Positions 1 through 64,000 of a stretch of 64,000 nt of DNA are shown piece after piece. The stretch lies in assembly GCF_001687605.2 (NCBI RefSeq), contig NZ_CP016539.2, positions 3,192,501 to 3,256,500 of the forward strand, given 5' to 3'. Made by a program: the position numbers and the translations under genes. This DNA comes from Planococcus plakortidis (GTDB taxonomy: Bacteria > Bacillota > Bacilli > Bacillales_A > Planococcaceae). The notes under the pieces are model-generated. The model saw only the letters and a program-made list of their open reading frames with translations, was not told the DNA's origin and did not search any database. Positions within the stretch are counted from its first letter, which is position 1. Every line of letters begins with the position of its first letter.

Positions 1-1342
1 CCCGCGAAGAACGGAAGATGGGCTGGCTCAGCATCACCAACATCACGTTCGGAATCGCGACTGCTATATTCTACTTCCAGACCGGCAGTGTTATGGCCCT
101 TCAATTCGGGGCTGTGAACGCCATTATTTCCGCTGTTTACGCGATTATTGTTGCAGGGATTCTCGGGACGGTTATTGCCTATCTGTCGGCAAAATCAGGG
201 ATGAATGTCAATCTATTATCCAGAAGTGGTGGATTTGGTTATATCGGAGCCTCTTTAACCTCCTTAATCTACGCATCAAACTTTATCATGTACTGCGCAT
301 TCGAAGGCCTGATCCTGGTCGCTGCAGTCCATACGTTCTTCCCCTCTATCCCGAATGGGCGCTTATTATCTTTTTTGGGCTTCTGGTCATTCCACTCAAT
401 TGGTTTGGCATCAAACAATTAGACAAACTGCAAAAATGGTCTTTGCCGATTTTCCTGGTGTTCCTCCTGGTCACCATCATCGTAACCTTCAATACGCCGT
501 CGGGCTATGACAGCGCATTCTGGACTTATTTGCCGGAAGGCGTCCAAGTAGGCGGTGCGGCATTATTACTGTGCATCGGCATGCAGCACGGCATCATGGG
601 CTTGACGGCCCTGCTTGCCTCGGATTATGCCCGCTTTTTGAAACCGAAAGACGTTAAACTTGGCTCGGTCATGATCGGCTTAATTCCACAGATTTTCTGC
701 TTTGGCGTCATGGGCGGCCTTGGCATCTGGTTCGGCGTGCGCCTTGGTGAATCCAATCCGGGCGTCTATATCGTGCTATTGCTTGGCTTCGGCGGGGTCA
801 TGTTCACTTTGCTTACGCAGCTGCGTATCAATATCACGAACATTTACAGCGGTTCCTTGTCGCTATCGAACTTTTTCGAGAATATTTTCAACTTTACACC
901 TGGCAGACGGTTCTGGATCGTCGTCACGGCCTTGTCCGCCATTGCCTTGATGCTCGGCGGCATTGTCGACCATCTTGGCACTGCGATGACCTTCCAGGGT
1001 GTCTTTTTGCTCGCCTGGGCAGCTGTCATCGTCGCGGATGCCATGATCGTCAAGAAATGGTTGAAGATCGGGCCCTTGTTCTATGAAGCCCGCCAGGAAT
1101 ACCTGTATAGATGGAATCCCGTAGGCGTTGTAGCGCTGGTCATCTCGAGCGGCCTCGGCACGTTTGCGGCACTCGGCTATATAGGGCCATTCCTGCAAAA
1201 TACTGCGGCTTTCTTCGCCGCTGTGCTCGCTGCAATTCTGACAGTGGTGCTGGCGGCTTTGACAAAAGGTAAATACTACATGAAAACAGAACCGACGGAT
1301 GTGGACATCGAGGACCATATCGCAACCCGCTCCGGCAAATAA
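1..1342 (+). pseudogene. NCS1-family cytosine/purine permease, 5'-truncated by window edge and frameshifted
   Basis: Membrane permease of the nucleobase:cation symporter-1 (CodB-like) type, expected to import cytosine or a related nucleobase. The reading frame is already open at base 1 (REERK before MGWLSITN), so the start lies outside the window. The frame runs to a stop at 420-422, but the family-like sequence continues in another frame (WALIIFFGLL, then MPIFLVF) from about 356 to 1342. One base missing near 351-356 (Pro-Asn-Gly where Pro-Glu-Trp is expected) explains both halves. Many hydrophobic helices are visible in each part. It is either a recent pseudogene or a base-call error. Family call fairly sure; substrate not. 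Confidence 0.8.
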
Positions 1343-1424
1343 ATAGCTATGACTTTATCGCAAGAAGATACACCCATTATCTCCTCAACTTACCAATAGG
1401 AACTATCTTTCTCCTTTTCACATC

Positions 1425-1464
1425 AAAAACGCCCGCTGCATCACTTGATGCAACGGGCGTTTTT
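1425..1464. terminator. Bidirectional intrinsic terminator
   Basis: AAAAACGCCCG and CGGGCGTTTTT form an 11-bp perfect stem, with extra pairing inside (TGCATCA/TGATGCA). It lies between the convergent permease and acetyltransferase genes and has T-tracts in both directions. Confidence 0.9.
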
Positions 1465-1898
1465 CAATAAACCAGTTTATAGACGATTTCCCCGTCGATG
1501 ATGCGACCGTCTGGCACAAAGCCAAGCTTTTCGTATAGTTTTCTGGCTCCTTCATTGTCCGGTTCAAAACTGAGGTAGATCACGTGACGGCTCCCATCTT
1601 GCTGGAGCTCGGCGATGAGCCGTTCCATCGCCGCCTTTCCATAGCCTTTTACCTGGTGATTGGCATCTATCATCAAGCGGTAAATCCAATACTCCTGGTC
1701 ATCGGGGTCCAGGCAATGCATCGTGAATCCGACGAGTTCATCGTCATGGTAGACGGCTGAACATATACATTCGGGATAGGCTTTCGCCTGTGCCAAGGAA
1801 AAGACGTTCGTTGCCACAAAGGTCTTTTGGTGTTCTGCCACTGTCAAACCGATGACATCGAAAAAATTATGGCGGTCGACTTCTTTTAACTGGATCAT
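1464..1898 (-). CDS. GNAT-family N-acetyltransferase (BltD/PaiA-like, probable polyamine or amine acetyltransferase)
   Basis: A 144-residue acetyltransferase that would transfer acetyl from acetyl-CoA to an amine; similarity in layout to spermidine acetyltransferase BltD suggests a polyamine, which is inference. The acetyl-CoA loop is visible as QVKGYGKAAM near residues 80-90, followed by the C-terminal NEGARKLYEKLGF motif. I chose the ATG at 1898 (MIQLKEVD) because GAGGAGCGAGGAAGG precedes it; an upstream extension in the same frame has no ribosome site. Monocistronic, with a terminator at its stop. Confidence 0.85.
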   Translation of the reverse strand: MIQLKEVDRHNFFDVIGLTVAEHQKTFVATNVFSLAQAKAYPECICSAVYHDDELVGFTMHCLDPDDQEYWIYRLMIDANHQVKGYGKAAMERLIAELQQDGSRHVIYLSFEPDNEGARKLYEKLGFVPDGRIIDGEIVYKLVY

Positions 1899-2064
1899 TT
1901 TCCTTCCTCGCTCCTCATTCAATTTGCACTGCAGCAACTCGCGTTTCAACCGAATACGCACTCTTATAGTTCTCGACATGATGGCTCTTATTTTCCAGTT
2001 TATCATTAAACCCAACAAGAAATTACATTTTTCTGAAATCTATTCTGCCAGGCGAATAAAGACA

Positions 2065-2095
2065 CAAAAAACCGGCCAGCAAGGTGCTGGCCGGT
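2065..2095 (-). terminator. katG intrinsic terminator
   Basis: The stem ACCGGCCAGCA/TGCTGGCCGGT has a three-base loop and is followed on the minus strand by a run of six T, just after the katG stop. Confidence 0.9.
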
Positions 2096-2106
2096 CGGTG
2101 TCTCAT

Positions 2107-4359
<2,253 letters not shown>

Positions 4360-4435
4360 CTAAAAACCTCCCAATTGATAATAAAAAAAGGTAAACTTCT
4401 GCCCAACACTTGTGTTACAGGGTGTTGCTAATTTC

Positions 4436-4467
4436 ATATAATGATTCTTACATTAGAATTATACTAA
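4436..4467 (-). promoter_or_regulatory. katG promoter region with two PerR/Fur-like boxes
   Basis: Two adjacent 15-mers, 4436-4450 (ATATAATGATTCTTA) and 4453-4467 (TTAGAATTATACTAA), each match 11 of 14 fixed positions of the PerR consensus TTATAATNATTATAA. A TATAAT -10 box on the minus strand (4458-4463) overlaps the second. The core AGAATCATTATA also occurs before ahpC. The match is seen; PerR control is inferred. Confidence 0.65.
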
Positions 4468-4586
4468 ACTAGAACCGAACTGAACAGCAATTTGACTGAA
4501 ATTAAGGGCAAATCTTTTCTGCCCTTTTTAATACAGAAAGAGTTATCCAAGTTCTTTCCTATATAAATACTTCCGGTCCCCAATTG

Positions 4587-5228
4587 CTAGAAAAGTTCAT
4601 TGAAGAATGACGCGAACAGCACAAAAACGAGAATCAAAACGATGATGGTAATGAGGATGCCCGGCAGCACGACGATGAAAAATCCTTTCCAGGACGACAC
4701 CTGGTGCGCTTCGCCTACCGCCTTGCAGACGATGATGAATGTTCAGATGGAGACGACCGCCATGACGATGGACATGATGGCAACAATCGGGCTCCCTTCC
4801 ACGTCCGTGCGATCGGCCAGGAATGTGTCCGGTGATGCCAGTAGCCAGATGATCAACAGCGGCAATAGCCAGATCTGCGGAATTTGGGCTGTGGCCAGTG
4901 CCTTGAACATGTCCTGATAGGTCGCCGTTCCCTTAAACAATCGGCCGACAAGCACCAGGACCGCAGCGCCGAGAAAATAACCGAACGCACTGCCGATCGG
5001 CCCGGTCACCAATGCCTGCAGAATCGCTGCCCAAGGCGCCATTTCAGAGCTTCGTTCGTTCATCATCCCGATCAAGCCGGAAGCAAAGCCTGTGAGGACG
5101 ATGAGCAGTATGATGAACTTGAATGATTTTTGTTCAATGACGAACCGGACAGTTTCACGCGTACGCAGCCATATATCCGTGAATGGATTCAGCCCGCGCT
5201 CATTTTTTATTCGCTCTTCCCTTACCAT
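4587..5228 (-). pseudogene. YIP1-family membrane protein interrupted by an in-frame TGA
   Basis: Integral membrane protein of the Yip1 family, of unknown role in bacteria, with about five hydrophobic helices. Starting at ATG 5228 (GGGAGGAAG upstream), the frame reads 161 codons to a TGA at 4743-4745. The same frame then continues 51 codons with family-like sequence (TFIIVCKAVGEAHQVSSWKG, then a last helix) to TAG at 4587-4589, giving 213 codons, a normal length. The TGA sits where a Trp is plausible (VVSI-W-TFIIV), so one TGG-to-TGA change explains it. It is a recent nonsense mutation or a sequencing error; without readthrough the last helix would be lost. Confidence 0.8.
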
Positions 5229-5384
5229 GATTTCTTCCTCCCCTCTTTTCGATGATTGCCGTGAATTAAAACTTTATCCCTATGTTTCTTCATATCTTTT
5301 GAATACCCTTTCTATTTTGTGAAAGGAGTAAAATTGAGGGAGAAATGATAACCGAACAGCCAATTGAGAAAGGAGCCATGCCAA

Positions 5385-5957
5385 GTGGAAATTGAATATT
5401 TGCTTCGCGCAAGCTCTAGGCAGGAATTGAGGGAATGGCTGGAGGAACATTCAGCTTCAGCGAAATTTTGCTGGGTGCTAATCGGGACCAAAGAACGGCC
5501 GGAAGGGATTTCTTATTTGGATGCCGTGGAAGAGGCCTTATGCTTTGGCTGGATTGACGGCATCACGAAAAAGACCGACAGCAAGGAATTGGCGCAGCGG
5601 TTTTCACCGCGCCGGAAAAAGAGCAATTGGACCGAATTGAACAAAGAGCGTGTTAGGAGGCTGGAGAAATTGGGCTTGATGACTGAACAAGGGCGCCGCG
5701 TGCTCCCTGATATGCGGCCCGAGTCTTTTTCGATCGACGAAGAAATCGAATCCGCTTTGAAGCAAGACCCGCAAGTCTACGAAAACTTCTTGAACTTCCC
5801 TGAACTATATCGCCGGATCCGGATCGACAATATCCAAGGCTATAAAAACTATGACCGCGCACTATTCGACAAGCGGCTGGAGAAATTCGTTGAGAACACA
5901 CGCGCCAATAACATGTACGGGCAATGGCACGACAATGGGCGCTTATTGGATGAGTAA
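5385..5957 (+). CDS. YdeI/OmpD-associated family protein
   Basis: A 190-residue soluble protein of the YdeI/OmpD-associated family, linked in other bacteria to bacteriocin or stress resistance but with no defined reaction. The early segment is typical: FCWVLIGTKERPEGISYLDA, followed by EEALCFGWIDG and RFSPRRKKSNW near residues 55-90. I chose GTG 5385 because AGAAAGGAG lies about 10 bases upstream; the TTG at 5364 overlaps that site, and ATG 5378 opens only a 5-codon frame. It stands alone, divergent from the broken YIP1 gene. Confidence 0.8.
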   Translation: MEIEYLLRASSRQELREWLEEHSASAKFCWVLIGTKERPEGISYLDAVEEALCFGWIDGITKKTDSKELAQRFSPRRKKSNWTELNKERVRRLEKLGLMTEQGRRVLPDMRPESFSIDEEIESALKQDPQVYENFLNFPELYRRIRIDNIQGYKNYDRALFDKRLEKFVENTRANNMYGQWHDNGRLLDE

Positions 5958-5971
5958 AAGCTTCTCGCATG

Positions 5972-6040
5972 TTTCCACCTTTGTTGGGTAGATGTTTCTA
6001 CTTTTGTTAGGTAGATATTTCTACCTTTTTTAGGTAGAAC
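5972..6040. repeat. Three tandem 23-bp repeats, each an inverted repeat
   Basis: Copies lie at 5972-5994, 5995-6017 and 6018-6040. The third copy contains a perfect dyad TCTACCT-N5-AGGTAGA; the others keep it with one to three changes. The array follows the YdeI-family stop and precedes the opp terminator. It could be a set of operator-like sites or a short satellite; function unknown. Confidence 0.85.
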
Positions 6041-6085
6041 TTTATGAGGGCTCAACCTTGGCAAAAAATGCTGGCATCTCCACCG

Positions 6086-6130
6086 AAAAAAGCATCCTTC
6101 TTAGCGCTTGTGCCGGGAAGGATGCTTTTT
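6086..6130. terminator. Terminator of the opp operon (bidirectional)
   Basis: AAAAAGCATCCTTC and GAAGGATGCTTTTT pair as a 14-bp stem with T-tracts on both sides, directly after the last opp gene on the minus strand. Confidence 0.9.
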
Positions 6131-6133
6131 CTT

Positions 6134-7150
6134 CTATACATATAGCGGATCTTTCGCCGCATCGAGCGGCTGTGCTTCGACAAGCGGATAAAAACAGGCG
6201 ACTTCCTGGCCCGAGAGCCCTCTCGGTTCGAGCGCCGGCACTTCCGTTTTGCAGCGTTCGGTAGCCATCGGGCATCTCGTATGGAACACGCAGCCGCTCG
6301 GCGGGTTGGCGGGTGACGGCAACTCGCCTTTCAAGACGATGCGCTCCCTTCCGCGCTCGAGCAGCGGGTCTGGGACCGGCACTGCCGACAGCAAGGATTG
6401 CGTATACGGATGCTGGACTTTCGTATGGAACGCGCCCCGTTCCGATTTCTCCATCACTTTTCCTAAATACATGACCGCCACCCGGTCAGCCAAATGATTG
6501 ATGACGGACAAGTCATGCGCGATGAAAACATAGGTCAAGCCCAATTGCTTCTGCAGATCCTGAAGCAAATTGATGACTTGGGCCTGCACCGAAACATCCA
6601 GTGCACTGACGGGCTCATCACAAATCAGCAGCTCAGGCTCCAGGGCCAGGGCGCGCGCTATGCCGACACGTTGCCGCTGGCCGCCTGAAAACTCATGCGG
6701 CAGTTTATCGTAATGCGTGTCCGGGTTCAACCCGACCAGTTCGAGCAATTCCTTGACCCTCGATTCCAGCCGCTCGGTTTTTTTATAGGCTTTCAACGGC
6801 GCCGCGACACTGTCTCCGATCTTCATGCGCGGATTCAAACTGGTGTAGGGATCCTGGAAAATCATTTGGACATTGCGCCGCATGCCATGAAGTTCTTTGG
6901 CGCTGGCTTCGGCGTAATCTTTTCCGTGGAACAGGATTTCTCCCGAGGTCGGTTGTTGCAGGCCGACGATGCTTCTCGCGAGTGTGCTTTTCCCGCAGCC
7001 CGATTCGCCGACGATGCCGAGCGTCTCGCCTTTTCGGACTTGGAGGTCGATGCCGTTAAGCGCTTTGACGTAGCTTTTTTCGCGCTGCAACAAGCCTTTT
7101 TTGACGGGGAAATGGACATGCAGCCCTTTGATATCCAATAATGCGCTCAT
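6134..7150 (-). CDS. Oligopeptide/dipeptide ABC transporter ATP-binding protein (OppF-like)
   Basis: Cytoplasmic ATPase of a peptide importer, 338 residues. Walker A is GESGCGKST (about 48-56), the signature SGGQRQR near 158, Walker B LLICDEP near 178, and the switch His is in IAHDLSV. The C-terminal oligopeptide-transporter extension carries the usual cysteines (GCVFHTRCPMATERC). It is last of a five-gene operon: SBP, two permeases, OppD-like, OppF-like. Its start overlaps the preceding stop by four bases (ATGA), so translation is coupled. An upstream SAM riboswitch suggests a sulfur-related peptide substrate (inference). Confidence 0.93.
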   Translation of the reverse strand: MSALLDIKGLHVHFPVKKGLLQREKSYVKALNGIDLQVRKGETLGIVGESGCGKSTLARSIVGLQQPTSGEILFHGKDYAEASAKELHGMRRNVQMIFQDPYTSLNPRMKIGDSVAAPLKAYKKTERLESRVKELLELVGLNPDTHYDKLPHEFSGGQRQRVGIARALALEPELLICDEPVSALDVSVQAQVINLLQDLQKQLGLTYVFIAHDLSVINHLADRVAVMYLGKVMEKSERGAFHTKVQHPYTQSLLSAVPVPDPLLERGRERIVLKGELPSPANPPSGCVFHTRCPMATERCKTEVPALEPRGLSGQEVACFYPLVEAQPLDAAKDPLYV

Positions 7151-8154
7151 GTTGTCAGCACCTCTTCCAATTGGTTTTTCCGTTCTTCGAATTCATTGCT
7201 TGAGAGAATGCACGCTGCCGAATGAGTGTCTTCGCGACGCTCCAGCGGCGGATCAACTTGCCGGCATGCGTCCCGTGCGAACGGGCATCTCGGTTCGAAC
7301 GCGCATCCTGCCGGCCGGTCGATCAAACTCGGCGGCTGCCCGTCGATCGGGATGAGTCGCTCTGGGCCGCCTTCCCGAATGACCGGGACCGAACGCAAGA
7401 GCGACCACGTATACGGCATCGACGTTCTATAGAAGATATCTTCAGCACTTCCCGATTCAACGATTTTCCCGGCATACATGACCAAGATGCGGTCAGCTAA
7501 ATGAGCCACGACGCCGAGATCGTGGGTGATGACGAGAATGGCCGTGCCGTATTTTTCCTGTATGCCCTTCAGCAAATCCAAAACTTGCGCCTGTATCGTG
7601 ACATCCAGCGCCGTCGTCGGCTCATCCGCAATCAATAGTTTCGGATTGGAAGCAAGCGCCATGGCGATCAAGACACGCTGGCGCATTCCACCCGAAAATT
7701 GATGCGGGTAGCTGTTCATGCGCGCTTTGGCATCGGCAATGCCGACGTCTTCCAATAACTCAATCGCTTTTTCGCGTGCTTGCTGTTTCGGCCGTTTTTG
7801 ATGCGCTTGAATGGCTTCGATCAATTGCTTACCGATTTTGGATACGGGATTCAAACTCGACATCGGATCCTGAAAAATCATGGCGATGTCATTGCCCCGC
7901 AGTTTTCTCAGTTCCGTCTTGCCCATCTCCAATACCGGCTGGCCTTCAAAATAGATCGTGCCTTCCGGATATAGTGCAGGCGGTTCCGGGTTGAGCTTCA
8001 TCAAGGAATGGGCGAGCACGCTTTTGCCGCTCCCCGACTCCCCAACGATGCCGATGGTCTCTCCTTTTTGGATGGAGAAGGACACGCCGTCGACCGCTTT
8101 CACGAGGCCGCCCGGTGTATCGAGATGGACATGAAGATTATCTACTTGCAGCAT
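7147..8154 (-). CDS. Oligopeptide/dipeptide ABC transporter ATP-binding protein (OppD-like)
   Basis: The second ATPase of the peptide importer, 335 residues from the chosen start. Walker A is GESGSGKS, signature SGGMRQR, Walker [13 protein letters not shown], and the C-terminal cysteine segment is [18 protein letters not shown] 8154 (MLQVDNL) is preferred because AAAGGGG lies 7 bases upstream; a TTG at 8175 overlaps the permease gene and lacks a site. The N-terminus sits just after the OppC-like stop, and the 3' end overlaps the OppF-like start. Confidence 0.93.
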
Positions 8155-8167
8155 TCGAATACCCCTT

Positions 8168-8998
8168 TCAGGCAAGCTTCGTTTTGCGCTTGCGTTTCGC
8201 TTGATGTGGATTAAAACTGTCTCTTAGCCCATCGCCGAGCAAGTTCAAAGCCAGAACGGTGATGACAATCGCAAGGCCCGGGAAAATGGAATACCAAGGC
8301 GCGATGGTCACGTAAATCTGTGCTTCCTGCAGCATATTGCCCCAAGTCGGTGTGGACGGGTTGACCCCTACGCCAAGAAAGCTGAGAGCCGCTTCCGCTA
8401 AAATGGCTTTCGCGAAAATGAAGGTGCTTTGGACGATGACCGGGGACAAAATATTCGGCAATATGTATTTAAAAATAATTACCGCATGGCTCGATCCGGT
8501 CGTCTGTGCCGCTTCGATATAGGATTGGTTTTTCACTTGCAGCGTCGCCGAGCGGACGACTCTCGCCATGACCGGGAAAAATGCCAGTGTCAGAGCGATG
8601 ATGATATTGGTGATGCTGCCGCCAAGTGCCGCGACCAGCGCAAGCGCAAGGATTAGCGCCGGAAATGCCAGAAAGCCGTCAATGATTCGCATCAGCACAA
8701 AATCCACTTTGTGGAAATAGCCGGAGATTAAGCCAATCACGGTGCCGATGACCGTCGATAGCACCGCAACGACGACGCCGACAGACAAAGAAACCCGAGC
8801 GGCGACGATGGTCCGCGAGAAAATGTCGCGCCCGAAATCGTCAGTGCCGAACCAATGCGCTGATGATGGGCCGGTCAAGCGCTGTTCCGGGGAAATCGCG
8901 GCTGGCGAAAACGGCAGCCAGGAACTGGCGGTGATCGCTGCAAGCGCGACAAGTACCAGCATGGCGAGTGCCAATAGATTCGTTTTCTTAGTAAGCAT
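8168..8998 (-). CDS. Peptide ABC transporter permease (OppC-like)
   Basis: Inner-membrane permease, 276 residues, with an N-terminal helix, an extracytoplasmic segment (SAHWFGTDDFGRDIFSR, typical of OppC/DppC) and five further helices. The EAA loop that docks the ATPase is visible as EAAQTTGSSHAVIIFKYILP. ATG 8998 (MLTKKTN) follows AAGGAGA at good spacing; an in-frame TTG at 9025 has none. It pairs with the OppB-like subunit immediately upstream and ends in a basic tail (KRKRKTKLA). Confidence 0.92.
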   Translation of the reverse strand: MLTKKTNLLALAMLVLVALAAITASSWLPFSPAAISPEQRLTGPSSAHWFGTDDFGRDIFSRTIVAARVSLSVGVVVAVLSTVIGTVIGLISGYFHKVDFVLMRIIDGFLAFPALILALALVAALGGSITNIIIALTLAFFPVMARVVRSATLQVKNQSYIEAAQTTGSSHAVIIFKYILPNILSPVIVQSTFIFAKAILAEAALSFLGVGVNPSTPTWGNMLQEAQIYVTIAPWYSIFPGLAIVITVLALNLLGDGLRDSFNPHQAKRKRKTKLA

Positions 8999-9021
8999 CG
9001 GTTTTGTCTCCTTCCAAATGT

Positions 9022-9966
9022 TCAATCATAGCGGATCCGCGGATCGAGGAATGTATAGAGCAAATCCACTAACAGATTGACGAACACATAAATGCCGGCA
9101 ATGAACAGGACAATTCCCTGTACGACAGGGTAATCGCGGCGATGGATGGAATCGACCAAGAGCTGGCCGATGCCCGGAATCGTGAACAAAGTCTCGATGA
9201 TGACCGTGCCCCCGAGCAAGCCGGCCACCGTAGCGCCGAGCACTGTGGTCGTTGGGATCAAGGCATTGACGAAGACATGGCGCATCAATACTTCGCGTTC
9301 CTTGACACCTTTCGCGCGCGCCGTTTTGATGTAATCCTGATTGACCGAATCGAGCATGCTGTCGCGCAGCATCCGGGCGATGATACCCACTTCGACGATC
9401 GCCAGCACAAACGACGGCAAGAGGATATGGTGAAGCCACGCATCCGCCCCTTCCGCAAACGGCACATAGCCAGCTACCGGAAAGATCGGCAGCGCGACGC
9501 CGAAGCCAAGCACCAATAGCGTCGCGAGCCAGAATTCCGGGACAGATACACCGAACAAGGAAACCGATGTGAAAATCGGATCCAAGACGGTCTTGCGCAG
9601 CGCGACGATGAGGATCGCCACCGGAATGGCAATGGCGAGCAAAATCACCGTCGATAGCGCCATCAGGCTGAAGGTCGGCCCGAAGTTCTCAGCGATCAGC
9701 GAGGTCACCGATTGCGAAGAGTAAACGGAAGTTCCGAGATCCCCCGTGATGACTTGTGAAAACCAATTGAAAAATTGGACGTACAGCGCTTGGTCCAAGC
9801 CCAGTTCACGCTCCAAATCAGCAATCGCTTCCGGTGAACTGTCCTCCCCTAAAATGAGGAACGCCGGGTTGCCGGGCGTCAGATGAACGATCATAAAGAC
9901 GATGACACTGACGACCAGCATGACGGGAATCACCGATAACAACCGGCGAATCGTGTAGTTCAGCAT
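9022..9966 (-). CDS. Peptide ABC transporter permease (OppB-like)
   Basis: Inner-membrane permease, 314 residues. The OppB/DppB N-terminus (YTIRRLLSVIPVMLVVSV, then HLTPGNPA) and the EAA-like loop KTARAKGVKEREVLMRHVF are clear, with six predicted helices. ATG 9966 (MLNYTIRR) is preferred to ATG 9987 because GAAGGGGG lies 8 bases before it, inside the longer frame. A hairpin separates this gene from the substrate-binding protein gene, so permeases are probably made at lower level than the binding protein. Confidence 0.92.
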   Translation of the reverse strand: MLNYTIRRLLSVIPVMLVVSVIVFMIVHLTPGNPAFLILGEDSSPEAIADLERELGLDQALYVQFFNWFSQVITGDLGTSVYSSQSVTSLIAENFGPTFSLMALSTVILLAIAIPVAILIVALRKTVLDPIFTSVSLFGVSVPEFWLATLLVLGFGVALPIFPVAGYVPFAEGADAWLHHILLPSFVLAIVEVGIIARMLRDSMLDSVNQDYIKTARAKGVKEREVLMRHVFVNALIPTTTVLGATVAGLLGGTVIIETLFTIPGIGQLLVDSIHRRDYPVVQGIVLFIAGIYVFVNLLVDLLYTFLDPRIRYD

Positions 9967-9992
9967 TGCGTGTTCCCCCTTCTCCATAAAAG

Positions 9993-10030
9993 GAAGAAAA
10001 TCGCCAGCATCGTTCCTGACGATTTTCTTC
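9993..10030 (-). terminator. Intercistronic hairpin between binding protein and permease genes
   Basis: GAAGAAAATCG/CGATTTTCTTC is a perfect 11-bp stem with a 16-base loop, followed on the minus strand by a short TTTTA. It probably acts as a partial terminator or 3' stabiliser giving more binding protein than permease, as is common in ABC importer operons. Confidence 0.65.
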
Positions 10031-10059
10031 TCTTAATTATCCTGTTTGATGGCTCGTCG

Positions 10060-11640
10060 TTAATTGGTTTTATACGTATTCCAGAAGCGCGGGCCGTACC
10101 ATTCGCTATAGTCGTGGATATCGGTTGTGCGCGCATTCAAGTTCGAGATGTTCGTCACTTTTTCAAACGGCAATTCTTCATAGAGCGTTTCGTTCAAGCC
10201 GGCGAGGATCTGCTGTCGCTCTTCCTCGGATTCCGCTTGTGCCCACTTGGCGATTTGCTCCTGCCATTTCTCACTGTTGTACCAGCCGCTGCTGTTCGAA
10301 TCCTGGCTCAACATGCCTGCCTGGTTCGGCGAGAAGAACGGGGACCATCCAACGACCACTAGATCCCAATTGGAAGCCTCTCCCCATTTCTCAAGGTATG
10401 TTGCCCATTCATAGGATTCCAGCTCGACCGCAAAGCCGGCTGCTTCAAGCTGCTGTTCAGCGATCTCGGCAATTTTCTTATAGTCGTTGGAATCGCTTGA
10501 GAAGATGATTTTGATCGGTTCGCCGTCGTAGCTGCTTTCTGCCAATAAGCGTTTCGCTTCCTCCACATCATAGGACAGGAAGCCGTCTGTGTTTTCTTCC
10601 GAATATAGTGCGGTTTGGTTCGGCGTGAACAAAGCGCCGTCCAATTCGTAAAATTCCTCGTTTCCGTATGTCGCTTTGGCAATTGCTTCTTTATCGAGCG
10701 CCGCGTTCAATGCCTGGCGCACTTGCAGGTCATCGAAAGGCGCTTCCGATTTATCCGGCGTCAACACTGTATAGCCGTTAGTGGCGGTGCCTGCTTCGAT
10801 ATTCGGCGTGCTTTCAATCACTTCGTACAAATCGAGCGGCACTTCATCGCCGAAATCGTAAAGCCCGGTTTTCAAGCCATTAACCACCACTTGAGGGTCT
10901 TTGACGATCTTGAAATGGACCGAATCCACATACGCTTTTTTCTCTCCCGTCAAACCGCTTGTCTCATCGGTTCTGGATGCATAGTCGTCGTATTTGGAAA
11001 GTACGATTTCATCGCCGCGCTTCCACGAATCAAACTGGAAAGGCCCGGTGCCGATATACTGGTCATGGTCGAGCGGCTTTTCGCCGGCCGCTTCAGCGAC
11101 CTCTTTCGGCAAGATGACGGCAGCCGATTTTGGGGCAGCCAAGTCGGAAAGTAAAGAGCTATAGGCTTTGTTCAATTGAATGGTTAACTGCAAACCGTCT
11201 GCTTCCACGGACTCAACGTGGTCGTTGGTGATCTTGCCGACAGATGACACTTTCAGCCAACGTTCGATGGACGCTTTGGCATCTTCTGCCGTTACTGGTT
11301 CCCCGTTATGGAAAGTTACGCCTTCACGCAAAGCAATCGTGTAGGTTTTTCCGTCTTCACTCACTTCATAATCTTCTGCGAGCAGCGGTGCCGCTTCAAA
11401 ATCCTGGTTCAAGGCAAACAAGCCTTCATAAATATGCCAGCCGATTTTGCGAGCGGCACTTTCCCCTGTATACATCCAATCGAGCGTGTTCGGATCTGCG
11501 CCGATCGCCACATTCAATTCTCCGCCTTCTACAGGTTCTGAAGCTGCGCCTGAATCTGATGGGCTTGCTTCACTGCCGGAACAACCGGCCAATCCGATAA
11601 GTGCAATTAACGTGATAACTAAAAAGATGATATTCTTCAC
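10060..11640 (-). CDS. Family 5 extracellular solute-binding lipoprotein (peptide ABC transporter)
   Basis: Lipid-anchored receptor of the peptide importer, 526 residues. The signal peptide ends in the lipobox LAGC (Cys20), followed by a Ser/Glu-rich linker. The SBP_bac_5 fold is recognisable from GGELNVAIGADPNTLDW, the WHIYEGLFALN segment and the late ARTTDIHDYSEWYGPRFWN. The start is GTG 11640 with AAGGAGG 6 bases upstream. It is the first large gene after a SAM-I riboswitch and a possible 31-residue ORF. Likely ligands are peptides or a sulfur compound; the riboswitch favours methionine-related cargo (inference). Confidence 0.93.
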   Translation of the reverse strand: MKNIIFLVITLIALIGLAGCSGSEASPSDSGAASEPVEGGELNVAIGADPNTLDWMYTGESAARKIGWHIYEGLFALNQDFEAAPLLAEDYEVSEDGKTYTIALREGVTFHNGEPVTAEDAKASIERWLKVSSVGKITNDHVESVEADGLQLTIQLNKAYSSLLSDLAAPKSAAVILPKEVAEAAGEKPLDHDQYIGTGPFQFDSWKRGDEIVLSKYDDYASRTDETSGLTGEKKAYVDSVHFKIVKDPQVVVNGLKTGLYDFGDEVPLDLYEVIESTPNIEAGTATNGYTVLTPDKSEAPFDDLQVRQALNAALDKEAIAKATYGNEEFYELDGALFTPNQTALYSEENTDGFLSYDVEEAKRLLAESSYDGEPIKIIFSSDSNDYKKIAEIAEQQLEAAGFAVELESYEWATYLEKWGEASNWDLVVVGWSPFFSPNQAGMLSQDSNSSGWYNSEKWQEQIAKWAQAESEEERQQILAGLNETLYEELPFEKVTNISNLNARTTDIHDYSEWYGPRFWNTYKTN

Positions 11641-11704
11641 GATGTTCCTCCTTATGATTTAAAAAATAATGATGCTTCGAGTATGTATGCAACTGCTTAA
11701 AAGC

Positions 11705-11800
11705 CTATCCAAGTTCCCAGATTTTCAATGAAGCGTCGAAGTGTTGATGCGCCAATCTGCCGCTCAAGCTCCGACGGGATTTCGAAAACCATTTGTCCAC
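11705..11800 (-). CDS. Possible 31-residue small protein or leader peptide
   Basis: A 32-codon frame opens with GTG at 11800 preceded by GAAGGAGG at 8-base spacing, as strong a ribosome site as any in the window. The product is basic at the N-terminus (MDKWFSKSRRSLSGR) and ends LKIWELG. It lies between the SAM riboswitch terminator and the solute-binding protein gene. I do not recognise it. It may be a small membrane-associated or regulatory peptide, or a remnant that kept its site. Confidence 0.45.
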   Translation of the reverse strand: MDKWFSKSRRSLSGRLAHQHFDASLKIWELG

Positions 11801-11861
11801 TGAAGGCACCTCCTTCGCTAAAAATAATTTATCTTACCTGTTTACTTGGTTTTAACGTAAT

Positions 11862-12022
11862 AAAAAAACCCCTTCTTCTTTTCGACAAGAAGAGGAGTGG
11901 TTTCATACGTTCGATCGCCTCTCTTATCTCTGTACTCGCGGTACAAGGAATTAGCACAGTGCCGCATTGCGGTCTGCTGCTTTGACGTCTCAGGGCCAGT
12001 CCCTCAGTCAATCTCGATAAGA
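11862..12022 (-). ncRNA. SAM-I riboswitch (S-box) with terminator, upstream of peptide ABC operon
   Basis: Read on the minus strand, the aptamer has the S-box landmarks in order: P1 5' strand CTTATC (12016-12021), GAGGGACTGGCCC, a CAGCAGACC variant of the CAGCAACC segment, GTGCTAATTCC, and P1 3' strand GATAAG (near 11923). A terminator stem (AACCACTCCTCTTCTT with its complement) and seven T follow at 11861-11915. High SAM should end transcription before the binding-protein gene. Confidence 0.95.
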
Positions 12023-12041
12023 TGATTAAATTGTAAAGTTC

Positions 12042-12070
12042 ATGTTACGGCCCTTGATCCAGCTTGTCAA
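12042..12070 (-). promoter_or_regulatory. Sigma-A promoter for the S-box peptide transporter operon
   Basis: On the minus strand TTGACA (12065-12070), a 17-base spacer, then TAACAT (12042-12047). It lies about 20 bases upstream of the riboswitch P1 helix. Confidence 0.85.
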
Positions 12071-12123
12071 CATTATTTTGAAGAAATTGAATTTATTTAC
12101 ATGACGTTGAAATTCGATTTGGT

Positions 12124-12891
12124 TTACGCTTGCCGTCCTGTCGGCAAAACACTCGACTGTTCGATCCATTCAATAGATTTGGCGACGATAAAATCCAATT
12201 CATGGTCCATGGAAGCGATGTGATAGGAATTATGGAGTTCGTGCTTGAACGCGTGTTCTGAACCGACCTTGCCGAGAATATAATCGGTGTTGGCTGGCGG
12301 TACGACATGATCTTCAAGCGACTGGAAACACACAACCGGGCAGTGGACTTCGCCGAGCTTTGCGCGGACAGCATCCATATAGCCGAGCAATTGCTGATAC
12401 GCTTTGACCGGCGCTTGCCCGTAAGTGATTTCCACCGCATCCGCTTTTTTGATATCGGGCGCATCTTCTGTGACGTAAGCATGGGCCGGGCGGCTGCGGT
12501 AAGTTTCAAATTGCGGGATGTCGATCGCCGGATTGATCAACGCGATGCCCTGGATTTCAGAATGGCGGCTGGCCAGATCCAAGCTCAAGGTGCCGCCCAT
12601 CGATTGCCCAATGACAAAGACCGATGTGCATGTTTGCTTGAGTTCTAAATAGGCCTGCTCGACACTCTGGAACCAGTCCTCATTAGAGAATGGTTGCAGG
12701 TCCTTGAAATGGGTGCCATGGCCCGGCAGCCGCGGACAGGAAACCGTATAGCCTTGCTTGCCGAGCGCTTCGCCTAATTCCCTGACGCTTTGCGGCGTGC
12801 CGAGAAACCCGTGGCACAATAGGATGCCGGTGCTGCCGCCTTTCAGAAAGAAGGCTTCTGCCCCTTGGATGACAGGATATTGTTCGTTCAT
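12124..12891 (-). CDS. Alpha/beta hydrolase, carboxylesterase/monoacylglycerol-lipase type
   Basis: Cytosolic esterase of the Est30-like family, 255 residues. The oxyanion segment is HGFLGTP near residue 27. The nucleophile Ser is in GQSMGG near 95. The Asp is in SLEDHVVPP near 190 and the His in NSYHIASMDH near 222. It likely hydrolyses short-chain esters; the natural substrate is unknown. ATG 12891 follows GAAGGAGG. A small hairpin (TTGCCG/CGGCAA, 12130-12147) overlaps the last codons and may help end transcription. It sits between two SAM-riboswitch operons but has its own promoter region with two strong dyads. Confidence 0.88.
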   Translation of the reverse strand: MNEQYPVIQGAEAFFLKGGSTGILLCHGFLGTPQSVRELGEALGKQGYTVSCPRLPGHGTHFKDLQPFSNEDWFQSVEQAYLELKQTCTSVFVIGQSMGGTLSLDLASRHSEIQGIALINPAIDIPQFETYRSRPAHAYVTEDAPDIKKADAVEITYGQAPVKAYQQLLGYMDAVRAKLGEVHCPVVCFQSLEDHVVPPANTDYILGKVGSEHAFKHELHNSYHIASMDHELDFIVAKSIEWIEQSSVLPTGRQA

Positions 12892-12939
12892 GCAATCCCT
12901 CCTTCAGCTGTTTAAAATCAGGAGGCCCACTAGCTGCCC

Positions 12940-12978
12940 CTAATGTGAAGTAGTGCGAAAAAAGCTTATTCACATTAG
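12940..12978 (-). promoter_or_regulatory. 10-bp perfect inverted repeat in the esterase leader
   Basis: CTAATGTGAA (12940-12949) and TTCACATTAG (12969-12978) are exact complements separated by 19 bases, between the likely promoter and the esterase start. It could be a widely spaced operator pair or an mRNA hairpin; no T-tract follows, so it is not an obvious terminator. Confidence 0.6.
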
Positions 12979-12987
12979 ACTATATTT

Positions 12988-13012
12988 AAAACCTACTTGT
13001 CAACTAGGTTTT
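12988..13012 (-). promoter_or_regulatory. 25-bp palindromic operator candidate over a TTGACA box
   Basis: AAAACCTA-N9-TAGGTTTT is a perfect 8-bp dyad. Its centre contains TTGACA on the minus strand, so a bound repressor would cover a -35 element of the esterase gene. No -10 box is convincing (best TCTAAT at 18-base spacing). Confidence 0.55.
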
Positions 13013-13054
13013 ATAAAATGAACGATCAACCACACCAGGCGCTCCCTTAATGCT

Positions 13055-14008
13055 TTAAACTTCCGAAGGCTTCCCTTGGCGCGCCCATGACGCAATCGCT
13101 GCAATATCAGCGGGCGTCGTGCTGCAACAGCCGCCAATGATGTCAGCTCCTGCTTCATGCCAGGCTTTCGAATTGGCTGAAAACGCACCAGCCGACGGTT
13201 CTTCGCTCCAGGTTTTGCTTACCGGGTCGTAAGTGGCGCCGGAATTCGGATAGACGATGACCGGTTTGGAAGATGCGCTTTTCACTTCCTGGATCAAGGA
13301 TCCGATAAATTGCGGCGCTGTGCAATTAATGCCGATCGCCGCCACTTGCGGCTGGACATCGAGCCAGTTCGCACAATCTGCAATCCGCTCCCCGTCGCTA
13401 ATATGGAACTCATCTTTCGCGCTGAACGTGAACCAGGCAGACACTTGCGGAAATTCTTCCAGCACGCTTACGATCGCTTTCGCTTCCACGAGGCATGGCA
13501 AAGTTTCACATGCTAACACATCCGCCCCTGCTTCGACCAGCACACGGATGCGCTCTCTGTGGAATGCAGCCAATTGCTCTTCGCCAATCGCATAGCCGCC
13601 GCGGTATTCAGACCCGTCCGATAAAAACGCACCGTACGGGCCGACAGAGGCCGCCACTAAAGGCTTCGGCCTATCCGAACGATCCGCTGCAGCGTCCCAA
13701 AACTCATCGCGTGCTTGCGTTGCCAGCTGGACAGATTTCGTGATCAACGCGATCGCTTGTGATTCTGTCAGCCCTCTTTCCCGGTAGCCTTCAATGGTCG
13801 CCTGGTAACTGGCCGTAATGGCACAGTCCGCTCCCGCTTCGAAATAATCCACATGCACTTTCTTGATCAACTCCGGATTTTCAATCAATATTTTCGCGGA
13901 CCATAAGGAATCATTCAAATTGCATCCGTAGTTCTCAAGCTCTGTCGCCATCGCCCCGTCCACAATCAGGACCGGGAACTCGTTCAATATCTGTTCAATC
14001 GGGTTCAT
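13055..14008 (-). CDS. mmuM: Homocysteine S-methyltransferase
   Basis: Makes methionine by moving a methyl group from S-methylmethionine (or SAM) to homocysteine. It has 317 residues and the zinc-binding cysteines: GINCT near 225 and GGCCST near 294. The N-terminal VDGAMATELE motif is also present. ATG 14008 follows GGAAGGAT. It lies 41 bases downstream of an amino-acid ABC ATPase gene in the same direction and so probably belongs to the S-box operon starting at 16.6 kb. This pairing suggests that the transporter supplies S-methylmethionine, methionine or a precursor. Confidence 0.93.
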   Translation of the reverse strand: MNPIEQILNEFPVLIVDGAMATELENYGCNLNDSLWSAKILIENPELIKKVHVDYFEAGADCAITASYQATIEGYRERGLTESQAIALITKSVQLATQARDEFWDAAADRSDRPKPLVAASVGPYGAFLSDGSEYRGGYAIGEEQLAAFHRERIRVLVEAGADVLACETLPCLVEAKAIVSVLEEFPQVSAWFTFSAKDEFHISDGERIADCANWLDVQPQVAAIGINCTAPQFIGSLIQEVKSASSKPVIVYPNSGATYDPVSKTWSEEPSAGAFSANSKAWHEAGADIIGGCCSTTPADIAAIASWARQGKPSEV

Positions 14009-14049
14009 TCCAAATCATCCTTCCGCTCTCAGTCGTTACACTTTATTTT

Positions 14050-14787
14050 TCAGCCTTGGACGGCTTTCCCTAAAAATTGCCTCGTTCTTTCGACGGCGGG
14101 CTTGGTGAAAATTTGCTCAGCCGTGCCTTGCTCGATAATGACGCCGTCTTCCATAAAGATGACGCGGTCTGAAATTTCCCGCGCGAAACTCAATTCATGG
14201 GTTACGATGAACATTGTTTTGCCGGTGTCCGCGACGCGGCGGATGGTGGCCAATACTTCATCGACCAGTTCCGGGTCCAGAGAAGACGTCGGTTCGTCGA
14301 ATAATAGCACTTCCGGGTCCAAAGCGAGCGCACGGGCGATGCCGACGCGCTGCTGCTGGCCGCCGGACAATTGCGCAGGGTAATGGCTCAGTTTATTCGA
14401 TAAGCCGACCTGCTCGAGCATCTCGATGCCTTTTTTGTCAGCGGCGTCTTTTTTCATCCGCTTGACGCTCGTCAACCCGACGGAGACATTTTGCAGCACC
14501 GTCAGATTCTTGAACAAATTATATTGCTGAAACACCATACCTGTGGCGGTCCGGAGCGCGAAGATTTCTTTTTTCTTAGCGGCCGCCGCATCCACCCGCT
14601 TGCCGCCGATTTCCACGATGCCGCTCGTTGGCTCTTCTAAAAAATTGATGCAGCGCAACAGCGTCGATTTCCCGGAACCGCTTGGCCCGAGAACCGCCAC
14701 CACTTCACCTTTCTCGACGCTTAAATCAATCCCTTTCAAAACATGCTGGCGGTCGTAATATTTATGCAAGTTCTCCAATTTGATCAT
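14050..14787 (-). CDS. Polar amino-acid ABC transporter ATP-binding protein
   Basis: ATPase of a PAAT-family importer, 245 residues. Walker A is GPSGSGKST, the Q-loop FQQYNLF, signature LSGGQQQR, Walker B VLLFDEPTSSLDPE, and the switch His VTHELSF. Its start overlaps the permease stop by one base. The sequence resembles the GlnQ/TcyC/TcyN group. The SAM riboswitch upstream and mmuM downstream favour a sulfur amino acid as cargo; cystine, methionine or S-methylmethionine are all possible. Confidence 0.92.
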   Translation of the reverse strand: MIKLENLHKYYDRQHVLKGIDLSVEKGEVVAVLGPSGSGKSTLLRCINFLEEPTSGIVEIGGKRVDAAAAKKKEIFALRTATGMVFQQYNLFKNLTVLQNVSVGLTSVKRMKKDAADKKGIEMLEQVGLSNKLSHYPAQLSGGQQQRVGIARALALDPEVLLFDEPTSSLDPELVDEVLATIRRVADTGKTMFIVTHELSFAREISDRVIFMEDGVIIEQGTAEQIFTKPAVERTRQFLGKAVQG

Positions 14788-15506
14788 CAGGCAATCCCTC
14801 TTTCATATCTGCGTGCACGTTTCTCGATCTTCACCAATAAGCGCTCGACGGCAATGCATAAGATCCAATAGACGATCGAGACGGCGATATACACTTCAAA
14901 GAACGCCAAGCCGCGGGAGCCGAGGATTTTTGCCTGCCCCATGATATCGATGACGCCGATGATAAACACGAGCGAAGTGTCTTTGATCGTGCTGATGAAC
15001 ATATTGCCGAGATTCGGGATCGCTACTGTCAAGGCCTGCGGGAAGACGATCTTCAGCATCATCTGCACAGGCGTCATGCCGATCGCTTTGGCGGCTTCGA
15101 ACTGCCCGCGGTCGACCGATTCGATCGCCGAACGGATCGTCTCGGATAAATACGCGCCCAAATTGATGGAAAAGGCCATCAAGGCATAGAATTCCGGAGC
15201 GATGCTATTGACGTCTGCCGACTGAAGCCATCCGTATTCACTCTGGAGAAAATAAATGATTTTCGGAATCCCGTAAAACACCAGGTAAATCTGCACCAAT
15301 AACGGCGTGCCCCGGATAAAGGAAATATAGATCGACGTGATGACACTGAGCACAGGCACTTTGTAGATTTTGATTAATGCCGCAGCCACACCGATGACCA
15401 GACTCAATAGCAGCGAGCCGACTGCTATGCCGATCGTGACCGGCAGCCTGGAAATAATGGCAGGAAAGCTCTCGATCAAGAAATTCAAGTCCAGTAAATT
15501 TTCCAT
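14787..15506 (-). CDS. Polar amino-acid ABC transporter permease
   Basis: Membrane subunit of the PAAT-type importer, 239 residues, with about five helices. The permease motif is complete: SFIRGTPLLVQIYLVFYG near residues 63-80, and the EAA loop EAAKAIGMTPVQMMLKIVFPQA near 138-160. GGAAGGAC precedes the ATG at 15506. It lies between the binding-protein and ATPase genes with no room for a promoter. Confidence 0.92.
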   Translation of the reverse strand: MENLLDLNFLIESFPAIISRLPVTIGIAVGSLLLSLVIGVAAALIKIYKVPVLSVITSIYISFIRGTPLLVQIYLVFYGIPKIIYFLQSEYGWLQSADVNSIAPEFYALMAFSINLGAYLSETIRSAIESVDRGQFEAAKAIGMTPVQMMLKIVFPQALTVAIPNLGNMFISTIKDTSLVFIIGVIDIMGQAKILGSRGLAFFEVYIAVSIVYWILCIAVERLLVKIEKRARRYERGIA

Positions 15507-15527
15507 TGTCTCTGTCCTTCCGTTAGC

Positions 15528-16340
15528 TTATTCAGGGATGTAGTCGCCGCCGGTCCATTTCTCGGACAGTTCGGACAAAGTGCCATTTTCTTTCAACTGT
15601 TTCAAGATCGGGTCGATCAAAGCTTTCAACTCTTCGCCTTTTTCTTCGTCTTTCAAGACGATGCCCATATCGTCATTGACCAAAGGCTGCCCGACAATTT
15701 CCACGCCGAGTTCATTCTTTTCCAGTACTGCGTTCATCATGATCGGGTCATTGACGTATGCGTCGACGCGGCCGTTCTGCACATCCTGCAGAATTTCCGA
15801 TGGGTTGCCGCTTTCACTGTATTTCAATTCGATCGGCTCATCGGCCGTCTCATTGTATTCCTCAAGCAATAAGGTATAGGAATCGCCTGCCAACGCCCCG
15901 ACCGCTTTGCCTTCCAAATCTTCAATCGTTTGAATATCTTCACGGCCTTCCTTCACTGCAATGACCGTTTCCGCTGCGAAATACGATTCATCGGTGAACA
16001 AATACTTTTCCTGGCGTTCCGGCGTTTTCGCTACTTGGTCAGCGATGGCCTGGATTTTATTCGACTCGAGTGCAAGGAACATGCTGTCCCACGGCACCGC
16101 GACGTATTCGAACGTATAGCCGTCCAATTGTTCATCGACGGCTTTCATCATGTCCACGTCATAGCCCGTCAATTGATTGGCGTCATCCGCAAAAGCGAAA
16201 GGCGGGTAATCATTTTGCGTCCCGACGCGGATCACTTGCTCTCCATCAGCATTTGCCGTCTCTTCCGATGAACAGCCGGCAAGTGTTCCGGCAAGACCTA
16301 CTAAACAGGCAGTTGCGAATACATAAGCGTTTCTTTTCAT
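15528..16340 (-). CDS. Amino-acid ABC transporter substrate-binding lipoprotein
   Basis: Receptor of the PAAT importer, 270 residues. The signal peptide ends in the lipobox LAGC (Cys near residue 23), followed by SBP_bac_3 features: YPPFAFADDANQLTGYDVDM, the conserved WDSMFLALESNKIQAIADQ, and DAYVNDPIMM. It is acidic overall, as expected outside the cell. First gene of an S-box operon (binding protein, permease, ATPase, mmuM). Ligand not determinable from sequence alone. Confidence 0.92.
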   Translation of the reverse strand: MKRNAYVFATACLVGLAGTLAGCSSEETANADGEQVIRVGTQNDYPPFAFADDANQLTGYDVDMMKAVDEQLDGYTFEYVAVPWDSMFLALESNKIQAIADQVAKTPERQEKYLFTDESYFAAETVIAVKEGREDIQTIEDLEGKAVGALAGDSYTLLLEEYNETADEPIELKYSESGNPSEILQDVQNGRVDAYVNDPIMMNAVLEKNELGVEIVGQPLVNDDMGIVLKDEEKGEELKALIDPILKQLKENGTLSELSEKWTGGDYIPE

Positions 16341-16427
16341 AATTCAAGCTCCTTTGGTTGTGTAATTTTTTTATGATAGGGCTGGACTTTCCGCCTTGTG
16401 TAGAGCGCCTGCCCTGCTTTTGGATGC

Positions 16428-16572
16428 AAAAAAGCCTCTTTCAATAGGAAAGAGGCTTCGACCAATTTCTTATCTCTCAGAATGAATACATCCTGCAGGA
16501 ATTAGCACCTCTCATGGATATGATGGTTGCTGGACGTCATAGGGCCTGTCCCTCGGTCTCTCTGGATAAGGT
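16428..16572 (-). ncRNA. SAM-I riboswitch (S-box) with terminator, upstream of amino-acid ABC/mmuM operon
   Basis: Minus strand: CTTATC (16565-16570), GAGGGACAGGCCC, canonical CAGCAACC, AGGTGCTAATTCCTGC and GATAAG (16469-16474). This matches the S-box consensus better than the 12-kb copy. The terminator AAGCCTCTTTC/GAAAGAGGCTT (16432-16458) with a T-run follows. SAM binding should switch the operon off. Confidence 0.97.
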
Positions 16573-16597
16573 ATTTAATTTATTTTGCATAATAACG

Positions 16598-16626
16598 ATA
16601 GTATTTGAGATGCCTGTTTCTGTCAA
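16598..16626 (-). promoter_or_regulatory. Sigma-A promoter for the S-box amino-acid transporter operon
   Basis: Minus strand TTGACA (16621-16626), 17-base spacer, TACTAT (16598-16603), about 28 bases upstream of the riboswitch. Confidence 0.85.
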
Positions 16627-16722
16627 ACACTTTTTGAAAAAACGACTATTTGTATAAAAATTCACGGCCGAATAGATCAGCCTTGCCACTTTTCCATGTT
16701 TGCCTTCTAATTGAGCGACCGT

Positions 16723-17448
16723 TCATGGCAACCCGCCCACACTCTCCAACAGCAAATAACTTCCTGTAAACAATAAGATGATATATGTGAAAACACGAAA
16801 AATTTGCTGGTTGATTTTCGTAAATAATAATTGCCCCAAGTATAGGCCTGCGGCGACAAGAGGAATAGCCCAAAGACTGGAGACCCAAACGGTTTTGTTT
16901 GTTCCCGCAAAACTCACTTGTATGATCAAGCTGGCCGAATAAATGAAGAGATAAAACGCCAATGTCGTACTCCGCAATGTCTCTTTATTCGTCTCCGTTC
17001 CCGAAAAATACAGCAGAATCGGCGGTCCCGGCATTCCGATGCTGGTCGTCAAGGAACCGGAAATTCCACCGACGAACAGATCCCGCTTATTGTTCCGAGT
17101 GATCCGGAACTTCAACATGAGCATAAAGGTCAGCAGCAAAACAAGAAGGCTGACAATGAGTTTCAAGCTATTCAAATCAATCGTCAAGAAGACCGCCATT
17201 CCAACAGGCAAGCCAAGTGAACTTCCGACAATGAACCTTTTCAAGACGCCGATATCAACATCTTTCCGAACCTTTGCAATCAATGCGAGCGAAATGAGCA
17301 AAGACAAGATCAAATTTATCTGTATGGCCTCAGCCGGCTCAAAGATCAACAAAAGAAATGGTGTCGCCAGAATGGAAAACCCGAAACCGGTGCTTGTCTG
17401 GAGAATTGAGGCAATCAGTATGATGATGATAAATGCGGCAAATTCCAT
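16723..17448 (-). CDS. TSUP (TauE/SafE) family membrane exporter
   Basis: Membrane protein of 241 residues with seven to eight hydrophobic helices. The TSUP pattern is present: QTSTGFGFSILATPFLLL near residues 17-34 and, in the second half, GGISGSLTTSIGMPGPPILLY near 127-147. The family exports sulfite, sulfoacetate or related anions; the direction and substrate here are unknown. Its place beside sulfur-regulated operons is suggestive, but it lies upstream of the riboswitch and is not under it. The ribosome site (GCAGGTG) is weak. Confidence 0.82.
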   Translation of the reverse strand: MEFAAFIIIILIASILQTSTGFGFSILATPFLLLIFEPAEAIQINLILSLLISLALIAKVRKDVDIGVLKRFIVGSSLGLPVGMAVFLTIDLNSLKLIVSLLVLLLTFMLMLKFRITRNNKRDLFVGGISGSLTTSIGMPGPPILLYFSGTETNKETLRSTTLAFYLFIYSASLIIQVSFAGTNKTVWVSSLWAIPLVAAGLYLGQLLFTKINQQIFRVFTYIILLFTGSYLLLESVGGLP

Positions 17449-17799
17449 AAAACACCTGCTTTCTCTGATAAAAGTTACCGCTCTTTAATTTTCCCATATT
17501 CATCTTAACATGCAGCTGGCTCGGTATATTATAGAGTCTGGAGATTCGATTGAACCCGCCAGGCCTCTTGAAACTGTCGATTCATAAGCTAATCAAATAC
17601 AAATTGTTTATATGTGCATCTCTTTTGCCTGGCACTCTATCAATTGGAAAGCTCCATTGAGAAACCAGCGTTTCTAGATGAAGTTTTTTCTATTTTGAAA
17701 TATTTGATAAATAATATTTTCACAATCTTAAGAGTTCACTCAGCTTAAGTGTTTTTGAGTGACGTTGCCCGATTTAGTGTTTTTTCTCTCTATATTTAG

Positions 17800-17813
17800 A
17801 GAAAACGTTTACA
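17800..17813. promoter_or_regulatory. CcpA cre-like site upstream of ahpC
   Basis: AGAAAACGTTTACA matches 13 of 14 positions of the cre consensus TGWAANCGNTNWCA, 14 bases before the ahpC -35 box. This is a pattern match only. Confidence 0.4.
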
Positions 17814-17827
17814 TATTAGGGTTCTCT

Positions 17828-17881
17828 TTGACAAAACTCCCGATTCATATGACAATGGAAATAGAATTAGAATCATTATAA
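17828..17881 (+). promoter_or_regulatory. ahpCF promoter with PerR box
   Basis: TTGACA at 17828-17833, a 17-base spacer and a weak -10 GACAAT at 17851-17856. The 15-mer TTAGAATCATTATAA at 17867-17881 matches 13 of 14 fixed positions of the PerR consensus and lies just past the expected start of transcription, so a bound repressor would block the promoter. The rest of 17449-17800 shows no gene. Confidence 0.8.
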
Positions 17882-17980
17882 TCAGATAACAATATTAATT
17901 GGAGCGAACTACTTCGATTAGTTTTTTTTGCGTTATCGATTATGGTCATTCTAAAAAAACATTCAGGAGGTAATTATTTT

Positions 17981-18550
17981 ATGTCTTTGATCGGAAAAGA
18001 AATCCAACCATTTAACGCGTCGGCTTACCAGGCGGCAAGCGGTGAATTCATCGAGGTCACGGAAGAAAGCATGAAAGGCCAATGGAGCGTCGTGTGCTTC
18101 TACCCGGCAGATTTCACGTTCGTTTGCCCAACTGAACTTGAGGACCTCCAAAGCCAATACGCAACATTGAAAGAGCTTGGCGTGGAAGTATACTCTGTTT
18201 CTACAGACACTCACTTCACTCACAAAGCTTGGCACGACCACTCAGATGCAATCGGCAAAATCGAATACACGATGATCGGCGACCCGTCGCAGCGCATCTC
18301 ACGCGGATTCGACGTTCTTAACGAAGAAGAAGGCCTTGCACAGCGCGGCACATTCATCGTTGACCCGGACGGCATTGTCCAAGCTGCAGAAATCAACGCA
18401 GACGGCATCGGCCGCGACGCCAGCACGCTGGTCGGCAAAATCAAAGCGGCACAATACGTGCGCAACAACCCAGGCGAAGTATGCCCGGCTAAATGGGAAG
18501 AAGGCGGCGACACATTGAAGCCAAGCCTTGACCTCGTAGGCAAAATTTAA
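17981..18550 (+). CDS. ahpC: Alkyl hydroperoxide reductase subunit C (2-Cys peroxiredoxin)
   Basis: Thiol peroxidase that reduces hydrogen peroxide, organic peroxides and peroxynitrite, using AhpF as reductant. It has 189 residues, standard for AhpC. The peroxidatic Cys49 is in [12 protein letters not shown] and the resolving Cys168 in [11 protein letters not shown] 17981 follows CAGGAGG; an upstream in-frame ATG at 17942 has no site. The ahpF start lies only 12 bases after the stop. The promoter carries a strong PerR box. Confidence 0.97.
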
Positions 18551-18562
18551 GGAGTTTTGACG

Positions 18563-20110
18563 ATGATACTAGATGCGCAAATCAAAGCACAATTAAAGCA
18601 ATACTTGCAGCTATTGGAAGGCGACGTGCTGCTCCAAGTGAGTGCCGGATCCGATAAGGTATCAACCGATATGATCGATTTGGTGGAAGAACTATCCGCC
18701 ATGTCTCCGCGCATTCAAATGGAGCGCGCGGAGCTCGAGCGCACGCCGAGCTTTAGCGTCACCCGCCCTGGCGAAGATATGGGCATCACGTTCGCCGGCA
18801 TCCCGCTCGGCCACGAGTTCACGTCACTCGTACTTGCTTTGCTTCAAGTGAGCGGGCGGGCCCCGAAAGCCGACCCAAAAACGATGGACCAAATCAAAGC
18901 GCTCGACGGCACGTATCACTTCGAGTCGTATATCAGCCTGAGCTGCCAGAACTGCCCGGAAGTCGTGCAATCACTCAATTTGATGAGCGTCCTCAACCCG
19001 AATATCACGCACACGATGATCGACGGCGCTGCATTCAAAGAAGAAGTTGAAAGCAAAGACATCATGGCCGTTCCGACAGTCTTCTTGAACGGCGAATCGT
19101 TTTCAAGCGGTCGCATGTCGCTTGAGGAATTGCTGGCAAAACTCGGCAGCGCACCGGATGCGTCCGAATTCGAAGGCAAAGAACCGTTTGACGTGCTCGT
19201 TGTCGGCGGCGGGCCGGCTGGTGCCAGCGCGGCGATCTATGCGGCGCGTAAAGGTATCCGCACCGGCATCGTCGCGGAGCGTTTCGGCGGCCAGGTGATG
19301 GATACCTTGAGCATCGAGAACTTCGTCAGCGTCAAGCATACGGAAGGCCCGAAATTTGCGGCCAGCCTCGAAGAGCATGTGAAGGAATACGACATCGACC
19401 TCATGAACCTGCAGCGTGCGAAACGCTTGGAGAAAAAAGATTTGTTCGAGCTTGAACTTGAAAACGGCGCTGTCGTCAAAGGCAAGACCGTCATTCTCTC
19501 GACAGGAGCCCGCTGGCGCAACATCGGCGTCCCTGGCGAAGAAGAATTCAAGAACAAGGGTGTTGCGTATTGCCCGCATTGCGACGGCCCGCTATTTGCC
19601 GGCAAAGACGTCGCGGTCATCGGCGGCGGCAACTCCGGCGTGGAAGCGGCGATCGACCTTGCAGGCATCACGAACCACGTGACGGTGCTGGAATACAACG
19701 CAGAGCTTAAAGCGGATTCCGTTTTGCAGGACCGCCTGAAGAGCTTGCCGAACGTTACGGTCTTGACGAATGCCCGCACACAGGAAATCACCGGCACCGA
19801 TAAAGTGAACGGCATTTCCTATATCGACCTCCAAACCGGCGAAGAAAAGCATGTCGAACTATCCGGCGTCTTCGTCCAAATCGGCCTCGTGCCAAACACC
19901 GACTGGCTCGGTGACTTCGTTGAGCGCACTCCGCACGGCGAGATCGTCATCGACCAGCGCGGCGCCACGAATATGCCGGGCGTGTTCGCGGCAGGCGACT
20001 GCACGAACATCCCATACAAGCAGATCATCATTTCGATGGGCTCTGGCGCGACGGCTTCACTGAGCGCGTTCGACCATCTCATCCGAAGCGATATCCCTGT
20101 TTTGGTGTAA
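18563..20110 (+). CDS. ahpF: Alkyl hydroperoxide reductase subunit F
   Basis: NADH-dependent flavoprotein disulfide reductase that recycles AhpC, 515 residues. The N-terminal double thioredoxin fold holds Cys128 and Cys131 (SCQNCPE). The FAD site is [12 protein letters not shown] near 213-224. The TrxB-like redox pair is Cys337/Cys340 (YCPHCDG), and the NADH site follows ([12 protein letters not shown]). ATG 18563 has AAGGAG 8 bases upstream; a TTG two codons earlier is less likely. A strong terminator follows. Confidence 0.96.
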
Positions 20111-20117
20111 TCAATAT

Positions 20118-20159
20118 AAAAGGACTGCAGAAGAGATTTTTCTCTTCGCAGTCCTTTTT
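20118..20159 (+). terminator. ahpCF terminator
   Basis: AAAAGGACTGC pairs with GCAGTCCTTTTT, with an inner AGAAGAG/CTCTTC extension, ending in five T. Confidence 0.92.
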
Positions 20160-20209
20160 GTGTTCAAAAGAAATGGCAGATATCCAATGCAACGGTCGCT
20201 TTCAGCCGC

Positions 20210-20692
20210 CTATTGCTTCGCTTCGTACAAGCGCCGGTGAAGCTCATGCACCTGTTCTGCAAGTTCCGGCACCGGCCCGTCGACGTCCGGGTCGTTCAGG
20301 ATTTCCGCGATGGACAGATTGCGGACAGGTGAAGGCTCGGCGCCGAGCTCTTTCATCCATTCGCCCAATTGCTTTGACGAACTGGCATAGACGATGCGGC
20401 CGAGCCCGACCCAGCCATGCGCCGCCGCGCACATCGGGCAATGCTCGCCGGACGTATAGACAGTCGCTGTCGCCCGTTCACCCGATGCCAGATGTTCCGC
20501 CGCCCAGCGCGCGATCGCGAATTCCGGATGCTGCGTATGGTCGCCTGATGCCACGTGGTTATGGTCCTCGAACAGCACCTCCCCCTGTGCCGACACAAGA
20601 ACCGAACCAAACGGCTCGTCGCCTTTTTCCAGCGCCTGCTCGGCGAGTTCGACGCAGCGCTTCAAATAGTGTAGATCGGTTTCAGTAATCAT
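20210..20692 (-). CDS. Nucleoside/guanine deaminase, cytidine-deaminase superfamily
   Basis: Zinc deaminase of 160 residues. The zinc site is HPEFAI (the usual HAE variant; His and catalytic Glu near 56-58) with HCPMC near 84-88, which gives both cysteines. The length and second half (VYASSSKQLGEW) fit the guanine deaminase/nucleoside deaminase group rather than tRNA-specific TadA. The base deaminated cannot be told from the sequence. ATG 20692 follows AAAGGAGGAG. Monocistronic and convergent with ahpF. Confidence 0.85.
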   Translation of the reverse strand: MITETDLHYLKRCVELAEQALEKGDEPFGSVLVSAQGEVLFEDHNHVASGDHTQHPEFAIARWAAEHLASGERATATVYTSGEHCPMCAAAHGWVGLGRIVYASSSKQLGEWMKELGAEPSPVRNLSIAEILNDPDVDGPVPELAEQVHELHRRLYEAKQ

Positions 20693-20784
20693 TAGCGGCT
20701 CCTCCTTTTGTGTCCCCGTGGCTTGCCTACGAGGAATTTACCCGTTCGGCATTCTGCATAAGCGCAACCATTCGAACAAAGCTT

Positions 20785-21972
20785 CTACTCCAATTCTTCC
20801 TCCGCCAACAACTTGAACCCTTCCACGACCGTATCCTCTTCGACTTCGATCAGGATGCAGCGGCGGCCATTGTAATTGACTTGTTTGACGTAACGTAAGT
20901 CTTCGGGGCCGATCTTGATTTCGGCGACTTTCGTGTTGATCTTGATCGATTTGGAACCGTATTTCGGTACGATGTGGCTCGCTTTCATCTCGTACTGGCG
21001 GTCATCGGTCACTTGCTGGAACGCCTGCTCCACTTTCTCGGTGCTGATGTCTTTGATGCCGCTCGCCTTCAGGACACGTTCGACTTCCTTGGAGTCGAGC
21101 ATCGGTGCCGGCTCGTCTTCGTCTTCCGCTTCCACTTCGAGCAGGCTGTTGATTTCGTCGTAGACGCCCGCAAGCGTTCTCGAATTGACTTCATCGCCGA
21201 TCACCTGCTTGACGATTTCTTCAAAGACCACTTTATCGTCTTCTGCGGTGGTAATTTCGTCGCCATTCAACACATTTTCGATAAACTGGAAATCGGGCTT
21301 ATTGGCTTTTGCTGCGGAATACAGGATACGGTTGACGTCTGCGGCGTTGTTCGTGAAGCTCGGGAACAGGAACCCGCCGACGGGAGACGACAGCTTGATG
21401 ACCGGGTCCGCCATGATGTTCGACTTGAATTCCTTTTCGATGAAATCAAACACCAGCGACGATTTCGGCAGTTCGGTCTGGTTCATGCTGCCGAGGACGA
21501 ACGGCGTCGTGTATACTTCGTCGCGCAGCGCAGTTTCCGTCTCGTCCACCTCGCGTTTCGTCGTCTTGAAATACGTGCCGCGGATGAACGTGATGACCAT
21601 GTCTTTCTCGTATGGCGTCTCTTCGACCATCTTCAAGGCGACGCGCTGCATATTGTCTTTCCAGCCTTCCGCATCGTCCGCATGTAGCCCTTCGTAGAGC
21701 AACGTCTGCGTATGGTCCACCTGCCCTTCTTCGGGGCGCTGGAACTTCACTTCGAACAGCTTGATGTCGAGCTTGCCCGCGAGCACTTTCTTAAAATTGG
21801 CCAAGAACAGCTCTTGCTGCTCCCGGTCGAGCAAGGAAAACGAGCGGCTTTCCTCGTGGAAGATCTCGCTTGTGTCCTGTTTGATATATACATTGTAAAT
21901 CTCGGCGATTTTCAGTAAATCCGTCTCCAGCTTGAACTGCTTGCGGATCTCGGCAATGTCTTTTTTGTTCAT
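20785..21972 (-). CDS. DUF4317 family protein
   Basis: A 395-residue soluble acidic protein of the DUF4317 family; no biochemical role is known to me. It begins MNKKDIAEIRKQFKLE with alternating charged helices, and no signal peptide or membrane segment is seen. I chose ATG 21972 because GGGAG lies upstream; the 21 extra residues of the longer frame look non-native. Convergence and spacing give no clear partner. Confidence 0.85.
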   Translation of the reverse strand: MNKKDIAEIRKQFKLETDLLKIAEIYNVYIKQDTSEIFHEESRSFSLLDREQQELFLANFKKVLAGKLDIKLFEVKFQRPEEGQVDHTQTLLYEGLHADDAEGWKDNMQRVALKMVEETPYEKDMVITFIRGTYFKTTKREVDETETALRDEVYTTPFVLGSMNQTELPKSSLVFDFIEKEFKSNIMADPVIKLSSPVGGFLFPSFTNNAADVNRILYSAAKANKPDFQFIENVLNGDEITTAEDDKVVFEEIVKQVIGDEVNSRTLAGVYDEINSLLEVEAEDEDEPAPMLDSKEVERVLKASGIKDISTEKVEQAFQQVTDDRQYEMKASHIVPKYGSKSIKINTKVAEIKIGPEDLRYVKQVNYNGRRCILIEVEEDTVVEGFKLLAEEELE

Positions 21973-22013
21973 TTCTATTTCCAACTCCCAGCTAGTAGAA
22001 TCCATGTTCGTAC

Positions 22014-22055
22014 AAAAAAAGAGTATCCAAGCCAATTCGCTTTGGACACTCTTTT
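22014..22055 (-). terminator. Terminator between the AEC transporter and DUF4317 genes
   Basis: AAAAGAGTATCCAAG pairs with CTTTGGACACTCTTTT with one mismatch. On the minus strand it is followed by seven T. Confidence 0.88.
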
Positions 22056-22112
22056 ATTATAACAAGAATTCGACAGGATACCGGGATTGCCCCTTATGGA
22101 TTTCTACAGTTT

Positions 22113-23018
22113 CTATAGAAAAAGCAGCAATGCCGGAATCGTGACGATGCTTGCCAAAGTGCTGACGAACATCGCGCTCGACACCATATCCGGGTTCATA
22201 TTGAACTTCATGGCCAACAGTGTCGTCGTGGCAGCCGCCGGAGTCGCCGCGGAAATAAGCAGCACTTTTGCTTCGAGTGACCCTGCCGGATAGAGCCAGG
22301 CCAACAGCCCGAACGCGATGGCCGGGAACGCGACCAATTTCAGCACGGCCGCCGTCCCGATGAACTTCAGCACGGTCTTGATCTGGATCGATGCCAAGGT
22401 AATGCCGAGCAGCGTCAACAGCACCGGCACGGCCGCCTGCCCAAGTAAGCCCGTCGCATTGCCGAGCGCCTCGGGGATCGCAATGTCCGTTATTTTCAGA
22501 ACCAGCCCGATCGTGATGGCAATAAACCCAGGCATGCGGATGATGGTAATGAAAATCGCCTTCTTCGACACATCGGCATGGTTTGAAGCGTAAAAGATGC
22601 CAGCCGAATTCATCAGCAAAGATTGCATGACGACATAAATGATCGCAATCGCCATCCCCTCGTCCCCAAAGGCGAACAACACAATCGGCAAGCCGTAATT
22701 CCCGGTGTTCGGAAACGCGCTCGCGAGCATCATCGTATTGCGGTACGACAGATCCCACCCAAATACGATGCCGAGAAGCTTAATCAGCATCGCAAACAGG
22801 GCGAACAACAACACCGCAAACAGCACAATTTTCCCCAAATCGCCCAAATCCAGCGAAGACGTCGTGACGGAATGGAAAAACAAGGCCGGGCTGAACACGT
22901 AGATGCACAAATCCGACACCGGCTTCTTTTCGATGTCCATGAACCGGCCGATAAAAAAGCCGATGCCGAGCAAGATAAAGACCGGCAAAATGACATTGAT
23001 GATTTCACTGACAATCAC
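22113..23018 (-). CDS. AEC-family (auxin efflux carrier) transporter, possible malate/organic-acid carrier
   Basis: Integral membrane protein of 301 residues with about ten helices in two halves. The family pattern GNYGLPI is near residue 80, and an ATTTLLAMKF-like segment lies near the end. Bacterial members such as MleP-like carriers move malate or malonate. GTG 23018 is preferred because GGAGA lies about 9 bases upstream; GTG 23027 would be too close to it. It sits just downstream of a 2-hydroxycarboxylate transporter gene on the same strand, supporting an organic-acid role. Confidence 0.85.
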   Translation of the reverse strand: MIVSEIINVILPVFILLGIGFFIGRFMDIEKKPVSDLCIYVFSPALFFHSVTTSSLDLGDLGKIVLFAVLLFALFAMLIKLLGIVFGWDLSYRNTMMLASAFPNTGNYGLPIVLFAFGDEGMAIAIIYVVMQSLLMNSAGIFYASNHADVSKKAIFITIIRMPGFIAITIGLVLKITDIAIPEALGNATGLLGQAAVPVLLTLLGITLASIQIKTVLKFIGTAAVLKLVAFPAIAFGLLAWLYPAGSLEAKVLLISAATPAAATTTLLAMKFNMNPDMVSSAMFVSTLASIVTIPALLLFL

Positions 23019-23079
23019 GGCGCTCACTCTCCATCAGAAAGAGGGAAAGGATTTCTCCCCTCCCCCAAAATTTGATTCA

Positions 23080-24387
23080 TCAAATGAAAAACGGTATAAA
23101 TACACTGGCCAATAATAAGATCAACGCGCCGCCGAGACGGGAGGAAATTTGCGCAAATGGCATCAATTCCATGCGTCTTGCTGCAGACAGTACCGCAACA
23201 TCGCCCGTTCCGCCCATATTCGCCATACATAGCCCTGCTGTGATGGCAGCTTCGATCGGGTAGAAGCCCATGAACTTCCCGACCACGCCGGAACCGATGA
23301 CGGCACCGATGACGACCGCCAAGACGATAAGGACATATTGTATGCTCAAGGCATTCAGCACGGCTTCGAGATCCGTATACGCGACCCCGATGCCCACTAG
23401 CAAGGCGTTGGTCCAGTTGCGCGCCACGAACTCATACCACTGGCTCGCGCCTTCTACAATAATTTCCGGCATGACATTGGCGACTTTCAGCGCTGCCACC
23501 AAAATAATCATGATGGCATACGGGTGAAGCGGGATGAAGTCGCCCAATATATTCCCTAGAATATAGAACGACACAGCAGCCAAGACCCCGATGCCCATTT
23601 TCGCCAAATCGTAGCTCGGCGTTTCTTTTTTCTCGTAATGGAAATTGCGGATCAGCTGGCCATTCCCCGTCAAGCTCGGGTATTTATTGCCGATCATGTT
23701 CAAGACACTCGCCAAGATGATCGCGAAAACATTCCCGAGCGCCAAGGCCGGCACTAAAATCGACAGGTAATACCCGGGTTCATTGCCAAGCATTTCTGAA
23801 TACACTTGGGACATCGGCACAGCGCCTGCGCCCATGCCGCCGCCCATGATCGGCATGGCGATGACGAGCACCGCTTCCTGGACGCTGAACCCTAATACCA
23901 TCCCGACCAACGCAGCCAGGCCAACCGCCCCTGCCACCGCAGCAAGCAATGGCAAGGCGTAGCGAACGCCCGCTTTCACCAGGATCTTCGATTCCATCCC
24001 CAAAATACTGCCCGTAATCAATGCCGCAATATAGAAGTTGAGGAAATCGCCGTCTTTCATGAATTCCGTAATCCCCGCCGTCGTGCTTTCCGGCATAAGA
24101 CCACTATAGACCATATAAGCGGATCCGAAAATAGCGACGATCGCGCCGCCTCCGAGGAACGTGCGGACGATCGGCATATGATTGCCGAACCAGCCCAATA
24201 ATTCGCCGAGCACCATGGTGATGAGCAACGCGCCGATCATGCCGGCCGGCAAGTTTTCGGTATACATCGCATACAGCGCAATGACCGCGAACACCCCAAA
24301 CCAGAGGAATGGCATATTGAAAATCGTGAATTTGTCTTTCAAACTTCTCGCCGGCAGCTGCGGCGGGATCTTATTTGTTTCCTTCAT
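23080..24387 (-). CDS. 2-hydroxycarboxylate transporter (MaeN/CitS-like sodium symporter)
   Basis: Membrane symporter of 435 residues from the 2-HCT family, expected to take up malate or citrate with sodium. The two signature Gly-rich re-entrant loops are visible: MGGGMGAGAVPMS near residue 181 and ANMGGTGDVAVLS near 399. About eleven helices. The neighbouring DcuS/CitA-type kinase and regulator recall B. subtilis malKR next to maeN, so Na+/malate symport is the best guess. GAGGTG precedes ATG 24387. A cre-like site lies upstream. Confidence 0.9.
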   Translation of the reverse strand: MKETNKIPPQLPARSLKDKFTIFNMPFLWFGVFAVIALYAMYTENLPAGMIGALLITMVLGELLGWFGNHMPIVRTFLGGGAIVAIFGSAYMVYSGLMPESTTAGITEFMKDGDFLNFYIAALITGSILGMESKILVKAGVRYALPLLAAVAGAVGLAALVGMVLGFSVQEAVLVIAMPIMGGGMGAGAVPMSQVYSEMLGNEPGYYLSILVPALALGNVFAIILASVLNMIGNKYPSLTGNGQLIRNFHYEKKETPSYDLAKMGIGVLAAVSFYILGNILGDFIPLHPYAIMIILVAALKVANVMPEIIVEGASQWYEFVARNWTNALLVGIGVAYTDLEAVLNALSIQYVLIVLAVVIGAVIGSGVVGKFMGFYPIEAAITAGLCMANMGGTGDVAVLSAARRMELMPFAQISSRLGGALILLLASVFIPFFI

Positions 24388-24424
24388 CGTTGGACACCTC
24401 GTTTTCTTGAGCTTCGCGCTTTTT

Positions 24425-24438
24425 GGTAAGCGCTTTCA
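24425..24438. promoter_or_regulatory. CcpA cre-like site upstream of the 2-HCT transporter
   Basis: GGTAAGCGCTTTCA matches 13 of 14 positions of TGWAANCGNTNWCA, 38 bases upstream of the transporter start. Carbon-catabolite control of carboxylate uptake is biologically sensible but unproven. Confidence 0.5.
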
Positions 24439-24507
24439 CTGTATTTCATATTTTAGACAAATTTCAGACAACTTCTAGCTTATGAAAGTATTGGTTTTAT
24501 TGTAATT

Positions 24508-24536
24508 AAAAAAAGCAGCCGCATTGGCTGCTTTTT
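24508..24536 (-). terminator. Terminator beyond repeat A1
   Basis: AAAAAGCAGCC/GGCTGCTTTTT with a five-base loop and a T-run on the minus strand. It is the first terminator after the response-regulator gene, 280 bases past its stop. Confidence 0.88.
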
Positions 24537-24553
24537 GTGGGGTGTTGAGAAAT

Positions 24554-24766
24554 CGTATTTTCCGAAGCTTATTGCTCGCTTTCCACGGGCTCGCGCCCGA
24601 GCCTCCTCAGCTGCTATCGAAAACCCGCTTGCTCCCACATCTGCCAGCAGATGCGTCGCAAATGAATGCGCTCAGTGAAGCTTCGCTCATTCATTGCTTG
24701 CGGGGTCTCGGTCGTCTCGCTATTCCGTTGGAGTCGAGCAAACGCTTCTCCAAACACTCAGACATC
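24554..24766 (-). repeat. Intergenic repeat A1 (with nested hairpin module)
   Basis: About 210 bp shared with copies at 27.3 and 55.4 kb: a CGTATTTTCCGAAGCTTAT start, GCTCGCTTTCC, GAGCCTCCTC, GCGGGGTCTC, GGAGTCGAGC and a CGCTTCTCCAAA end. Internal complementary segments imply a folded RNA or a MITE-like element. An extra 65-bp two-hairpin segment lies at 24631-24695. Confidence 0.85.
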
Positions 24767-24817
24767 TCACTGAACTTCTTTAATGAATTAATGTTTTCCG
24801 AAGCTCGATCCTCACTT

Positions 24818-25534
24818 TCAAAGATAAGGATCGAGACGATTAGCGTTTTCCGGGGCTAAACGGTATTGATAGATGGGCCGGCCGACGCCGTAGGTCAAGT
24901 CTTCCTGCAAATAGCCGATGGCGCTGAGGAATTTCAAGTATTTCCGGACGGAGACCCGGGAAATTTGTGCCGACTGCGCCAGTTCATCTGTTGAAAACAC
25001 TACAGCTTCGTTCGACAGGATCACTTGCTGGATGGTCTGCAGCGTCGCTTTCGTCAGCCCTTTTGGCAATGATTGCACCGTCGTTGACGGACTAACGGAT
25101 GGCTGTTTTCTACCAAGCAGGCTGTCGATTTCCTGCTGGCTGATTTGTTTATTGGCGTGCAGCTTATGGAAATTGCTTTGGTATTGCAGCAACGCTTCCT
25201 GGAAACGGCTGAACTCGAACGGCTTGATCAAATAATCGGATGCCCCGAGCCTTAAGGCGTGCTGGATTTGCTGGATTTCAGAGGCCGCCGTGATCAGGAT
25301 GACATCGAGGTCCTGCTGTTGTTCACGGAGCATCTGCAAAAATTCGATGCCGGTCAGCCCGGGCATGTGGATGTCGAGCAATACCAAATCGATGTCCGAC
25401 TCCGCCAGGATCGCGATGGCCTGTTGGGCGTTTTCGGCGGCGCCGATCACCGTGAAACCTTCCATCCGCTCGACGAATTGCCGGTTTAAGGCGGCGACCA
25501 TTGGATCATCTTCTACTATCATTACTTTAATCAT
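24818..25534 (-). CDS. Response regulator, CitB/DcuR family (MalR-like)
   Basis: DNA-binding regulator of 238 residues partnered with the kinase just upstream. The receiver domain has the acidic pair EDD near 9-11, the phospho-acceptor Asp in LVLLDIHMPG near 54, and Lys in YLIKPFEF near 104. The C-terminus has a helix-turn-helix (TDELAQSAQISRVSVRKYLK near 190-209), typical of the CitB family. ATG 25534 overlaps the kinase stop by 8 bases. Probable target: the adjacent carboxylate transporter. Confidence 0.92.
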   Translation of the reverse strand: MIKVMIVEDDPMVAALNRQFVERMEGFTVIGAAENAQQAIAILAESDIDLVLLDIHMPGLTGIEFLQMLREQQQDLDVILITAASEIQQIQHALRLGASDYLIKPFEFSRFQEALLQYQSNFHKLHANKQISQQEIDSLLGRKQPSVSPSTTVQSLPKGLTKATLQTIQQVILSNEAVVFSTDELAQSAQISRVSVRKYLKFLSAIGYLQEDLTYGVGRPIYQYRLAPENANRLDPYL

Positions 25535-27140
25535 CTGCTTCCCCCCTTGCTTCATACGGCAGCACCAACTCGAAGGTCGTGCCTTCGTTTTTCTCGGAGG
25601 CCACTTCAATCGAGCCTTCGAGTTTATCTACGCTGTTTTTCACCAAATGCAATCCGAATCCGCGGTGATAGCCTTCCTTGCTGGAAATGCCTTTTTCGAA
25701 CATCGTTTCCTGCAACTCTTCGTCGATGCCCGTTCCTGTATCGCTGATCATAATCGTCAGCAATTCATCAACATAGGAAAATGCGGCGTGAACCCGCCTG
25801 TTTGCGGTCCCTTGGACGTTATCGATCGCATTGTCGGCGACATTGCCGATGATGGTGATCAGTTCGTGCGTGACCGCGGAATCGTCGGGTTTCGGGATAT
25901 CGGTCTCGCAGCTGATCGTAAGCTCCACCTGCGCTTCCCTTGCGAAACTGATTTTTCCGAGGATGAAGCCTGCGAGCACCGGATCCTTGATGGAACGGGT
26001 CACATTGCCGACTTCCACGGCCTGGTGGTCGACCAATTTCGCGATAAACTGCGACACTTGCTCATACTGCTCCATTTTGACCAAGCCAAGCAACACATGC
26101 AATTGATTCATGAATTCGTGCGACTGCGCCCGCAAAGTTTCGGCGTACATTTCGACGCCGGTCAATTGTTCGGCAAGCACATCGATTTCCGTCTTGTCCC
26201 GGAACGTCACCACAGCGCCGATCACTTGGCCATCCACTAATAAAGGCACTTGGTTCGCCAGGATCGCCATTCCATTGAGTTCCTGTTCCTCATCCAGGAC
26301 GGTGCGTTGTTCAACCAGCACACTAGCCGTCACCAGTCCTGGCAGAAATTCGTGAATCTCTTTGCCGATCGGCTCACGGCCCGTGAATCCCGCTTTTTCA
26401 AACAACTCCCTCGCCGACCGGTTGGCAAGCAGGATGCGTGCATGTTGGTCGATCGCGATGACGCCTTCGTAAACGGAATGAAGCATCTGGTTGCGCTCTT
26501 CGTGGATGCGCGCGATTTCGGGAGGTTCCAGCCCGAACAGGCTTTTCTTTATATAACGCGCCAAGAACAATGCGCCGAGGATGCCGAACAGCAATCCGCT
26601 TAATGAGCCGATCCATAGCGTCTGACGGTTTTGCCCGATCGCCGCTTCCACTTCCTCTAAGGAAATGCCGACCGCGACCGCCCCGATTTGATTGCCGGCT
26701 TCATCAAACACCGGCGTGAACGCACGGACCGATTGGCCGAGCGTCCCTTCGGCTCGCGATGTGTATTCCTCGCCTGTTAGCACACGCGCTTCATCGCCCC
26801 CGGCAAATGCCTTGCCGATATTGTCCGGATTCGGGTGCGATTTGCGGATGCCGTCCATGTCCATGACGACGACAAACAACACATCAGCGGCTTGTTGCAC
26901 GGCCAGCGCGTAATCCTGGATATTCGCTTCCGCGGATTCGCTCTCCAAGCCTTCATGAATGACTTGCGACTCTGCGGCGGTCCGGGAAATGCTGACGGCC
27001 TTATCTTCCAATTGTTGCTCGATCCGGTCACCCGACGTATCGGCCACTAACAGATTGGTGATCACGAGCGACACCAATACCACCAATAACACACACAGGA
27101 TAATGACCGTACTCAATTTAAATTGCGATAAAAACGCCAT
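25527..27140 (-). CDS. Sensor histidine kinase, DcuS/CitA family (MalK-like)
   Basis: Membrane sensor of 537 residues. Helix one is near 8-30, followed by an extracytoplasmic PAS-like (PASC) domain, helix two near 170-190, a cytoplasmic PAS domain, the phospho-acceptor His in SHEFMNQLHVLLG, and HATPase motifs (NVADNAIDN; GTGID; GFGLHLV). The family senses external C4-dicarboxylates or citrate. ATG 27140 follows GAGGTG at 7 bases. Transcribed with its regulator; their likely output is the 2-HCT/AEC pair downstream. Confidence 0.93.
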   Translation of the reverse strand: MAFLSQFKLSTVIILCVLLVVLVSLVITNLLVADTSGDRIEQQLEDKAVSISRTAAESQVIHEGLESESAEANIQDYALAVQQAADVLFVVVMDMDGIRKSHPNPDNIGKAFAGGDEARVLTGEEYTSRAEGTLGQSVRAFTPVFDEAGNQIGAVAVGISLEEVEAAIGQNRQTLWIGSLSGLLFGILGALFLARYIKKSLFGLEPPEIARIHEERNQMLHSVYEGVIAIDQHARILLANRSARELFEKAGFTGREPIGKEIHEFLPGLVTASVLVEQRTVLDEEQELNGMAILANQVPLLVDGQVIGAVVTFRDKTEIDVLAEQLTGVEMYAETLRAQSHEFMNQLHVLLGLVKMEQYEQVSQFIAKLVDHQAVEVGNVTRSIKDPVLAGFILGKISFAREAQVELTISCETDIPKPDDSAVTHELITIIGNVADNAIDNVQGTANRRVHAAFSYVDELLTIMISDTGTGIDEELQETMFEKGISSKEGYHRGFGLHLVKNSVDKLEGSIEVASEKNEGTTFELVLPYEARGEADD

Positions 27141-27232
27141 GATGCACCTCATTCTTTACTGCCGGAAAATTGTTGTAAACAGATGTTTCTACTATAAGCC
27201 AAATGCGCCCTAAAGAAAATCGGGGGAAGGAA

Positions 27233-27265
27233 CCAAAAAAGCAGCCGCAATAATTGCAGCTGCTT
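27233..27265 (-). terminator. Terminator beyond repeat A2
   Basis: AAGCAGC/GCTGCTT outside and GCAA/TTGC inside, followed on the minus strand by six T. It lies 250 bases past the NmrA-like gene stop, with repeat A2 in between. Confidence 0.85.
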
Positions 27266-27290
27266 CGCTTGTCGAGAAACTCTAGTTAAT

Positions 27291-27451
27291 CGTATTTTCC
27301 GAAGCTTATCGCTCGCTTTCCGTGGGGCGGGAATCGAGCCTCCTCGTCACTGCGTTCCTGCGGGGTTTCTCAAACCCGCTAGTCCCACAGGAGTCGAGCG
27401 AACGCTTCTCCAAATACTCAGACAGGTCATTGATTACTTAATGTCGCAAAG
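27291..27451 (-). repeat. Intergenic repeat A2 (short form, no nested module)
   Basis: Same ends and order as A1 and A3 but about 65 bp shorter: the segment between CTGCG and TGCGGGGT is only a few bases. It contains GTGGGGCGGG and CCCGCTAGTCCCAC, able to pair. Confidence 0.85.
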
Positions 27452-27514
27452 CTAATCTCTTTTTTACTTATAGCAGATTAAAACCTATTCCACCCTCTGA
27501 AGCCACTTCATGAT

Positions 27515-28132
27515 TCACGACGCAATTCCGATTGACTTGTTTTCGTACGTTGCATCTCCCAGCGCTTTCAAAATAAAATGCGCCACATCGGCACGCGGAA
27601 TGGTCTTCGATTTGTTTGGCACACTTTCCTCCGACTCGCGGTATTGCCCGGTAAACGAATCATTGGTCAATCCCATCGGACGGACAATTGTATAGGTCAG
27701 CCCCGTTTCCTGGATGGCATCCACAGCCGCGCGGTGATCGATGAGCGCATTTTTCAACACCCCCATCATCAGCTTTCCGCTGATGCCTGGCAATTCCTTA
27801 TCGATTCCTGCTGAGGCGGTGTAGACGATGCGCTGGACGCCATGCTGCTGCATGCCCGCTACGATATTTTTCACCATCACCTGCAGGTCGGTCGATTTAT
27901 TCATGCCTTGATTCGACCCCAAACACGACACCACCGCGTCATGGCCGGCGATCGCTGCAGCGACTTGTTCCACGTGGAACGCATCTCCCTGCACCACTGT
28001 TAATTTATCGCCTGTGACTTTCAATTTGTCCGGCGTCCGTACAAACGCCGTCACTTCATATCCTTGTTCCAGTGCTTGCTCGACGACCGATCGGCCCACG
28101 CCGCCCGTCGCTCCGAATACGATGATTTTCAT
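27515..28132 (-). CDS. NAD(P)-binding atypical SDR, NmrA/YwnB-like
   Basis: Rossmann-fold protein of 205 residues. The dinucleotide motif GATGGVGRSV is at about 8-17, followed by the conserved VVSCLGSN and RIVYTASAGID segments and RPMGLTN, typical of atypical SDRs acting as redox sensors or NAD(P)-dependent reductases. Substrate unknown. Start at ATG 28132; the ribosome site (GGTGAAG) is weak. A parS-like 16-mer lies within the gene (27966-27981). Confidence 0.83.
   Translation of the reverse strand: MKIIVFGATGGVGRSVVEQALEQGYEVTAFVRTPDKLKVTGDKLTVVQGDAFHVEQVAAAIAGHDAVVSCLGSNQGMNKSTDLQVMVKNIVAGMQQHGVQRIVYTASAGIDKELPGISGKLMMGVLKNALIDHRAAVDAIQETGLTYTIVRPMGLTNDSFTGQYRESEESVPNKSKTIPRADVAHFILKALGDATYENKSIGIAS
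27966..27981. other. parS-like site (15 of 16 bases) inside the NmrA-like gene
   Basis: TGTTCCACGTGGAACG against TGTTYCACGTGRAACA; only the last base differs. Probable ParB-binding site well away from parAB. Confidence 0.65.
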
Positions 28133-28186
28133 CACGCTTCACCATGCTTTCTTCTGAGTTTTGTCGACTCCAAAATATAAAACGAA

Positions 28187-29152
28187 TTAACGTGCTTCCA
28201 CGCGATCCGAAATGACTTTTACTGCTTTCACGAATTCCTCAACGAACGCTTCGCGATTTACGCTATGCAACACATGGACATTCGGCTTTTCGCCAGTGCG
28301 GTTCGTGAAGTCGACCACTGTGGCGCCTGCCGTGATGCCTTCCAGTGAAGCTTCCACAAAGCAGTCCTGCCCTTCGAACAATTCCGGTTTCAATATGTAC
28401 ATGACCGCGCAGACGTCGTGGAAATGCAGCACCTGATCGTAATTCTCTTCGTGAAAAGGCGTTCTCTTGATAACATCCAAATAATGCGTAACGAGGCCAT
28501 ACGCCTTCTCCGCAAATTCGGTGCCGATAGCCAACATGTCTTTCGCTTCGTCCAGCGTGACAAATGCTTTATGTGTCACATCCAAACCGCTCATGACAAT
28601 AGGAACGCCCGAACGGAAGACGATTTCCACCGCATGCGGGTCGACATAAGCATTGAATTCCGCGGACGGCGACATATTGCCGCCGACTGCCGCTCCGCCC
28701 ATCCACGAAATGCGCTCGATTTTCGGCTTCACTTCCGGATGCGCCAACAATAACGCCGCCACATTCGTCAAAGGGCCGGTGGCGACCAAGGTCATTTTCT
28801 CCTCGCTAGAAAGCAAAGTCTCGCGCATAGCGGCAATGGCCGGCCGTTCGCTCACTGGCAAAGTCGGAGACGGAAACTCAATATTCCCGAACCCGCTCTC
28901 CCCATGGATCTCTTCCGCCATCTCGAGCTCGCGGAACATCGGCTGTTCCAAGCCGCGCGCCACTTCCACATCCGCACCGATATAACTCAAGAACGTTCGT
29001 GCATTGTAGTTGGTCTTGTCTTGCGAAATATTCCCCGAGCACGTCGTCACCAAGCGCACATCCAACGCGTCATCATGCGCGAATGCCAAAGTGAGCATCA
29101 TCGCATCGTCAATCCCCGGGTCTGTATCAATCATGATCGGCAATCTGGCCAT
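28187..29152 (-). CDS. Nucleoside hydrolase (inosine/uridine-preferring family)
   Basis: Cytosolic glycosidase that splits ribonucleosides to base and ribose, for salvage. It has 321 residues. The calcium-binding DTDPGIDDA motif is at residues 9-17 and the family also conserves the later ASAEFNAYVDPHA segment. Purine or pyrimidine preference cannot be read here. ATG 29152 follows AAAAGGTGG. It is transcribed alone; the NmrA-like gene follows after 54 bases and may be co-transcribed. Confidence 0.92.
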   Translation of the reverse strand: MARLPIMIDTDPGIDDAMMLTLAFAHDDALDVRLVTTCSGNISQDKTNYNARTFLSYIGADVEVARGLEQPMFRELEMAEEIHGESGFGNIEFPSPTLPVSERPAIAAMRETLLSSEEKMTLVATGPLTNVAALLLAHPEVKPKIERISWMGGAAVGGNMSPSAEFNAYVDPHAVEIVFRSGVPIVMSGLDVTHKAFVTLDEAKDMLAIGTEFAEKAYGLVTHYLDVIKRTPFHEENYDQVLHFHDVCAVMYILKPELFEGQDCFVEASLEGITAGATVVDFTNRTGEKPNVHVLHSVNREAFVEEFVKAVKVISDRVEAR

Positions 29153-29261
29153 CCCTGAAAACCACCTTTTCTTGTCTATTAGTTTTGATTTTACGCTAGT
29201 CAGGGCTTTAGGTGAAATGATAGCAAATGTCTCTATTGATTACGCAAGAATCAATCCATAC

Positions 29262-29297
29262 AAAAAGCCATCAAAGTCAGGAACCTTGATGGCTTGC
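29262..29297 (-). terminator. Terminator of the DUF4230 gene
   Basis: AAGCCATCAA/TTGATGGCTT with an 11-base loop and five T on the minus strand. Confidence 0.88.
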
Positions 29298-29309
29298 TGG
29301 TTATATGTA

Positions 29310-29909
29310 TTAATAAAATTCAATAATCACTTCGTTATACGCAGGAGTTTCAAGCAGTGCCGTTAAAATCTCTTCTGTATTTTTATCTGCTTCTTCCAAA
29401 AATCCTTGTTCGATTTTCTCTTTTTCAAGTTTCTCTTTTTCGATATTTATATCTTCTATGATTTTTTGAGAAGGATAATCTGAGAATAACTCATCTTTGA
29501 TATCTCTTATTTCCATATTTTGAGTGTCGGCCACATTCTCAAGTATCTCGGCTTTCGGTACTCTCACGACCAATCGTTTTGTGCTGTCATTGTAGGATGT
29601 TTCAATTTCCGAGGCTTTGGACCCCGCTTTTATGTACCCATCGTATTCAATCAATCTGATCGCTTCTGCAAATTTAATATCGGACACTCCAGGCAAAGAA
29701 ATATTCTTACCCGTCTCACTGACTATGACATTGCTATACTCGTACTCAAGTGATGCCAGTTCCGCAATCTTTACGATTTGATCCTGTACCAACGAAGCAT
29801 CAGAACTGCTATCGGTAGTGACTCCAAATAAATTGGTTTGTGAAAATGCATATCCAGCAGCTGCCCCTATAACCAATACAAAAAATAAAATTACAACCAG
29901 TTTTTTCAT
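29310..29909 (-). CDS. DUF4230 family protein, membrane-anchored
   Basis: A 199-residue protein with one N-terminal membrane segment (residues 3-22) and the rest outside the cell. The core (about 40-130) fits DUF4230, including the stretch VRVPKAEIL. A Lys/Glu-rich helix follows (EKEKLEKEKIEQGF near 155-168), possibly a coiled coil. Function unknown. It lies in an AT-richer stretch with other poorly conserved genes. Confidence 0.8.
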   Translation of the reverse strand: MKKLVVILFFVLVIGAAAGYAFSQTNLFGVTTDSSSDASLVQDQIVKIAELASLEYEYSNVIVSETGKNISLPGVSDIKFAEAIRLIEYDGYIKAGSKASEIETSYNDSTKRLVVRVPKAEILENVADTQNMEIRDIKDELFSDYPSQKIIEDINIEKEKLEKEKIEQGFLEEADKNTEEILTALLETPAYNEVIIEFY

Positions 29910-29969
29910 CGTTTAGTTCCCCCACATATTTAATTCCTTGCTCTCTATGGTAGACCAACAAAGGATTTA

Positions 29970-30458
29970 TTACACGTACTGAAAAACAAGTTCGCCTTCT
30001 TCCATTCCAGCTGGCGTAAACTCCAGTTTTTTCAGCAACTGAATGGAAGCCTTGTTTTCAGGAGAGGTCCCGGCTTTAATGGTGACCCCAGGGTATTCCT
30101 GCTGGATCCAGTGAACCATGGCTTGAACAGTTTCATAAGCATAGCCTTGTCTTTTAAAAACGGGGTTGATGGTATAGCCGATCCAACAAGCATCGGCTTC
30201 CTTTTTCACAAACACATCCCCAATCAGAGTCTCGTCGGTTTTGTGGATGATGGCCAATTGGGCACCTTTTTCCACTGATGGCTCTCTTAATAAAATTTCT
30301 TCATACTCTTCTCGGGTCAAGCCTTTAAAATATTGAAATTCCATCCATTTGGGATTATTGCGGTATGTAATAAAAGCGTCCAAATCGCTTTTCATAAACT
30401 GCCTGATGTAACACCTTTTCGTCTTAAAGACAGCTTGCATCCTATTGTCTCTCTTCAT
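29970..30458 (-). CDS. GNAT-family N-acetyltransferase (RimJ-like)
   Basis: An acetyltransferase of 162 residues of the Acetyltransf_3 (RimJ/RimL-like) group. The acetyl-CoA motif is VFKRQGYAYETVQAMVHW near 95-112 and the C-terminal KASIQLLKKLEFTPAG motif follows. The substrate is unknown; it could be an amine, an antibiotic or a ribosomal protein. ATG 30458 follows GGGGAGGAG at 8 bases; the 72 extra residues of the longer frame read through non-coding-like sequence. Confidence 0.85.
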   Translation of the reverse strand: MKRDNRMQAVFKTKRCYIRQFMKSDLDAFITYRNNPKWMEFQYFKGLTREEYEEILLREPSVEKGAQLAIIHKTDETLIGDVFVKKEADACWIGYTINPVFKRQGYAYETVQAMVHWIQQEYPGVTIKAGTSPENKASIQLLKKLEFTPAGMEEGELVFQYV

Positions 30459-30681
30459 TTCATGCGCTCCTCCCCATGAACATGCATCTGTCACCCTGGT
30501 CGTATCTCTTGGATGCTTTTCCCGTCCAAGAACGCTTGGCCCATCTGTACGAGTGATGCTTCCTCCTGTATATATTCTAACAAGGCAGCGATGAGACCTT
30601 TTTCTCCGAATACTTCGAATGCCGAGAACCCAGATTTCCTCCAGTACTACGGATGCTATACGAGTATGTTGCATATTCTAA

Positions 30682-30879
30682 AGCCCTACCGAAACCGGCC
30701 TAGTCATTAATGCACGCGACGGAAAAGAGAATTATGAAAAACAATCGAAAGGACACCCGAGAGGAAGTTGCTGGAAATTAAGTAAGCTTGCAGAAATCGT
30801 GCTATTCCTAACTTCAGACATAGTATCCTATATAAACAGCGCAAAAATAGTTGTAGATGGCGGCTATTCGTTAAAATAA
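30682..30879 (+). pseudogene. 3' remnant of a duplicated SDR gene
   Basis: Translating from AGC 30682 gives SPTETGLVIN, then HPRGSCWKLSKLAEIVLFL, SDIVSYINSAK and VVDGGYSLK before TAA at 30877-30879. This aligns without a frame break to the last 65 or so residues of the intact SDR gene at 32-33 kb (SPGPTETDLAI to VVDGGYSLK). There is no start codon or ribosome site. A 40-bp upstream match (30633-30672 with 32189-32227) shows the duplication once covered the whole gene and then lost its middle. Confidence 0.85.
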
Positions 30880-30952
30880 TAAAATTTAGGAGATAGGGGC
30901 TTTGAGTGAAATGATAGCTAACCTTTCCTGTTGAAGACTTAAAGCTGTACTA

Positions 30953-30987
30953 AAAAAAGCATTCAAGCCAGCTCGACTGAATGCTTC
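30953..30987 (-). terminator. Terminator of the coiled-coil protein gene
   Basis: AAGCATTCA/TGAATGCTT with a 12-base loop and seven T on the minus strand. Confidence 0.88.
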
Positions 30988-31018
30988 TTTATTAAAGTAA
31001 TGTTCCGCTCTCATCTTC

Positions 31019-31975
31019 TTACTCACCAATAACCATTTGAGCTATTTTTACAGTCTGCAGTTCTTCCTTCACTTTATTTATAGAGGTAATACTCTTTTTA
31101 GACTGTTCGGCCAGTTCCTCAGGAAGTTGTTGAATTTTTTCTTCAGAAACCTTTAAATCTTTTTCTAAATCTTGTTTTATATTTTCTTCAATTTCTGTGT
31201 CAACGTCATTATCTTTCCAGAATTGAACAACCTCTAAAGTGTTTCTACCAGTCTCCTGAACAGAAACTAAGATGGATTGAGCTTTATTCAATGTCGATAA
31301 AACACTTGAAGATAGTTCAAATACTTCGCGAGCTTCTGTAGTCAGATTTCGGAAGTCCTCAATTTGATAAATTAAATTTGAGTTCAACTCTTCTTCAATT
31401 AAGAGTAACTGATCCAAACTCTTATCTTTTTGATATCCTTCGAATAGTAACTCCAGCTTCTGATGGGAATCATTTATTTCCTCTTGGATGATCGTTAAGT
31501 TTTCCAAGCGGCTTAATGTATTATCCACTTCATCCAGTTTAATCTTGGCGAACTTAAGGTCATCGATATAGTTCTCTATATAGGGAATTCTAGTAAAAGT
31601 ATTAACCCCTTCAACAACAGTAAATGTCGAGTTGATTATACCTGTCGATTCTCGTATAGGAGCTATACTATCTTTTAACCATTTAATGTTCTCACTGATT
31701 AAATTTATATCCTCATTATATTTCTCAAGATCGCCGATTATTTTTGGCATTTCTGTCTCGATTATTTGAATCGAGTCTTGCTTGGTCTTATTCACTTGAT
31801 TTTTCATTGCATTCATCTCTGCCGAATCGTTTGAACTGTTATTAATAGCTACGTTACTAGCTGTGTAACCGACTGCACCTGAGATCAATATGGAAGAAAT
31901 GATTGTGATTGGAAGCAAGTATCTTTGAAGTGGTTGTTTGGAGTTAGAATTGACTCTTTTCTTTTCAGGTTCCAT
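31019..31975 (-). CDS. Unrecognised membrane-anchored coiled-coil protein
   Basis: I do not recognise this 318-residue protein. A short basic N-terminus (MEPEKKRVNSNSKQPLQRY) precedes one membrane helix near 20-38, so the remainder should be extracytoplasmic. From about 55 to the end it is almost all helical heptad-like sequence rich in Glu, Lys, Ile and Leu. ATG 31975 is preferred because GAGGAG lies about 10 bases before it; ATG 31993 has no site. AT-rich codon use compared with the housekeeping genes, and its placement next to an SDR duplicate, suggest acquired DNA. Confidence 0.7.
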   Translation of the reverse strand: MEPEKKRVNSNSKQPLQRYLLPITIISSILISGAVGYTASNVAINNSSNDSAEMNAMKNQVNKTKQDSIQIIETEMPKIIGDLEKYNEDINLISENIKWLKDSIAPIRESTGIINSTFTVVEGVNTFTRIPYIENYIDDLKFAKIKLDEVDNTLSRLENLTIIQEEINDSHQKLELLFEGYQKDKSLDQLLLIEEELNSNLIYQIEDFRNLTTEAREVFELSSSVLSTLNKAQSILVSVQETGRNTLEVVQFWKDNDVDTEIEENIKQDLEKDLKVSEEKIQQLPEELAEQSKKSITSINKVKEELQTVKIAQMVIGE

Positions 31976-32272
31976 TTGCTGCGGACTCCTCATCTGTGAA
32001 TAGAATTTATTTCTGAAATTAGTCAGTAATTTTGATGTCTATAACAATTTTTAGTTTAATATATAATCACTGAATCAACCATCTTATTGGATAATTTTTC
32101 AAAAATATTTATTATTGTTTAAAAAAACCCTTACTATGAAGCGCCTGAACGGCTTAACTTCACAAAAAGAGGTTCTATCTTCACTGGAACCCAAATTTCC
32201 TACAGTGATCCGAATGCTATATACTGATTACAAATTCTTTATGACTTTACTATGACGTTTGGAGGAGATCAG

Positions 32273-33022
32273 ATGATGTTCGAAAACAAAGTAGTGGTTG
32301 TTAACGGTGGAACGGATGGAATTGGTAAGGAAGTGGTTCGTCTCTTTTGCAAAGAAGGAGCAATCGTTCATTTTACGGGAAGAGACCGCGACAAAGGCGC
32401 TCAAGTAGAGACTGACTGCGACGGGAAAGCCCATTTTTACCAAGTCCATAACGAAAATCCGGAAGAAATCGAAAGCTTTTTCAAAGCACTTGAAACTGAT
32501 GGACATGCTATTGATATTCTCTTCAACAATGCAGGTGTTCTGTCTATCGGAATGGGACCCTTGTCTCGCGTAAAGCTGGATGACTGGAATCAGTTGATTG
32601 CAGTCAATCAAACGGCGATTTTCCTCTATATGAAATATGCCTTAGCCGTGATGGGTAAGCAAAAACATGGAGTCGTGATCAATAATGCCGCGATCCTCGG
32701 AAACGATAAGGTCAATCCGATGCTGCCAGCTTATAGCGGGACCAAAGCGGCGGTTGTTGCGATGACGCAAAGCACAGCATTGCGCTTTGCCAATCAAGGC
32801 ATCCGCGTCAATTGCATCTCCCCCGGCCCGACAGAAACCGACCTGGCCATTAAGGCATATGGCGGAAAAGAGAATTATGATAAACAATCACAGGGACACC
32901 CGAGAGGAAGTTATGGGAAACCAAGTGAGATCGCAGAAGTCGTGCTGTTCTTAGCTTCAGATAAAGCATCCTATATAAACGGTGCGGAAATCGTTGTAGA
33001 TGGTGGGTATTCTTTAAAATAA
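32273..33022 (+). CDS. SDR-family oxidoreductase lacking the usual catalytic serine
   Basis: Short-chain dehydrogenase-like protein of about 249 residues. The cofactor motif is NGGTDGIGKE (residues 10-19), NNAG is near 84, the active-site YSGTK near 148, and the family ending VVDGGYSLK is present. The residue that is normally the catalytic Ser lies in VINNAAILG, so Ala replaces it; activity may be altered or lost. The start is ATG 32273 or 32276, both after GGAGGAG. It stands alone between convergent or divergent neighbours. A decayed second copy lies 1.4 kb upstream. Confidence 0.85.
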   Translation: MMFENKVVVVNGGTDGIGKEVVRLFCKEGAIVHFTGRDRDKGAQVETDCDGKAHFYQVHNENPEEIESFFKALETDGHAIDILFNNAGVLSIGMGPLSRVKLDDWNQLIAVNQTAIFLYMKYALAVMGKQKHGVVINNAAILGNDKVNPMLPAYSGTKAAVVAMTQSTALRFANQGIRVNCISPGPTETDLAIKAYGGKENYDKQSQGHPRGSYGKPSEIAEVVLFLASDKASYINGAEIVVDGGYSLK

Positions 33023-33148
33023 ATAGATTTAGGAAACAAGATAGGATTAATTTCACCATTTACTGCAGAGAGCTTTATTTTCCTGCCCGGTGAAGTAAAA
33101 TTATTTTTACAGTCTTTCAAAAGCAGCGCTTGATTGATTCAGTAAATC

Positions 33149-33190
33149 AAAAAGGTTCATTCTTCTCATTAAAAGAAGAATGAACCTTTT
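33149..33190. terminator. Bidirectional terminator
   Basis: AAAAGGTTCATTCTTCT pairs with AGAAGAATGAACCTTTT over 17 bp between the convergent SDR and DUF1846 genes. Confidence 0.92.
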
Positions 33191-33266
33191 CAGTAAGCGC
33201 TATAAATGAAAATACATCCGCCTCAGGCTTCTATGGAAGAAGAAAAAGGCAGGTGGTTTCTAAAGT

Positions 33267-34775
33267 CTAATTGTAATACAGATTTTCGGTTGGATATACC
33301 GGATCATTGGTGATGTCGATTCCAAGCTTCTTAAAGGTCTGTTCGTTTTCTCTATTCAATATGACCGTGGAATGAGCCTGTGTGTCTTTTAAATGTGGCA
33401 ATTGCTTATAAGCCAGCTCTGAAGTAGGATTCGTGACCGCACTGATCGCCAGTGCAATGAGCACCTCATTGGCGCTTAATGTCGGGACGCGGCTATTCAA
33501 GTCATCGGTTTTCAAGCGTTGAATCGTTTGTAAAATCACCGGCGACAGCAAATCAATTTCATCGGAAATATTGGTCAGTTTCTTCAACCCATTCAGGATC
33601 GCGGCTGCCGAAGCATCCATCAAAGTTGTCGTCCGGCCGGTGATCATCTCGCCATTCGGCAGTTCTAGCGCAATGACGGCTTGTAAATTCGTGCTGTCAA
33701 TTTGCGCTTGGACTTCTTTCGCATAATTACGCGCCGGCAATACAGGTGCCCGGTCCTCTTTCTTTAAACCGGTCTCTTCCAGAATCACTTGCATGTGGCG
33801 TACACTGTCTTCATCGGCAAGCCCTTTTTTATAGTCGTTTTCCACGACAAAACTGCGGCGAATGATTTCCTGCTTGGCAGCTTCCTGGACCACCTCATCG
33901 TCGGTAATGCCCGATTTCAGGCGATTGACCCCCATATCGGTCGGTGAGCTGTAAACCGACTCTTTGCCGGTAATCCGTTCAATAATCCGTTTGATGACAG
34001 GGAACGTCTCAATGTCACGATTGTAATTGACCGCTACTTTTCCATATGCTTCATAATGATAATTATCAATCATGTTGACGTCTTTCAAATCGACGGTAGC
34101 CGCTTCATAAGCGATGTTTACCGGGTGCTTTAACGGCAAGTTCCAGACCGGAAACGTCTCAAACTTGGCATAGCCGACTTCATTTCCCAGTTTGTTCTCG
34201 TGGTACATTTGGTTAAGGCAAGTGGCAAGCTTTCCGCTTCCCGGGCCAGGGCCCGTTACGACCACGATTGGCTTCGTCGTTTCAATATAAGGGTTCGTCG
34301 CAAATCCTTCTTCCCCAAGGACCGCGTCCACGTTTGTCGGATAGCCTTCGATTTCGCGATGGATACAGACGCTGATTCCGCTTCGCTCAAGCTTTGTCAT
34401 AAATACTTTGACTGTTGGCTGCCCCTGGTAACGGGTGATCAAGACACTGTTGACAGAAATGCCATATGCCCGATATTCATCGATTAAGCGCAAGACATCT
34501 TGGTCATAAGTGATGCCGTAATCTTCACGGACTTTGTTTCGTTCGATGTCCCCAGCGTACACACAGATGATGATTTCCGCCTTTTCTTTCAATGTATGCA
34601 ATAGCTTGATTTTGGCATCTTCATCAAATCCAGGCAAGACGCGCTTGGCATGTTTATCGCCTATCAATTTCCCGCCAAATTCCAAGTAAAGTTTATCGTA
34701 CTGCTGCACCCGTTCCAGGATGTAGGCTGATTGTTCCTTCAAATATTTCTCCGAATCAAATCCAATTTTTTTCAT
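33267..34775 (-). CDS. DUF1846 family protein
   Basis: A 502-residue protein of the DUF1846 (UPF0371) family. The family has a nucleotide-binding-like segment, here [20 protein letters not shown] near residues 172-191, that resembles a P-loop. Later conserved stretches include [10 protein letters not shown] and [13 protein letters not shown]-like sequence. No biochemical role is established to my knowledge. ATG 34775 follows AAGGCGGG. Single gene. A 262-bp gap downstream of rlmH contains a hairpin (AAAATCTAT/ATAGATTTT near 34856-34885) and nothing coding. Confidence 0.9.
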
Positions 34776-35037
34776 TAATTTCAGTCCCGCCTTCTATGCT
34801 TCAAGTTTTCTCTTATCCAGTATATAAAAACGCATTAAGAGAAAGTACCAATAAAAATCTATCCTTTACCATTATAGATTTTTGAAAAAAAAAGTAAATC
34901 GGTCCAATTGCTTCATTGAGCGGCTTATCCTAAAAATCGCAGTGGCTTTACCAAGGATAGTTTCAATAACTATATTGCCTTTAGCATTTGGGCAAATCAT
35001 GTATAAGTTAGACTTTATTTAATAGGATACGCCCCAT

Positions 35038-35517
35038 TTACTTATGGTAAGGCTCCCCCTTCATAATCCGGAAAGCCCGATAAACCTGCTCCAGCAAGAT
35101 CAACTTCATCAATTGATGCGGGAACGTCATCTTCGAAAACGACAATTTCTCATCCGCACGCTTCAACACTTCATCGTGCAGCCCAAGAGACCCGCCGATG
35201 ACGAAGACTATCTTGCTGCGGCCGTAAGTCATGAGCGATTCCATGTCTTTGGCGAGTTGCTCGGAGGTCTTCATCTTGCCGTCGATCGCCAGGGCGATGA
35301 CATAGGCGTCCTGCGGGATCTTGGCGAGTATTCGCTCTCCTTCTTTCTTTTTGACGATTTCCATATCCGCTTCGCTCAATTGCTCCGGCGCTTTTTCGTC
35401 CGCGACTTCAATCTCCGCAATTTTTGCATAAGCCCCTAAGCGTTTTGCATATTCTGCAATGCCCGCTTTCAAGTATTTCTCTTTCAGTTTGCCGACGGTC
35501 ACAATGGAAATGTTCAC
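35038..35517 (-). CDS. rlmH: 23S rRNA pseudouridine1915 N3-methyltransferase RlmH
   Basis: SPOUT-class methyltransferase that modifies helix 69 of 23S rRNA in the assembled ribosome, using SAM. It has 159 residues, normal length. The N-terminal [18 protein letters not shown], the knot-forming [17 protein letters not shown] near 104-120, and the C-terminal [13 protein letters not shown] are the hallmark. The start is GTG 35517 with AAAGGGGGA upstream. In Bacillales it lies near htrA/walJ, as here. Confidence 0.96.
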
Positions 35518-35573
35518 AACTTATCCCCCTTTACACGAAATTTACAAACAAGTTGCCCACAGAGTTTATGCAC

Positions 35574-35943
35574 ATATCCACAGGCATTTCTACATCTTGT
35601 AGGATTTTATTTATCCGCCACAAGATACAATGCCTGTTCTTCACAGTAGTTGCACTTTGTGGATAACTTTTCGATATCTGATAATTCAGTCAGTATAGGA
35701 TAGCTTTCCGTTTTTGCGACGAATTCGTCAAGCCCTTGTCCCACATGCGTTTGGCAGCAATATAACTCCATTTTTACGTCTCCTTCCGATTTCCGAATAT
35801 TCCACACAGTTATACACATTTCGTTCCCTTTTATCCACAATCCATTTTAACAGATATAAAACACTGCGGATAGCGAAGCTTTTATTGGCTGTGGATTGTT
35901 GACAATCGATTTTTAACAAAAAAGTTATCCACACTCCTTTTTC
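35574..35943. other. DnaA-box cluster around the CxxH/CxxC gene
   Basis: TTATCCACA occurs exactly at 35831-35839 and 35935-35943 on the plus strand and 35658-35666 on the minus strand. TTATACACA at 35810-35818 fits TTATNCACA, and ATATCCACA at 35574-35582 is one base off. Weaker matches lie at about 35551 and 35890. Such density in 370 bp outside oriC suggests a DnaA-binding locus that titrates DnaA or controls the neighbouring genes. Confidence 0.7.
35607..35771 (-). CDS. Small CxxH/CxxC motif protein
   Basis: A 54-residue protein with paired metal-binding motifs: CQTH near residues 6-9 and CNYC near 40-43, typical of the CxxH/CxxC family found beside rlmH in Bacillales. It probably binds zinc; role unknown. 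ATG 35771 follows GAAGGAGA at good spacing; longer in-frame starts do not. A perfect DnaA box lies inside the gene and two more in its upstream region. Confidence 0.88.
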   Translation of the reverse strand: MELYCCQTHVGQGLDEFVAKTESYPILTELSDIEKLSTKCNYCEEQALYLVADK

Positions 35944-36034
35944 CCGAACATTTGCCCCATTCCGGCTAAAAATTCGGGCTCCGAAGTGTATAATATTCAG
36001 CTGGTTTTTGTTTCTCCCTTTCACTTGCGGAAAT

Positions 36035-36081
36035 AAAAAAAGCAGTTCCGATCGGCGCATAAAACACCTTTTGGAACTGCT
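36035..36081 (-). terminator. htrA terminator
   Basis: AGCAGTTCC/GGAACTGCT with a long loop and seven T on the minus strand, directly after the htrA stop. Confidence 0.88.
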
Positions 36082-36086
36082 CGATC

Positions 36087-37289
36087 CTATAATGTGGAAT
36101 TGTCGGTAAGTTCAAGCTCGAATTCGAGCAATTCGCCGTTCCGGTATGCTTTTACTTGCAGCATATCGCCGATTTGCTTTTCGTTGTAAAGATGCTTGCG
36201 CAACTCGATAATGTCCCCGATTTCTTCTCCGTCCATCTCAACGATGACATCGTATTGGCGCATGCCCGCTTCATCCGCTGCAGAGGACGGCACCACCGAG
36301 CTGACAACGACGCCCGCCGTGATATCTTCCGTCAAATTCAATGTATCTTCACGGTATGTGCTCGGCACTTGCGCCAGATCAACGAGCGTGATGCCCATTG
36401 CCGGGCGCACCATTTCGCCTGTCGATTCAAGTTGGTTGATGACCGGCAGCGCCGAGTTGATCGGAATCGAGAACCCGATGCCTTCGACTTGCGAAGTGGC
36501 GATTTTCATCGAATTGATGCCGATCAATTGGCCCGCCAAATTGACGAGCGCGCCGCCGCTGTTGCCGGGATTGATCGCTGCATCCGTCTGCAAGACTTCC
36601 GCTTGCCAGTCTTCCGTTCCGTCGCCGTCCAGGTCGACCGGCACTGCCCGGTCAGTGCCTGATACAACACCACTTGTTACGGAACCCGAGAATTCAAGGC
36701 CGAGCGGGTTGCCGATCGCGATGACCGCTTCCCCGCGCTTCAGCGCATCCGAATCGCCTAGTTCCACGACGTCCTGTACTTTATCGTTGCTCATTTGGAG
36801 AACAGCCAGATCGGTCCAAATATCGCTGCCGACCACTTGCGCGTCGACTTTCGAGCCGTCCGCCAATGTCACTTCGATGCTATTGGCCCCATCGACGACG
36901 TGATGGTTCGTCACGACATATGCGGTATCGCCTTCGCTTTTATAGATGACGCCGGAACCCGTGCCGACTGCCTGTTCCTGGCTTTGCGAGAAGAAATCGC
37001 CGCCCGTCTGGAGATTCGACACGCCGACTACCGCGTCCGACGCCTCGTCGACCGCTTTCGTTACATCGGTGGTGATATCAAGTGACGCGCCTTGCTGTTC
37101 ACGGTTTTGCTGCTGGATCTGGGTGCCGGAATCCGCCGAATCAGTCCCCGGCAATAAGCCCGGAGCTTGCGAAAACAATAGCCACATCAACAGCGCCCCG
37201 ACCAATACGCCGAACACCCCCGCAAAGAAACTGCCCGCCCGGCTCGGCTTCGGCTGCCTGCCGTTCGGGGTTTGATTGTAATAACCCAT
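36087..37289 (-). CDS. htrA: HtrA-like (DegP/YycK) membrane-anchored serine protease
   Basis: Quality-control protease acting outside the membrane, about 400 residues. A membrane helix lies near 20-42, then a low-complexity Gln/Asp linker and the trypsin-like domain: His in TNHHVVDG near 129, Asp in DLAVLQM near 159, Ser in NPGNSGGAL near 240. A PDZ domain follows (about 300-390, SAADEAGMRQYDVIVEMDG). ATG 37289 (MGYYNQ) with GAGAGG upstream is preferred to ATG 37298; the choice is uncertain. It lies downstream of the wal operon, separated by repeats and a terminator. Confidence 0.93.
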   Translation of the reverse strand: MGYYNQTPNGRQPKPSRAGSFFAGVFGVLVGALLMWLLFSQAPGLLPGTDSADSGTQIQQQNREQQGASLDITTDVTKAVDEASDAVVGVSNLQTGGDFFSQSQEQAVGTGSGVIYKSEGDTAYVVTNHHVVDGANSIEVTLADGSKVDAQVVGSDIWTDLAVLQMSNDKVQDVVELGDSDALKRGEAVIAIGNPLGLEFSGSVTSGVVSGTDRAVPVDLDGDGTEDWQAEVLQTDAAINPGNSGGALVNLAGQLIGINSMKIATSQVEGIGFSIPINSALPVINQLESTGEMVRPAMGITLVDLAQVPSTYREDTLNLTEDITAGVVVSSVVPSSAADEAGMRQYDVIVEMDGEEIGDIIELRKHLYNEKQIGDMLQVKAYRNGELLEFELELTDNSTL

Positions 37290-37320
37290 AGCCTCCATCC
37301 TCTCCTATGTCTCTCTTTTT

Positions 37321-37348
37321 ATCATAAGATGTACCCGCCAAAATGCAA
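37321..37348 (-). promoter_or_regulatory. Probable htrA promoter
   Basis: Minus strand TTGCAT (37343-37348), 16-base spacer, TATGAT (37321-37326), about 30 bases before the start codon. Confidence 0.5.
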
Positions 37349-37540
37349 GCAATCCTCCCTGTATGAGCACGCTAGGAGGTTGTCATTCAACTTACTTTGT
37401 ACACTTTTTCACTGAGTAATTTGGCACAAGGCAGGTAGATGATGCACTCCAGCAACTTTTGCCCAATCACTGTGCTTTTTCAGCATAGAGATCTTTTTGA
37501 GCAAGCTTATAGAACCAATCCATGGTATTTCACCCTCACT

Positions 37541-37735
37541 CTAGCTGATGAAGATGGAAGCGGCGAATAAATGGGCGAAGTCACGCTGAGCACATTTATT
37601 TGCAACGCATCTGCATCGCAGATGTGGGAGCAACAGTTATCCGATGCCCTCGGCAGCTGACACCGCAATGTCCTGTCGCGCCAGCTGCATGACCCACATC
37701 CTGTGGGCCTGAAAGCGTCCGCTGGAATCGACAGC
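37541..37735. repeat. Intergenic repeat B0 with nested module
   Basis: It shares its left end (CTAGCTGATG, then GGAAGCGGCGA) and right end (GAAAGCGTCC) with B1 just downstream. In between lies a 70-bp segment (37563-37632) matching, in inverse orientation, the two-hairpin module of A1 and A3 (CGCATCTGC, GCAGATGTGGGAGCAA). Confidence 0.75.
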
Positions 37736-37760
37736 GTCACGAAATTTTTTATTCATTCCA

Positions 37761-37892
37761 CTAGCTGATGGGAGTGAAAGTGGCGACTCCGGGAGGATCA
37801 GCGAGACAATTGAGACCCTGGACTGAGCGCAGCGAGGGAAGCGGCTCAATGCGAGCCCTCCGGAAAGCGTCCACTTTCACGGACATCAGCGG
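37761..37892. repeat. Intergenic repeat B1
   Basis: MITE-like: the ends CTGATGGGAGTGAAAGTGG and CCACTTTCACGGACATCAG pair with three mismatches. The interior (GACTCCGGGAGGAT, GCGAGACAATTGAGACCCTG, GCGGCTCAATGCGAGCCCTCC) is nearly identical to B2 at 44.0 kb. No frame is conserved. The remainder of 37290-37966 shows no gene. Confidence 0.85.
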
Positions 37893-37903
37893 TTCAAAAA
37901 ATC

Positions 37904-37948
37904 TAAAAAAACTGTCCCAGTAGTCATCTTCATGACTTCTAGAACAGT
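37904..37948 (-). terminator. Terminator of the wal operon (after walJ)
   Basis: ACTGT...ACAGT and AGTCAT/ATGACT pair in one long stem with a four-base loop; seven T follow on the minus strand, 20 bases past the walJ stop. Confidence 0.85.
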
Positions 37949-37966
37949 CTCTCCTCTTACATCTAT

Positions 37967-38755
37967 TCACACCACAACCAAAGGCGTCGCCTCGGTCGGA
38001 GACGTATCGAACAAGTCGACGTAATCGCCGACGATGATGCCTTTTGTCTGCAGTGTCTGCTCGACGCTCATGCGCGCAAGGTCTTTCATATTGTTATCTT
38101 TGCTCAAATGCGACAAGTAGATGCGCGTCGGCTTCTCCGCCAGCACTTCTGACATCGCCACCGCCGCGTCTTCATTCGACACGTGCCCCACATCGCTCAG
38201 GATGCGCCGTTTGACCGACCACGGGTAGCGCCCCATCTGCAGCATGCCGATGTCGTGGTTGCTCTCAAACACATACGCATCGGACGCGCCGATGATGCCT
38301 TTCATGCGGTCGCTGACATAGCCCGTATCGGTGATCAGTGCAAGCTTCCTGCCGTTCTCATGGAACACATAGAACATCGGGTCCGCCGCATCATGCGACA
38401 CTCCGAACGATTCGATGTCGAGCCCGCCGAATGATTTCACCGTCTCCATATCGAAATGAAAACGCTGGTCGGCCGGGATCTCCCCGACCAGCCCGTCCAT
38501 CGCCGTCCAGGTCTTGGCATTGGCGTAAATCGGCACCTTATGCCGGCGAGCGGCAATGCCGAGCCCTTTAATATGATCGCTATGCTCATGGGTGACCAGA
38601 ATGCCGTCGAGCTTGCCCATATCGCGGCCGATGGAGGCGAATAACGACTCTAGTTTCTTGCCGCTGAGCCCCGCGTCCACTAGAAACGCATGCTCGTCGT
38701 TTTCTATATAGATGGCATTGCCAGTCGAACCACTGGCCAATACACTGAAGCGCAT
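37967..38755 (-). CDS. walJ: WalJ/YycJ metallo-beta-lactamase-fold hydrolase
   Basis: Last gene of the wal operon, 262 residues. The zinc-binding motif THEHSDH is near 55-61, with further ligands in GVSHDA and LSHLSKDN-like segments. Members act as 5'-3' exonucleases linking DNA repair and cell-wall signalling. The N-terminus [18 protein letters not shown] is typical. AAGGAGA precedes ATG 38755; the gene follows yycI after 13 bases. Confidence 0.94.
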
Positions 38756-38768
38756 AGTTAAAATCTCC

Positions 38769-39572
38769 TTACTCTGCTGTTTCCTCGTTCTGTTTGTTCA
38801 GTTCAATGACACCGTCCTTGATGGCATTGACGAAATGATCCGCTTCCTCACCGTCTGAATCCTTCACGCGGATGCGCCAGGTCGGAACGAACATCTGCCG
38901 GTTCTCCGACACCTGCACATGCGTCGAGTAGCCAAGCTCGGCTTCCACAATGCGGCTGTTGGTCTCAAGCAGGCTCTTCTGATACAAGGTATGGATTGCC
39001 TGAAGCGGCGTGATCAATTTCTTCTGTTCTTCATTTTCGATGATATTGTTGAATAAAGTCTGCTCGAATCCGATGATCACATCGTTCTCGTCCCAGAACA
39101 CGGTCAACTGGCCGCCTTTGCTGTGGAATAGCGGAATGCCAGTGATCTGCTGGAAAAAGACAGCCTGGTTCTGGTCTTCATCGATTTTCCACAATGTATA
39201 TTCCGAACTTTCAGGGACTTCCTCTTCAATGAATGCCTGAAGGGCTTCCTCTTTCTCGCCTTCGATGGCGACCGGTTCCTCATATGTGACTTGCAACATG
39301 CGGTCTTCCAGGACATTGACGATGCCGTCGATGTCGAGTTCGGTTTCGGCGAACGATTTCGATTCGCCCCGTACATACGGTTTATCTTCCGATGAATCCG
39401 GCAGGGCCGAATAGGTAATATTATCGCCGCGCAATTTTTCATCGATGGTCGATTCCGGAAGCAGCTCGATCCGTTCCGCTTCCGTGTAGCGGTCGATATA
39501 AAGCGAATATAAGAAAACATTCAGGATCGAAAAGACGATGATGAAAATGGTTTTTGTTTTACTCCAATCCAA
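38769..39572 (-). CDS. yycI: YycI (WalI), membrane regulator of WalK
   Basis: A 267-residue protein with one N-terminal membrane helix ([18 protein letters not shown]) and an extracytoplasmic domain. With YycH it forms a complex that modulates WalK activity. The start is TTG 39572, which overlaps yycH by 14 bases and is preceded by GGAGGGG. The fold region [25 protein letters not shown] in the second half is typical of the family, quoted here only as a position marker near 193-217. Confidence 0.93.
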
Positions 39573-40884
39573 GTTTCACCCCTCCTACCGATTCGTCAGA
39601 TAGCCGTGTCCATTTGCCATTCGATTTATAATACCAAGCCGGTTGGAACGTAATCAAGGGTTCTTCCTCAGTCAATTCGTAGCCGATCGCCACCCCTTCG
39701 ATCGTCGATAAGTCCATATCGAGCCGTGACAAAGCTTTCAGGACCGTTTCGCCGGACGCCATCTCCACCGTGCGGGTTTCTGCCACTGAATCGAGCAAAT
39801 AGGTCGGTCGGCTGTAGCGGAACGCCTGCTCGACACCGTTGTACAGGCCCCACTCGACGTCAAGGCTCACGGCCGTCGTATTGCTGAAGACAGGCGAGCC
39901 GTCGAAGAACAATTGATAGCTGATTTGCTGGTTGGCCGATTTCATGCCGAAATAGACATATTGGTCGGTCCATCCGCCATGTTCGTTGACGAAATTGACC
40001 GAGTTGAAGACGAGATCGGACGGAATCGCAGGGTCGGACGTTTCTGCTTTTGGCTGGACATAATTGATGCTTTTCTGGCTTTCCAATTCGCGCATGATGG
40101 CACCCGAATCGTCCGTGAATTCCTCACTTTGCAGATCTCCCGCAAACTTAGCGGTCGGGCTGTCCATGATGGCGTCCGCAAAAGTGGAAGCCGAAGTTTC
40201 CTCTAGCAGGTAATCAAAGCTCGTTCTCTCTACCGGTCCTTCCGGCACGAATATCGGCAAGATGCCAACATCTGGGTCTGTAACATACCGGTCATATTCT
40301 TCCGATTGTTGCACATAATCGCCGCGGAAGGCCAATAGCTCCGTTTCCGCTACTTGTGCTTCATAAATCCGGCCGGAACCGGTATTGATGAAGTAAATGA
40401 CGGAATCAGGGTCATCCTCTGACCCCCATTCCACGACGACGCGGTTAAAGGTCGATTCCGGCAAGTTATTGTCGGTGATGTCCATGATGACGTCGAACAC
40501 CGGAAACGGCACGGCACCCGGATAATACAGCACGGTGCGCCCCGGCTCTTGTAAATATTGCTTCAGCACTTCAGGGCCTGCCTCTTCTTCGAATAGCTGG
40601 ACATCGGAAATTGTCCATTGCTGGATGGTTTCCAGCATTGCCTCGATGTCGGCCCGGGAGAACGTGCCGGTCACTTTATCTTCGTGGTGATACAGCACTT
40701 TCACCGGGCGGACGACTTCATCCGCACTGCGTTTATCCCCGATCGAAACATCCACTTGTGTAGGGGTTTCAATCTCCTGGAGCGATGGGGTGAACGTCCA
40801 AATGGTGAAAGTCAGCGCCAGGCTGAGCAGGATCAGGAGAAATAAGGCAACGGATTTTACATGCTCCAAATATTTCAATCCCAT
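39559..40884 (-). CDS. yycH: YycH (WalH), membrane regulator of WalK
   Basis: A 441-residue protein with one N-terminal helix (about 9-30) and a large extracytoplasmic region. It works with YycI to set WalK activity; the transmembrane helix contacts the kinase. ATG 40884 follows GGAGGTGA and overlaps the walK stop by 10 bases. The product is acidic, as for exported domains. Gene order walR-walK-yycH-yycI-walJ is intact. Confidence 0.94.
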   Translation of the reverse strand: MGLKYLEHVKSVALFLLILLSLALTFTIWTFTPSLQEIETPTQVDVSIGDKRSADEVVRPVKVLYHHEDKVTGTFSRADIEAMLETIQQWTISDVQLFEEEAGPEVLKQYLQEPGRTVLYYPGAVPFPVFDVIMDITDNNLPESTFNRVVVEWGSEDDPDSVIYFINTGSGRIYEAQVAETELLAFRGDYVQQSEEYDRYVTDPDVGILPIFVPEGPVERTSFDYLLEETSASTFADAIMDSPTAKFAGDLQSEEFTDDSGAIMRELESQKSINYVQPKAETSDPAIPSDLVFNSVNFVNEHGGWTDQYVYFGMKSANQQISYQLFFDGSPVFSNTTAVSLDVEWGLYNGVEQAFRYSRPTYLLDSVAETRTVEMASGETVLKALSRLDMDLSTIEGVAIGYELTEEEPLITFQPAWYYKSNGKWTRLSDESVGGVKLGLE

Positions 40885-42701
40885 TCACCTCCATCATCGA
40901 TTTCATATGGCAAGGTGAAATAAATTGAAGTCCCTTTGCCGTACTGGCTTTCTGCCCAAATTTTGCCGCCGTGGGCATTGATCATTTCCTTTGAAATCGC
41001 AAGGCCCAGCCCCGTTCCGCCCATGGCGCGCGAACGCGCACGGTCGACGCGGTAGAAGCGGTCGAAAATGCGGTCGACGTTTTCTTTCGGGATGCCCATC
41101 CCTTCATCGCTGATCGAGACGAGCAATTCGCCTTCAGCCTCACGGACAGAAAAGCGGATCTTGCCGCCCTCCGGTGAATATTTCAAGGCATTGGAAATGA
41201 TATTATCGATGACTTGCGTCAATTTATCGGTATCGATTTCCACGAAATACTGCGCTTTCGGCACGTTGCGTTCGAACGACACATTCTGTGATTTCGACAT
41301 TTCAAAACGGTCGATGATGCGATTGAAGAAGACGCCGAATTCGACCATTTCGCGGCTCAAGTCCGCTTCGCTGGAATCCATCTTCGACAGTTTCAGCAAA
41401 TCGTTGACGAGGCGGATCATCCGCTCGGTTTCGGTTTGCGTCACATTCAGGAAATTCGGCGCGAGATCCGGATCCTGCCAGGCACCATCGGCGAGCGCCT
41501 CCAAATAGCTGCGCATTGTCGTAAGCGGTGTCCGCAGTTCATGCGATACGTTCGCCACGAATTCACGGCGCTCCATATCGATCTTCTCCTGCTCCGTATT
41601 ATCGTGCAGGACGGCGATCAAGCCGTTGACAAACCCGGTCTCTTTTTGGATGACCGAGAAAGTCGTCCGCAGAAGCGTCGCTTGATCTTGCGAGCTGATA
41701 TCAAGCGTGATCGCATCGCGCATGTCGATCAAGTCTTCGAATGTATAGGATTCGTCCAGGCCGAGCACCGTGGTGACCGGCCGGTTGATGACTGTTTCAC
41801 GTGAAACATTCAATAGATGCAAAGCCGGTTCGTTGATCAAGATGATGCGCCCTCTGCGGTCGGTCGATAGGACACCGTCTGTCATATTGGCAAGCACCGA
41901 AGCGAGTTTTCGCCGCTCGCTTTCCGTCGACTGCTGGGATTCCTGCAGCCGGTTCGTCAAATGGTTAAAGGCCCGGGCAAGCTGGCCGATTTCATCTTCG
42001 CTGTACACGCGAACTTTACGCGAGAAATTGCCTTTTGCCATCGCCTGTGCCTGCCTGCGCATATCTGCGATCGGCCGTGAGATCGTCTGCGCAACCAATA
42101 CGCCAAGCACAGCCGTGATGACCAGGGAAATGGCTGTCCCAACCAGCAAAATCGAGTTGATGGTATCCATCTGGTCATAGACGTTCTCGACTTCCGCCTT
42201 GACGTACAAGGTGCCGAGCATCTCGCCTCCGACCGCCGTGATCGGCAAGGTTCGGACCCATACCCGCTCTTCAAGGCTTCCATCCACGTAAGTTTGTTCC
42301 AATGGGGTCTCCCCAATGATGGAGCGGCGGATCTGGTCGTCTGTCGAACGCTGGCCGACCAGCGACTGGTTCTCGCCGAGAGACGTCCCTAAAATCCGGT
42401 AGCGGTTGTCTACGACGCGGATTTCATTGATGTCCTGCGAATTAAAATTAGAAAGGACCGACCGCAAGCTCTGCTCGACGGTCAGATCCTCATCGGTCCG
42501 GTTGCGGATCATTTCCTCCCGTACGCTGAATTCGATGATTTCCATCCGGTCTCTAATCGAATCCTCGAAATTCCCGCGCAGCGTTCCTTCGAGCTGTTCG
42601 GAGAAATAAAGGCCGATGATCTGCATCGCCAGCAGGATCAGCAAAATATAAATCAGCACAAATTTCACATGGATCGACTTAAAAAAACTGGTTTTCAGCA
42701 T
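40875..42701 (-). CDS. walK: Cell-wall sensor histidine kinase WalK
   Basis: Essential kinase controlling peptidoglycan hydrolases, 608 residues. Helix one is near 11-31, an extracytoplasmic Cache/PAS domain lies between 32 and 180, helix two near 183-203, HAMP near 204-256, a cytoplasmic PAS near 265-330, the phospho-acceptor His in VSHELRTPL near 388, and ATP-binding motifs NALKY, GMGIP and GTGLGLAI. AGGAG lies in the walR 3' end before ATG 42701. A perfect parS site is embedded in the PAS-coding region. Confidence 0.97.
   Translation of the reverse strand: MLKTSFFKSIHVKFVLIYILLILLAMQIIGLYFSEQLEGTLRGNFEDSIRDRMEIIEFSVREEMIRNRTDEDLTVEQSLRSVLSNFNSQDINEIRVVDNRYRILGTSLGENQSLVGQRSTDDQIRRSIIGETPLEQTYVDGSLEERVWVRTLPITAVGGEMLGTLYVKAEVENVYDQMDTINSILLVGTAISLVITAVLGVLVAQTISRPIADMRRQAQAMAKGNFSRKVRVYSEDEIGQLARAFNHLTNRLQESQQSTESERRKLASVLANMTDGVLSTDRRGRIILINEPALHLLNVSRETVINRPVTTVLGLDESYTFEDLIDMRDAITLDISSQDQATLLRTTFSVIQKETGFVNGLIAVLHDNTEQEKIDMERREFVANVSHELRTPLTTMRSYLEALADGAWQDPDLAPNFLNVTQTETERMIRLVNDLLKLSKMDSSEADLSREMVEFGVFFNRIIDRFEMSKSQNVSFERNVPKAQYFVEIDTDKLTQVIDNIISNALKYSPEGGKIRFSVREAEGELLVSISDEGMGIPKENVDRIFDRFYRVDRARSRAMGGTGLGLAISKEMINAHGGKIWAESQYGKGTSIYFTLPYEIDDGGEWD
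41793..41808. other. parS site, perfect match, inside walK
   Basis: TGTTTCACGTGAAACA equals the Bacillales parS consensus over all 16 bases. It lies in codons for FNVSRETVI of WalK. Confidence 0.9.
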
Positions 42702-42706
42702 TCAAC

Positions 42707-43414
42707 TTACTCCTGTTCAGGGTTCCGCAGGTAGTAGCCGACGCCGCGACGCGTCACGATCCACGCCGGGTGACTCGGATTGTCCTCGATTTTTTCACGC
42801 AAGCGGCGAATCGTGACGTCCACTGTCCGCACATCGCCGAAATAATCATAGCCCCATACCGTCTGCAGCAAATGTTCACGTGTCATCACTTGCCCGATAT
42901 GCTTCGCCAAATAATGCAAAAGCTCGAATTCGCGATGGGTCAATTCGATCGTCTCTTCGCGCTTCAACACCAAATATGCATCCGGCTGGATTGTCAACGC
43001 CCCCACCTGGATGTCGTTCGAGCCTGCGCCTTCCTCTTCTGCCGGCACGACGTTCTGGCGCCTCAGATTCGCTTTGACGCGCGCAATCAATTCACGCGTC
43101 GAAAACGGCTTCGTGACATAATCATCCGCCCCGAGCTCAAGCCCGAGCACTTTGTCGATCTCTGAGTCCTTCGCCGTCAGCATGATGATCGGAAAATCGA
43201 ACTTCTTGCGCACTTCCCGGCACACTTCCATGCCATCGCGGTTCGGCAGCATGATGTCGAGCAGCATCAAGTCCGGCTGGATCTCTTCCGCCACTTTGAT
43301 CGCCTCATCGCCATCATAAGCCACTACCACATTAAAGCCTTCTTTTTTCAAATTAAATTGCAGGATGTCCGCGATCGGCTTCTCATCATCCACAACCAAT
43401 ATCGTTTTATTCAT
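42707..43414 (-). CDS. walR: Cell-wall response regulator WalR
   Basis: Essential OmpR-family regulator of autolysin and cell-wall genes, 235 residues. The receiver has DDE near 9-11, phospho-Asp in LMLLDIMLP near 53 and Lys in YVTKPFS near 102. The winged-helix domain ([33 protein letters not shown]) is complete. GGGGGAGAAG precedes ATG 43414. It is first in the operon. About 790 bp upstream carry no gene but hold repeats B2 and C4. Confidence 0.97.
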
Positions 43415-43635
43415 CTATCTTCTCCCCCTCTGCGTCCCAATTGTTCCACATGTACCTAGCCGTTTTGACATTCTTTGCTATCCTTTACTTTATCATTATT
43501 TCAACCATTTCGCACCTTTGGGTGGTCCCAGCAGGGCTCAGCGGCGAACGGGTTCTAGAGGCGTAAAAGCCTGGCGATGATAGCGAGGGATTTCGTGTAG
43601 ACATGTTTCTGCGTGTTAATTAAGCATCTTATTGG

Positions 43636-43812
43636 TCTTCGCCGCCCTGCTTTGGGTTGGCCTCCTGCCATAAGCCAGGAAGAACACCTGTCTTACGGCA
43701 TCGGCTCACCCTTTTACGCTGGGCGGCTTAAAGATTTCATTGAGTCGAATGTGTTTAGGCAGTTCAGCCTCTGTAGTCAGTTGCCGGCTAGTTGGGGAAT
43801 CGCTTCCTGAGA
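43636..43812. repeat. Long-hairpin repeat C4 (single copy)
   Basis: It aligns with the tandem units at 52.2-53.0 kb: GCCGCCCTGCTTTGGGT, CTGCCATAAGCCAGG, CCTGTCTTACGGCATCGG and GGGAATCGCTTCC. The outer arms GCCGCC/GGCGGC and inner arms TAAGCCAGG/CCTGTCTTA can form one long hairpin. It lies upstream of walR. Confidence 0.85.
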
Positions 43813-43953
43813 TTCGGTGTCTGACTGATAGGTGTTTGAATCGAATATCTTGTTAGAAGATGAGGACTGAAAATCGTATTTCCTTTGATCTGCATGTTGT
43901 GAGCTACAAAATATGAAGTATTTTCATGTTTTCTGTTAAATGGGAAGAAGAAA

Positions 43954-44110
43954 TTCGCTCTCCTTCTAAAACTGGAGACGGAGTGAAAGGGGCCGACTCC
44001 GGGAGGATTAGCGAGACAATTGAGACCCTGCAGGAGCGTAGCGACGAAGCGGCTCAATGCGAGCCCTCCGGAAAGCGTGCCCCTGAAACGCAGTCGAAGA
44101 GCGGAAGCTT
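43954..44110. repeat. Intergenic repeat B2
   Basis: The interior matches B1 (GACTCCGGGAGGATTAGCGA, GCTCAATGCGAGCCCTCCGG). The ends resemble B3 (AGTGAAAGGGGC; CGCAGTCGAAGAGCGGAAGC). AGGGGC/GCCCCT and GGAGGG/CCCTCC segments can pair. It lies just downstream of the M23 peptidase terminator. Confidence 0.85.
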
Positions 44111-44163
44111 TTCTAATCAACCCTTTCAAACTATCCCACAAGCTATCTATTTGAAGTACACAT

Positions 44164-44192
44164 AAAAAAAGCTCCCAGCTAGCTGGCAGCTT
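44164..44192 (-). terminator. Terminator of the M23 peptidase gene
   Basis: GCTCCCAGCTAGCTGGCAGC, a stem with one mismatch and a palindromic top, followed on the minus strand by seven T. Confidence 0.85.
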
Positions 44193-44201
44193 CTTGATCG
44201 T

Positions 44202-45488
44202 TTATTTCTTCACATAATCCAATGGGTCGCGGTCCTGGCCTTTATAGGAAAGCTCGAAATGCAGGTGGATGCCTGTAGAGCGACCTGTCGTCCCCATATC
44301 GCCGAGTTTCGTATGCGGGGACACTTTATCGCCCACCTTGACGTCAATCGACGACAGATGCGCATAGATCGTCTCATAGCCGTTCTTATGGTCGACGACG
44401 ACGCGGTTGCCGAATGTGCCGGCTGCCCCCGCTTTGGTCACCGTCCCGTGGTCTGCCGAGACGATATCAAGCGTATCGGGCCGCGCGATGTCGATGCCTT
44501 TATGGGCACGCCCCCAGCGCTGGCCTTTCTTGCTCGACACGTAGCCGCCGTCTGCCGGCCACGTGAATTCGCCTGTGCCGACGCCCGGCAATTTCTTGTC
44601 GCCTTCGAGGATGATCTTGTCGACCGGCTCTTTCAGGATTTTCTCCCTCGTTTCGGAACGGCCGACGCGTTCGCCGTTAACTTCGCGTACAGCGTAACTC
44701 ACCGCTTTTTCGCCGCGCTTGCCTTTTTGGCCGACTTCCGTTTCGCCGATATAGACGTCCTTGCTGTCTTTCTCGACCGTTTCGTACGGCATTTTCTTCA
44801 AAGCTTTTTCGGCTTTATTGACGAGCACGTCCACGCCGAGCTCCTCCGTCACATGCTTCGCGGCTTGTTTCGGCTCCATCACTTGTTTCGGGTCGATCTG
44901 TTTCGATAAGCCGTTGACCGGTTCCGAGAAGGAAATGCTGGTGATGCGCGATTCGCCGGCTTTCAGCTCGGGCAGTTCCGCCTCGTCTTGCTGCTCGCCG
45001 AATTGCTTGAGTTCTTCTTCCGATAATGCCGTTTCTTTCATGAGCCGGACGGTTTCTTCATAGGCTTTTCGGTCTTTTACGTAAACCGCCGCTTCTCCGT
45101 CGACTTGCAGGGCGAATGCTTCGGCCTTCACCTCTAATTGCTCGTCCAGCTGATTGATGACGGCTTCATCGTCTGTCCGGCTGGAAGCTACGGCTTGTTC
45201 GGTTAAAATATTCAGCCCTTCACTTGGCGCAAGGCGCAAATGATCATAGTCGCCCGAGGCCGTTTTTAGTTTCTCGTCGATCAATGCATCGATCGGCGCA
45301 TCGTCCGAGACAGCGCCGAGGTAACTTTTGTCGTGATATATATGATAAACCGGCTCCAGGTGTTGCGGTTCATTCGGTTCGGCAAAAATCGTGTTGGCGC
45401 CGAATGCACTGGCAGCCAACACGAGGGCGGTCCCGATTTTCCATTTGCGCAGTTTCAATTGGTCATGGTTCTGGTGTTTCGCGTTCAT
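44202..45488 (-). CDS. G5-domain M23 peptidoglycan endopeptidase
   Basis: Exported cell-wall hydrolase, 428 residues. A signal peptide covers about 15-36 (ALVLAASAFGANTIFA). A long helical region follows, then a G5 domain near 230-290 and the LytM/M23 domain at 305-428. Zinc ligands are His and Asp in HKGIDI, and His in HLHFEL; YAHLSSI carries the catalytic His. It likely cuts peptide cross-bridges. A perfect WalR box sits about 105 bp upstream, and the gene is next to walRK, which fits membership of the WalR regulon. Confidence 0.92.
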   Translation of the reverse strand: MNAKHQNHDQLKLRKWKIGTALVLAASAFGANTIFAEPNEPQHLEPVYHIYHDKSYLGAVSDDAPIDALIDEKLKTASGDYDHLRLAPSEGLNILTEQAVASSRTDDEAVINQLDEQLEVKAEAFALQVDGEAAVYVKDRKAYEETVRLMKETALSEEELKQFGEQQDEAELPELKAGESRITSISFSEPVNGLSKQIDPKQVMEPKQAAKHVTEELGVDVLVNKAEKALKKMPYETVEKDSKDVYIGETEVGQKGKRGEKAVSYAVREVNGERVGRSETREKILKEPVDKIILEGDKKLPGVGTGEFTWPADGGYVSSKKGQRWGRAHKGIDIARPDTLDIVSADHGTVTKAGAAGTFGNRVVVDHKNGYETIYAHLSSIDVKVGDKVSPHTKLGDMGTTGRSTGIHLHFELSYKGQDRDPLDYVKK

Positions 45489-45592
45489 GGTGCGTGTCGT
45501 GCTCCTTTCTTACTCCCATCGCGGGGTCTTCCGTTTTTTCAACTTCCCCACTCTACCACATCCCTTTTCCAAAGCTCACCAGATAAACTCAT

Positions 45593-45609
45593 TGTTACAG
45601 AAGTGTTAT
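45593..45609. promoter_or_regulatory. WalR-binding box upstream of the M23 peptidase
   Basis: TGTTAC-AGAAG-TGTTAT fits the WalR direct-repeat consensus TGTWAH-N5-TGTWAH at every position. It reads on the plus strand while the gene is on the minus strand. The remaining bases of 45489-45790 show no gene. Confidence 0.7.
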
Positions 45610-45791
45610 GTGCCATACAGTATTATCCATTTATAGTCATTATTTTCTTTAATTCTACAAATGAAGGCAAAAAACTTATGATTTTTGCCCTTTTTCCCCA
45701 TTTATTCATCATTTTCTGTGACCTTATTGTCATAAAGCACATAAAGCGCCTGAGACGGTCTTTGAATTTATGGCGAATTTGTAGCAAACGC

Positions 45792-45830
45792 AAAAAAGCC
45801 ACCGCTCTCTTAATAAAGAGGCAGTGGCTT
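45792..45830 (-). terminator. purA terminator
   Basis: AAGCCACCGCTCTCTT pairs with AAGAGGCAGTGGCTT with small bulges; six T follow on the minus strand. Confidence 0.88.
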
Positions 45831-45842
45831 GTGGGTATTCGC

Positions 45843-47129
45843 TTAACGCCAAACGCTTTTGACGATGTTTGTCTGGTTGCGGTCCGGCCCGACAGAGAAA
45901 ATCGAGATTTGGACGCCTGTCAATTGCGAGATGCGCTCCAAGTAATGGCGCGCGTTTTCCGGCAACTCATCGAGCGATTTGCAAGATGTAACGTCTTCAG
46001 ACCAGCCCGGCATTTCTTCATAGACCGGTTCGCAGTCTGCGAGCATGCGCAAGTTCGCTGGGTATTCCGTGATCAATTCGCCTTGATAGCGGTAAGCCGT
46101 ACAGATTTTCACCGTATCAAGCCCCGTCAAGACGTCGATCGAGTTGACGGTCAAATCCGTCAATCCACTGACGCGGCGCGCATGGCGTACGACGACGCTG
46201 TCGAACCAGCCGATGCGGCGCGGGCGTCCTGTTGTCGTACCGAACTCTTTACCGACTGTGCGGATTTTGTCGCCGACTTCATCGAACAATTCCGTCGGGA
46301 ACGGTCCGTCGCCGACGCGTGATGTATAGGCTTTGCAGACGCCGATGACGTGTGAAATATTCGTCGGGCCTACACCTGCCCCGATCGTGACACCGCCCGC
46401 TACCGGGTTGGAGGATGTGACGAACGGGTAAGTTCCTTGGTCGATATCGAGCATGACGCCTTGTGCGCCTTCGAACAAGACGCGGCGGCCGGCATCAAAG
46501 GCATCGTTCAGCACTTTCGATGTATCGGTCACATATTGTGCGATTTCCTGGCCGTATTGGTAGTACTCTTCCATGATTTCTTCGACGGTGAAGCCTTCTG
46601 TCTCATAGAATTTCTCGAACATGCGGTTTTTCTCTTTCAAGTTCATGCGCAATTTCTCTTCGAACACAACATGGTCCAGCAAATCTGCGATGCGGATTCC
46701 GACACGTGCCGCTTTGTCCATATACGCAGGCCCGATGCCTTTTCCGGTCGTGCCGATCTTGTTGGCGCCGCGACGCGCTTCTTCCACTTCGTCTTGCTTG
46801 ATGTGGTAAGGCAAAATGACGTGTGCGCGGTTGGAGATGCGCAAGTTCTCTGTCGATACCCCGCGGTCGTGAAGGCCTTTCAGCTCCTGCACAAGCGCTT
46901 TCGGGTCGACAACCATGCCGTTGCCGATAACCGATGTTTTATCTTTATAGAAAATCCCCGATGGAATCAAATGCAATTTATACGTTTCGCCGCCAAAAAT
47001 GATTGTGTGGCCGGCGTTGTTGCCGCCTTGGTAACGCGCGATTACTTCTGCGTGTTCCGATAGAAAATCCGTGATTTTCCCTTTTCCTTCGTCTCCCCAT
47101 TGCGTTCCTACTACTACGACTGATGTCAT
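45843..47129 (-). CDS. purA: Adenylosuccinate synthetase PurA
   Basis: First committed step from IMP to AMP: joins IMP and aspartate using GTP. It has 428 residues. The P-loop-like QWGDEGKGK is near 10-18, the His of GNNAGHT near 41, the IMP-binding [11 protein letters not shown] near 126-136 and the Asp loop TTTGRPRR near 300. ATG 47129 follows GGAGGTG; the three extra residues of the longer frame overlap it. Single gene with its own promoter and putative PurR boxes. Confidence 0.97.
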
Positions 47130-47175
47130 CGTCCGCACCTCCGTTAGGCTTGTCGCCCTGTTTCAAACAGTCTTT

Positions 47176-47204
47176 ATTGTACCAATAGAGCGTTTCGGCG
47201 TCAA
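47176..47204 (-). promoter_or_regulatory. purA promoter
   Basis: Minus strand TTGACG (47199-47204), 17-base spacer, TACAAT (47176-47181). Confidence 0.8.
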
Positions 47205-47218
47205 TATAAAACCGAAGA

Positions 47219-47263
47219 AAACACGAACATCAAAATGCATGCATGCATTTAATGTTCGTGTTT
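47219..47263 (-). terminator. dnaB terminator overlapping putative PurR boxes
   Basis: The arms AACACGAACAT/ATGTTCGTGTT and an inner ATGCATGCATGCAT palindrome form a long stem just past the dnaB stop. Each arm contains CGAAC in inverted orientation immediately upstream of the purA -35 box, where PurR boxes normally lie. Terminator role likely; operator role inferred. Confidence 0.75.
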
Positions 47264-47273
47264 AATAGATCTT

Positions 47274-48629
47274 CTAGAAATCGCCGCCGCCTTCATGGTC
47301 AGCCCAATCGATGGTGACGAACTTATTGTATTCCTTCACAAACGCCAGTTTGACGGTGCCGGTCGGGCCGTTCCGCTGCTTGGCGATGATGATTTCAATC
47401 ATGTTCTGGTCTTCGGTTTCTTTGTCATAATAATCTTCACGGTATAAAAACGACACGATATCGGCATCTTGCTCGATCGATCCGGATTCACGCAAATCGG
47501 ACATCATCGGCCGTTTGTCTTGCCGCTGCTCAACCCCACGGGATAGCTGCGACAAGGCGATGACCGGGACTTCGAGTTCACGCGCGAGCCCTTTTAAGGA
47601 ACGGGAAATATCGGATACTTCCTGCTGGCGGTTCTCGCCGGCCTTGCCCGGGCCCTGGATGAGCTGCAAATAATCGATCATGATCATGCCGAGGCCGTAT
47701 TCCTGCTTGAGACGGCGGCATTTCGCTCGGATATCGTTGACGCGGATACCCGGCGTGTCGTCGATGAAAATGCCGGCGTTGGATAGACTGCCCATCGCCA
47801 TCGTCAGCTTGCGCCAGTCTTCATTCTGCAAGGCGCCGGTCCTCATGACTTGGGCGTCGATATTGCCTTCCGCGCAAAGCATCCGCATGACTAGCTGCTC
47901 TGCCCCCATCTCCAAACTGAAGATCGCGACATTTTCATCCGCTTTGGTCGCGACGTTTTGGGCGACGTTCAAGGCGAATGCCGTCTTACCGACGGACGGG
48001 CGGGCTGCGACGATGATCAAATCGTTGCGTTGAAAGCCTGCGGTCACTTTGTCCAGATCCCGGAAACCGGTCGGAATTCCCGTGACGTCGCCTTTACGCG
48101 TATGCAAGAGCTCGATGTTGTCGTAGGTTTTTACCAATACATCTTTAATATGGATGAAGTCGCCCGCGTTTTTGCGGCTCGACACTTCCATCATTTTCTT
48201 CTCCGCTTCGGCAAGCAAAGCTTCCACTTCGTCTTCGCGCGTAAAGCCGTCTTCGACGATGGTGGTGGCCACCCGGATGAGGCGGCGCAATAAGGCTTTC
48301 TCTTCCACGATATGGGCATAATGCCCGACGTTTGCGGCTGTCGGCACCGCATTGGCGATCTCGGTCAGATAGGATAAGCCGCCGACATCTTCCAGCTCTT
48401 TCTTAACCGATAGCTCTTCTGTCACCGTGACCAAATCAACCGCTTTGCCGCGGTCCGTCAAATCGATCATCGTCTGGAAAATTTTCTGGTGGGCAACGCG
48501 GTAGAAATCCTCCGGCATGACGATTTCCGCAACGGAAACCAGTGCCTGTGGCTCCAGGAAAATGGCTCCGATGACGGATTGCTCAGCTTCCTGGTTATGC
48601 GGCGGGACGCGGTCTATCGATTCGTTCAT
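47274..48629 (-). CDS. dnaB: Replicative DNA helicase DnaB (DnaC in Bacillus)
   Basis: Hexameric ATP-dependent helicase that unwinds DNA at the fork, 451 residues. The N-terminal domain (PPHNQEAEQSVIGAIFLEP) binds primase. The RecA-like domain has Walker A ARPSVGKTAF near 207-216, Walker B MIMIDYLQLI near 315, and the LSRGVEQR-type Arg finger region. AAGGAG precedes ATG 48629. It is last in the yybS-gdpP-rplI-dnaB operon. Confidence 0.97.
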   Translation of the reverse strand: MNESIDRVPPHNQEAEQSVIGAIFLEPQALVSVAEIVMPEDFYRVAHQKIFQTMIDLTDRGKAVDLVTVTEELSVKKELEDVGGLSYLTEIANAVPTAANVGHYAHIVEEKALLRRLIRVATTIVEDGFTREDEVEALLAEAEKKMMEVSSRKNAGDFIHIKDVLVKTYDNIELLHTRKGDVTGIPTGFRDLDKVTAGFQRNDLIIVAARPSVGKTAFALNVAQNVATKADENVAIFSLEMGAEQLVMRMLCAEGNIDAQVMRTGALQNEDWRKLTMAMGSLSNAGIFIDDTPGIRVNDIRAKCRRLKQEYGLGMIMIDYLQLIQGPGKAGENRQQEVSDISRSLKGLARELEVPVIALSQLSRGVEQRQDKRPMMSDLRESGSIEQDADIVSFLYREDYYDKETEDQNMIEIIIAKQRNGPTGTVKLAFVKEYNKFVTIDWADHEGGGDF

Positions 48630-48641
48630 AATCTATTCTCC

Positions 48642-49091
48642 TTACGCTTCTTCAGTCACGTGCACGCGAAGTGTCGCGGTTACATCTTGGTGCAATTTCA
48701 CCGGCACATTCGTGTAGCCAAGCGCGCGTATGGCGTCATCGAGCTCCATTTTGCGCTTGTCGATTTTATGGCCGTGTTTCTTCTCGAGTTCCTTGGCGAT
48801 CTGCTTTGAAGTGATCGAGCCGAACAGGCGGCCGCCCTCTCCGGACTTCGCCGTCAATTCGACCGTCAGCGCTTCAAGTTTTTCTTTCAGCGCTTTCGCT
48901 TCGTCAAGCTCCTGCTCGGCTTCTTTCTCCTGTTTCTTCTGCTGGCCCGCGAGTTTGCTCATCGCTGCCTGGTCCGCTTCCACTGCCAAATTGTTTTTCA
49001 ACAGGAAGTTGTGCGCGTAGCCGTCCGCCACGTTTTTGATATCGCCTTTTTTGCCTACATTTTTTACGTCTTTCAAGAAAATCACTTTCAT
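48642..49091 (-). CDS. rplI: Ribosomal protein bL9
   Basis: A 149-residue 50S protein that binds domain V of 23S rRNA. The N-terminal [20 protein letters not shown] with GYAHNFLL is the signature; a long central helix (55-75) joins the two domains. AAGGAGG precedes ATG 49091, which overlaps the gdpP stop by four bases. Confidence 0.97.
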
Positions 49092-51064
49092 TCTTCAGAT
49101 CCTCCTTCATCATTTTCCGTTAATACGGCCTTTAATTGTTCGACCGCTTCTTCGAGTGTTGCATCCGGCATTTGCGTGGCCGCATTCGTTAAATGGCCTC
49201 CGCCGCCGAGATTTTCCATGATGACTTGCACGTTGACTTCGCCGAGCGAACGGGCGCTGATGCCGACGCCGCCTTCCGTTCGTTCTGCGATGACAAACGA
49301 CGCGTTGACGTCTTTCATCGTCAGCAGGATGTCCGCCGTCTGTGCGATCAATACCGGGCTGTAGATGCGCCCCGGCTCGCCTTTTGCGATGGCGATGCCG
49401 TCGCCGACGAATTCCACGCTCTGGACGATTTTCGCCCGCTCGATATACGTATCGAGATCTTCTTTCAGCAAGCGCTGGACGAGCACGGTATCGGCACCGT
49501 TCGAACGCAGGTACGATGCCGCTTCAAAGGTCCTGGCACCGGTACGCAGCGTAAAGCTTTTCGTGTCGACGATGATTCCGGCAAGCATTGCTGTCGCTTC
49601 GAGCATCGTCAATTTCTCATGTTTCGGCTGGTATTCGATCAATTCGGTCACGAGCTCCGCCGTGGACGAGGCGTACGGCTCCATATAGACGAGCATCGTA
49701 TTGGTGATGAATTCCTCGCCTCTTCTGTGATGGTCGATCAACACGACGCGCTCCATTCGCTGGAGCAGGCGTTCATCGATGACCATCGACGGTTTATGCG
49801 TATCGACCACGACGAGCAGCGAATGCTCGGTCATTTCCGATATTGCCTCTTCCGGGGTAATGAAACGCTCGAACAAGTCGGGATCGCTTTCGATTTCTTC
49901 CATCAAGCGCATGACACTGCGGTCGTATTCATCGAAATCGATGACGATGCGGCCTTTGACGCGGTTCATTTCCGCCATTTTGGCGACGCCGACCGCGGCG
50001 CCGATCGAGTCCATATCGGGCATTTTATGGCCCATGACAAAGACTTGGTCGCTTTCCTGGATCAAATCACGAAGCGCATGCGAAATGACGCGTGCGCGGA
50101 CTCTCGTGCGTTTTTCGACGGGGTTGGTTTTGCCTCCGTAGAATTTGACCTTGCCGCTCGGATGCTTGATCGCCACTTGGTCGCCGCCGCGCCCAAGCAC
50201 CAGATCGAGCCCCGACTGCGCCATGGCCCCCAGTTCGATCAAGGAAGCGGAACCCGCCCCGACCCCGATGCTCAGTGTCAGTGCCATATTGTCTTTCGCG
50301 GTCACTTCCCGGATGTCATCGAGCACGGTGAATTTGGTTTCCTCCAATTGTTGGAGGATCGATTCATTGAATACGGCCATAAAGCGGTCCGAGGAAATCC
50401 GCTTCACGAAAATGCCGTTATCGGCGCCCCACCGGTTGATCAGGGAGGTTACGAGGCTATTCAAGTTGCTGCGTACCTGATCGTCCATCCCTTGCGACAA
50501 TTCATCGTAATTGTCGATGAACAGGATGCCGATGACGGTCCGGTCCGCATGGTATAAAGTTTCGATCTCCACTTGCTCGGTAATATCGAACAAGTAGAAC
50601 AAGCGGTCATCCGCGCGGTAATAGACGCGATATTTGCGGCCTTCTAGCGTAATGACCATTTCATTCGATTCCGTGGATTTGATCAATTGGTTGAAATCCT
50701 CGGATAAACTGTAAATCGATTCCCCGATCAAGGTCTCGTAATCGAGCGCCGAGGTGATATAAGGGTTGGCCCATTCGACCTGCTGGTTTTCATTGACCAG
50801 CAAAATCCCGATCGGCATCTCGAGCAATGCTTCCTCCCCGACTTTCTTCATTCGGTAAGACAGTGTTTCGATATGCTTTTCGGTCTCTTCATAGTTGCGT
50901 TTTTCCAGTACCCACGCCGAGGTGATCGCCGCCCCGTAGAGGATGGCGAAAATGCCCGCGCCCCATTCCGACCACAGGGAGATGAGGATGACAGCGGCCA
51001 TTCCAAGAGCCAGCAATGCCAGCAATGGGTATCTTAGGTTACGTTTCCTGAAAAAAGCCGACAT
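49088..51064 (-). CDS. gdpP: Cyclic-di-AMP phosphodiesterase GdpP
   Basis: Membrane phosphodiesterase that degrades c-di-AMP to pApA, setting potassium and cell-wall homeostasis. It has 658 residues. Two N-terminal helices (about 12-50) are followed by a PAS domain (about 75-150), a degenerate GGDEF domain (170-300), then DHH ([15 protein letters not shown] near 345; [20 protein letters not shown]) and DHHA1 ([12 protein letters not shown] near 625). The family normally has GGDEF without cyclase activity. Coupled to rplI. Confidence 0.96.
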
Positions 51065-51078
51065 TTCTCTTCAGCTCC

Positions 51079-52047
51079 TTACTTTCCTTTAAACTCGTGC
51101 GCCCGCTTGATCCAGCCCCTGATGTCGAAGCCGAGATCCAAAATCCCGATGATGCTCGTAAACGACTGCAAAGGAAATGCAAGAACCGTCACAACAACCA
51201 TCACCCAGCGGGGCCAGCCCTCTTGGTGGATATAGAAATGATAGAACGATACCCCCTGCAAAAACAGCAAAAACTGCAGAAGCATCGAGGCATTCGCGAA
51301 AATCAAATACGCCATGGTCCCTTGCTCAAAATCCGACAGCAAAGATACCAAAATGACGATCAAATAATACCATAGCACGCTTTTCGGCAAGCGCATCTCG
51401 CGGAACGGCGGGAATTTCGGTACCGCAACGCCGACCCGTTTCAAAATCGGCAGCAGGATCAACAGCAAGACCCAAACCGTCGTAAAGACCGATAAGACCA
51501 ATAATGTCGGCAGCAAGGTCTCGAACGTCAGCATGAACTGCGCGACAAGCTCCTCGTATTCCTGTGTCGATTCCGATCCAAGCCGCTCAAGCCACGTTCC
51601 CGCCTGTTCATATAAACTGCGCATCGTCGCCATGAATTCCTCAAGGAAGTTGATGCCGAACAAGGCGATCGCTGCCACATACTGCACCATCAATGACACC
51701 AGCAGCACGATGCTCGAACCCATGAACATGAACAACTTGCTTTTTTTATACTGGATCGACAGCCCGACCACAAGCCCCAGCGGAATGTGGATCAACGCCA
51801 AAGGCAAAGACAGCAATCCGCCGATCAGAAAGCTTAACACGGCCCCGACCACTGCGACCAGCGCCGACGCCTTCACCGGATACTTGGCGCTATACCAAGC
51901 AATCGGCAATGCCAAAAACAAAGTACTGATCAAACTCAGCACCGGTACATATACAGAAACAGCCAATAAGACGGCAAACAGCGCCGTCATCATGGCTCCA
52001 TTCGTCAATTGACGTGTCTTTTGGTTAGGCATATCTGCGTTTTTCAT
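51079..52047 (-). CDS. YybS-like DUF2232 membrane protein
   Basis: Integral membrane protein of 322 residues with about eight helices, DUF2232 family, conserved upstream of gdpP in Bacillales. Function unknown. The N-terminal TNGAMMTALFAVLLAVSVYV and the later long helices fit. The ribosome site before ATG 52047 is weak (GAAAGAAG). First gene of the yybS-gdpP-rplI-dnaB operon; a promoter lies about 30 bases upstream. Confidence 0.88.
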   Translation of the reverse strand: MKNADMPNQKTRQLTNGAMMTALFAVLLAVSVYVPVLSLISTLFLALPIAWYSAKYPVKASALVAVVGAVLSFLIGGLLSLPLALIHIPLGLVVGLSIQYKKSKLFMFMGSSIVLLVSLMVQYVAAIALFGINFLEEFMATMRSLYEQAGTWLERLGSESTQEYEELVAQFMLTFETLLPTLLVLSVFTTVWVLLLILLPILKRVGVAVPKFPPFREMRLPKSVLWYYLIVILVSLLSDFEQGTMAYLIFANASMLLQFLLFLQGVSFYHFYIHQEGWPRWVMVVVTVLAFPLQSFTSIIGILDLGFDIRGWIKRAHEFKGK

Positions 52048-52075
52048 CTTCTTTCGGGTTTATTTCATCCGTATA

Positions 52076-52104
52076 ATTGTACCATGATTCAAGCCCCCGA
52101 ACAA
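52076..52104 (-). promoter_or_regulatory. Probable promoter of the yybS-gdpP-rplI-dnaB operon
   Basis: Minus strand TTGTTC (52099-52104), 17-base spacer, TACAAT (52076-52081). The -35 box is poor, the -10 good. Confidence 0.5.
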
Positions 52105-52245
52105 AAAAGGGAGGTTGCCTCACTGTACACCTATCGCTTCGTTTCGAGAAGAAAAAAGTTCCTGCCCTCTGGCGTTGGCCGCCTATAGAAAATCAGTATC
52201 GCTGATTCGCCGATGGATGGAAATGGTCGATGGAAATCAAATATG

Positions 52246-52998
52246 GAAATCGCTTCCTGCGGCAAGGTTCAAGAAGATAGTGAGAGTTTAGGTGTCGAAG
52301 CGTTTCAGCAGTCTACTTGGGCTTCATCTTTCTATTCGCCGCCCGGCTTTGGGTTGGCCTCTTGCCATAAGCCAGGAAGAACGCCTGTCTTACGGCATCG
52401 GCTCACCCTTGGCGCTGGACGGCTTGGAGATTTCAATGTCTCGAGCATGATTAGATAGGTCTACTTCTGTAATCAGTTTCCGGCTAGCAGGGAAATCGCT
52501 TCCCAAGGAAAGGGTGAAGGAGATAGTCAGATTTTGTGTGTTGAACTGTTTCAGCAGTCTACTTGGGCTTCATCTTTCTATTCGCCGCCCGGCTTTGGGT
52601 TGGCCTCCTGCCATAAGCCAGGAAGAGCACCTGTCTTACGGCATCGGCTCACCCTTGGCGCTGGACGGCTTGGAGATTTCATTGATTGGGGTGCGTTTAA
52701 TCCGAACTGCTTCTATAAAGAGTTGCCGGCTAGCGGGGAAATCGCTTCCCAAGGAAAGGGTGAAGGAGATAGTCAGATTTTGTGTGTTGAACTGTTTCAG
52801 CAGTCTACTTGGGCTTCATCTTACGGTTCGCCTCCCGGCTTTGGGTTGGCCTCTTGCCATAAGCCAGGAAGAACGCCTGTCTTACGGCATCGGCTCACCC
52901 TTGGCGCTGGACGGCTTGGAGATTTCAATGTCTCGAGCATGAATAGATAGGTCTACTTCTGTAATCAGTTGCCGGCTGGCGGGGGAATCGCTTCCCGA
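52246..52998. repeat. Tandem array C1-C3: three 246-bp units, each with a long hairpin
   Basis: Unit starts (GGAAATCGCTTCC) lie at 52246, 52491 and 52737, with a partial fourth at 52983; the GTCTACTTGGGCTTCATCTT block repeats exactly every 246 bases (52311, 52557, 52803). Each unit holds a conserved core of about 100 nt: GCCGCCCGGC...GGGT pairs with ACCC...GCTGGACGGC outside, and TAAGCCAGG with CCTGTCTTA inside. Long frames through it are by-products. The gap 52048-53454 holds no gene. Confidence 0.9.
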
Positions 52999-53150
52999 GA
53001 AGGAGGGTTTGGCAATAATTTGCTTGAAGCAAGAAGAAGCATATTCCTTTCAGTAAATCGAAACGGTCGACTGTCTCTATGACCCTGGATGAAGTGAACG
53101 TTAAAACGAGATGCATCTCCACATATTCATTTGTGTGTGCTGAAGGAACG

Positions 53151-53306
53151 GCTTTCCGCTCTAAAAATAAAGACGTAGTGGAAGGGGCTGACGCCTGTGG
53201 GACCGCGCGGGCTGGCGAGACAAACGTGCCGCGCTCTTTGGCACGTTGGCTCAACACCCGCCCCACGGCAAGCAGCCCCCTGCAACGCAGTCGAAAAGCG
53301 GAAGCT
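53151..53306. repeat. Intergenic repeat B3
   Basis: Terminal GCTTTCCGCT/AGCGGAAGC inverted ends, AAGGGGCTG/CAGCCCC next inside, then CGGG...CCCG arms and a perfect central hairpin AACGTGCC/GGCACGTT. It resembles B2 at both ends but has a different centre. Confidence 0.8.
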
Positions 53307-53414
53307 TTTCCACTCACTCCTTTTTATTTCTGCCAAATCAGTTGTAAGTTTTGCAGTGCAGTCTTAGCTATTCTGCTCACTAACTTAACTCCCGCCGGTC
53401 AATTTCCCAAAGCA

Positions 53415-53446
53415 TATAAAAAAGAGGCCGGTTTCCCGGCCTCTTT
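53415..53446 (-). terminator. Terminator of rpsF-ssb-rpsR
   Basis: AAAGAGGCCGG/CCGGCCTCTTT, 11-bp perfect stem with a four-base loop and a T-rich tail, immediately after rpsR. Confidence 0.93.
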
Positions 53447-53454
53447 GAACAATC

Positions 53455-53691
53455 TTATTTATCTTCCGCTACGAACGGTAGAAGTGCCATGATACGAGCG
53501 CGTTTAACTGCAATCGTCAAACGACGTTGCCATTTAGCGCTTGTGCCCGTAACACGACGTGGCAAAATTTTGCCTCGCTCAGAAATGAATTTCTTAAGCA
53601 AATCAGTGTCTTTGTAGTCGATGCGTGTAATGTTGTTTGAAGTGAAATAACAAACCTTTTTACGCTTCTTGCCTCCGCGACGTGGTGCCAT
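53455..53691 (-). CDS. rpsR: Ribosomal protein bS18
   Basis: A 78-residue basic 30S protein that pairs with bS6 on the platform. It starts [15 protein letters not shown] and keeps [20 protein letters not shown] near the middle. Third gene of the conserved rpsF-ssb-rpsR operon, 52 bases after ssb. Confidence 0.97.
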
Positions 53692-53743
53692 ATCGAATTA
53701 CCTCCCTCATCTTCAGATTTCTTTTCGCTGATGGGCGCCTGGT

Positions 53744-54232
53744 TTAGAACGGCAGATCGTCATCCGAAACTTCGATCTTCCCGCTTCCGCTTGAGAACGG
53801 ATCGTCATCTACACGAGTGTTGTTATGCTGACTTGGACTAGACGGTTGGTTCTGTTGATAAGACGGCTGCTGCCCATACGAGCGATCGTTCGAACGATCT
53901 CCGGAATTGGCGCTTTTCGGTTCAAGGAATTGAACGCTGTCCGCCACCACTTCTGTCGTATAAACCCGCTTACCATCCTGACCCTCGTAGCTGCCAGTCT
54001 GAATGCGGCCTTCAACACCGGCGAGGCTTCCTTTTTTAAGGAAATTCGCTGTGTTTTCAGCCTGCTTGCGCCAAACGGTACAATTGATAAAATCCGCTTC
54101 GCGTTCACCTTGCGCATTGGAGAATGTCCGGTTTACAGCAAGTGTAAAACGGGCCACTGCCGCCCCGCTTGGCGTGTAGCGAAGATCAGGATCTTTTGTC
54201 AGTCTTCCGACCAATACAACCCGGTTGATCAT
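53744..54232 (-). CDS. ssb: Single-stranded DNA-binding protein
   Basis: Protects single-stranded DNA and recruits repair and replication proteins. It has 162 residues: an OB fold at 1-105 ([20 protein letters not shown]), a Gln/Asn/Ser-rich linker and the acidic tip DDDLPF that binds partner proteins. GAAGGAGG precedes ATG 54232. It lies between the two ribosomal genes, as in other Bacillales. Confidence 0.97.
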
Positions 54233-54283
54233 CAGAATTCAACCTCCTTCTTCAAGTCGTGTATTATCAGTATTCCGCTTATC

Positions 54284-54571
54284 TTATACGTCTTGGCGTA
54301 CAGCGATGTGGCGGATAATGTCTTCATTGATGTTCGCAAGACGTGTAAACTCGTTGATAGCTTCAGATCCAGCGTTCGCTTTCACGATCTGGTAGAAACC
54401 TTCTTTGAAATCATTGATTTCATAAGCCAAACGGCGTTTACCCCATTCTTTCGACTCGATGATTTCCGCACCGTTAGAAGTCAGGATTTCGCTGAAACGC
54501 TCAACTAGCGCTTTCTTCGCGTCCTCTTCAATGTTCGGGCGTACAATGTACATTAGTTCGTATTCTCTCAT
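54284..54571 (-). CDS. rpsF: Ribosomal protein bS6
   Basis: A 95-residue 30S protein. [10 protein letters not shown] at the start, [20 protein letters not shown] in the middle and an Arg/Ile C-terminus ([13 protein letters not shown]) are typical. AAGGAGG precedes ATG 54571. First gene of the operon, with a structured leader that may be an autoregulatory target of bS6:bS18. Confidence 0.97.
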
Positions 54572-54586
54572 CGTATTGTCACCTCC

Positions 54587-54624
54587 TTATGGACTTGGGC
54601 CCTGCTGTTTCCAGCGGGCAAGGA
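54587..54624 (-). promoter_or_regulatory. Structured 5' leader of rpsF (possible bS6:bS18 autoregulatory element)
   Basis: On the minus strand CTTG-CCCGCTG-GAAA-CAGCAGGG-CCCAAG folds into a bulged hairpin just before the rpsF ribosome site. Leaders bound by bS6:bS18 are known before rpsF in many bacteria; assignment here rests on position and shape. Confidence 0.5.
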
Positions 54625-54657
54625 GCAAGCAATCATAAATATTACTCACATCAACAT

Positions 54658-54686
54658 ATTGTAGCATATGCTGAGGCTTCCGGCAA
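54658..54686 (-). promoter_or_regulatory. rpsF operon promoter
   Basis: Minus strand TTGCCG (54681-54686), 17-base spacer, TACAAT (54658-54663). Confidence 0.65.
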
Positions 54687-54728
54687 GCTGTAATTTGGGC
54701 TATACTGTAAGCATCAAATTTGGGGATG

Positions 54729-54744
54729 TGTTCCACGTGAAACC
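54729..54744. other. parS site (15 of 16 bases) at the start of the DUF3267 gene
   Basis: TGTTCCACGTGAAACC; only the last base departs from TGTTYCACGTGRAACA. It covers the likely GTG start codon at 54737. Confidence 0.8.
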
Positions 54745-55288
54745 GCATAGAATCATCGATTTGAATATAGAGGAAATCGCACCGAAAGCGCTGTGGTTCA
54801 ATATAGTGCTCGTCATCGCCTTTGCGCTCGCCTACCAGTTATTCCGCGAACCGCTGTCATTCGGCTTTTCGCTGTTCGGCATCGCTTATTTTGTAGGCGG
54901 TTATGCATTATTGATCGTGCTGCACGAATTATTCCATTTGATCGGCTTTGTCGCCTTCGGCAAGGTGCCAGTGTCGTCGCTGCAATATGGCCTAAACCTG
55001 AAACTGGGCATCGCCTATGCGACAAGCGATCAGCCCGTGAAAAACCGGGCCATGCGGGCGGTCTTGCTATTGCCATTTTGGACGACAGCCGTTCTGCCGA
55101 CCGTCATCGGCTTTTGGCTCGGCGATCAAGTACTTGTCCTGCTCGGCGCCATGCTGACAGCCGGCGCGTTCGGCGATTTCCTTATGTACCGTGAACTGCG
55201 CAAGGAACCGAACGATGCGTGGATACTGGACGACCCGAAGCTCCCCCGCCTCCACGTCTATTCCAGCTATCCAATGCTAGATGAATGA
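54737..55288 (+). CDS. DUF3267 membrane protein (metalloprotease-like)
   Basis: Membrane protein of about 183 residues with four to five helices. VLHELFHLIGF carries an HExxH motif (near residue 62) in a helix, as in DUF3267 and related site-2-protease-like families; proteolysis is possible but unproven. The start is uncertain: GTG 54737 (VKPHRIID) or GTG 54728; an ATG at 54668 lies inside the divergent rpsF promoter and is unlikely. One of the few plus-strand genes in the origin flank. A parS site covers its start. Confidence 0.8.
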   Translation: MKPHRIIDLNIEEIAPKALWFNIVLVIAFALAYQLFREPLSFGFSLFGIAYFVGGYALLIVLHELFHLIGFVAFGKVPVSSLQYGLNLKLGIAYATSDQPVKNRAMRAVLLLPFWTTAVLPTVIGFWLGDQVLVLLGAMLTAGAFGDFLMYRELRKEPNDAWILDDPKLPRLHVYSSYPMLDE

Positions 55289-55307
55289 ATGGCAGGTTCC
55301 GTGCAAA

Positions 55308-55346
55308 TAAAAAAAGAAGGCACAGCAGATTTTCTGTTGTGCCTTC
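55308..55346 (-). terminator. Terminator beyond repeat A3
   Basis: GAAGGCACAGCAG/CTGTTGTGCCTTC with a four-base loop; on the minus strand seven T follow. It lies more than 300 bases after the gamma-glutamylcyclotransferase-like stop, with repeat A3 in between. Confidence 0.88.
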
Positions 55347-55374
55347 TCAGGTTGTCGAGCAAGTAAAGTAGATG

Positions 55375-55609
55375 TATTTTCCGAAGCTTATTGCTCGCTT
55401 TCCGTGGGGCGGGAATCGAGCCTCCTCGTTCGCTGCGAAAATCGTGTGCTCTCACATCTGTAAGCAGATGTGTCGCAAATGATTAGGCTCAGCGATGCTT
55501 CGCTTAATCATTCACTGCGGGGTCTCTCAAACCCGCTAGTCCCACAGGAGTCGAGCAAACGCTTCTCCAAATAATTAAACAGGTCATTGATTTTTGAATG
55601 TCGAAAAGA
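55375..55609 (-). repeat. Intergenic repeat A3 (with nested hairpin module)
   Basis: Matches A2 across both ends (TATTTTCCGAAGCTTAT; GTGGGGCGGGAATCGAGCCT; CCCGCTAGTCCCACAGGAGT; ACAGGTCATTGATTT) and shares the inserted 65-bp two-hairpin module with A1 (55449-55513). It fills 55289-55657, where no gene is seen. Confidence 0.88.
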
Positions 55610-55657
55610 TGATCAGTTTTTAATTTAACATCTGACTAATAGCCTTCTTTTTGCTGT

Positions 55658-56041
55658 TTATTTCACAAACGACCGTTCCACATCCCATACGCCTTCCGGG
55701 ATATATTCCTTCAACAATCGCTCCGCTTTCGCCGTATAGACAATCGCTTTTTTCGTGCCACGTGCGGTTTCGACATCGATCGTCAGGCGGTCGTATAGAT
55801 CCTTTTTGGCATCTCCCGAATAATCCTCCAGATCGTTGATCGCCGGCCACAGGACCTCAGGGATATCGTAAAGCTCTCCCTGGATGACATCGTCTCCAGC
55901 CAGCGCCAGCGCCGGATAGCCCAGCCCTGTGTCGTATAAGCTTCCCGAGATCGTCACGCGTTCTTCCACCAACTCCGCTTCTTCCAGGTAGAAATGGTAT
56001 TTGCCGCCCCTTTTCAAGGTGCCGTATGCGAATAAATACAT
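55658..56041 (-). CDS. Gamma-glutamylcyclotransferase-like (YtfP/BtrG family) protein
   Basis: A 127-residue protein with the signature YGTLKRGGKYHFYL near residues 6-19 and the later catalytic Glu region NDLEDYSG near 90-97. The fold cyclises gamma-glutamylamines or acts in detoxification; the substrate is unknown. GAGGAGGG precedes ATG 56041. It follows ychF on the same strand after a terminator. Confidence 0.88.
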   Translation of the reverse strand: MYLFAYGTLKRGGKYHFYLEEAELVEERVTISGSLYDTGLGYPALALAGDDVIQGELYDIPEVLWPAINDLEDYSGDAKKDLYDRLTIDVETARGTKKAIVYTAKAERLLKEYIPEGVWDVERSFVK

Positions 56042-56054
56042 TCGTTTCCCTCCT

Positions 56055-56088
56055 CATAAAAAACCGGATGCTCAAAAAGCACCCGGTT
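56055..56088 (-). terminator. ychF terminator
   Basis: AACCGGATGCT/AGCACCCGGTT with one mismatch, followed by six T on the minus strand. Confidence 0.85.
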
Positions 56089-56168
56089 CGGTATTCTTTT
56101 CCAGCAGCCAATCAATTCTTAACTTGTTTCCATGGCTGTCTCTGGCACTAAACGTTTAGGCATAAGCC

Positions 56169-57269
56169 TTATACATTGAATCTGAAGAGCATGACATCGC
56201 CGTCTTTGACAAGGTATTCCTTGCCTTCCTGGCGCACTTTTCCGGCTTCTTTCGCTGCTGCCATCGAACCGGCTTCCACCAGATCTTCATAGGCAACGGT
56301 TTCGGCGCGAATAAAGCCGCGCTCGAAGTCGGAGTGGATGATGCCCGCACATTGCGGGGCTTTCATGCCTTTTTTGAATGTCCATGCCCGCACTTCCTGC
56401 ACGCCGGCGGTGAAGTATGTGGCGAGTCCGAGCAAATTGTAAGCGGCTTTGACCAATTGATCAAGCCCTGATTCTTCGATGCCGAGTTCTTCGAGGAACA
56501 TTTCTTTCTCTTCCTCGTCAAGCTCTGCCATTTCCTCTTCGATCTTCGCACATACGACGATGACGTCGGAATCGTGTCCCGCCGCGTAATCGCGCACTTG
56601 CTGGACGTATTCGTTGCTCTCCGCATCGGCAATTTCATCTTCCGATACGTTCGCTACGTACAACATCGGCTTGAGCGTCAACAGATTCAAGCCTTTTGCG
56701 ATTTTCAGCTCATCTTCCGTGAAGTCGATCGAACGGGCCAATTTGCCGTTCTCGAAAGCTTCGCGAAGTTTCGCCAGGACCGGCTCCTCTGCGACAGCGT
56801 CTTTGTCTTTTTGCTTCAATAGTTTCGCATTGCGCGCGATGCGCTTTTCGATACTTTCCATATCCGCAAGTACGAGTTCGAGATTGATGACTTCGATGTC
56901 CGATACCGGATCCACGCCGCCTGAGACGTGTGTGATATTGTCATCGGCGAAACAGCGGACCACTTGGGTGATGGCATCCACTTCGCGGATATGGGCCAGA
57001 AATTTATTCCCGAGCCCTTCCCCTTTACTGGCGCCTTTGACGATACCGGCAATGTCCGTGAATTCGAACGCCGTCGGGATGGTCTTTTTCGGTTCGACCA
57101 ATTCCGTCAATTTATCGAGGCGCTCATCAGGCACTTCGACGATGCCGACGTTTGGATCTATCGTACAGAACGGGTAGTTCGCCGCTTCGGCGCCCGCTTT
57201 CGTAATAGCGTTGAATAATGTGGATTTCCCCACGTTTGGTAATCCTACAATCCCTGCAGTTAATGCCAA
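56169..57269 (-). CDS. ychF: YchF/OLA1-type P-loop ATPase
   Basis: Redox- and stress-linked ATPase of the Obg group that binds ribosomes, 366 residues. G1 is GLPNVGKSTLF near 7-17, G2/G3 are NYPFCTIDPN and DIAGIVKGA, a coiled-coil insertion lies near 125-200, and the C-terminal TGS domain begins near 280. The ANVSE stretch near 204 replaces NKxD, which explains ATP preference. TTG 57269 (LALTAGIVGLP) fits homologues better than GTG 57278; AAAGG lies 10 bases before it. Confidence 0.95.
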   Translation of the reverse strand: MALTAGIVGLPNVGKSTLFNAITKAGAEAANYPFCTIDPNVGIVEVPDERLDKLTELVEPKKTIPTAFEFTDIAGIVKGASKGEGLGNKFLAHIREVDAITQVVRCFADDNITHVSGGVDPVSDIEVINLELVLADMESIEKRIARNAKLLKQKDKDAVAEEPVLAKLREAFENGKLARSIDFTEDELKIAKGLNLLTLKPMLYVANVSEDEIADAESNEYVQQVRDYAAGHDSDVIVVCAKIEEEMAELDEEEKEMFLEELGIEESGLDQLVKAAYNLLGLATYFTAGVQEVRAWTFKKGMKAPQCAGIIHSDFERGFIRAETVAYEDLVEAGSMAAAKEAGKVRQEGKEYLVKDGDVMLFRFNV

Positions 57270-57349
57270 AGGATTCACGACCTTTCTTTTTCGCTCACAA
57301 ATTTTGCAACCATTCCATTATAGAAAGAGGAGGCGGAAATGTCCATCGT

Positions 57350-57550
57350 TCATTCCGCCTCGGCTTTCACCAATACCTTTTTCATTTTTTTATTGAACTC
57401 GGCCCGCGGCAGCATGACGCTATGCTGGCAGCCTTCACATTTGATGCGGATGTCGGCGCCCATGCGGATAATTTTCCAGGCGTTCGCCCCGCATGGATGC
57501 CCTTTTTTCATCTCGACAATATCGTTCAGCCCGAATTCCTTCATTTCCAT
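57350..57550 (-). CDS. DUF951 family small protein
   Basis: A 66-residue protein with a single CEGC motif near residues 38-41 and the family pattern DIVEMKKGHPCGANAWKI and RMGADIRIKC. It may bind nucleic acid or metal; function unknown. GGGGGGATG-like site before ATG 57550. Conserved between ychF and mscS in Bacillales, and likely co-transcribed with mscS. Confidence 0.9.
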   Translation of the reverse strand: MEMKEFGLNDIVEMKKGHPCGANAWKIIRMGADIRIKCEGCQHSVMLPRAEFNKKMKKVLVKAEAE

Positions 57551-57565
57551 GGCTGCATCCCCCCA

Positions 57566-58468
57566 TCATTTATTCGCATTCATTACGGCCGGATCGCCGG
57601 GCTCGCGGTGCATGACCACCATGCGAGGATATGGCAATTCGACGCCGCGCTGGTCGAGGAATTCCTTCAAATCACGGCGCATTCTGCGGGAGACGGCAAA
57701 ATGTTGCATCGGCAAGGTTTCTGCCGTCAAGCGCATGACCACTTCCGTCGCCGTCATGTTCTGCACGCCGAGCAGTTCGGCTGGGCTGATGACTTCTTCG
57801 TACGTGGGCTGCACCGTTTCCAGAAATTCCAGGATCAAGCGCTCCACTTTCGCCAGGTCGGAATCATGTGACACGCTCAAATCCACGACCGCAATCGAAT
57901 TGTGAAGCGAGAAGTTGACGACTTCTGTAACCGTGCCGTTCGGGAAGATGAACAACTCACCGGTCCACGCCTGCACTTTCGTGGTACGCAAGCCGATTTC
58001 CTGGACCGTCCCTTCGGCTTGGTTGATACGGACGTAATCACCGACTGAAAATTGGTCTTCAAAAATGATGAAGAAGCCGGTGATGACGTCGCGCACCAGG
58101 TTCTGTGCGCCGAAACCGACCGCCAGCCCGACCACCCCGGCACCGGCGATGATCCCGCTGATGTTGACCGAGAATGCTGCGAGTATGGCGACCAGCGCCA
58201 TGAATCCAATGACATATGTAACGATGTTTTCCAATAACTTCGATAAAGTTTGATGACGCCGCCCATTCGTCTTGATCGGCCCCTTCAAACGGACCGAAAA
58301 CGATTTGCGGATGATGACCCGCAAGATGCGCGTCAATACATAGGCACCGACAGCGATTAATACGACACGCAACGCTGTTCCGGAAATGTTCACCCACATC
58401 TCCTCATCGAGCAGCTTCGTTGTCATCTGATTGACGAATCTCTCCACTACGCTTCTTTCAAAAAACAC
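57566..58468 (-). CDS. MscS-family mechanosensitive channel
   Basis: Membrane channel of 300 residues that would release solutes on hypo-osmotic shock. Three helices lie near 27-50, 80-105 and 110-135; the pore helix has the Gly/Ala packing GAGVVGLAVGFGAQNLVRDV, followed by the conserved beta domain (QFSVGDYVRINQAEGTVQEIG). GTG 58468 follows GAAGGTG. Placed between DUF554 and DUF951, the common order in this group. Confidence 0.93.
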   Translation of the reverse strand: MFFERSVVERFVNQMTTKLLDEEMWVNISGTALRVVLIAVGAYVLTRILRVIIRKSFSVRLKGPIKTNGRRHQTLSKLLENIVTYVIGFMALVAILAAFSVNISGIIAGAGVVGLAVGFGAQNLVRDVITGFFIIFEDQFSVGDYVRINQAEGTVQEIGLRTTKVQAWTGELFIFPNGTVTEVVNFSLHNSIAVVDLSVSHDSDLAKVERLILEFLETVQPTYEEVISPAELLGVQNMTATEVVMRLTAETLPMQHFAVSRRMRRDLKEFLDQRGVELPYPRMVVMHREPGDPAVMNANK

Positions 58469-58489
58469 GTCTACACCTTCTTTAATTAC

Positions 58490-59203
58490 TTACATCAGAT
58501 TGAATTTAAACACGGCCGTGACAAGAAACGCAACTACAATGATCCCCGGCAGTAAGTTCGCTACGCGGATTTTGGTAATTCCCATCAAATTCAGGCCGAT
58601 CGCCGCGATCATCACCCCGCCGGTCGCGGTCATTTCGGTGATGAACAAGTCGAGCGCCGCTTCTGGGATAAGCAAGCTGATCTGTGTGGCGAATAACGCG
58701 ATCAAGCCTTGGTAGACGAATACCGGAATCGCCGAAATCATCACCCCGATGCCGAGCGTTGAGGCAAGAATGATCGACGTAAAGCCATCGATAATGCCTT
58801 TTGATACAAGGACGCCGTGTTCATTGCTGAGTCCGCTCTCCAACGCGCCGATGATACCCATCGCGCCGATGACAAAAATCAGCGTCGCTGTGACAAATCC
58901 CTGCGCCAGGCTTCCCTGGCTTTCTTTCGTGCCGAGCATCCGTTCAATCCAACGGCCGAATGCATTCAATTTATCCTCAAGCCGCGCCCATTCGCCGATG
59001 ACCGCGCCAAGCACGAGGCTGATGATGACGATGATGAAATTCTGGCTCTCAAAGCCCATCTGCAAGCCCAATACGACGACTACGAGCCCGATGACATACA
59101 TGACCGTCTCTTTCATCCTGTCGGGAATATTGCGCAATGCCCGGCCGATCAGTGTTCCTGCGACGATTAAAATCGCGTTGACCAATGTTCCCCAAAGAAC
59201 CAT
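58490..59203 (-). CDS. DUF554 family membrane protein
   Basis: Integral membrane protein of 237 residues with about seven helices, DUF554 family. Function unknown; a small-molecule transporter is plausible. ATG 59203 (MVLWGTLVNAILIVAGT) follows AAGGAGC; the 66 extra residues of the longer frame cross a hairpin region and are not family-like. 59204-59441 is non-coding and contains a hairpin (CTATTTCCCGG/CCGGAAAATAG near 59349). Confidence 0.9.
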   Translation of the reverse strand: MVLWGTLVNAILIVAGTLIGRALRNIPDRMKETVMYVIGLVVVVLGLQMGFESQNFIIVIISLVLGAVIGEWARLEDKLNAFGRWIERMLGTKESQGSLAQGFVTATLIFVIGAMGIIGALESGLSNEHGVLVSKGIIDGFTSIILASTLGIGVMISAIPVFVYQGLIALFATQISLLIPEAALDLFITEMTATGGVMIAAIGLNLMGITKIRVANLLPGIIVVAFLVTAVFKFNLM

Positions 59204-59441
59204 ATTCGAGCTCCTTCCTTTCCGTGCTTCGGAATCAGTAGAGCGTCCGGCTCTTCTCCCTCTTTTTATCAAGTTCCAAAAGCCATCTTCCAGCTGCCTT
59301 GTTGCAGGATTATTGCGCCCCTTTGTTTCTCCCGCTTCAAAGAAACGCCTATTTCCCGGTCCCGGAAAATAGGCTGTCTTCACCCCGATTGAACGGTTCA
59401 TTCAAATAAGCGCACGTTTACACATGGCGCCGGCTATACGG

Positions 59442-60275
59442 TCATTTCAACAAATCCAATATTCGCTCCAAATCATCTTCCGAGAAAAACTCGATTTCGA
59501 TCTTGCCCTTGTTCTTCCGTTTTTTGATCTGGACATTCGTCCCGAAACGGTCACGCAGCTCGGATTGTTTTTCTTCTATAAAGATATCCTTTTTCTTTTC
59601 TGGTGTTTCACGTGGAACATCATCGTTCAAGCGCTGAACCAGATTCTCCAATTGACGGACATTCAAGCCTTCTTTGACCGCCTTGTACGCCGTCTCGGAA
59701 ATAGCCTTTTTGCTGCGCAGGCCGAGCAAAGTACGCCCATGCCCCATCGACAGTTTTTTATCCGAAATGAGCTCACGCACATCTTTCGGCAAAGTCAATA
59801 AGCGGATATGGTTGGTGATGTGCGGGCGGCTTTTGCCGAGGCGGAAAGCCAATTGCTCTTGCGTCAAATTCAATGTATCCATGAGTTTCTGATAAGCTTC
59901 CGCTTCTTCAATCGGCGTCAGATCCTCACGTTGCAAGTTTTCAAGAATCGCCAGTTCCATCATCTGCTGCTCGTTGAACTCTTTTACGATGGCGGGTACT
60001 TCCTTCAATTTGCACAGTTTCGCCGCACGGAAGCGGCGTTCGCCGACGACCAATTCAAATTTCGCGCCTTTTTTGCGCACCACGACGGGCTGCAGGATGC
60101 CATGCTCACGAATCGATTCGGCCAGTTCCTCAAGCGCTTGCTGGTCGAACACTTTGCGCGGTTGATGAGGATTTTCCTTTATATCGATCAATTTGATCTG
60201 GATTACCTTATCCGTTTCGTTGGCTGTTTCTCCAGGAAACAACGCGTTGATGCCTTTTCCCAACCCTTTAGCCAT
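59442..60275 (-). CDS. parB: Chromosome-partitioning protein ParB (Spo0J)
   Basis: CTP-dependent clamp that loads at parS and spreads to organise the origin, 277 residues. The N-terminal domain has the CTP-binding motif GERRFRAA near 79-86 and ENLQREDL near 112. The helix-turn-helix (EQLAFRLGKSRPHITNHIRL) follows near 140-160, and the C-terminal dimer domain is Lys/Arg-rich. Its start overlaps the parA stop by 8 bases. A parS site lies within its own 3' half. Confidence 0.97.
   Translation of the reverse strand: MAKGLGKGINALFPGETANETDKVIQIKLIDIKENPHQPRKVFDQQALEELAESIREHGILQPVVVRKKGAKFELVVGERRFRAAKLCKLKEVPAIVKEFNEQQMMELAILENLQREDLTPIEEAEAYQKLMDTLNLTQEQLAFRLGKSRPHITNHIRLLTLPKDVRELISDKKLSMGHGRTLLGLRSKKAISETAYKAVKEGLNVRQLENLVQRLNDDVPRETPEKKKDIFIEEKQSELRDRFGTNVQIKKRKNKGKIEIEFFSEDDLERILDLLK
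59604..59619. other. parS site inside parB
   Basis: TGTTTCACGTGGAACA matches TGTTYCACGTGRAACA at all 16 positions. Confidence 0.9.
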
Positions 60276-61062
60276 TACGAATCACTTCCTTCGCCAATTC
60301 TAGATAAACTTCTGCGCCTCTGGACTTCGGATCATAGATGATGATTGGCTCTCCGTGACTCGGGGCCTCGCTCAAGCGGACATTGCGCGGTACGACCGTG
60401 TCATACACTTTGTCCTGGAAGTATTTCTTCACTTCTTCGATGACTTGCATGCCCAGATTGGTCCGCGCATCGTACATCGTCAGCAGCACCCCATCGATCA
60501 TTAGATCATCGTTCAAGTGTTTTTGGACCAACCGGACCGTGCTCAATAATTGGCTTAAACCTTCTAGAGCATAATATTCACATTGTACTGGAATAATAAT
60601 TCCGTCTGAAGCGGTCAAGGAATTCAAGGTCAGCAGGCCAAGTGACGGCGGACAATCGATGATGATGTAATCATATAAATCCTTTACTTCTGCCAAGGCA
60701 TTTTTCAGCCGTGCTTCACGTGAAATGGTCGAGACCAATTCAATTTCCGCACCGGCCAGTGAAATCGTCGCCGGCACCACATGGAGATTTTCGACTTTCG
60801 TCTCCATGATCGTGTCTTTGACATCCACATCGTCAATGAGGATTTCATAGATGCATTGATCGACATCCCCTTTATTGATGCCGACGCCGCTCGTCGCATT
60901 GCCTTGTGGATCGATATCTATTAACAGCACTTTCTTGCCGAGATAAGCAAGACAGGCACTTAAATTAACTGATGAAGTTGTTTTTCCTACACCGCCCTTT
61001 TGATTGGCGATGGCAATCGTTCTACCCACACGTGCACCAACTTTCTTCGATACTGTCTCCAT
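60268..61062 (-). CDS. parA: Chromosome-partitioning ATPase ParA (Soj)
   Basis: Walker-type ATPase that works with ParB in origin segregation and DnaA control, 264 residues. Deviant Walker A is KGGVGKTTS near 22-30; Walker B lies in VLLIDIDPQGNAT near 45-57. The start is unsure: ATG 61062 gives an 11-residue N-terminal extension over Soj, while GTG 61029 (VGRTIAIANQ) fits homologues; neither has a strong ribosome site. parA and parB form one operon. Confidence 0.96.
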   Translation of the reverse strand: METVSKKVGARVGRTIAIANQKGGVGKTTSSVNLSACLAYLGKKVLLIDIDPQGNATSGVGINKGDVDQCIYEILIDDVDVKDTIMETKVENLHVVPATISLAGAEIELVSTISREARLKNALAEVKDLYDYIIIDCPPSLGLLTLNSLTASDGIIIPVQCEYYALEGLSQLLSTVRLVQKHLNDDLMIDGVLLTMYDARTNLGMQVIEEVKKYFQDKVYDTVVPRNVRLSEAPSHGEPIIIYDPKSRGAEVYLELAKEVIRNG

Positions 61063-61151
61063 TTTACTGCGGAAACGCCTTTATGGCTATCCGCGACAGC
61101 TTTCATTTCTATATTGTATCAAATTTCCTGTTTCATAGAGATAAATCTGCC

Positions 61152-61181
61152 AAAAAAAGCCCTTTCCTCAACGGAAAGAGC
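61152..61181 (-). terminator. noc terminator
   Basis: GCTCTTTCC/GGAAAGGGC with a five-base loop and seven T on the minus strand, directly at the noc 3' end. Confidence 0.85.
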
Positions 61182-61182
61182 A

Positions 61183-62046
61183 TTATGGACGGTTTTTCGG
61201 GATTTTCACGGTGATCTGGTAATAATCCTCGTGTTCTTCCTCTTCTGTATCAAGCTTGATGCCGCTTTTTTTGACCATCGACAGCGACTCTTTGATGGTG
61301 TTCATCGCGATGCGCATATCCCGGCTGACGGCTTTCCTGCGCTTTTTCGGTTTTTTCGGCGCTTCATCCGCTAAACTTTTGATGCGTTCTTCTAATTCTT
61401 TGACGTTGAGCCCTTCTTCCAATAGCTGTTCAAGCAGCTGTTGCTGAAGTTCAGGATCTTTCACCGGCAGCAAAGCCCGTGCATGGCGTTCTGTAATGCT
61501 CCGTGTAAGGAGCGCCTGCTGGGCGGCTTCAGGCAGTTTCAATAGCCGCAGTTTATTGGCGACAGCGGACTGGCTTTTGCCGAGCCGCTGCGCCAAGGCT
61601 TCCTGGGTGATTTCCTGGATCTGCAGTAAATTGGAGTAGGCATGCGCTTCTTCAATCGCTGTCAATTCCTCGCGCTGGAGGTTTTCGATTAAGGCGATCG
61701 ACGCCGTTTCCTTATCGCTCAATTGGCGAACGATTGCCGGAACTTCCTCCCAGCCAAGAGACGTCATTGCGCGGAAGCGTCGTTCCCCCGCAATGATTTC
61801 ATAAAAACCTTCCTGCTGCGAATCCCGGACGACGATCGGCTGGATGACCCCATGGACGTGGATTGTCCGGGCCAACTCTTCGATTTTCTCCTCGTCAAAA
61901 ACCGTCCGCGGCTGGAACTGGTTGGCATGGATCTTAGCCAGCGGTATTTTCACCACTTCTTCAGAAGCTTGGCTTGAAGTTTCTTCTGTTATTGCATCGT
62001 TTGCTTTATCTCCGCCTCCGAAAAGACGGGCAAAAGGACTTTTCAT
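61183..62046 (-). CDS. noc: Nucleoid occlusion protein Noc
   Basis: ParB paralogue that binds Noc sites and the membrane to block Z-ring assembly over the chromosome, 287 residues. The N-terminal [14 protein letters not shown] is the amphipathic membrane-targeting helix. CTP motif GERRFRAM is near 87-94, ENLQREEL near 120, and the helix-turn-helix [20 protein letters not shown] near 147-166. A basic KKPKKRRK stretch precedes the C-terminal domain. Encoded between rsmG and parA, the standard place. Confidence 0.95.
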
Positions 62047-62115
62047 GCTCAGGCACCACCTTATTAAAAACTTGCTCTTGTTGTTTCATTCCAAAGACGT
62101 GTCCGAACCTCCATA

Positions 62116-62131
62116 TGTTCCACGTGAAACA
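62116..62131. other. parS site between noc and rsmG
   Basis: TGTTCCACGTGAAACA matches TGTTYCACGTGRAACA at all 16 positions and ends one base before the rsmG stop. Confidence 0.92.
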
Positions 62132-62845
62132 TTAACTGATCGGCGATTTGTTCGGCATGCCCGCTTTTCTCGGATATTTCTTCGGCGTTGCCTTGAATTT
62201 CCGGAACACTTGGATATGGCGTTCGCTTTCTTCTACTGGCAAAAGGAATGAATGGACGGCTTCCTGCTTCACTCCAAGTACTTTGAGCGCTTTCTCAGCG
62301 TCCTTCAGTTCGTCTGGCGCAGAGGCTGCTTTCATGGCAGCGAATACACCGCCTTCTTTAACGAGCGGCACACACAGTTCGGCAAGGACAGACAGTCTCG
62401 CTACAGCCCGGGCCGTGACGATGTCGTAGCTTTCCCGATGCTTGGACTGGCCAAAATCTTCTGCGCGCGAGTGGACGAAAGAAACCTTGTCCAATCCGAG
62501 AGCTTCACTCAAATGATTCAGGAATTGAATGCGTTTGTTCAAGGAATCGACGATTGTCACTTCGATATGCGGGAAGCAGATTTTCAGCGGGATGCTCGGG
62601 AATCCGGCCCCGGCCCCGACGTCGCATACTGACAGCGGATTGGTGAAATCCATGTAAAAGGCGGCACTGATGGAATCATAGAAATGCTTTAAATAGACAT
62701 CTTCCTGCTCCGTGATGGCCGTCAAATTCATTTTCTCGTTCCATTCGACGAGTTCTTTGTAATAGATGCGGAATTGTTCCAACTGGCGCTCAGAAAGCTC
62801 TATGCCTTGTTTTTTCAATGCTTGCGCGAATTGTTGTTCGTTCAC
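62132..62845 (-). CDS. rsmG: 16S rRNA (guanine527-N7)-methyltransferase RsmG
   Basis: SAM-dependent enzyme that methylates G527 of 16S rRNA; loss gives low-level streptomycin resistance in other species. It has 237 residues. The SAM motif [17 protein letters not shown] is near 68-84; [11 protein letters not shown] and [11 protein letters not shown] follow. GTG 62845 has GAGGGGG 7 bases upstream and is preferred to the longer frame. Downstream of mnmG, as is universal in Bacillales. Confidence 0.96.
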
Positions 62846-62914
62846 TGTATGTCCCCCTCTCACCTGTCTCTCCGCACATCTGCGGGAGCGGGATTAGCGT
62901 TTTTATGTAAAAGC

Positions 62915-62942
62915 AAATGGGCTGGCGGATACCAGCCCATTT
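62915..62942 (-). terminator. Possible terminator after mnmG
   Basis: AAATGGGCTGG/CCAGCCCATTT, 11-bp perfect stem with a six-base loop. The minus-strand tail (GCTTTTAC) is only moderately T-rich, so attenuation rather than full termination before rsmG is possible. Confidence 0.65.
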
Positions 62943-62994
62943 CGAGTTCTGTTATGTGCTGGCGGCCATGCCGCCCAGTGAGCTCAAATCCCAA

Positions 62995-64000
62995 CTAGAC
63001 TTTAGCGATTCTTCCTTGTTCAATATACACCAATAAAATCGAAATGTCAGCAGGGTTGACGCCGGAAATCCGTGTCGCTTGCGCAATCGATAGCGGCTGC
63101 ACTTCTTTCAGTTTGCCGCGCGCTTCCGTCGCAAGCCCTGAAATGGCATCGTAATCGATGTTTTCCGGAATCTTTTTGTTTTCCATTTTCTTCAGTTTGT
63201 CGACTTGAAGAAGGGATTTCTCGATATAGCCTTCGTATTTCACATGGATCTCAACTTGCTCTTTCACTTCATCGCTCAGTGCGATGTCGGATTCAGTCAA
63301 GGACGCGATCATGTCGTAGTTCATTTCCGGGCGTTTCAACAAATCGGCTGCGCGGATGCCGTCTTTCAGCTCGCTGCCGCCTGCACTCCGGATCGCTTCT
63401 TGCGTCTGCTCGTTCGGTTTGATGATGATGCCGCGCAGTCGCTTGATCTCTTCTTCGATATGGTCTTTTTTCTCCAGGAAGCGTGCATAACGCTCTTCCG
63501 TGATCATGCCGAGCTGATAGCCGAGTTCCGTCAAACGCAAGTCTGCGTTATCGTGGCGCAGCAATAAGCGGTATTCCGCACGCGATGTCAGCAAACGGTA
63601 TGGCTCGCTTGTGCCTTTGGTGACCAAATCGTCGATCAACACGCCGATATAGGCATCCGAACGGCTGAGGATGACTTCTTCTTTGCCGAGCACTTTCGCC
63701 GCGGCGTTGATGCCGGCCATGAGCCCCTGCCCCGCTGCTTCTTCGTAGCCGGACGTGCCATTGATCTGCCCTGCTGTATAAAGATTGGTAATCTGCTTGG
63801 ATTCAAGCGTCGGCCATAATTGCGTCGGCACGATGGCATCGTATTCGATGGCATAGCCTGAACGCATCATATCGGCCTTCTCAAGCCCCGGAATCGATTC
63901 GAGCAGCTTGCGCTGGACGTGTTCCGGCAAACTCGTGGAAAGGCCTTGTACGTATACCTCGCGCGTTGAGCGGCCTTCCGGCTCCAGGAAGATCTGGTGC
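62995..64000 (-). CDS. mnmG: tRNA uridine-5-carboxymethylaminomethyl modification enzyme MnmG (GidA), C-terminal part
   Basis: FAD protein that, with MnmE, installs cmnm5U at the tRNA wobble position. The frame is open to base 64000, so the start lies outside. About 335 C-terminal residues are visible, beginning [20 protein letters not shown]. The conserved [24 protein letters not shown]-binding stretch is near the window-visible residue 94 and [14 protein letters not shown] follows. The C-terminal helical domain ends at [12 protein letters not shown]. rsmG follows it on the same strand. Confidence 0.95.

Follow-up and report, generated by a model that had tools for sequence, protein, structure and literature searches.

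The locus between rpsR and the gene group leading to dnaB in Planococcus plakortidis raises a simple question: why does a long hairpin recur there in tandem, and in which molecule, if any, is it kept? We analysed a window of 64,000 nt (the whole stretch of DNA under study; contig NZ_CP016539.2, positions 3,192,501 to 3,256,500), to which coordinates refer unless stated otherwise. The first-pass annotation had described three head-to-tail copies of a 246-bp unit with a core of about 100 nt able to fold end to end, and both descriptions are borne out. Our repeat finder places the array at 52245..52999 (no strand assigned), with units starting at 52245, 52491 and 52737 at a spacing of 246, units 2 and 3 being 86% and 91% identical to unit 1; TRF reports 52245-52996 with a period of 246, 3.1 copies and a score of 1194, far above the other two of the three arrays in the window. 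The stem segments named in that annotation are all present in the sequence, and RNAalifold, applied to 34 copies from this genome, returns one long interrupted hairpin of ~98 nt with 24 pairs, fixed 1x1 mismatches and a 7-nt loop, at 52333..52430, 52579..52676 and 52825..52922 (assigned to the - strand, on which the structure is better supported; see below). The core alone folds better than shuffled sequences, and does so on both strands; the 5' and 3' portions that flank it do not, the 3' one staying within chance (every second copy was taken for the core and the full unit). A conserved 3' block on the + strand, of GCCGGCTAG..GGGAATCGCTTCCC type in unit 1 (52475..52504), recurs in unit 2 (52721..52750) and unit 3 (52967..52996). 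A separate tandem array of three copies of a 23-bp unit lies at 5969-6038.

The array belongs to a longer composite. The range 52246..52998, as first annotated, holds for the tandem part, but similarity to other loci of the genome extends to ~53321, and a dispersed single copy of the unit lies at 43576..43791 on the + strand (genome 3236076-3236291). Behind the last unit a tail (52997..53151, no strand), which resembles the tails of many arrays of this genome, but less closely, leads to a G+C-rich module with inverted ends (53152..53321, no strand); by eye, the order unit, tail, module recurs at ~21 of 25 loci in this genome. Region 53120-53330, which covers the module, has 38 matches in the genome, some of them away from 246-bp arrays. 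The sequence inside the module at 53152-53321 is exchangeable between its inverted ends. Beyond the composite, the 3' end of rpsR (ribosomal protein S18; 53455..53691, -) faces it, and on the other side of the array a DUF2232 (YybS-like) gene (51079..52047, -) heads the gdpP-rplI-dnaB gene group, so that the neighbours are, as claimed, S18, DUF2232, GdpP, L9 and DnaB, all on the - strand. The array had also been placed between the rpsR terminator and the promoter of the GdpP/DnaB operon: a terminator-like site is indeed found between rpsR and the composite (53446-53421, -), and the promoter is left unconfirmed, because a sigma-70 scan of 52000-53500 yielded no promoter-like site. At gathering score, Rfam 15 recognises only two SAM riboswitches in the window (16467-16572 and 11921-12023, both -; 15 matches genome-wide) and nothing in the array, for which a permissive Rfam search of the array itself gave a best E of 9.6.

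The repeat is dispersed. With one 246-bp unit as query, a DNA search of the genome gave 42 matches at ~26 loci, which lie on either strand and in many cases are tandem, with 1-4 units per locus. Searching with R1, a covariance model built for the core hairpin, gave at least 48 matches at E up to 0.001, including eight further loci that are absent from every alignment described below; since 150 of 1224 first-look candidates were scored, the 48 hairpins are a lower bound. The array is thus one of ~26 loci found by DNA plus eight more found by the hairpin model, and the suggestion that it plays a special role near the origin is not supported. Loci do lean towards the origin-proximal half (21 of the 26 DNA-search loci, with further counts of 30/38 and 28/38 among the positions listed), but with the eight model-only loci counted in, the lean weakens to 23/34, and the SAM riboswitches lean to the same extent (12/15 in this genome; further counts 6/9 and 9/12). 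We rejected an origin-specific structure on these grounds, which removes a false lead offered by the proximity to dnaB.

The hairpin is also spread across the genus, with matches in 46 of the 46 Planococcus genomes searched (32 by the hairpin model, 14 by DNA). By DNA the 246-bp unit matches 25 of the 46, 14 of which hold at least 27 matches each, and all of the other 32 genomes match the hairpin model at E up to 0.1, with 2-51 hairpins per genome and best E values from 1e-20 to 1e-7. Array periods vary by species from ~146 to ~248 nt (~156 nt in G008, 146 nt in G027), and the 246-bp unit is one clade's version of a wider hairpin family. Arrays of ~216-nt period occur alongside the 246-bp type in one genome (G015:C1:2718900-2720100 and 2680600-2681800). 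At family level, 50 of 200 genomes match the hairpin model at E up to 0.01; those outside the genus number 22 and belong to four other genera, a single match near E 0.001 being all that some of them have. At least 120 stretches of a collection of named genomes contain a 27-base apical pattern, and the 80 listed were all titled Planococcus or Planomicrobium; 79 of these 80 loci (all but L185) were searched. The same pattern was not found in viral contigs, and, with no phage match and one Planococcus plasmid record with matches at four places, we rejected a viral or plasmid element. Dense clusters of hairpin arrays occur within 20-30 kb (L163 and L164 in G008, L168 and L169 in G011). Judged by eye from ORF translations, the G008 cluster has neighbours that are presumably exopolysaccharide-like, secreted protease and similar genes; it sits amid ordinary genes, and a gene-cassette array or island was dropped as a candidate. 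No earlier description of this repeat family appears among the papers listed by searches of openly available literature, several of which were broad.

Covariation supports the view that the hairpin would be maintained as a structure by selection, as first proposed. Within this genome (34 copies; alignments A1 and A2, built from 34 of 44 profile matches in its loci), double changes occur at 9 of the 24 pairs; for the genus as a whole, alignment A3, whose 112 distinct rows come from named contigs, has compensatory double changes at 19 of 24 pairs and 92.8% of its cells paired, figures that include seven opposite-strand matches to hairpins already in A3. The covariation score was reached by 0 of 500 shuffles in either case. 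For A3, neither shuffles (0/500 on any of five measures) nor slid structures attain the observed values; in A1 one measure was attained by 37/500 shuffles; alignments A4 and A5 concur, with 1 to 9 of 500 shuffles attaining the observed value on weaker measures and, in A5, 302 double-change cells observed vs 74 in shuffles. A3, A4 and A5 have species as well as orthologous loci in common and hence are no independent sets, and because the alignments are mostly model-fitted and kinship inflates counts, the size of these effects is not to be read as a probability. A lack of compensatory changes in the stems had been named beforehand, beside a missing transcript, as what would speak against structural selection; compensatory changes are present, and that objection consequently falls away.

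In which strand the structure matters can be asked from its non-canonical pairs. As a control we took SAM riboswitches of the same genomes (29 of 30 loci fetched, of 45 matches listed), which on their transcribed strand hold 40 G.U and 2 A.C pairs. Read on the + strand, the hairpin gives, in four overlapping alignments, A.C:G.T locus-by-pair events of 20:5 in A1, 43:18 in A3 (resting on the first 86 of 114 rows), 76:13 in A4 and 58:27 in A5. These counts exclude pairs that are Watson-Crick in under half of the copies and include those positions of 1x1 loops at which most copies do pair, which were added after inspection of the data; before their addition the A.C excess was smaller (23:16 in the same 86 rows of A3, 45:12 events in A4, 46:27 cells in A5). 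Since A.C on the + strand is G.U on the - strand, the - strand is favoured as the structured molecule, and its ratio is indistinguishable from that of the SAM control in A1 (p 0.13) and A4 (p 0.15) and differs from it in A3 and A5 (p about 0.001). Substitutions point to an asymmetry within the core: outside it, rates per site are without asymmetry (G>A 6.8, C>T 6.5, A>G 5.4, T>C 4.6), paired columns are asymmetric (G>A 52 at 18 sites, C>T 29 at 17, A>G 2 at 6, T>C 12 at 7), and unpaired core columns are skewed as well (G>A 29 at 7 sites vs C>T 16 at 9 sites). Folding energies are mixed. Genus-wide, 62 of 86 core copies have the better fold on the - strand, but only 20 of the 34 copies of this genome do (p 0.46), and window copy 1, as DNA, has z of -3.3 on the - and -1.0 on the + strand; whole units are more stable on the + strand in 33 of 34 cases, a lead that disappears when they are compared with shuffled sequences (done for 17 of the 34 units). 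On this evidence the structured molecule is more likely to be an RNA of the - strand, the strand of rpsR, than one of the + strand; the structure first read on the + strand is real, but the opposite strand is somewhat better supported.

The most serious alternative, which we consider possible but distinctly less probable than the RNA reading set out below, is that pairing is kept at the level of DNA, as single-stranded DNA or a cruciform, either through protein recognition of the mismatched hairpin or through arm-templated correction at replication. It would account for arms that change together with few wobble intermediates (one pair is GC in 66 cases, AU in 65 and GU in 3) and for a core that folds on either strand. 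G.U makes up 1.0-1.6% of standard pairs in the hairpin (1.6% on the - strand in A5) vs 10% in the SAM riboswitches of the same genomes, and because wobble is scarcer than in this control, a DNA-level hairpin stays a candidate. Against it, A.C outnumbers G.T in each of the four alignments when the + strand is read. Replication-strand bias was tried as the source of that excess: a first set gave 41:8 at head-on and 4:4 at co-directional loci, and a larger one 32:22 and 12:5, so that the excess appears in both replication classes and this cause was dropped. In addition, conserved mismatches persist (C.T in 128/136 and T.C in 119/136, that is, A.G and G.A on the - strand), which templated repair alone should have corrected. 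Between - strand RNA and a DNA hairpin we therefore lean towards the RNA, as a leaning and not a result.

The age of the loci was addressed by seeking the coding flank pairs of 18 loci of this genome in four related genomes, which covered 17 of 25 stretches and gave, among the flank matches listed, 60 of 72 possible orthologous intervals (L073, listed with both flanks in four genomes, and L071, likewise listed in G043, lie outside the 60). The repeat is present in 59 of the 60, with partial matches only in one (L053 in G043), and the sole unfilled interval (L058 in G036) holds ~190-280 unalignable bases and so looks replaced, not cleanly empty; no clean empty site, at which a target-site duplication could be read off, was found among the 60. 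Units per interval range from 1 to at least 5, their number varying among species at one locus. At rpsR the array is found in all 13 carrier genomes fetched there, and a fourteenth (G040) has a unit ~450 bases from the rpsR piece on the same contig; among 17 other genomes this place holds a diverged hairpin in 1 and none in 16 (one of them cut off on the relevant side). The nearest relative of a unit comes from the same locus for 121 of 149 units, and the linkers are, as had been noted, more divergent than the core, both between loci (identity 0.67 outside vs 0.85 inside) and between orthologs (0.73 vs 0.88; 149 units). Retention, same-locus kinship and a slowly changing core together fit ancient dispersal followed by vertical descent with constraint on the core, and present-day transposition is not needed to account for the distribution.

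The arrays are, moreover, oriented with respect to genes. In 23 of 25 arrays of this genome, scored with a codon-based gene finder, the 3'-side gene is convergent and hence on the element's - strand, and none lies between divergent genes (L062 was taken as two arrays, L072 was dropped as no gene was called on one side, and the gene calls include short ones). In relatives, the 3' gene is convergent at 13/15 and 13/15 arrays of this or a nearby type, several of them orthologous, vs only 18/39 for other array types, so that the bias belongs to this subfamily. With the 3'-side gene pointing at it, the element lies, on the - strand, downstream of a gene running in the same direction.

Small interspersed repeats are usually viewed as mobile-element debris. 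A neutral relic of an extinct MITE- or BOX-like element, which entered downstream of terminators in a single orientation and has since done no more than decay and vary in copy number, would indeed explain the many loci with a recurring unit-tail-module order, an insertion-like orientation bias in this subfamily only, and several degenerate copies. We nevertheless consider it improbable, as divergence in the core is about half that in the remainder of the unit, compensatory changes are present and the orthologous intervals are still almost all filled. Set against the debris view are the same loci kept across species, a hairpin with compensatory changes, linkers that turn over and mismatches that lean to one strand.

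Our preferred reading, held tentatively, is that these are old, genus-wide, dispersed non-coding repeats with a covarying ~98-nt hairpin that would be made as - strand RNA by read-through and act at the RNA level. It starts from what the sequences show, a covarying hairpin, repeated and dispersed, that stays at fixed loci while its copy number changes and that has, in this subfamily, an orientation bias. The selected molecule is probably the - strand read as RNA, to judge from the mismatches; that this RNA arises by read-through past the terminator of the facing gene (here rpsR), with the hairpins as stable RNA structures, is a more speculative suggestion. Several findings weigh against this reading: the low wobble share, a - strand ratio that departs from the riboswitch's in A3 and A5, the even 4:4 at co-directional loci of the first set (12:5 in the larger one), the G>A skew in unpaired core columns, the weak strand preference among the 34 cores of this genome, the missing orientation bias in other subfamilies, and a scan that gave no sigma-70-like promoter near the array. 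The course of events would begin with dispersal and fixation, which are old, and continue with copy-number change at fixed loci, as seen among species and perhaps through slippage or unequal recombination, with the hairpin apparently under selection. Read-through from the gene ahead would then yield - strand RNA, as strand asymmetry and orientation suggest, and by analogy the hairpins may affect RNA stability (3'-end protection), processing or protein binding. A bolder version, which we regard as quite improbable, has genus-wide RNA hairpins in 3' extensions whose loop and mismatches would be read by a dedicated protein, copy number serving as an evolvable dial on transcript stability or processing for essential genes such as rpsR. 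The mismatch asymmetry gives the preferred reading a clear prediction, namely which strand is transcribed, and at rpsR, a single locus, the 13 genomes that were fetched provide a ready-made series of arrays differing in copy number.

The first-pass annotation had offered a repeated small RNA, a DNA structure near the origin and a protein-binding array as possibilities; for the last, a bare candidate, the evidence points neither way. As for self-contained tandem small RNA genes on the + strand, unit-wise repetition with a stable fold, together with the better raw energy of whole units on that strand, would suit them; they are very unlikely given mismatches that are mostly A.C and not G.U, the reverse of the riboswitch control (40:2), and an array with neither promoter-like site nor Rfam match in the scans above. 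Equally hard to credit is spread and maintenance of the hairpins by the IS200-like transposase of many of these genomes, in the manner of REP elements with RAYT transposases, which are described as many-copy intergenic palindromes (PMC3733652) of, in the descriptions drawn on here, 20-40 bp: the Planococcus repeats are likewise many-copy intergenic palindromes, a Y1 transposase match exists in 29 of 46 genomes, and the six genomes with at most five hairpins have no Y1 transposase or only a fragment, but the hairpin is ~98 nt long and set in head-to-tail arrays, neither a hairpin within 1.5 kb nor any piece of the composite was found at the 30 transposase loci that were fetched out of 39 listed matches, the transposase gene of this genome (outside the 30) lies ~27 kb from the nearest listed hairpin, hairpin number does not clearly differ with the gene (p = 0.11, 32 genomes), and 9 of those 32 genomes hold 22-49 hairpins without it. 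On these counts a RAYT partner is not supported. An IS200-like Y1 match at G000:C1:2348288-2348623 lies in an open frame of 327 aa, and similar Y1 matches occur in many genomes of the genus, many in ~200-aa frames.

Two known families come closer in description. BOX elements of Streptococcus pneumoniae (boxA-boxBn-boxC) are presented as dispersed composites with variable tandem middle modules between end modules, with predicted stem-loops, and transcribable as operon extensions (PMC3049150). Dispersed copies in one genome and a variable number of tandem units are found here too; unlike BOX as portrayed in that account, the Planococcus unit measures 246 bp, contains a mismatched hairpin of 98 nt, occupies the same loci across species and carries strand and covariation evidence. 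The bcr1-bcr18 repeats of the Bacillus cereus group are dispersed and intergenic, and bcr10 and bcr18, with conserved structure and predicted RNA action, have 84/165 and 62/155 copies in transcripts, often in UTRs (PMC3446304). Like these, the Planococcus repeats are dispersed, intergenic, structured and from Bacillales, but their hallmark is the tandem array with a genus-wide hairpin and differing linkers, and transcripts, which that source reports for bcr, are here a prediction. The repeat works like BOX and bcr and may, by its description, be grouped with them among modular, interspersed and structured repeats.

Finally, some copies, in this genome and in relatives, carry an extra sequence of ~86-105 nt in the hairpin tip. 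Inserts of ~86-88 nt, themselves with inverted repeats, were seen at L321:724-907, L305:1805-1990, L100:458-642 and 791-974, L418:438-623 and L071:2090-2273. They look as if some element had targeted hairpin tips. Similar letters can be made out by eye inside some G+C-rich modules (e.g. L051, L056 and L068).
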